26,552 nt of DNA from a virus. Position 1 is the first letter of the stretch. The number at the start of each line of letters is the position of its first letter. The notes beneath the pieces are model-generated. The model saw nothing but the letters and a program-made list of their open reading frames with translations, was not told where the DNA came from and did not search any database. Made by a program: the position numbers and the translations under genes. Shown piece by piece: positions 1 through 26,552 of this stretch. Where the stretch lies: positions 1 through 26,552 of IMG/VR virus record IMGVR_UViG_3300021165_000974. One strand, given 5' to 3'.

Positions 1-102
1 CACGGTCTCCTTACAGAAACTAAAAAAGGTTGGATAATCACCAATCGTGGTATTGACCACCTTGCAAGTATTGCTAAAGATTACTTAGGGGAGTTTAAAT
101 GA
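1..102 (+). CDS. C-terminal end of an unknown phage protein (partial)
   Basis: The open frame runs in from the left edge and ends with TGA after 33 visible residues. The visible part has a hydrophobic stretch with Gly-Trp-Ile-Ile-Thr followed by Arg-Gly and a short helix, a pattern often seen at the wing and last helix of winged-helix DNA-binding proteins; this is only a suggestion. A copy of the dispersed motif (core TTACAGAAACT, 11-21) lies inside it and is read as Leu-Thr-Glu-Thr. The stop overlaps the next start as ATGA, which indicates translational coupling. Confidence 0.55.
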   Translation, partial: HGLLTETKKGWIITNRGIDHLASIAKDYLGEFK

Positions 103-242
103 ATCACATGCCCGATTTGCCAGTTAGCAAACAATTGCTGGAACAACGTAGGGTTATCAAGTTTTGGATTGAACGCTGTAAAGATTTAGAAGAAGAAAAC
201 GAAAAGTTAAAAGAAAAAGTAAGGTCATTTTATGGTCACTAA
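99..242 (+). CDS. small coiled-coil protein, 47 aa
   Basis: It begins with an ATGA overlap on the preceding stop and ends 11 bases inside the next gene. From about residue 11 to 42 the protein is one charged amphipathic helix (EEENEKLKEK near the end), so a short coiled coil is likely. I do not recognise a family. Small helical proteins of this kind are common in phage accessory operons and may act as adaptors or inhibitors, but nothing here shows which. Confidence 0.6.
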   Translation: MNHMPDLPVSKQLLEQRRVIKFWIERCKDLEEENEKLKEKVRSFYGH

Positions 243-423
243 ATCATGTATCACTTGCGAGTTTGCAATGCCTATCAAAGGCTCTGACTGGGTAGAGTGC
301 CGTAGGTACCCACCTGTGGGCTCTAGCACCACCAGTTCTGGTTTTCCCACATCCCCAATAAAGGGTTGGTGTGGCGAGTTTAAAAAGCACCATGTGTCTG
401 TACAAGTTACGGAGCGTGTGTGA
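232..423 (+). CDS. small four-cysteine protein, 63 aa
   Basis: The cysteines C6-x2-C9, C23 and C47 suggest one metal site, zinc or iron-sulfur. The frame of the pattern (CxxC, then CRRYPP, then WCGEF) is one I associate with short phage and bacterial proteins in which the last cysteine sits in a W-C-G-E-F motif; the function of that group is not known to me. ATG at 232 overlaps the previous gene. No separate ribosome binding site is evident, so coupled translation is likely. Confidence 0.65.
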   Translation: MVTKSCITCEFAMPIKGSDWVECRRYPPVGSSTTSSGFPTSPIKGWCGEFKKHHVSVQVTERV

Positions 424-584
424 CTTACGACCTTGTAGATGAACTTCTTGACCGTTTTGGGTACAGTGACCTTTTTGCCAATGTGGTTGTTCATAACGCC
501 GCTGAGGAGATTGTCAAGTTACGCAACAGGGTACGAGACCTTGAAGCAGAAGTTTCACGATTAGAAAGGTTGTCTTATGGCTGA
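420..584 (+). CDS. small helical protein with GTG start, 54 aa
   Basis: GTG at 420 overlaps the upstream TGA (GTGTGA), the arrangement used throughout this operon. The C-terminal half (about residues 28-51) is a charged heptad-like helix, IVKLRNRVRDLEAEVSRLER, so a coiled coil is likely. No family recognised. It ends 8 bases inside the next small gene. It might partner the coiled-coil protein three genes upstream, but that is speculation. Confidence 0.5.
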   Translation: MTYDLVDELLDRFGYSDLFANVVVHNAAEEIVKLRNRVRDLEAEVSRLERLSYG

Positions 585-663
585 TTTTTTTACGCTCGTA
601 ATTATGGTTACGGCAGTTTTTGTCTGCGGTGTATTTACTGGACAAATGTTTAAAGACGAGTAA
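577..663 (+). CDS. tiny single-pass membrane protein, 28 aa
   Basis: ATG lies 8 bases inside the preceding gene, and the stop forms TAATG with the next start. Residues about 5-22 are hydrophobic (FTLVIMVTAVFVCGVF), followed by a charged tail, so a single membrane segment is predicted. The coupling on both sides is the main evidence that it is translated. Function unknown. Confidence 0.45.
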   Translation: MADFFTLVIMVTAVFVCGVFTGQMFKDE

Positions 664-1028
664 TGGCAAATAAGTCTAAAGCCAAAGGCACATCGTTTGA
701 AGTTTCTGTAAGGGACTACCTAATTAACAAGGGGTTTATCAATGCTCACCGTCCTGCACTATCTGGTGGCAATGACACTGGGGATATCAATGGGATTGCT
801 CGCAAGAGCCCTCTTAGGAGGGTGGCAGTTCAATGCAAGAACCAAAAAGCATTTCAACTGAGCCAGTGGCTTAACGACACTGTAGCGCAGGCTGAACGCC
901 TTGATGGTGCAGTTCCTGTGTTGGTTGTTAAGCGCCCTGGTAAAGGGGAAAAAGCATTGGGTGATTCATATGTTGTGATGCGTCTAGAAGACCTTACAGG
1001 GCTCTTGGATGAGGCTGGTTATCAGTAA
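663..1028 (+). CDS. Holliday-junction-resolvase-like PD-(D/E)xK nuclease, 121 aa
   Basis: Length and layout match the small Hjc/RecB-type nucleases found in many actinophages: a short basic N-terminus, E13 in the first helix (GTSFE), then a loop with D41 in GDI, then QCK at 57-59 in the beta strand that normally carries (E/D)xK, and a later helix with Q and W (QLSQWL). The glutamine in place of glutamate is unusual but tolerated in some members. Such enzymes cleave branched DNA, resolving recombination intermediates or trimming DNA before packaging. The start is fixed by the TAATG overlap. A sequence or fold search would settle resolvase versus general nuclease. Confidence 0.7.
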   Translation: MANKSKAKGTSFEVSVRDYLINKGFINAHRPALSGGNDTGDINGIARKSPLRRVAVQCKNQKAFQLSQWLNDTVAQAERLDGAVPVLVVKRPGKGEKALGDSYVVMRLEDLTGLLDEAGYQ

Positions 1029-1062
1029 AATAAAGGTATAACTATTCTACTAGGAGTCTTTT

Positions 1063-1353
1063 ATGTCACAAGAACTGAACACCACCATTGACGATATTCT
1101 GAAGGTATCGGGTTCTAGCAACCCGCAATCCGTAGGTTCCATCATGGCTCGTGCTATTAATGCTGGGCAAATGCCTAAAATGCGTGCTATTGGCGCATCA
1201 GCGGTAAACCAAGCAGCCAAAGCCTGCGCTATCGCCCGTGGATTTGTTGCCCCACGTGGAATTGATTTATCTTTTGTTATTGGGTTTGATGACATTCCTG
1301 GTAATGACGGAGAAACAATTTCTGCAATTTCTTTTAAACCAATCATTAAGTAA
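1063..1353 (+). CDS. SpoVS-family protein (Alba-like fold), 96 aa
   Basis: The protein carries the family hallmarks over nearly its whole length: ILKVSGSSNPQSV at 12-24, MRAIGASAVNQAAKA at 40-54 and IARGFVAPRGIDL at 57-69. Bacterial SpoVS is a small Alba-like protein needed at a late sporulation stage in Bacillus and is found in many non-sporulating bacteria; binding to nucleic acid is suspected but not established. Residues 1-9 form a short extra N-terminus. Upstream there is a TATTCT hexamer (1043-1048) and a good AGGAG site at 1052-1056, so the gene may head its own transcript. Its role in the phage is unknown; DNA compaction or host reprogramming are possible. Confidence 0.85.
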   Translation: MSQELNTTIDDILKVSGSSNPQSVGSIMARAINAGQMPKMRAIGASAVNQAAKACAIARGFVAPRGIDLSFVIGFDDIPGNDGETISAISFKPIIK

Positions 1354-1362
1354 GGATTAAGT

Positions 1363-1617
1363 ATGACTACACATAACGGAAAACGTGTTACCCAACGAGG
1401 TGGCATGGATGGCGAATACGGTAAAGTATACGCAAATGGAAAAGCACAACCTAGATGGGTTATGGAAAAAATGACTGACGATTATGCAGATGAGCAAACA
1501 GGGCAACATGCCTGGGGCGTAACTGATACACATACTAAAGGTTATGGTCATGACACTTTTGACACACACGAAAAAGCAGTTCGTTATGCTGAAGAAATGA
1601 ACAACAGACAAGCCTAA
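1363..1617 (+). CDS. hypothetical hydrophilic protein, 84 aa
   Basis: ATG follows the SpoVS stop by 9 bases with AAGGA as ribosome binding site. The product is polar, with Gly-rich N-terminus and a C-terminal helix (HEKAVRYAEEMNNR) of the kind that ends small alpha/beta proteins. No family recognised. It has no cysteine and no membrane segment. It belongs to the same transcript as its neighbours. Confidence 0.6.
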   Translation: MTTHNGKRVTQRGGMDGEYGKVYANGKAQPRWVMEKMTDDYADEQTGQHAWGVTDTHTKGYGHDTFDTHEKAVRYAEEMNNRQA

Positions 1618-1620
1618 ATA

Positions 1621-1761
1621 ATGCCTTCTCGTAAACGTAACCGTCAACCCGCTAGTGGCAAATACCAAAAGTTTCTGTCACGCCCACCTCGTCCCGTTTC
1701 CACAGTTGGTGGTGGACAAGGTGGTCTTTTAGGCGGAACATCCTCTGGAGGACTTCAATAA
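1621..1761 (+). CDS. small basic protein, 46 aa
   Basis: ATG at 1621 follows the previous stop by three bases, and its stop forms TAATG with the next gene. The N-terminus is strongly basic (MPSRKRNRQ), the C-terminus is glycine-rich (GGGQGGLLGG). This could be a nucleic-acid-binding or virion-internal peptide, but I do not recognise it. Position within the coupled chain is the main evidence. Confidence 0.5.
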   Translation: MPSRKRNRQPASGKYQKFLSRPPRPVSTVGGGQGGLLGGTSSGGLQ

Positions 1762-2081
1762 TGGGAATGAACTATACATACCGCAAATACGACCCTAGTA
1801 CTTATGTTGCAGGTGGAAGACTGAGCCATCAGTTTGCAGAACACGCCCCTGGACTTACTCCTGAAGAAGAAGCATGGATTGCTGAATCAGTAGAAAAAAA
1901 CCCAGGTCGTTTTGGAACTCCCAAAGCCAAACCATCTTCACTTACTCCTGAAGAAGAAGCATGGATTGCTGAAAAAAATAACGTTGGTCCAGACAAGATT
2001 TCTAGACTGGCAGACAAAGTTATTAACGAACGCCCTGATGAAGATGAGCCCGATGACTTTATTGGTCAAATAACTAAATAA
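1761..2081 (+). CDS. hypothetical protein with internal duplication, 106 aa
   Basis: An identical 33-base direct repeat (1854-1886 and 1941-1973) encodes LTPEEEAWIAE twice, in frame, 29 codons apart. The rest is hydrophilic and acidic at the C-terminus. No family recognised. The nucleotide identity of the two units, including third codon positions, points to a recent duplication or gene conversion. TAATG overlaps couple it to both neighbours. Confidence 0.6.
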   Translation: MGMNYTYRKYDPSTYVAGGRLSHQFAEHAPGLTPEEEAWIAESVEKNPGRFGTPKAKPSSLTPEEEAWIAEKNNVGPDKISRLADKVINERPDEDEPDDFIGQITK

Positions 2082-2572
2082 TGGCTGCTAATACCTTTAC
2101 TCAGTGGGGGAGTGCTAACGAACCCCCTGGAATGGGTACTGCTGCCAGCATGGGTCCAGCCCCAGTTTGGCGCAACACTAAAGACCAGTTGTTATCAGGG
2201 TACCGCACAGGCGTAGAAGAACAGTATCCAGACGGATACCTTGGCACCATGTCATCAAACCGCCGTCAAGACAAGATTCTTGGCACATTAAGTCGTATGA
2301 ACGCTCGGCAGTACAGTCGTGGTGTCCATAAAGGCGAGCGCATTAATCCTGGTGACTATGTTTGGCCCGAAGAGTTTAACCTTTGGACAGGAATTCAATT
2401 AGAATCTCAAGGTAAGAAGTTTGCTCCTCCTGGAGCCGAGCCTGTTCGTCTTACCAATGATGGAAAAGTAGGTCCTCGTGGCATACCTTCTCGTCAAGGG
2501 GAAGAACAGGTTGAAGAAATTAGTTCTGAACGGCGTGCCCTTCTTAAATCATTAGCACCGCCGTGGAAATAA
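2081..2572 (+). CDS. conserved-looking phage protein, probably virion-associated, 163 aa
   Basis: The central block (about residues 47-108) has the order YPDGYLGT, then RRQDKILGTL, then RGVHKGERI, then DYVWP. I have the impression of having seen this order in other actinophage proteins of unknown function, but I cannot name a family. There is no signal peptide, membrane segment or cysteine. The C-terminus is charged and ends in a basic helix (SSERRALLKSL). It is the last gene before a probable new transcript start at 2587. Confidence 0.55.
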   Translation: MAANTFTQWGSANEPPGMGTAASMGPAPVWRNTKDQLLSGYRTGVEEQYPDGYLGTMSSNRRQDKILGTLSRMNARQYSRGVHKGERINPGDYVWPEEFNLWTGIQLESQGKKFAPPGAEPVRLTNDGKVGPRGIPSRQGEEQVEEISSERRALLKSLAPPWK

Positions 2573-2574
2573 GG

Positions 2575-2586
2575 TAAAATAGAGTT
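2575..2586 (+). promoter_or_regulatory. -10 box of a probable leaderless promoter
   Basis: TAAAAT (2575-2580) is followed by exactly six bases and then ATG at 2587, so transcription would start at or next to the start codon. The same layout precedes four genes at the right end of the window. There is no Shine-Dalgarno sequence before this ATG. A good -35 box is not evident. Confidence 0.5.
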
Positions 2587-2823
2587 ATGCCAAGAGGTAA
2601 AGATTCCAGAGACCATCCAGGTCGCCGCCCAGTTGACCCACGTATTACGTATAGTCAAGACACTGACGAAGCACCAGCGCATGGTATTCCACGCCCCAAT
2701 TCAGATTTTGTAGACAATTCTGCAACTGAAGACTCTTCTGATATTTACACTGAAGGTGAAAAAGATACTCCTGAAGATGCAAAGGAACGTGAAGACCTTA
2801 AAAAAGAACGAGGTCTTTGGTAA
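2587..2823 (+). CDS. tagged small acidic protein, 78 aa (first of the MxRGxD group)
   Basis: It starts with MPRGKDSRDHPGR, which recurs in variant form at the N-terminus of three following genes (3017, 3304, 3510). Beyond the tag the protein is acidic and poor in hydrophobic residues, so largely disordered. The ATG lacks a ribosome binding site and follows a -10-like box, so the mRNA is probably leaderless. Function unknown; the tag may direct these proteins to a common partner, for example the capsid interior. The stop overlaps the next ATG (TAATG). Confidence 0.6.
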   Translation: MPRGKDSRDHPGRRPVDPRITYSQDTDEAPAHGIPRPNSDFVDNSATEDSSDIYTEGEKDTPEDAKEREDLKKERGLW

Positions 2824-3014
2824 TGTCACGCAGAGATTCTTTTGATGATGGACATGGAATGGACCATCACAAACTACATAACATGTTGCGAGTAGCAGGT
2901 GGTGCTGCTATTGGTGCTGCTGGATATGGTCCAATAGGTGCTATTGTAGGTGGCGTAGCAGCGCATGCTACTAATCAGTATTTTGACAAACGTGAAGAAG
3001 AAAACGAGGATTAA
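2823..3014 (+). CDS. small glycine-zipper membrane protein, 63 aa
   Basis: I take ATG at 2823, which forms TAATG with the upstream stop, rather than a TTG six bases earlier. Residues about 24-49 are a Gly/Ala-rich hydrophobic stretch with GxxxG spacing (GAAGYGPIGAIVGG), typical of glycine-zipper segments that insert into or oligomerise within membranes. The flanks are charged and the C-terminus is acidic. It could act on the host membrane at entry or lysis, or be a minor virion protein. The N-terminus MSRRDS weakly resembles the tag of its neighbours. Confidence 0.6.
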   Translation: MSRRDSFDDGHGMDHHKLHNMLRVAGGAAIGAAGYGPIGAIVGGVAAHATNQYFDKREEENED

Positions 3015-3016
3015 TA

Positions 3017-3304
3017 ATGCCTCGTGGAGAAGATACTCGTGACCACCCAAAGCGCCAAGTAGGTCGTCCAAAACCGACCCCGCAGTTTGAATTAAATGAT
3101 AGCCCACAGCAAGTAGCCCGTGACTGGTCACAAGGCAATGATACTGCTTTAGGACGTTTTGCAGCAAAAGGTGAAATCAGTGAAGGTACCTTTGCGGAAA
3201 TTAACAAAACTTTAGATTATGGTGCTCCACATCCTCGTGAAAAAGAACGCCTTACAAACTTGCGTAAGCACTTAGAAGCGCAAAAAGACAACGGGGACCA
3301 ATAA
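3017..3304 (+). CDS. tagged small protein, 95 aa (second of the MxRGxD group)
   Basis: The N-terminus MPRGEDTRDHPKR is nearly the same peptide as in the gene at 2587, but with different codons, so the similarity is held at protein level. The rest is hydrophilic, with a charged helix at about residues 74-90 (REKERLTNLRKHLE). No known domain. ATG is two bases after the upstream stop, and its own stop overlaps the next start (TAATG). Confidence 0.6.
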   Translation: MPRGEDTRDHPKRQVGRPKPTPQFELNDSPQQVARDWSQGNDTALGRFAAKGEISEGTFAEINKTLDYGAPHPREKERLTNLRKHLEAQKDNGDQ

Positions 3305-3513
3305 TGGCACGGGGTCGTGACGAGAGCAAGAACCCTAAGCGCAATCCAGTAGTTGTACGAGATTTGCGTGAGCCTAACGTTTTGTGGGCTAACTTTGCTA
3401 ACCCTTCTGAACCCCACGATTCAGTTAAAGAATATATAATGGAACAAGGAAGAGCGCAATCACGGTTAGCACACCCTTCCAGCGTTCCTAAAACACCTAA
3501 GGATACAGAATGA
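3304..3513 (+). CDS. tagged small protein, 69 aa (third of the MxRGxD group)
   Basis: It begins MARGRDESKNPKR, matching the tag M-x-R-G-x-D...P-x-R. The remainder has a VRDLREPNVLW segment and ends in a polar tail. No family recognised. It overlaps the next gene by four bases (ATGA), consistent with coupled expression at fixed ratios. Confidence 0.55.
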   Translation: MARGRDESKNPKRNPVVVRDLREPNVLWANFANPSEPHDSVKEYIMEQGRAQSRLAHPSSVPKTPKDTE

Positions 3514-3764
3514 CCAGAGGAATTGACGAGCGGAACAACCCCGCAAGAATTGCACACATGATGGCAGAAGAACCGCAAGTTCTTGCTGCTGCTTTGGGTG
3601 CTTACAATGCCATGAATGCAAATAACATTCCAAACTCTCATGACCCAGGTAGCATTGCAGAAATGAACCATGACATGCGGGCAATGAGCCGTATGCAGGG
3701 TACACGCCGTGACATGATTGCGTCTATTGGACAGTCACCACAGGTTGTTGTTGACGGGCAGTAA
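3510..3764 (+). CDS. tagged small protein, 84 aa (fourth of the MxRGxD group)
   Basis: The N-terminus MTRGIDERNNPAR is the fourth copy of the shared tag. The body is rich in Met and Ala (HMMAEEPQVLAAALGAYNAMNANN), predicted helical. No family recognised. The stop overlaps the next ATG (TAATG). Confidence 0.55.
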   Translation: MTRGIDERNNPARIAHMMAEEPQVLAAALGAYNAMNANNIPNSHDPGSIAEMNHDMRAMSRMQGTRRDMIASIGQSPQVVVDGQ

Positions 3765-4069
3765 TGCAAGTTCCGTACAAGCCCAATCAGTCTCACACAG
3801 AGATGCTGGTAGACCAGGCTTTACAATCTTATTTGCTACCTCCAGAACAAATCAGGGCAATCCGCCCGCTTGTTCCTCAGCAATTGTTTCCACAAACTCG
3901 TGGGTTTAACCGTCAAGAAATGACTTTAATGGACGTACTTGATACTCCAAGAACTATGCCAAATTACAGCCGTTGGGTTTCTGGTGCTCCAGTTATGTTC
4001 CGTGATGGTTTTATGGAAGGCAACTTTGAAGGTTCTAGTCGCTACTCAATGCAAGGGTTGTGGGCATAA
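3764..4069 (+). CDS. hypothetical protein, 101 aa
   Basis: Hydrophilic, with a proline-rich middle (RPLVPQQLFPQ) and an aromatic C-terminus ending GLWA. No signal, no cysteine, no family recognised. TAATG overlaps at both ends place it between the tagged group and the large Pro/Gly-rich protein, so a structural or assembly role is plausible but unproven. Confidence 0.55.
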   Translation: MQVPYKPNQSHTEMLVDQALQSYLLPPEQIRAIRPLVPQQLFPQTRGFNRQEMTLMDVLDTPRTMPNYSRWVSGAPVMFRDGFMEGNFEGSSRYSMQGLWA

Positions 4070-5487
4070 TGCCTGATTCGCAAAATTTTAATACACAAAA
4101 AGATATTAACCGCTATTTGCAACAGCAAGGTCGTGCTCCACAAAGCCACCTTGACTGGGAAACTTGGCGTAAAATTGGACAACCTGGCACATACCAATCT
4201 CCTCCAGGGTCAAACCAAAGGTTTCAAGGTGTTAGCAGTGGTGCTGGTGGACCAAGTTACAATGGCGCAGGCTCAAACTACGACATGTTTAAAAACACAG
4301 GGGACGCTATTGCAAAGGCTTTAGAGGGTCCTACCTCTTATGTGCAGAATAAGTTTGCTAAAATGGGTAAAGACAAACCAGGCTCAACCGCCTCTTCAAG
4401 AAATGGTTCTAACATGGCAGATGACGATGGTTCAATGGGACCCCCAATTGCAGGTGGCGGACGAAGCCAAAATGCATCTATTACTTCCCCCGCCAGTAGT
4501 CGTGGCATGCGCCGTGGTCGCCGTGGGGACTTTAGTGGCGCACTAGCATCACATGGCATTACCATGGTTCAAGGTAATGATAACTACGGAACTGTCTACG
4601 GTAATATGGGAGGCGCTAATGTTGGAAACGGCGATTACGATAACTCCTTTCAATCCAAAAATAGCGGAGGACGACAGACAGCCTTCAGCGGAAACAACAG
4701 TACATTCGGTGGTGGTAGTCCAACTCCTCCAGTGGGTCCCACAACGCCGACTCCACCGCCGCCACCGCCGACTACTCCAGGCGGTCCGTATCCACCTCCA
4801 CCAACGCCAAACGGTCCACCTAAACCTCCATACGTAAGCCCTCCTCGTCAACCTATTCCATTTACTGGGATAAAGAAAACAACTACACCAAATGGTCCTC
4901 CACAAGTTGGTGCTCCTCCAGTTGGACCACAAACGCCTGTTCCAGGTCCAGTCGGACCGCAGACACCAGTACAAGGTCCACAACAACCAGGTAGACCTGC
5001 AATTGGTGCAGGTCCACAACCTAGCGGTGCTATTGAGTCAGGTCCACAACCTGCGGGGCAACTTGACGAAAGTAAGCGTACTAAAGTGCCAGATGGTCTT
5101 TACGCTCATGCTAATGACGAAAAGGGTGGTCCTGAGGCTGCCACAGCCCGTCAAAAATTAAATGAAAAAGGTGTTCACGGACCTTGGCTTTCCCAAACAG
5201 CAGGTCCACAAGCGCCAGCAGCAGGACCAATGTCACAACCTGTTGAAGGACCTGTTAACCCTGCTTCTAAAATTAATGAACAAGGTGGCGTTGGTGCTAA
5301 AAAATATGGTCCAGCAAAACCAAAACCAAAAATTGGTGACCCAGACTACAAACCAGCCATGGGTAAAAATCCTTTAAACGACAAAACACCAATGAAACCT
5401 TTAACTACTTTAATTCCACAAACAGTTGAAGGTCCAAAAAATCCCGCTGCTAAAAAAGCAGCCGCAAAGACTAAAGAAAAGAAGTAA
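4069..5487 (+). CDS. large Pro/Gly-rich repetitive protein, 472 aa
   Basis: I choose ATG at 4069 (TAATG with the upstream stop) rather than GTG at 4060. The N-terminal 90 residues look folded; residues about 95-220 are Gly/Ser/Asn-rich with a basic patch (RGMRRGRRGD); residues about 220-340 are an extended proline region with PTPPPPPP and repeated GPQTPV and GPQQPG units. The C-terminal part repeats VEGPxNPA(S/A)K twice and holds NEKGVHGP and INEQGGVGAKKYGPAKP, the latter closely matching the N-terminus of the protein at 6677. The design fits a flexible linker or surface/fibre component. I cannot assign a family. Confidence 0.7.
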   Translation: MPDSQNFNTQKDINRYLQQQGRAPQSHLDWETWRKIGQPGTYQSPPGSNQRFQGVSSGAGGPSYNGAGSNYDMFKNTGDAIAKALEGPTSYVQNKFAKMGKDKPGSTASSRNGSNMADDDGSMGPPIAGGGRSQNASITSPASSRGMRRGRRGDFSGALASHGITMVQGNDNYGTVYGNMGGANVGNGDYDNSFQSKNSGGRQTAFSGNNSTFGGGSPTPPVGPTTPTPPPPPPTTPGGPYPPPPTPNGPPKPPYVSPPRQPIPFTGIKKTTTPNGPPQVGAPPVGPQTPVPGPVGPQTPVQGPQQPGRPAIGAGPQPSGAIESGPQPAGQLDESKRTKVPDGLYAHANDEKGGPEAATARQKLNEKGVHGPWLSQTAGPQAPAAGPMSQPVEGPVNPASKINEQGGVGAKKYGPAKPKPKIGDPDYKPAMGKNPLNDKTPMKPLTTLIPQTVEGPKNPAAKKAAAKTKEKK

Positions 5488-5490
5488 ATT

Positions 5491-5688
5491 ATGGCAGTTA
5501 ATGAATCCCGCTCATGCAATCGTGACCTCACTCTAGGTGCAGGCGATGGCAAGTTTAAATCACTTACACCAGACCGTGGTGGCAATGTTGACCCAACAGC
5601 AGCCGCTATTCGCAAAAACATGCTTCAAATTCAATATAATATTCAAGAAGCACCAAACTTCCCAAATTTTGAATCGCACCTTCAGTAA
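5491..5688 (+). CDS. hypothetical protein, 65 aa
   Basis: ATG follows the preceding stop by three bases. The sequence is polar, with a middle helix (PTAAAIRKNMLQIQYNIQ). No family recognised. It ends this transcription unit: a probable promoter with a palindrome follows before the next gene. Confidence 0.55.
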   Translation: MAVNESRSCNRDLTLGAGDGKFKSLTPDRGGNVDPTAAAIRKNMLQIQYNIQEAPNFPNFESHLQ

Positions 5689-5691
5689 CAG

Positions 5692-5742
5692 TAGACAACA
5701 CCACTAGGTATCATGTAAGATACCTTACAGAAACTACTAGGA
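5692..5742 (+). promoter_or_regulatory. promoter with operator-like palindrome and dispersed motif
   Basis: TAGACA (5692-5697) and TAAGAT (5716-5721), spaced 18 bp, form a fair sigma70-type promoter. A perfect 6-bp inverted repeat GGTATC/GATACC (5707-5712 and 5719-5724) overlaps the -10 box. Directly after it comes an exact TTACAGAAACT core (5725-5735), here downstream of -10 rather than upstream of -35. A TAGGAG ribosome binding site follows. The layout suggests repression at this promoter. Confidence 0.5.
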
Positions 5743-5749
5743 GCACAAA

Positions 5750-6217
5750 ATGGCTGATAAAGACTTTGACCGTCTACTTGTATGCAAAACCCATGGGGTT
5801 ATGTGGAAGATGCGTCCGTATGATGGACCACCTGAATACGACCAAGAGTTGCGTGAACTATGTGACCGTCACAACGCACAGGTACCCGACCCTGAGAATT
5901 GTAGAGCATTAATCTACCGCACAGACTCAGAAACTGCTGCCAAATTAGACGTAGAGACAGCACTAAAAAATGAGTTAAAAGAACAGGATGTTTACATCCG
6001 TGATTTCAGAGATGAGTTGAAGGTTGATGCGCTCAAATGTTTTAGTCGTCACAACCGACCAAGTCAGGGTTGCATTGATTGGTGCAGTGACGATAAGACT
6101 ATTGGACGTAAAAGTGGTGTTCCTAAAGACAAGCGACAGTATGTCTGTATGTACTGCCCTGCCGCCGAATACTATACGCATCGCCAACGCACTGAAATGG
6201 GTCTTTACGGCAAGTGA
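5750..6217 (+). CDS. cysteine-containing phage protein of unknown function, 155 aa
   Basis: The N-terminus carries LVCKTHGV and PYDGPPEYDQEL; the C-terminal half has KCFSRHNRPSQGC, DDKTIGRK and YVCMYCPAAEYY, giving C12, C103, C114, C118, C138 and C141, so a zinc site is likely. I have the impression of having seen this arrangement in actinophage proteins of unknown function. A ribosome binding site (TAGGAG) precedes ATG at 5750. The next gene overlaps it by four bases. Confidence 0.6.
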   Translation: MADKDFDRLLVCKTHGVMWKMRPYDGPPEYDQELRELCDRHNAQVPDPENCRALIYRTDSETAAKLDVETALKNELKEQDVYIRDFRDELKVDALKCFSRHNRPSQGCIDWCSDDKTIGRKSGVPKDKRQYVCMYCPAAEYYTHRQRTEMGLYGK

Positions 6218-6690
6218 TTCTCATTAATTTTGATGCCATTGCTTCTCCTGGCGCTGAAATAGGTGCTCGCATTCCACGAAAAGAAATGCGCCGCTTATGG
6301 GGAGCCCTAAATGCTGGGTATAACAATAAGTTAGCCATCATGGCTACAGGCATTACAAATACTCCTATTCTTCTTGAATGGCTAAAGCGTGAGGGTTACA
6401 AAGCCACCACTGTAGATATTGTTGAAGAAGACACTGTGAATGTAAAGATTGACCGTGTGGCTTCCTTTAACGCTGTTTACGGGAAGATTAGTTGGTACAT
6501 AGATATTGACCCAATTGCTGTTGCGAAGGTTGCGCATATGGGTATACCCACGCTACTATTGACAGTACCCGACACCATCCGACTTGAATGGAACGAAGAA
6601 AAAGTTCTAAAGAGTTGGGATGTACTTGTTGAGGAAATTGAAAGCCAAGCGTTAGCAAAGGCAGAAAGGACATGGCGTGAGTCAGATTAA
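6214..6690 (+). CDS. HAD-like protein with degenerate first motif, 158 aa
   Basis: GTG at 6214 overlaps the upstream TGA. The order fits a short HAD-superfamily fold: ILINFDAIA at 2-10 (first aspartate missing from DxD, N5 instead), IMATGITN at 42-49 as the motif-II Thr strand, and YIDIDPIAVAKVAHMGIP at 95-112 as the acidic motif IV. HAD proteins are mostly phosphatases; with the nucleophile replaced this one may be inactive or use D7. It ends 14 bases inside the next gene. Confidence in the fold is moderate, in an activity low. Confidence 0.5.
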   Translation: MILINFDAIASPGAEIGARIPRKEMRRLWGALNAGYNNKLAIMATGITNTPILLEWLKREGYKATTVDIVEEDTVNVKIDRVASFNAVYGKISWYIDIDPIAVAKVAHMGIPTLLLTVPDTIRLEWNEEKVLKSWDVLVEEIESQALAKAERTWRESD

Positions 6691-6970
6691 TGAATATGGG
6701 GGCGTTGGCTCGGAACCATACGGTCCTCCAAAACCACTTGTAATGAACTTTGATGAGTGGATGGCTTACGGTTTGGAACACAGTTTTTGTGGACCCCCTG
6801 TGTGTATTACCCATGATGGTGAACCTATGACAGATGCAGAATACGCAGAATTTGACGAGGGTCACGACCCTTGTATTCACATGATTCGCCCTTATCACGA
6901 TGTTGCAGAACGCCTTATGGTTGAGTCTTCACACTCTGCATCAATTTGGCGCAGGCCAGGTTGGGAGTGA
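6677..6970 (+). CDS. hypothetical protein with INExGGVG N-terminus, 97 aa
   Basis: GTG at 6677 lies inside the preceding gene. Residues 4-20, INEYGGVGSEPYGPPKP, closely match INEQGGVGAKKYGPAKP in the C-terminal part of the Pro/Gly-rich protein at 4069. The rest is acidic, with CGPPVC and a later Cys-Ile-His. The stop overlaps the next GTG (GTGA). No family recognised. Confidence 0.55.
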   Translation: MSQINEYGGVGSEPYGPPKPLVMNFDEWMAYGLEHSFCGPPVCITHDGEPMTDAEYAEFDEGHDPCIHMIRPYHDVAERLMVESSHSASIWRRPGWE

Positions 6971-8406
6971 AAGTCTTTTTCGGAGGGTCGGAAAAAGGTT
7001 CATATCGGCGTATGTTGCTTGACAACAACGTTAAGCACTTTGCTTTAAATCTCACACATTTACCAATTCCTAAAAAGAAGGAATTTGTATTGTCAGACAT
7101 TTTTCAAGGCAACGAAGTGCTCATTTACACTTCTGAAAACGATGAAGATTTAAACCGTTTTGATGATTTTGTACGCAATTACGCAGATGAGATTTCTATT
7201 GTTATTGGTCGCCCTGACTACGATGGCGCATGGTTAGGGGACAAGTATGTCCCCATATGGAATGACGAAACTGACCTAGAACGGCTTGCGTGGCTTTGTC
7301 AAAAGTATGGTCGTGTAGCCATCTCAGACAAGGCTGTAAACCCTCGCAACATGGTCAGGATTCGCCAACTGGCAGCCCGTTGGGGAACTAAACTTATTGG
7401 AATTACCTCCAAGCCTGACCTGATTGAGCACCTCCCTTGGGACGCTGTAGTTGTCAATTCTTGGACATCTGTCATCCGTTATGGGGAAACTCAAATTTGG
7501 GATGGTCATGGTTTGCGCCGTTACCCAGCCCAGCAAAAGGAGTCCGCTCGTAAGAAGCACCGAGCAGATATTGTCCGACTTGATGTAGATATAGTTTCTG
7601 TAATGGAGGATGATGTTGCTACTGTTGGGACGCTTGCTATCCGTTCTTGGCAACAATGGGAAACACACACTTTTGGGGGCTATGACCCTTCTGTGGCGGA
7701 TGACGAAGACGAGTTTGGACCCCCTTCTGACCCCCCAATCATTACTATTGGGGGTGTTACCCCTGTTTCTAAAAATGTGGCTTTGGGGGGGTCAAACATT
7801 ACTACAGACCCCCTAAATGAGCGGCACGAAAGAGGGCGGTCATTACTACCCATAATGGGCATTGAATCTGTAGTGTCTTTAGGTCACAGAACCGTTGGAA
7901 ATGATGGAGAAGAACTAGAAATTGAACCTGAGAAAGTAAACCTTCTCAAATATAATGCTGACCCACTAAGGGAGTGCAATCATTGCTATTTGGCTCCCCG
8001 ATGTCCTCAATTTCACGAAAATGCGACATGTGCGTTTTCTCTTCCTTTGGAGATTAAGTCCAAAGACCAACTTCAGGCTGCTATGAAGGCTCTTTTAGAG
8101 ATGCAAGTAGGTCGTGTGATGTTTGCTCGCTTTGCGGAAGAACTAGAAGGACAGGGTCTTGACTCTAGTCTTTCTACAGAAATTGACCGAGTATTTAACC
8201 TTGTAGAGAAAATGGCTCGTATCAGTGACAACCGAGAAATGCTCCGTATTGAGGTTGAGACTCGTGGGTCTAGCGGAGTGCTTTCCCGACTGTTTGGACA
8301 GAAGGTTGGAGAAACCAGCAAGATGCTCCCTAACGGTGGTTTAAACGAAGAAGCCACCGATGCCCTGTACGCAGACGTTATTGATTTTTCTGAAGACGGT
8401 TCTTGA
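6967..8406 (+). CDS. large phage protein with four-cysteine cluster, 479 aa
   Basis: I choose GTG at 6967 (GTGA overlap) over TTG at 6946. Residues 1-235 look like an alpha/beta domain, possibly a TIM barrel: MKVFFGGSEKGSYRR start, IVIGRPDYDGAW, AISDKAVNP, KLIGITSKPD, WDAVVVNSW. Residues 236-300 are a low-complexity Pro/Gly/Asp linker. Then comes C337-x2-C340-x5-C346-x8-C355 (CNHC...RCPQF...TC), likely binding zinc or iron-sulfur, followed by a long helical region (LLEMQVGRVMFARFAEEL). The barrel-plus-metal layout recalls tRNA-guanine-transglycosylase-like phage proteins, but I see no decisive motif, so I leave the function open. Confidence 0.6.
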   Translation: MKVFFGGSEKGSYRRMLLDNNVKHFALNLTHLPIPKKKEFVLSDIFQGNEVLIYTSENDEDLNRFDDFVRNYADEISIVIGRPDYDGAWLGDKYVPIWNDETDLERLAWLCQKYGRVAISDKAVNPRNMVRIRQLAARWGTKLIGITSKPDLIEHLPWDAVVVNSWTSVIRYGETQIWDGHGLRRYPAQQKESARKKHRADIVRLDVDIVSVMEDDVATVGTLAIRSWQQWETHTFGGYDPSVADDEDEFGPPSDPPIITIGGVTPVSKNVALGGSNITTDPLNERHERGRSLLPIMGIESVVSLGHRTVGNDGEELEIEPEKVNLLKYNADPLRECNHCYLAPRCPQFHENATCAFSLPLEIKSKDQLQAAMKALLEMQVGRVMFARFAEELEGQGLDSSLSTEIDRVFNLVEKMARISDNREMLRIEVETRGSSGVLSRLFGQKVGETSKMLPNGGLNEEATDALYADVIDFSEDGS

Positions 8407-8431
8407 CATACTCGTTAGTACCCACTAAAAT
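8403..8431 (+). promoter_or_regulatory. strong sigma70-type promoter
   Basis: TTGACA (8403-8408), 17-bp spacer, TAAAAT (8426-8431): a consensus -35 and a near-consensus -10 at ideal spacing. It overlaps the stop codon of the preceding gene and drives the sugar/nucleotide cassette starting at 8453. TTGGAG (8441-8446) is the ribosome binding site. No copy of the dispersed motif is present here. Confidence 0.75.
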
Positions 8432-8452
8432 CAACTGAGTTTGGAGCATAAA

Positions 8453-8605
8453 ATGATAATAATTAGTTTATTAATGATTAATACTTATCTTCTTTGGAAG
8501 ATTTTTAACACCCTTAGATATATGTCTTTGACTCCTACAAATGATGACCTTTGGGACATCTTTGCTGAATACATAGAATCACAAGACTCAGAAGAGGATT
8601 ATTAA
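8453..8605 (+). CDS. small membrane-anchored acidic protein, 50 aa
   Basis: ATG follows TTGGAG at a good distance. Residues 2-15 (IIISLLMINTYLLW) form a probable membrane anchor or signal-like helix; the C-terminus is acidic (SQDSEEDY). The stop is directly followed by the next ATG. First gene behind the strong promoter at 8403. Function unknown. Confidence 0.55.
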   Translation: MIIISLLMINTYLLWKIFNTLRYMSLTPTNDDLWDIFAEYIESQDSEEDY

Positions 8606-9646
8606 ATGAAAATACTAGTAACTGGAGGATGTGGCTTTGCTGGTCACCATCTCATTGAACACCTCCTTACCAATACCGATAGTGAAATTTTGGTACTTGA
8701 CTCTTTGACTTACGCAGGCAAAGTTGACAGGGTATTGGATATCCATAATTACGACTCAAACCGAGTAAAAATTATGTGGCATGACCTTAGGGCGACTTTA
8801 CAACCCGTTGCTGAAAAACTAAAGGATATTACACATGTCCTACATCTTGCGTCTGAATCCCATGTTGACCGCAGTATTACTGACCCAGCACCCTTTATCC
8901 ACAACAACGTTATTGGGTCGCTCAACATGTACGAGTGGGCACGAACCCATGACAACCTAGAGCACTTCGTACAGATTTCAACAGATGAGGTTTATGGAGC
9001 CGCACCAGCAGGACACGCTCACCAAGAGTGGCTTGACCCTATGCTTCCATCTAACCCCTATGCAGCAAGCAAAGTTGGACAAGAAGCGATTGGTATCTCG
9101 TACTGGCGTACCTACGGTCTTCCTTTAACCATCACAAATACAATGAACCTGTTTGGAGAACGCCAACATCCTGAGAAGTTCCTTCCAAAAACTATTCGTT
9201 CTATTGCTAACGGAAACCCTGTAGAACTTCATGGTATTTACCATGGCATCAAAGATGGCTTTCCTGACTGGCAAGCATCTGAACGCCATTGGCTTCATGC
9301 CCGTAACCATGCCGATGCACTTTTGTGGGTTCTTACACAAGCACCAGCAATACGTTACAAAAACTCTGTAGAAACTCAGAAACCAAACCGCTGGAATGTG
9401 GCTGGGGAAGAGAAGTCTGTACTTGAAATGACTGAGATTATTTCGGACATTCTTAACACTGCCTGTGAAATTGATTGGGTGGATTACCATTCAACACGCC
9501 CAGGTCATGACCATCGTTACGCTTTGGATTCTTCCAAGATTCATAACGCAGGGTGGAAACCACCTTTTAATCTTGAAACTGCTCTAGAAAAAACTGTGGC
9601 GTGGGTAACCCGTGATGAGAATAAGAGGTGGCTAAGTGATTACTGA
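8606..9646 (+). CDS. dTDP-glucose 4,6-dehydratase-like SDR enzyme, 346 aa
   Basis: This is an extended short-chain dehydrogenase. The Rossmann motif TGGCGFAGHH (6-15) binds NAD; LDSLTYAGK (31-39) and ASESHVDRSI (82-91) are characteristic of RmlB-type dehydratases; STDEVYG (125-131) holds the Asp-Glu pair used in dehydration; Y152-x3-K156 is the catalytic pair. RmlB converts dTDP-glucose to the 4-keto-6-deoxy sugar, the entry to rhamnose and other deoxy sugars. Length is normal. No other rml gene is visible, so the product may feed host enzymes or the glycosyltransferase at 11876. The exact nucleotide-sugar substrate cannot be read from the sequence. Confidence 0.85.
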   Translation: MKILVTGGCGFAGHHLIEHLLTNTDSEILVLDSLTYAGKVDRVLDIHNYDSNRVKIMWHDLRATLQPVAEKLKDITHVLHLASESHVDRSITDPAPFIHNNVIGSLNMYEWARTHDNLEHFVQISTDEVYGAAPAGHAHQEWLDPMLPSNPYAASKVGQEAIGISYWRTYGLPLTITNTMNLFGERQHPEKFLPKTIRSIANGNPVELHGIYHGIKDGFPDWQASERHWLHARNHADALLWVLTQAPAIRYKNSVETQKPNRWNVAGEEKSVLEMTEIISDILNTACEIDWVDYHSTRPGHDHRYALDSSKIHNAGWKPPFNLETALEKTVAWVTRDENKRWLSDY

Positions 9647-10352
9647 TGTTGGAATTGACATGGATGGAGTCATATATGACTTTGCCAAAGTTTTTCATGA
9701 ATACGCCCAAAATAGGATGAACAAAGAATTGTCCAAACCTACAAAATGGGATTTCTACAAAGAATGGGGTATGTCAGACGAGCAGTTTGATGAATGGCTC
9801 ATAGAAGGTGTTCAAGAACTCCGACTGTTTAATTGTGATGCTCCCATGGAAAACACTGTTGAAGGTTGGAACCTTCTGAAGCAAAACGATATAAAAATCC
9901 ATTTGTTGACTCACAGAGGTGCTGTTTCTTATCAACAAACTGTTCAATGGCTAGAACGCTTTGGTCTCCGTCCTGACAGTTTACATTTTGGTGCAAACAA
10001 AGGTATTTTGAAAGCCTTTGCAACAGACCAGTGTGCGTCTATAGATGACTACCCGTTGTACTACACCCAATACGACCGTGCAGGTGTTATTTCATTTCTT
10101 CGTACACAACCATGGAACGAACAAATGTACGCACGCAGAGTAAAAGACCTCTTAGATTTTGCTAACAAAGTTATAACAATCAATGAAGCCCAAAAAGTAC
10201 TTATTGAGTTACCTGTAGCACCAAAACCAAAATCACATATTATTTGGGAACCCAACAAAAACCCAACAAGCACATACACACAAGTTTACAAAGATACAAA
10301 CCCCCACGAAAACAACTTTAAGAAAATGAGATGGACTAATGACGACCTCTGA
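9636..10352 (+). CDS. HAD-type 5'-nucleotidase-like phosphatase, 238 aa
   Basis: GTG at 9636 overlaps the dehydratase by 11 bases, with AGAGGTGG upstream. IDMDGVIYDF at 7-16 supplies the D8/D10 nucleophile pair; LLTHRG at 90-95 is motif II with T92; K122 and SIDDYP at 136-140 (D137, D138) complete the active site. This order matches the 5'(3')-deoxyribonucleotidase-like HAD proteins common in phages, which dephosphorylate nucleotides. The C-terminal 50 residues are a polar extension. Sugar-phosphate substrates are an alternative given the neighbouring dehydratase. Confidence 0.75.
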   Translation: MITDVGIDMDGVIYDFAKVFHEYAQNRMNKELSKPTKWDFYKEWGMSDEQFDEWLIEGVQELRLFNCDAPMENTVEGWNLLKQNDIKIHLLTHRGAVSYQQTVQWLERFGLRPDSLHFGANKGILKAFATDQCASIDDYPLYYTQYDRAGVISFLRTQPWNEQMYARRVKDLLDFANKVITINEAQKVLIELPVAPKPKSHIIWEPNKNPTSTYTQVYKDTNPHENNFKKMRWTNDDL

Positions 10353-10650
10353 CAATCACCGTACAGACATACTTAAAGAATCAATTAATCTCATCAACGG
10401 CGAACGAAATAGCACCTATGGTGACCCTTTAGACGATTTTGCTACAACTGCTGCGATGTGGGATGTTTATCTTGCACGCACTATTGAAGCACGTGGAACA
10501 TTAGATATAAAGCCACATGATGTAGCAATCATGATGAACTTGTTAAAGATTGCACGAATTTCGTGGTCTCCTGAAAAGCGAGACCATTGGGCTGACCTTG
10601 GTGGCTACACAGGCTGTGGATGGGACTGTGTAGTCAGGCAAGATGAGTAG
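10339..10650 (+). CDS. DUF6378-like phage protein, 103 aa
   Basis: The pattern is that of the DUF6378 family as I know it: an N-terminal helix ending in INGERNSTYGDPLDDF (19-33), then MWDVYL, then KPHDVAIMMNLLKIARI (63-79), then DHWADLGGY (88-96). The helical layout with conserved acidic residues recalls MazG-like nucleotide pyrophosphohydrolases, but no activity is established for this family. It begins 14 bases inside the preceding gene. With the HAD protein upstream it may act on nucleotides. Confidence 0.7.
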   Translation: MTTSDNHRTDILKESINLINGERNSTYGDPLDDFATTAAMWDVYLARTIEARGTLDIKPHDVAIMMNLLKIARISWSPEKRDHWADLGGYTGCGWDCVVRQDE

Positions 10651-11060
10651 TGGACACACCACAATGGATTTCTAAAAGTCTTTGTAAAAACCGACATATT
10701 GATATTTGGTATCCTCCATTAGATACCGACAACCCTGACAAATACTATGGAGTTGCACGAGAAGTGTGCCGTAGATGCCCTGTATGGAAAGAATGCTTAG
10801 ACGCAGGCACTACAGAAACTTGGGGAATGTGGGGTGGATTGACCCCTCTAGAGAGAACAGTCATTACCAACAAGTCACCAAAACCAAGTGCCATAAGGTC
10901 ACACGGTACTTGGGTACGATACCGACAAGGTTGCCGATGCACAGATTGCACCGATGTTGCCGCTGTTCAGCCCGAAACTTTGAATATTAACTCGGTGCCA
11001 CTAATGAGTGAACAATTGGGTGATTTAGATATCTTGAGGTTCTTGCTTTTCAACCAGTAA
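10650..11060 (+). CDS. WhiB-family regulator with extra C-terminal Cys motif, 136 aa
   Basis: C12, C40-x2-C43-x5-C49 give the four ligands of the WhiB [4Fe-4S] cluster, followed by the GMWGG turn (59-63) and PLER. WhiB proteins are actinobacterial and actinophage transcription regulators that bind the main sigma factor; phage copies can alter host gene expression. After the turn the protein continues with HGTWVRYRQGCRCTDC (85-100), a GCRCxxC motif that I recognise from small actinophage proteins, so this is a fusion of two elements. GTG start overlaps the previous stop (TAGTG). A one-mismatch copy of the dispersed motif (10810-10820) lies in the gene. Last gene before a terminator. Confidence 0.85.
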   Translation: MDTPQWISKSLCKNRHIDIWYPPLDTDNPDKYYGVAREVCRRCPVWKECLDAGTTETWGMWGGLTPLERTVITNKSPKPSAIRSHGTWVRYRQGCRCTDCTDVAAVQPETLNINSVPLMSEQLGDLDILRFLLFNQ

Positions 11061-11078
11061 CCCTGTAACCTAGAGACA

Positions 11079-11140
11079 GACCCCATACCAAGGATTCACC
11101 TCAGAGTGCTTTAAGCACTCACTTGGTAGGGGTCTTTTTT
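11079..11140 (+). terminator. branched Rho-independent terminator
   Basis: GACCCCATACCAAG (11079-11092) pairs with CTTGGTAGGGGTC (11122-11134) with one bulged base, followed by six T. Inside sits a second perfect hairpin, GAGTGC/GCACTC (11104-11109 and 11115-11120). It closes the cassette behind the WhiB gene. The T-run ends only 22 bases before the next ATG at 11163. Confidence 0.85.
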
Positions 11141-11162
11141 ATTGTACGGACATTGGAGAAAA

Positions 11163-11717
11163 ATGGTTTATCGCCTTCTTACCGCATTGACACTTTCAGT
11201 TACCACCACATTTGGTGCTATTACGACAGGAGGTAATGCGTCAGAAGCGAGTACAACAATTGTTGTAACCACTATTCCTGCAAACTTTGTACAAGCCACA
11301 AGTGTTCCTACAATGCACCCTGAATTACGCTCACAACTTGCTACACGCAAAGCAGGCTCAGTGCGCTTTTGGGAAGCAGTGTCTTGGTGTGAAACCAACC
11401 ATAATTGGAAAGACGGTGGTTATTTTTCTGGTGGACTTGGGATGGCTCAATCAGTTTGGGTAAACTTTGGTGGCAAACAATTTGCATCACGCCCACCAAA
11501 AGCGACTAAAGAAGAACAGATTGTAATTGCTAACCGTGTTGCTTTCTTTGGTTTTCAAACTAAAAATGTGTACCGCACACTTCAAGATAAGTTAGACAAC
11601 AAACCATATTTCCGACCAGCAGTGGGATGGAAGAGCATGAAAAAATGGGGAGGTAACTGTGCTAACTGGAAGACACGGAAACCACTTAGGGACAAGTACA
11701 CAGAAACACCTAAGTAA
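11163..11717 (+). CDS. secreted Rpf-like transglycosylase, 184 aa
   Basis: ATG at 11163 is preferred over TTG at 11142 because TTGGAG precedes it. Residues 1-29 form a signal peptide (RLLTALTLSVTTTFG, then ASEA as likely cleavage site). The domain from about 67 to 128 has FWEAVSWCETNHNW with E77 as probable catalytic acid, a glycine-rich FSGGLGMAQSVW and a second cysteine at 166. This is the resuscitation-promoting-factor / lysozyme-like fold of actinobacteria, which cleaves peptidoglycan glycan strands. In a phage it may serve lysis, or virion entry if packaged. It sits directly behind a terminator, with hardly any room for its own promoter. Confidence 0.75.
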   Translation: MVYRLLTALTLSVTTTFGAITTGGNASEASTTIVVTTIPANFVQATSVPTMHPELRSQLATRKAGSVRFWEAVSWCETNHNWKDGGYFSGGLGMAQSVWVNFGGKQFASRPPKATKEEQIVIANRVAFFGFQTKNVYRTLQDKLDNKPYFRPAVGWKSMKKWGGNCANWKTRKPLRDKYTETPK

Positions 11718-11720
11718 CTG

Positions 11721-11750
11721 TTGACAGAAACCGACTAAATAAACTAGAAT
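11721..11750 (+). promoter_or_regulatory. promoter, possibly leaderless
   Basis: TTGACA (11721-11726), 18 bp, TAGAAT (11745-11750), then seven bases to ATG at 11758, so the transcript may begin at the start codon. An overlapping TAAACT at 11740 would give a short leader. The -35 box is part of TTGACAGAAACC, a relative of the dispersed ACAGAAAC motif. Confidence 0.65.
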
Positions 11751-11757
11751 AGTTATT

Positions 11758-11934
11758 ATGTACAGCAAGACATACAAATGTGACTCATGTGATATCCGCC
11801 TTACAGTTGGTGTACCCGTTACAGAAACTCCTACACACCCTTGCTCACGACACGCAAACAAAACGAGGAAACTAATTGAAGTTGAAACTGGGAATAGCCA
11901 GCGGGGACAGAGTCCCACCACAGAGGGCACCTGA
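11758..11934 (+). CDS. small zinc-ribbon-like protein, 58 aa
   Basis: C8-x2-C11 (YKCDSC), C29 and H32 could form one zinc site. The next gene begins 59 bases before its stop, in another frame, so the last 20 residues may be of little importance. An exact core of the dispersed motif (11819-11829) is read here as Val-Thr-Glu-Thr. The strong promoter and near-absent leader support translation from ATG at 11758. Function unknown. Confidence 0.5.
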   Translation: MYSKTYKCDSCDIRLTVGVPVTETPTHPCSRHANKTRKLIEVETGNSQRGQSPTTEGT

Positions 11935-12958
11935 CAACAAAGGTCATTGGGGTGGCGCAGGATGGGTACGCTTAGGACAATACGAACACCTGCTAGAAAC
12001 CGATACTTTTATTGGGACTCTTGTATGGAACAGAACGCACTTCTCTATACAAACCGATGGAGATTCTACGCTCCACGATGTTGACATCATTATCATGCAA
12101 CGACTAATGCATGACACATTGCCTGAACATATGAAGTTGGCACAGAAAGCGGGTCAGATTATCATCAATGACCTTGATGATTGGTACTGGGGACTGGACA
12201 CAACTAACCTTGCCTTTGCTGCAAGTCACCCAAAAACTAGCCCAAAAGAAAACACGAACCATTACAAAAAGGTACTTGCTACAAGCGACAGAATAACTGT
12301 ATCAACACCGTACCTGAGGGACAGGTTGTTAAAAATGTTTAGTAACTGTCCACCCATAGATGTATTACTTAATACTGTTGATGTAAAACGATTTAATATC
12401 CACGAACACATTACAGAAACTAAACCAATTGTTGGATGGGTTGGTTCAACTAACCACAGAAGTGGAGACCTTGAAACTGTTGCTGGGACTATCCCACCAT
12501 TACAGAAACTTGGTTTAATCTCTCTCCAACACAGTGGAGCGCACCCCAACGCACCTTCGCTTGCATCTAAGTGGGACATTACAGAAACTTCTGTAACTTC
12601 TATTCCCGCCACCGACCCTGAGGATTATCCAAACTTACTCACAATGGATATTGGTATTGCTCCACTACGAGACACACCATTCAACCACGCAAAGTCTGAT
12701 ATCAAGATTCTTGAATACTCTGCTTCAGGTATTCCATGGGTTGCTTCGGGACTTCCTGCTTACGAGACATTACAGAAACTTTGGGGAGTTGGCAGAATTG
12801 CCAAAAAGAACAAAGCAAAAGAATGGCAAAAGCACATCACAGCGTTGTGTGACCCACAAGTGCGTGCAGAAGAAGGGCAAGCCCTACGAGAAGCCTCTTG
12901 GTCAAGAGACATCCTCGTAGGTGCTGACACCTTCAACTCTTACTTAAACGCTCTCTGA
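11876..12958 (+). CDS. GT-B (GT4-like) glycosyltransferase, 360 aa
   Basis: TTG at 11876 follows ACGAGG at 8 bases and gives a normal N-terminus (LKLGIASGDRVPPQRA, then GAGWVRLGQY). The C-terminal domain holds the donor-binding features of GT4-type enzymes: MDIGIAPLRDTPFNHAKSD, then IKILEYSASGIPWVAS with the conserved glutamate. Such enzymes transfer a sugar from a nucleotide donor. The RmlB-like enzyme upstream could supply a deoxy-sugar donor, for host surface glycan or virion/DNA decoration. Four exact copies of TTACAGAAACT lie in the gene (12411, 12500, 12579, 12770), read as ITET twice and LQK twice. Confidence 0.8.
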   Translation: MKLKLGIASGDRVPPQRAPDNKGHWGGAGWVRLGQYEHLLETDTFIGTLVWNRTHFSIQTDGDSTLHDVDIIIMQRLMHDTLPEHMKLAQKAGQIIINDLDDWYWGLDTTNLAFAASHPKTSPKENTNHYKKVLATSDRITVSTPYLRDRLLKMFSNCPPIDVLLNTVDVKRFNIHEHITETKPIVGWVGSTNHRSGDLETVAGTIPPLQKLGLISLQHSGAHPNAPSLASKWDITETSVTSIPATDPEDYPNLLTMDIGIAPLRDTPFNHAKSDIKILEYSASGIPWVASGLPAYETLQKLWGVGRIAKKNKAKEWQKHITALCDPQVRAEEGQALREASWSRDILVGADTFNSYLNAL

Positions 12959-13249
12959 AACATTACAGAAAGTCTTTGGAAGACCCCTACGCTCTTTAGG
13001 CATCAAGCCACCCCAAATACCATGCTTGATATTGTTGTCTACTGCAAAGCGCAAGCATTCCACTGACACTGGGCATTTCCTGCAAGTGTCCACTGCTTTG
13101 GCAATACTTAACGCCACCTTCCTTTCCATGCGTCCACTACCAAACTCAAAGAAATGTGTGTTGCCCATGCCAGCACATAGTGCGTGGTCACGCCACCGTC
13201 CATTGTCAGGTGATTTCAGCGTGTTGTATTCAATCTGTTCTGCTGTCAT
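12944..13249 (-). CDS. WhiB-family regulator, minus strand, 101 aa
   Basis: C25, C56-x2-C59-x5-C65 and GIWGG (77-81) are the full WhiB signature for a [4Fe-4S] cluster and sigma-factor contact. It ends shortly after the turn (PKERRGLP), with a short tail. It is one of only two minus-strand genes in the window and converges on the glycosyltransferase, overlapping its 3' end by 15 bases. It is divergent from the accessory array that starts at 13324, a layout often used by autoregulated regulators. A near copy of the dispersed motif (12963-12973) lies in its last codons, opposite to its direction. Confidence 0.85.
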   Translation of the reverse strand: MTAEQIEYNTLKSPDNGRWRDHALCAGMGNTHFFEFGSGRMERKVALSIAKAVDTCRKCPVSVECLRFAVDNNIKHGIWGGLMPKERRGLPKTFCNVSESV

Positions 13250-13323
13250 TTCTCTCCAAAAATAATTGTTGCATTTTGTTTGTGGTACCTGTACTCTATC
13301 GGCAGGGAAGAAAGGAACCCAAC
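13250..13323. promoter_or_regulatory. divergent control region between WhiB and the small-gene array
   Basis: Seventy-four bases separate two outward-facing genes, so both promoters must lie here. Plus-strand candidates are weak: TTGCAT (13269-13274), 17 bp, TACTCT (13292-13297). AAGGAA before 13324 is the ribosome binding site. A copy of the dispersed motif is not present. The minus-strand promoter cannot be fixed by eye. Confidence 0.4.
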
Positions 13324-13563
13324 ATGAAAGTAGAGAAACTCATTGAGAGTCTTCAGAAACACTGCAAAGGTACAGATGACATCTGTGTCCTTTGGTGGAC
13401 TAAGCCTGAAGATTTCTCAGATGACAAAACATTGACAGATGAAAACTGGGCAGAAGTTTGTGCAGAGTTTGACGAATGGAACGATGCATCTTTTGCTCTT
13501 AACGAATGGATTGTTGACGCAATTCTTCAGCACTCAACAGAAGTAGAGGACAACCGTGGCTAA
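13324..13563 (+). CDS. small acidic protein, 79 aa
   Basis: ATG at 13324 with AAGGAA upstream is preferred; the open frame extends further back without a plausible start. The product is acidic with several Trp (VLWWTKPEDF, FDEWNDASFALNEW). It is the first of a series of small acidic proteins. No family recognised. The next gene starts 8 bases before its stop. Confidence 0.65.
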   Translation: MKVEKLIESLQKHCKGTDDICVLWWTKPEDFSDDKTLTDENWAEVCAEFDEWNDASFALNEWIVDAILQHSTEVEDNRG

Positions 13564-13741
13564 GTATGCAATTTATGTAACTGAAAATGTCAATCATATG
13601 TATGTGGTTGAAGCAGAGTCGGCAGAAGAAGCCGAAGCAATTTATTACACTTATGATGATAACCAACTCATCACAGAAGATTCAGATGGTTCTGTGGGCT
13701 GGGACAGCCCATGGGAAATTGCAGTAGTACAGGAGGACTAA
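13556..13741 (+). CDS. small beta-alpha protein (DpnD/PcfM-like pattern), 61 aa
   Basis: GTG at 13556 overlaps the upstream gene. Two beta strands with YAIYVTENVNHMYVVEA followed by an acidic helix (SAEEAEAIYY) give the compact pattern of DpnD/PcfM-type small proteins; the match is by pattern only. Two neighbours (13744 and the C-terminus of 13917) show the same pattern, so it belongs to a local paralogue group. Function unknown. Confidence 0.55.
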   Translation: MAKYAIYVTENVNHMYVVEAESAEEAEAIYYTYDDNQLITEDSDGSVGWDSPWEIAVVQED

Positions 13742-13743
13742 CC

Positions 13744-20047: not shown

Positions 20048-21070
20048 ATGTCACAAGAAACACTGGAATGGCTCAATCAGAACACTCTGATTGGATTCAC
20101 TGAACGCCGTGGAAACGCATGGCACTACAAGGCATCTGAGCAGGGCTCGGAGAACAATCACTACATTGGCGCAATCCCCGTTGCCGATGTGTACCGCCGT
20201 TTGCTCAACTGGCAGGCAGTAGAGGCACCAGCATTCGTTGGTATCCCAACCGCTGATGGCTTTGACTATGTCCTTCAGAACGACCGCAAGTTCATTGTCC
20301 GCTCTGACGATTCCAGCGTGCTGGGCATCTTCAAGGACGGCTATCAGATTCACCAGTACGGCGAATGGCTCATTGATGCAGTCGCCAACATCGTTGATGA
20401 CAGCAACCTTGCCATCGGTCAGGCTGGGCTCCTGAAGGGTGGAGCAGTCGCTTGGGTCAGCATTGAATTGCCTGAGAACATTGAGACCCCATCGGGCTTC
20501 ACAGTTCGCCCGCAGTTGCTTGCAACCACCAGCCACAACGGCTCACTTGCCACCACCCACAAGATGACCAACACGGTCGTGGTGTGTGACAACACGCTGT
20601 CCTTGGGTCTCGCCGAGAAGACAGGTACATCACGCACCCGTCACAGCAAGCACTCAGGCTTCAAGGTTCAGAATGTCCGTGATGCCATTGGCGTGGTTCA
20701 CACCATGGCTGACAGCATCATGCTTGAGATTGAGGCTTTGGCTTCTATCTCGGTCAGCGACAAGCAGTTCTTTGACATCGTGAACCGCCTCGTGCCAATC
20801 GCTGAGATGGGCTCAACCACCAACTCGGCTCGCACCAAGTTGGGCAACAAGCAGGACGCAATCTTTGACCTGTACAGCAAGAACCCAATGGTCGCTCCAT
20901 GGAAGGGAACCAAGTTGGGTGTCATTCAGGCATTCAACACCTACGCCCACCACATGAGCGGTACTGACAAGAATCGTGCCCAGCGCAACCTGAGCAACGC
21001 AGTCATGGGCAAGACCGATGACGCTGACTCTGAGGTTCTCAAGGCGATTGACCTCGTCCTCACCGCCTAG
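20048..21070 (+). CDS. DUF932 phage/plasmid-like protein, 340 aa
   Basis: ATG at 20048 follows ACAGGAGGAC; an upstream in-frame start at 20009 lies in the promoter region. The protein has the usual length and order of the DUF932 family: N-terminal region with ETLEWLNQN, a middle with YVLQNDRKFIVRSDDS and LGIFKDGYQIHQYGEWL, then LLATTSHNGSLATTHKMTNT, VVCDNTLSLGL and a helical C-terminus ending LSNAVMG. DUF932 proteins occur in many phages and plasmids, often near replication genes; their activity is not established. Base composition is more GC-rich than in the small-gene array. Single-gene unit under the promoter at 19974. Confidence 0.85.
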   Translation: MSQETLEWLNQNTLIGFTERRGNAWHYKASEQGSENNHYIGAIPVADVYRRLLNWQAVEAPAFVGIPTADGFDYVLQNDRKFIVRSDDSSVLGIFKDGYQIHQYGEWLIDAVANIVDDSNLAIGQAGLLKGGAVAWVSIELPENIETPSGFTVRPQLLATTSHNGSLATTHKMTNTVVVCDNTLSLGLAEKTGTSRTRHSKHSGFKVQNVRDAIGVVHTMADSIMLEIEALASISVSDKQFFDIVNRLVPIAEMGSTTNSARTKLGNKQDAIFDLYSKNPMVAPWKGTKLGVIQAFNTYAHHMSGTDKNRAQRNLSNAVMGKTDDADSEVLKAIDLVLTA

Positions 21071-21091
21071 TCCACAGCGACCCTCCACTGG

Positions 21092-21120
21092 AGCCCTCAC
21101 CCTTCGGGGTGGGGGCTTTT
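21092..21120 (+). terminator. Rho-independent terminator (TTCG loop)
   Basis: AGCCCTCACCC (21092-21102), TTCG, GGGTGGGGGCT (21107-21117), TTT. A minus-orientation copy of the dispersed motif follows at 21122. Confidence 0.85.
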
Positions 21121-21282
21121 CAGTTTCTGTGATGTCCCCAGCAGAACCGATGGTGTTTTTTGATGTCTCCAAAAAACCGATGTCACTAAAAAACCGACCT
21201 CGTTTTTTTGAGCCTTTCCCAATGCCCACAAGAGTTTCTGTAATGTCCCCACAATGTCCCCACAGCGTTTCAGACCGTGCTT

Positions 21283-21301
21283 TCATGCAATCTTTGCATG
21301 A
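21283..21301. repeat. perfect palindrome TCATGCAA-TCT-TTGCATGA
   Basis: Eight-base arms (21283-21290 and 21294-21301) around three bases. It is 13 bases before the first iteron-like repeat. The size fits a dimeric protein binding site. Confidence 0.65.
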
Positions 21302-21313
21302 CTCCTGTGCTGT

Positions 21314-21416
21314 CCGTGAGGGATTGTTTCATTGCTCGCTGTTGCTGTGATGCTGTGAGCGATTGTTTGATTGTTCTTGGGTTCATTGTGAGTCCGTGAA
21401 AGATTGTTTGATTGTT
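21314..21416. repeat. three iteron-like 23-bp direct repeats (candidate origin)
   Basis: Units at 21314-21336, 21353-21375 and 21394-21416 share C(C/T)GTGA, then a variable base pair, then GATTGTTT(C/G)ATTG(C/T)T. Starts are 39 and 41 bp apart, close to four helical turns, so the sites face the same side of the helix. An inverted repeat CGGATTC/GAATCCG (21419-21425, 21439-21445) follows. Spaced direct repeats in a non-coding region are typical of replication origins bound by an initiator. Confidence 0.55.
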
Positions 21417-21652
21417 TACGGATTCGCTTAACACACTTGAATCCGTGAAACACAAAACAAATGCACACACATACACACCCGCATACACACGCCCGTGTGC
21501 GCACCCGCACCCACGCACGCCTGCGCCCGTGTGCGCACGCACGCCTGCTCGTGAGCGTTCGTACAATCCGCCGTACTCGTCCAGAGCGACCGAGACCGCC
21601 ACCGACCCGCACCTGCGAACCCGACCGAGACCGCCCCGCTGTGAGTTCGCCT

Positions 21653-21668
21653 GTTAGGCACACCTAAC
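21653..21668. repeat. palindrome GTTAGGCACACCTAAC (copy 1)
   Basis: Six-base arms around CACA. Related copies lie at 21866 and 24352. The form resembles part of an actinobacterial DtxR/IdeR iron box (TTAGG...CCTAA), which is a resemblance only. Confidence 0.6.
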
Positions 21669-21865
21669 GCTCGGTGACCTGCACCTGACCGAGCCAGTGA
21701 CCGAGCCACGGGAGCCCGCAGGATTGCCCCTTCAGAGCCCGTATGGGGGCGATGGAGCCCGAAAAGGTATGAAGGGTGCCTAGGGGGGGTCATCGCCCCC
21801 TGTGAGCGTCCTACAGCGTCTGACGGGATTAGGGGTATTTCAGGGTATCCCAAAACACCTGTTTC

Positions 21866-21881
21866 GTTAGGCTCACCTAAC
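21866..21881. repeat. palindrome GTTAGGCTCACCTAAC (copy 2)
   Basis: Same arms as copy 1 with CTCA in the middle. Lies in non-coding GC-rich DNA. Confidence 0.6.
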
Positions 21882-22245
21882 AGACTATTGGTCTAATCGG
21901 GAGACCGCCGAGCCCGCTAACCCAGCACCCACACGGAGGCTCCAGCAGAGCCCGCAGGAGCCCGTATGGGGGCGACAACGGTCGGTCGGGTATCACAGTG
22001 CCCGCCCCGATTCTGTGCCCCCTACGAGCCTCCCAGCATGGTCTCAGAGGATTGCGCCGCATCAGGGGTGCGCGAACCCTTACGCACCAAGGGTTTGCGG
22101 GGTTTGAAAATGATCCCGTGGAGGTTGGTGGGTGTGTTCGTGCGGAGGCTTATGTCATCGCTATGTCATCGCTATGTGAATTGAAACAATCTCCTGCTAT
22201 CCGACCCGCACAATCGGAGCCCGCAGGACATTACAGAAACTCGGA

Positions 22246-22281
22246 AATGGAAAGAGCCCCCACCCCGAAGGGCAGGGGCTC
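22246..22281 (-). terminator. Rho-independent terminator of the helicase gene
   Basis: Read on the minus strand, GAGCCCCTGCCC, TTCG and GGGTGGGGGCTC form a hairpin (22254-22281) followed by TTTCC ATTT. It sits 15 bases beyond the helicase stop and has the same GAGCCC...TTCG...GGGGGCT design as the plus-strand terminators. A plus-oriented motif copy (22231-22241) adjoins it. Confidence 0.8.
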
Positions 22282-22295
22282 CGACCGCTGGGTGG

Positions 22296-23900
22296 CTAGA
22301 GGTCTGCGAGGTAGGAGCGCAGGATTGCCATCGCAAGGTTCTCTTCCGAGACCATGGTGTCCACCTCTTCACCGTCCATGACCGCCTTGGCTTCACGGAA
22401 CTTGCCTTCCAGCAATCCCCACAGGCGGTCATCAATCGTGCGGGTGCCATCTGCCTTCACGCCGAGAACCACCTGCGAGCAGACATCACGGGTCTGACCC
22501 TTGCGCAGGAGCCGAGCCTCAGCCTGAACCACATCCATGGAGTTCCACGGGAGTTCAGCGAAGACGATGTGGCGACCCTCGGTCATGGTGAACCCGACCG
22601 AAGCCGAGATGATGTTCGCCACCACGAGGTCGTACTGCTTTGCCTGCCAGCCATCAACCACTGCCTGCTTGGCTTCAGCGGTCATGCCACCGTGGATGGT
22701 CGCAACCTTGAGACCAGCCTTGGTGAAGTGCTCCATGATGGCTTCACGGATGTCGGTGTGGGTAGCCAGCACGAGGATGGGCTCGTGGTCGCCTTCCTCG
22801 GCAGATTCAATCGTCAACTGGATGTGAGCGATGACCGACTCCAACTTTGCCTTGCCGACCAAACGGCGCAGTTCCTGAACACGGATGAGGGCTTCAGCCT
22901 TCATCATGGACTCAGCCTTGGCGTGACCACGGGTGTCAATGAGCCACTGCTCAAGGTCGGTCTCGGCACGCTTGTACTTCTTTGCCCACTCGCCCTGCAA
23001 CTGACCGTCCCGCAGGATGCGTCCCATGTTCGGCAGGTCTGCGATGACATCAGCCGAGCGCACACGATGAGCCCAGCCAGTGATGTCGTGGAACATCTCG
23101 GCGTGCAACTGCTCGGTGTTCGCCTGACCACGGGCACCGTACGAATCCACCGCTGGGGCGAAATGGTCAAGCCAGTCTTTTGCGCTACATGGCTTGCCAT
23201 CAATCGCATGGCGACCGAAAGTGTTGAGACCCTGCATCAACTGGAAGAGACCAACACGGGTCTTGGTGAATGGGGTGCCACTGAGGAGCCATTTCGGCAT
23301 CTCGGTACGGCTGGCGCAGAGGTGAGCGAATGCACGACCACGACCTGCACGACCGCTGGAGACACGCTGGCACTCGTCAACGATGAGCGCATCCACGCCA
23401 CGACCGAAGTCACGGACGAAGTAGTCAGGGATGATGCGGTTGCCGTGGGCATCCTTGGCGTTCTCGTCATCCCATGTGAACTTCTGCTTGCCACCAATGA
23501 ACCAGCGGTTGTACCCATGGAGCGCACCGTCCGTGACGATGAGAACCTGAGCGGTCGGGAGACCCTCGGACTCGGAACCTTCACGGTCAAGCGGGGCACG
23601 CTTGTTGATGATGTCGGTCGTGACCTCAGGAGCCCACTTGGCGAACTCGTTCTTCCAGTTCCATGTCAGCGATGGCGGGCAGACGACCAGCACCTGCTTT
23701 GCGCCGAATGCCAGTGCGGACTGAGCGAGCATGATGCCCGTGATGGTCTTGCCAGTGCCCTGCTCGTGAGCGATGAGGAACTGGCGTTGCTGGGTTGCAC
23801 GCCGAACCACTTCCACCTGATGTGGCATGAGGTCGGGGTGGAACACGGGTTCCATGTGTGCCATGGATTCCCATGACTGGTACGGGGTTGATGCTTTCAT
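22296..23900 (-). CDS. SNF2-type superfamily 2 helicase/ATPase, 534 aa
   Basis: ATG at 23900 follows AGGAGGG; an in-frame start further out lies in the leader. Motifs in order: Walker A EQGTGKT (46-52), motif Ia VVCPPSLTWNW (72-82), motif II DECQ (175-178), motif III LSGTP (206-210), motif IV-like IHGGMT (402-407), motif V VVANIISASVGF (426-437) and motif VI Q459-x3-R463-x2-R466-x2-Q469 (QAEARLLRKGQ). This is the SNF2/Rad54-like group, dsDNA translocases; phage versions remodel DNA or displace proteins in replication or recombination. It is GC-richer than most of the window and the only large minus-strand gene, flanked by GC-rich repeat regions, so it may be a separately acquired cassette. 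Confidence 0.9.
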   Translation of the reverse strand: MKASTPYQSWESMAHMEPVFHPDLMPHQVEVVRRATQQRQFLIAHEQGTGKTITGIMLAQSALAFGAKQVLVVCPPSLTWNWKNEFAKWAPEVTTDIINKRAPLDREGSESEGLPTAQVLIVTDGALHGYNRWFIGGKQKFTWDDENAKDAHGNRIIPDYFVRDFGRGVDALIVDECQRVSSGRAGRGRAFAHLCASRTEMPKWLLSGTPFTKTRVGLFQLMQGLNTFGRHAIDGKPCSAKDWLDHFAPAVDSYGARGQANTEQLHAEMFHDITGWAHRVRSADVIADLPNMGRILRDGQLQGEWAKKYKRAETDLEQWLIDTRGHAKAESMMKAEALIRVQELRRLVGKAKLESVIAHIQLTIESAEEGDHEPILVLATHTDIREAIMEHFTKAGLKVATIHGGMTAEAKQAVVDGWQAKQYDLVVANIISASVGFTMTEGRHIVFAELPWNSMDVVQAEARLLRKGQTRDVCSQVVLGVKADGTRTIDDRLWGLLEGKFREAKAVMDGEEVDTMVSEENLAMAILRSYLADL

Positions 23901-23938
23901 GATGACCCTCCTGTGAGTCGTTTTCGGCTTGTCAGTGC

Positions 23939-23983
23939 GACTCGCCGAAGGCGAGTCTAGGCACGCCCACAACCCAAACACAA
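23939..23983 (-). promoter_or_regulatory. helicase promoter with overlapping palindrome
   Basis: On the minus strand, TTGTGT (23978-23983), 18 bp, TAGACT (23954-23959) form a promoter. A perfect inverted repeat GACTCGCC/GGCGAGTC (23939-23946, 23950-23957) overlaps the -10 box and start site. It could be an operator or a leader hairpin. A plus-oriented motif copy lies just upstream (23998-24008). Confidence 0.5.
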
Positions 23984-24008
23984 CACCACATATGGCATTA
24001 CAGAAACT

Positions 24009-24783
24009 TTTTTGGCTGGAGCCCGCAAACCCTTACGCCCCAAGGCTCCGAGCCCTGTCGGAGAACGGAATCTGCGCAAGCCGAGAACATGACCCTTCAC
24101 TACCAAGGGAATCACCTGAGAGGACACTAGGAGAGCCATAGAGGGCGATAGATAGCAGTTGGGTATCAGAGTGCCATATCCGATGTCGTGCCCCCTACGG
24201 GGCGTACACAGCGTCTGACAGGGTCGGTGCGGCAACGATGTCGGGAAACCCTTGCGGTGTATGGCTCGTAGCAATGCTGGCAGGGGCGTGGATGGCGTAG
24301 GTGCTGGGGTGGTACCGCCACATCCCCCCAATCACAACCTGTAGCCCCAAAATTAGGCTGACCTAACACGCCCCATCTACTACTCCGTGATTCTGTTCTA
24401 TCCCTTGCACTGCATGGCTTTGCGGGACATTACACGAACTTTCGCACGCCCTGAGAGGGCACAGAAATGCACCTGCGCCCACTGACAGCCCAAAGCACCC
24501 ATCGCCCCCCATACGCCCGTACAGCGTGTCTGATGGAGAGAGCAGGTCATGGGGAGAAAAGCAACCTCTGCGTGCAGATTCTTTGGTGTGAAGAATGTCA
24601 CAGGGGTGGGGAGGTTGTGGTTTGCTCAGGATGGCGGTATAGGCGACCCCCCCATGGTTAAGTTGCGCAAAAAAACGGAGGGGGGTGCAGCACCCACTCC
24701 TCAGTGCCATGCAAAATGGCGTAATAGCCCTATTCTATAAAATAATTCTCAACGGGTTCACAGAAAATCGCTCCAAATAGCCC
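24009..24783. other. non-coding GC-rich region upstream of the late-type genes
   Basis: No supported gene. It repeats elements found at 21.7-22.1 kb: AACCCTTACGC(A/C)CCAAGG (24028-24045 and 22075-22092), GGGTATCA(C/G)AGTGCC (24161-24175 and 21988-22002), CGTGCCCCCTACG-type boxes and CAGCGTCTGAC boxes. A motif variant TTACACGAACT lies at 24430-24440. Near the right end composition turns AT-rich before the promoter at 24784. Confidence 0.55.
24352..24367. repeat. palindrome ATTAGGCTGACCTAAC (copy 3)
   Basis: Third member of the TTAGGC..ACCTAA group, with five-base arms intact and one outer base changed. It lies on the other side of the helicase gene from copies 1 and 2. Confidence 0.55.
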
Positions 24784-24795
24784 TATACTAGGTAA
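24784..24795 (+). promoter_or_regulatory. leaderless promoter, -10 TATACT
   Basis: TATACT (24784-24789), six bases AGGTAA, then ATG. No ribosome binding site. First of four matching sites at this end of the window. Confidence 0.65.
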
Positions 24796-25203
24796 ATGAG
24801 CCTTTCCAACCATCAATTCGGTGACCTGATACCAAAGTTGGAACAAAGACATGGAGATGATTTCCATGACTCAGTGACCGCATTTGCCCTAGGAACGCCT
24901 AGTGACCCCATGGCGGAGTCCTCCTCATCCTACGACCTACCTATCAGCCGTGCAAGAGTCCCTCTGAGTGCCCTACCAGACCATGGAACTAGTAGTGCTG
25001 CCCGTATCGGTCGTGCGCAAGAGGGATATCGGACCTCCCCATCCTCAGTGCCCCCTATTCTCCTAGTACAGAGAGCAGGAGGGTATGACATTGCTGATGG
25101 TCACCATCGTGTACAAGCCGCTAGGAACCTCGGTAGAGAGCATATCCCTGCTTGGGTGGTGCACAGCCCTCTAAAAGAGCCTCACCCTGGCTTTGACGAC
25201 TGA
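24796..25203 (+). CDS. ParB-like nuclease-fold protein, 135 aa
   Basis: PPILLVQRAGGYDIADGHHRVQAARNLG (86-113) and IPAWVV (117-122) match the ParB/sulfiredoxin N-terminal fold; DGHHR (101-105) corresponds to the (D/G)GxHR nucleotide-binding box. ParB-type folds bind CTP or act as nucleases or kinases, so activity is open. The N-terminal 85 residues are polar and carry no known domain; no DNA-binding domain follows, so this is not a partition protein of the usual kind. The mRNA is probably leaderless. Confidence 0.7.
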   Translation: MSLSNHQFGDLIPKLEQRHGDDFHDSVTAFALGTPSDPMAESSSSYDLPISRARVPLSALPDHGTSSAARIGRAQEGYRTSPSSVPPILLVQRAGGYDIADGHHRVQAARNLGREHIPAWVVHSPLKEPHPGFDD

Positions 25204-25205
25204 CC

Positions 25206-25217
25206 TATACTAGATAA
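25206..25217 (+). promoter_or_regulatory. leaderless promoter, -10 TATACT
   Basis: TATACT (25206-25211), AGATAA, ATG at 25218. It lies two bases past the upstream stop. No ribosome binding site. Confidence 0.65.
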
Positions 25218-25559
25218 ATGGAAGAAATAACAGACCCCTCCTTTAAACAAACCACCTGTGATGGGTGTGGTCTACCCATCCGTTCGGCATCATTTGACCT
25301 TGTATCGGACATGATTCGGTATGAGAACCCTACATCAGGTGGTCTTGTTTCGTCAATGGCTCATGGACTACCTAAACCCGTCAAGCGTCAGGTAAACGAA
25401 TGGTTGCATGATGACCCTCGTGCCTCCAATGACCACCGCCCATACCCTGCTGCCTATGGTGAACGCCATACGCATGACTCTGACTATGAACGACAAGAAC
25501 GAGAATGGCGTATGTCTGAGATGGAAAAGCGTTCACACCTAGGCGAGCAGTTCCAGTAA
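25218..25559 (+). CDS. hypothetical protein with CxxC, 113 aa
   Basis: C14-x2-C17 (CDGCGLPI) near the N-terminus could bind zinc together with other residues. The C-terminal half is charged, His-rich and probably disordered (HTHDSDYERQEREW). No family recognised. Its stop codon TAA is the first half of the next -10 box. Confidence 0.6.
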   Translation: MEEITDPSFKQTTCDGCGLPIRSASFDLVSDMIRYENPTSGGLVSSMAHGLPKPVKRQVNEWLHDDPRASNDHRPYPAAYGERHTHDSDYERQEREWRMSEMEKRSHLGEQFQ

Positions 25560-25568
25560 ACTAGGTAT
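25557..25568 (+). promoter_or_regulatory. leaderless promoter, -10 TAAACT
   Basis: TAAACT (25557-25562) includes the upstream stop codon; AGGTAT follows, then ATG at 25569. No ribosome binding site. Confidence 0.65.
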
Positions 25569-26213
25569 ATGCCTGAACTGAATGCCAACATCCCACCGAT
25601 TAGTTGTTTTGTAAGAGGTAACTTCCTTACCAACCAAAAGAATGGTCACGACCTCAAGTTCCCAGTCATTGTCTTTGGTGTTGCTTCTATCACTGACAGG
25701 GCACCAGTGTTTCATTTCCTCATGGAAGATGGCGGAATTTGGTGGAGAGCCCCTATCAATGCCTTCTGCATGGACGAAGACAGCCCTGTTGTAGAAATCT
25801 ACGACCTTGTTATGTGGAATTGTTTCTCTCCATACATCACTGTCACTACTTTTGAGCATATGCGTGGACGTTCTATGTCATATATTGACCGTCACAAGAA
25901 AAATGTGGACGGAAAGTACATGTTTACCCTTGACTGGCACCATCCAGACAACAACATTGCAGATACAAACTACTCAATTGACTCTGCCAACCACAAATGT
26001 GGTCATGTCATCCTACGAGAAGACGGAAACTTTGCTATTCAGCCCAATAACCGTGTGCATCTCTGGGACCCATCGCATACGACCAAGAAAGGTGTCCATT
26101 TGATTGACCGTGAGGTCAGTGACATCGTCTGGGGTGTGGAAGACGGTAGCAAATGGCTCACATCTGATGATTCTAGTTACAACTATGACGTAAAAATAGT
26201 TGACAAGTCATAG
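25569..26213 (+). CDS. hypothetical protein, 214 aa
   Basis: A mixed alpha/beta protein rich in aromatic residues and histidine (TLDWHHPDNN, VHLWDPSHTTKK). No signal peptide or membrane segment; single cysteines only. I do not recognise a family. Its neighbours and leaderless start suggest co-regulated late expression. Confidence 0.6.
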   Translation: MPELNANIPPISCFVRGNFLTNQKNGHDLKFPVIVFGVASITDRAPVFHFLMEDGGIWWRAPINAFCMDEDSPVVEIYDLVMWNCFSPYITVTTFEHMRGRSMSYIDRHKKNVDGKYMFTLDWHHPDNNIADTNYSIDSANHKCGHVILREDGNFAIQPNNRVHLWDPSHTTKKGVHLIDREVSDIVWGVEDGSKWLTSDDSSYNYDVKIVDKS

Positions 26214-26225
26214 TAAACTAGATAT
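26214..26225 (+). promoter_or_regulatory. leaderless promoter, -10 TAAACT
   Basis: TAAACT (26214-26219) directly after the upstream stop, AGATAT, ATG at 26226. No ribosome binding site. Confidence 0.65.
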
Positions 26226-26495
26226 ATGAGTCGTCCCGATGGTCCACAGTTCCGTAAAGTAGGTAATCATAAGATGTACCGACATGGTACAGGTAATTGG
26301 GAGACTGTGGACAACTATCATTTCCAGCAAGGGAGTCCTCCCACTAACCTATGGAATGTCCATGACCTACGAGACCCTGATGCATGGGAGCCAGTGTTTG
26401 AAACACAGCACGGTAGTCTAAAAAGTGCTCATTCTGAGTTTAGAAGGTACCATCCTGAGCGTGATGCGGGCGACAAACCGCTACTTGAGCACTAA
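26226..26495 (+). CDS. hypothetical protein, 89 aa
   Basis: Polar, Trp- and His-containing (TGNWETVDNYHF, FRRYHPERD). No family recognised. The stop overlaps the next ATG (TAATG), so it is coupled to the partial gene at the right edge. Confidence 0.6.
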   Translation: MSRPDGPQFRKVGNHKMYRHGTGNWETVDNYHFQQGSPPTNLWNVHDLRDPDAWEPVFETQHGSLKSAHSEFRRYHPERDAGDKPLLEH

Positions 26496-26552
26496 TGCCA
26501 GTACCTGAAGGACAACAGTTCATCACGCTATACCGTGGATTGCAGGGAGTAC
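26495..26552 (+). CDS. N-terminus of a possible ADP-ribosyltransferase-like protein (partial)
   Basis: Only 19 codons are visible. FITLYRGLQG resembles the first motif (L-Y-R-G) of R-S-E class ADP-ribosyltransferases and MuF-linked toxins in phages. With so few residues this is only a hint. The start overlaps the previous stop (TAATG). Confidence 0.35.
   Translation, partial: MPVPEGQQFITLYRGLQGV

Follow-up and report, generated by a model that had tools for sequence, protein, structure and literature searches.

What does it mean when neighbouring small proteins of one phage begin alike and then go on differently? The question is raised by a 26,552-nucleotide stretch of viral DNA (IMG/VR record IMGVR_UViG_3300021165_000974, positions 1 to 26,552), referred to here in its entirety as the window, in which a first-pass annotation had noticed four adjacent genes whose products share an N-terminal peptide. 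We asked whether this peptide is a coincidence, a relic of gene duplication or a signal, and, if a signal, where it might send the proteins that carry it.

Four tagged ORFs in the window

The four ORFs lie on the + strand exactly as annotated, at 2587–2823 (78 aa), 3017–3304 (95 aa), 3304–3513 (69 aa) and 3510–3764 (84 aa), and their starts read, in that order, MPRGKDSRDHPGR, MPRGEDTRDHPKR, MARGRDESKNPKR and MTRGIDERNNPAR. The N-terminus common to all four is M-x-R-G-x-D-[TSE]-x-x-[HN]-P-x-R. The annotation had identified the shared start correctly and made it too short: the conserved stretch, hereafter tag A, spans 17 residues rather than 13, as the wider set described below also conserves [VP]15 and R17. 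It occupies 2587–2637 (MPRGKDSRDHPGRRPVD), 3017–3067 (MPRGEDTRDHPKRQVGR), 3304–3354 (MARGRDESKNPKRNPVV) and 3510–3560 (MTRGIDERNNPARIAHM), of which the tag of ORF 3017 is the most typical, those of ORFs 2587, 3304 and 3510 having the less typical ends PVD, PVV and AHM. The ATG of ORF 3304 overlaps the stop codon of ORF 3017, and ORFs 3304 and 3510 are joined by an ATGA overlap. Between the first and second tagged ORFs lies a small untagged, Gly/Ala-rich ORF (MSRRDSFDDGHGMDHHK, 63 aa; 2823–3014, + strand), which relatives keep as MARRKSFDDGHGMDHHK.

A DNA pattern encoding M-x-[R]-G-x-D-x-x-x-[HN]-P matched the window exactly four times, at the four ORF starts, and had no match in any of 100 dinucleotide-shuffled windows. 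A 16-position scoring matrix (PSSM), trained only on the tags of other phages and applied to every 17-residue stretch of the six-frame translation, ranked the same four starts first to fourth (47.1, 29.4, 26.8 and 21.6 bits; next best, 9.0 bits). Chance resemblance or an assembly artefact is refuted by the shuffles and by the recurrence of the tag, in front of different bodies, in about 50 loci that were assembled independently. Nothing was found in its favour; what does look like chance are a few pattern matches in GC-rich contigs (L009, L022, L028, L031, L036, L037, L050, L053 and L056) and one isolated bacterial match, in a Bacteroides MAG (L101), apart from which tag A was absent from cellular genomes.

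Identical residues of paired window tags use the same codon in 14 of 41 cases, compared with 13.7 expected from codon usage alone. The earlier remark that the codons differ is therefore borne out: synonymous sites are saturated, and it is the peptide, not the DNA, that has been conserved. The bodies were likewise unrelated, as had been claimed. With the tag removed, phmmer searches against every ORF of all loci (E <= 1e-3) returned the orthologues of each body and no other window ORF, with one exception, the acidic body of ORF 2587, which shares a short DxDEAPxxGIPRP stretch (DTDEAPAHGIPRP) with tagged proteins of other phages. These searches revealed no full-length homology among the four proteins, which do not form a simple paralogous family; the first-pass annotation had named duplication with such homology as the finding that would overturn its reading. 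The shared stretch itself recurs as a second short motif (approximately D[DE]APxxGIPRP) inside otherwise different tagged proteins, namely those at 2587 in the window, L002 6623, L043 3430, L051 8719, L102 2984 and L105 805.

Extent and properties of tag A

Further loci were gathered by running degenerate DNA patterns over IMG/VR, after which every ORF start in those loci was scored with the PSSM. The scores were bimodal, with approximately 33,700 starts below 8 bits, none between 8 and 12, and approximately 170 above 12. After removal of related bodies, 77 non-redundant small proteins remained (median 84 aa; 3 exceed 150 aa), from about 50 loci, that start with the consensus M-[AP]-R-G-x-D-[TE]-x-x-[HN]-P-x-R-x-[VP]-x-R. 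Conservation stops after residue 17. Within the tag every protein has R13 (77/77), only A, P, S, T or V occurs at position 2, and position 6 is D in 61 proteins and N in 14. Two sub-types can be recognized, one pairing T7 with H10 (43 proteins) and the other E7 with N10 (26 proteins). Hydrophobic residues make up 8% of the tag, and its pI of about 10.9 makes it basic, as against a median pI of 5.2 for the bodies.

Hits above 12 bits fell at start codons 143 times and at other codons 8 times over approximately 1.05 million positions, a contrast that is partly built in, as loci fetched with ATG-anchored patterns favour the start-codon count; the window, which was not fetched with such patterns, has the same placement. 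The search of related genomes that the first-pass annotation proposed found the tag confined, in 40 whole viral records (8 of them 75–101 kb), to one cluster of 1–5 copies per record and nowhere else, and found none in the larger structural proteins of those genomes. In INPHARED, tblastn with a window tagged protein, another tagged protein and the consensus tag as queries gave no tag match.

Exchange of tags between bodies

Unsupervised clustering of N-termini, from which body-homologous pairs had been taken out, recovered tag A (94 proteins) together with two further classes, tag B (21) and tag D (9); pairs with a score of at least 33 numbered 3289, compared with 15 in shuffles. Tag B is of the "HRGxxI" type (e.g. 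MAHDHRMNPVGEP and MPNNHRGAYIAPN) and tag D of the "FRGxxV" type (M-x-x-[FH]-[RN]-G-x-x-V, e.g. MPIFRGMRQNR). The same clustering places in tag D a small window ORF at 1363–1617 (+ strand) with the start MTTHNGKRVTQRGG.

At least four bodies that bear tag A in some phage bear tag B or D in a different one. On the GTYLGxVG body, tag A (L083, L084, L102, L109 and L027) is replaced by tag B/D-type starts in L051 and L043. The PTPRIAGVLESHLN body starts with tag A in L035 but with tag B in L051, and the GYxHPTGPTT body with a variant of tag A in L027 but with tag B in L002/L006; in front of the KAMAQGLQS body stands tag A in L048 and tag D in L051. These swaps cannot be put down to alternative start codons or annotation errors, since the tags are conserved upstream of the aligned bodies. 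That one tag replaces another on the same body is our strongest reason to regard the N-terminus as a functional add-on and the tags as equivalent in what they do. Tag A is an autonomous, exchangeable address peptide: added on, conserved at the peptide level, N-terminal, clustered and swappable. The claim of a shared tag on diverse cargo holds, given the unrelated bodies, the swaps, the placement at start codons and the further cargo found in other phages. We regard it as nearly certain that tag A is a real autonomous tag, and as highly probable that it has a docking or targeting role.

These observations bear on the alternative that the shared start was left behind by tandem duplication or by recombination at gene starts, in which a 5' cassette was copied in front of different bodies and kept for expression or stability, with no targeting role. 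The tagged genes do stand in tandem, with overlapping stop and start codons in 48 of 92 cases, and within contigs the codons of identical tag residues agree more often than expected (0.468 vs 0.355), so that some tags must have been copied recently, such as two in L048 that agree at 12 of 15 codons. However, a relic accounts poorly for window tags that are synonymously saturated with the peptide still conserved, or for proteins lacking full-length homology, and a neutral one does not predict that other conserved tags should replace tag A on the same body. Between orthologues, moreover, amino acids change less often in the tag than in the body (28/204 vs 215/930) and synonymous change is similar (47/176 vs 217/715), a comparison of pairs that are not independent; it points to purifying selection that is stronger on the tag than on the body, though modestly so. 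We consider the relic explanation rather unlikely. A shared 5' DNA element was also considered and rejected: the 20 bases upstream are 35% alike within contigs and 31% between them, no more than expected had the duplicated unit included the leader.

Genome context and relatives

In most contigs, including the window, the tag cluster occupies the interval defined by the genes P163, P101 and P67, beside SpoVS/HJR. In the window P163 lies upstream of the cluster (2081–2572, + strand) and has homologues in the cultured Streptomyces phages BRock (gp48) and GiJojo (gp168), and P101 lies downstream (3764–4069, + strand), its likeness to BRock gp47 having been judged by eye; both flanking genes are conserved. 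A SpoVS-domain protein (PF04232, E 2e-20) is encoded at 1063–1353, is kept beside the tag cluster in relatives and is also present in BRock-group phages. In most genomes, again including the window, the cluster thus lies outside the head module, near RecA/HJR/SpoVS and other genes. In about nine loci (L011, L016, L034, L057, L081 and L086–L089) it occupies a second site, between the terminase and the portal/MCP genes.

In a 97 kb relative (G024), profiles identified a terminase, an HslV-like peptidase, an SPP1-type portal, a major capsid protein (MCP) and fn3-type tail proteins, and sheath-like and tube-like ORFs were judged by eye. The MCP shares 58% identity with that of BRock, GiJojo and other Streptomyces phages. 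The BRock/GiJojo group (Borockvirus) keeps the flanking gene order, with SpoVS-like, P163, P101-like and P67-like genes, and yet has no tagged gene between them: the profile that found the tag in 40 of 40 metagenome contigs found none in four cultured genomes. The carriers of tag A are uncultured contractile-tailed phages, distantly related to Streptomyces phage BRock.

The HslV/proteasome-like peptidase gene of G024 (L093 2956–3588) lies in the terminase–portal interval and adjoins a metallophosphoesterase; its product is a possible maturation protease. A phage enzyme of this kind by the portal might recognize the tag as its substrate, making it a site of cleavage or modification rather than an address. 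The position of the gene between terminase and portal suits this idea, but the peptidase was seen in G024 alone, and we judge the explanation improbable.

Cargo of tagged proteins

Searches of the window ORFs and 40 tagged proteins against Pfam and PHROGs gave no family above cut-off for the bodies and weak zinc-ribbon hits only, and there were no multi-domain matches of the polyvalent type among the tagged proteins, whose median length is 84 aa. One tag A protein, in L106, carries a C-terminal LysM domain (PF01476, E 1e-8, above cut-off), which together with the tag makes up all of its recognizable parts. Two AF2 models of tagged proteins, both of low confidence, gave one all-alpha and one beta body, and roughly the first 30 residues were unstructured in both. 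In the model of ORF 3017 (confidence 59.5) the body forms four helices and the first 29 residues have no secondary structure. A Foldseek search of the PDB with the GTYLG-body model (pLDDT 66) returned nothing below E 0.13, and fold assignment for both models was dropped owing to their low confidence.

A third shared N-terminal class, tag C ([LIV][NS]xxQ[FLM], or LNxxQF), is found on genes that adjoin tag A genes in L055, L082, L103, L106 and L038. Its cargo includes a PARP-like ADP-ribosyltransferase (ART) in L082 (E 2.7e-9), an Arr-type ART in L055 (4.9e-8) and, in another phage, a GNAT in L094 of G024 (2.4e-7). In the window an ORF at 24796–25203 (+ strand) with the start MSLSNHQFGDL is a likely member, its C-terminal part weakly ParB-like. 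ART, GNAT and ParB-like proteins with tag C occur near tail, portal or lysin-like genes (window 24796–25203; L094 13.8–19.9 kb; L055, L038, L082, L103 and L106). ARTs, GNATs and ParB-like domains have been described as effectors that travel with the virion (PMC5512222), and by their domains the tag C cargo look like virion-delivered effectors.

Destination of the tagged proteins

Since tagged genes recur at the terminase–portal site and beside effector-type cargo, a virion component is the most likely partner of the tag, with the cargo packaged. We put the probability that tag A is a capsid- or virion-targeting signal, working much as those of T4 and P1 do, at about one in two, the destination being inferred. 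The first-pass reading is thus supported in part: its shared tag on diverse cargo is confirmed, whereas targeting to the prohead or to some common partner has indirect support only, from the terminase–portal context in other genomes, the LysM cargo and the adjoining effector-type cargo.

The internal proteins of T-even phages are highly diverse, with only a capsid-targeting sequence (CTS) conserved (PMC3012670), and in P1 an N-terminal stretch of > 9 and < 30 residues suffices for DarB (PMC9024508). Tag A is likened to these signals by its arrangement, being a short N-terminal peptide on otherwise unrelated proteins. As in T4, the proteins are small, diverse and unrelated, and the phage is contractile-tailed; unlike in T4, tag A genes form a separate cluster or lie between terminase and portal, several exchangeable tags are in use, and the tag is basic and poor in hydrophobic residues. 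The 17 residues of tag A fall within the range for DarB, but DarB is one protein of 250 kDa, whereas tag A is found on dozens of proteins of 50–140 aa. Polyvalent proteins and other virion-delivered effectors (DdrB-like ParB, ART, GNAT) resemble the adjoining tag C proteins, which carry ART, GNAT and weak ParB-like domains, but the tag A cargo are single small proteins, not multidomain ones. The literature on N-terminal motifs shared across diverse phage proteins yielded signals of the T4/P1 type and nothing on tag A.

Under virion targeting, the initiator Met would be removed first, position 2 always being A, P, S, T or V, and the basic, low-hydrophobicity peptide would stay extended. It would then be recognized by one partner and dock on a component of the assembling virion, for example scaffold, portal or packaged DNA, so that the small, mostly acidic cargo could be packed into the particle and perhaps delivered to the next host cell. 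Several observations speak against this destination: the cluster lies outside the head module in most genomes, the window included; the cultured relatives retain the flanking genes with no tagged gene, and so offer no system for experiments; and a function can be assigned to almost none of the tag A cargo.

The tag could instead dock on a single non-virion partner, such as host RNA polymerase, the ribosome, a host protease or a phage hub protein, with small host-takeover proteins as its cargo. Small size, bodies that are zinc-ribbon-like, all-alpha or beta, and operon-like overlapping genes would suit such proteins, and the window cluster adjoins RecA/HJR-type genes. However, terminase–portal placement in other genomes, the LysM cargo and the neighbouring ART cargo, of the virion-delivered kind, run counter to it, and we consider a non-virion partner unlikely.

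Returning to virion targeting, a broader and tentative proposal is that these phages use interchangeable address tags A (RGxDxxxHPxR), B (HRGxxI), C (LNxxQF) and D (FRGxxV) as a sorting code. Fast-evolving cargo, including ADP-ribosyltransferases and acetyltransferases, would possibly be sent to distinct virion docking sites, and a new effector could arise by placing a tag before a new body.

Other features of the window

The 13-mer CATTACAGAAACT occurs, with at most one mismatch, at 28 window sites compared with 0.04 expected, mostly on the + strand and both between and within ORFs, for example at 5723, 12409, 12498, 12577, 12768, 14645, 15413, 15616, 19510, 22229 and 23996 (+) and at 7593 and 21233 (-). 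Several copies lie in a glycosyltransferase gene (11876–12958) and are kept in relatives L008 and L059. A gene at 6946–8406 encodes a queuine/DpdA-like tRNA-guanine transglycosylase (phrog_887), whose syntenic counterpart in GiJojo is annotated as dpdA-like; it may point to deazaguanine modification of the DNA. Between 19.5 and 25.5 kb the GC content climbs from about 43% to 53–59%, and an SNF2-type helicase is encoded on the opposite strand at 22296–23981.

Significance

For most small phage genes no function can be assigned, and a tag by which a whole class of them can be recognized as cargo provides a sequence handle with which virion-delivered or host-directed effectors may be found in uncultured phages. 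The tag is also a short peptide, directly usable as a candidate packaging or docking signal. N-terminal signals of the capsid-targeting kind are known from a few model phages (T4, P1); if the virion-targeting reading is true, the exchangeable tags of this actinophage-like group would make the capsid-targeting arrangement both more general and more elaborate.
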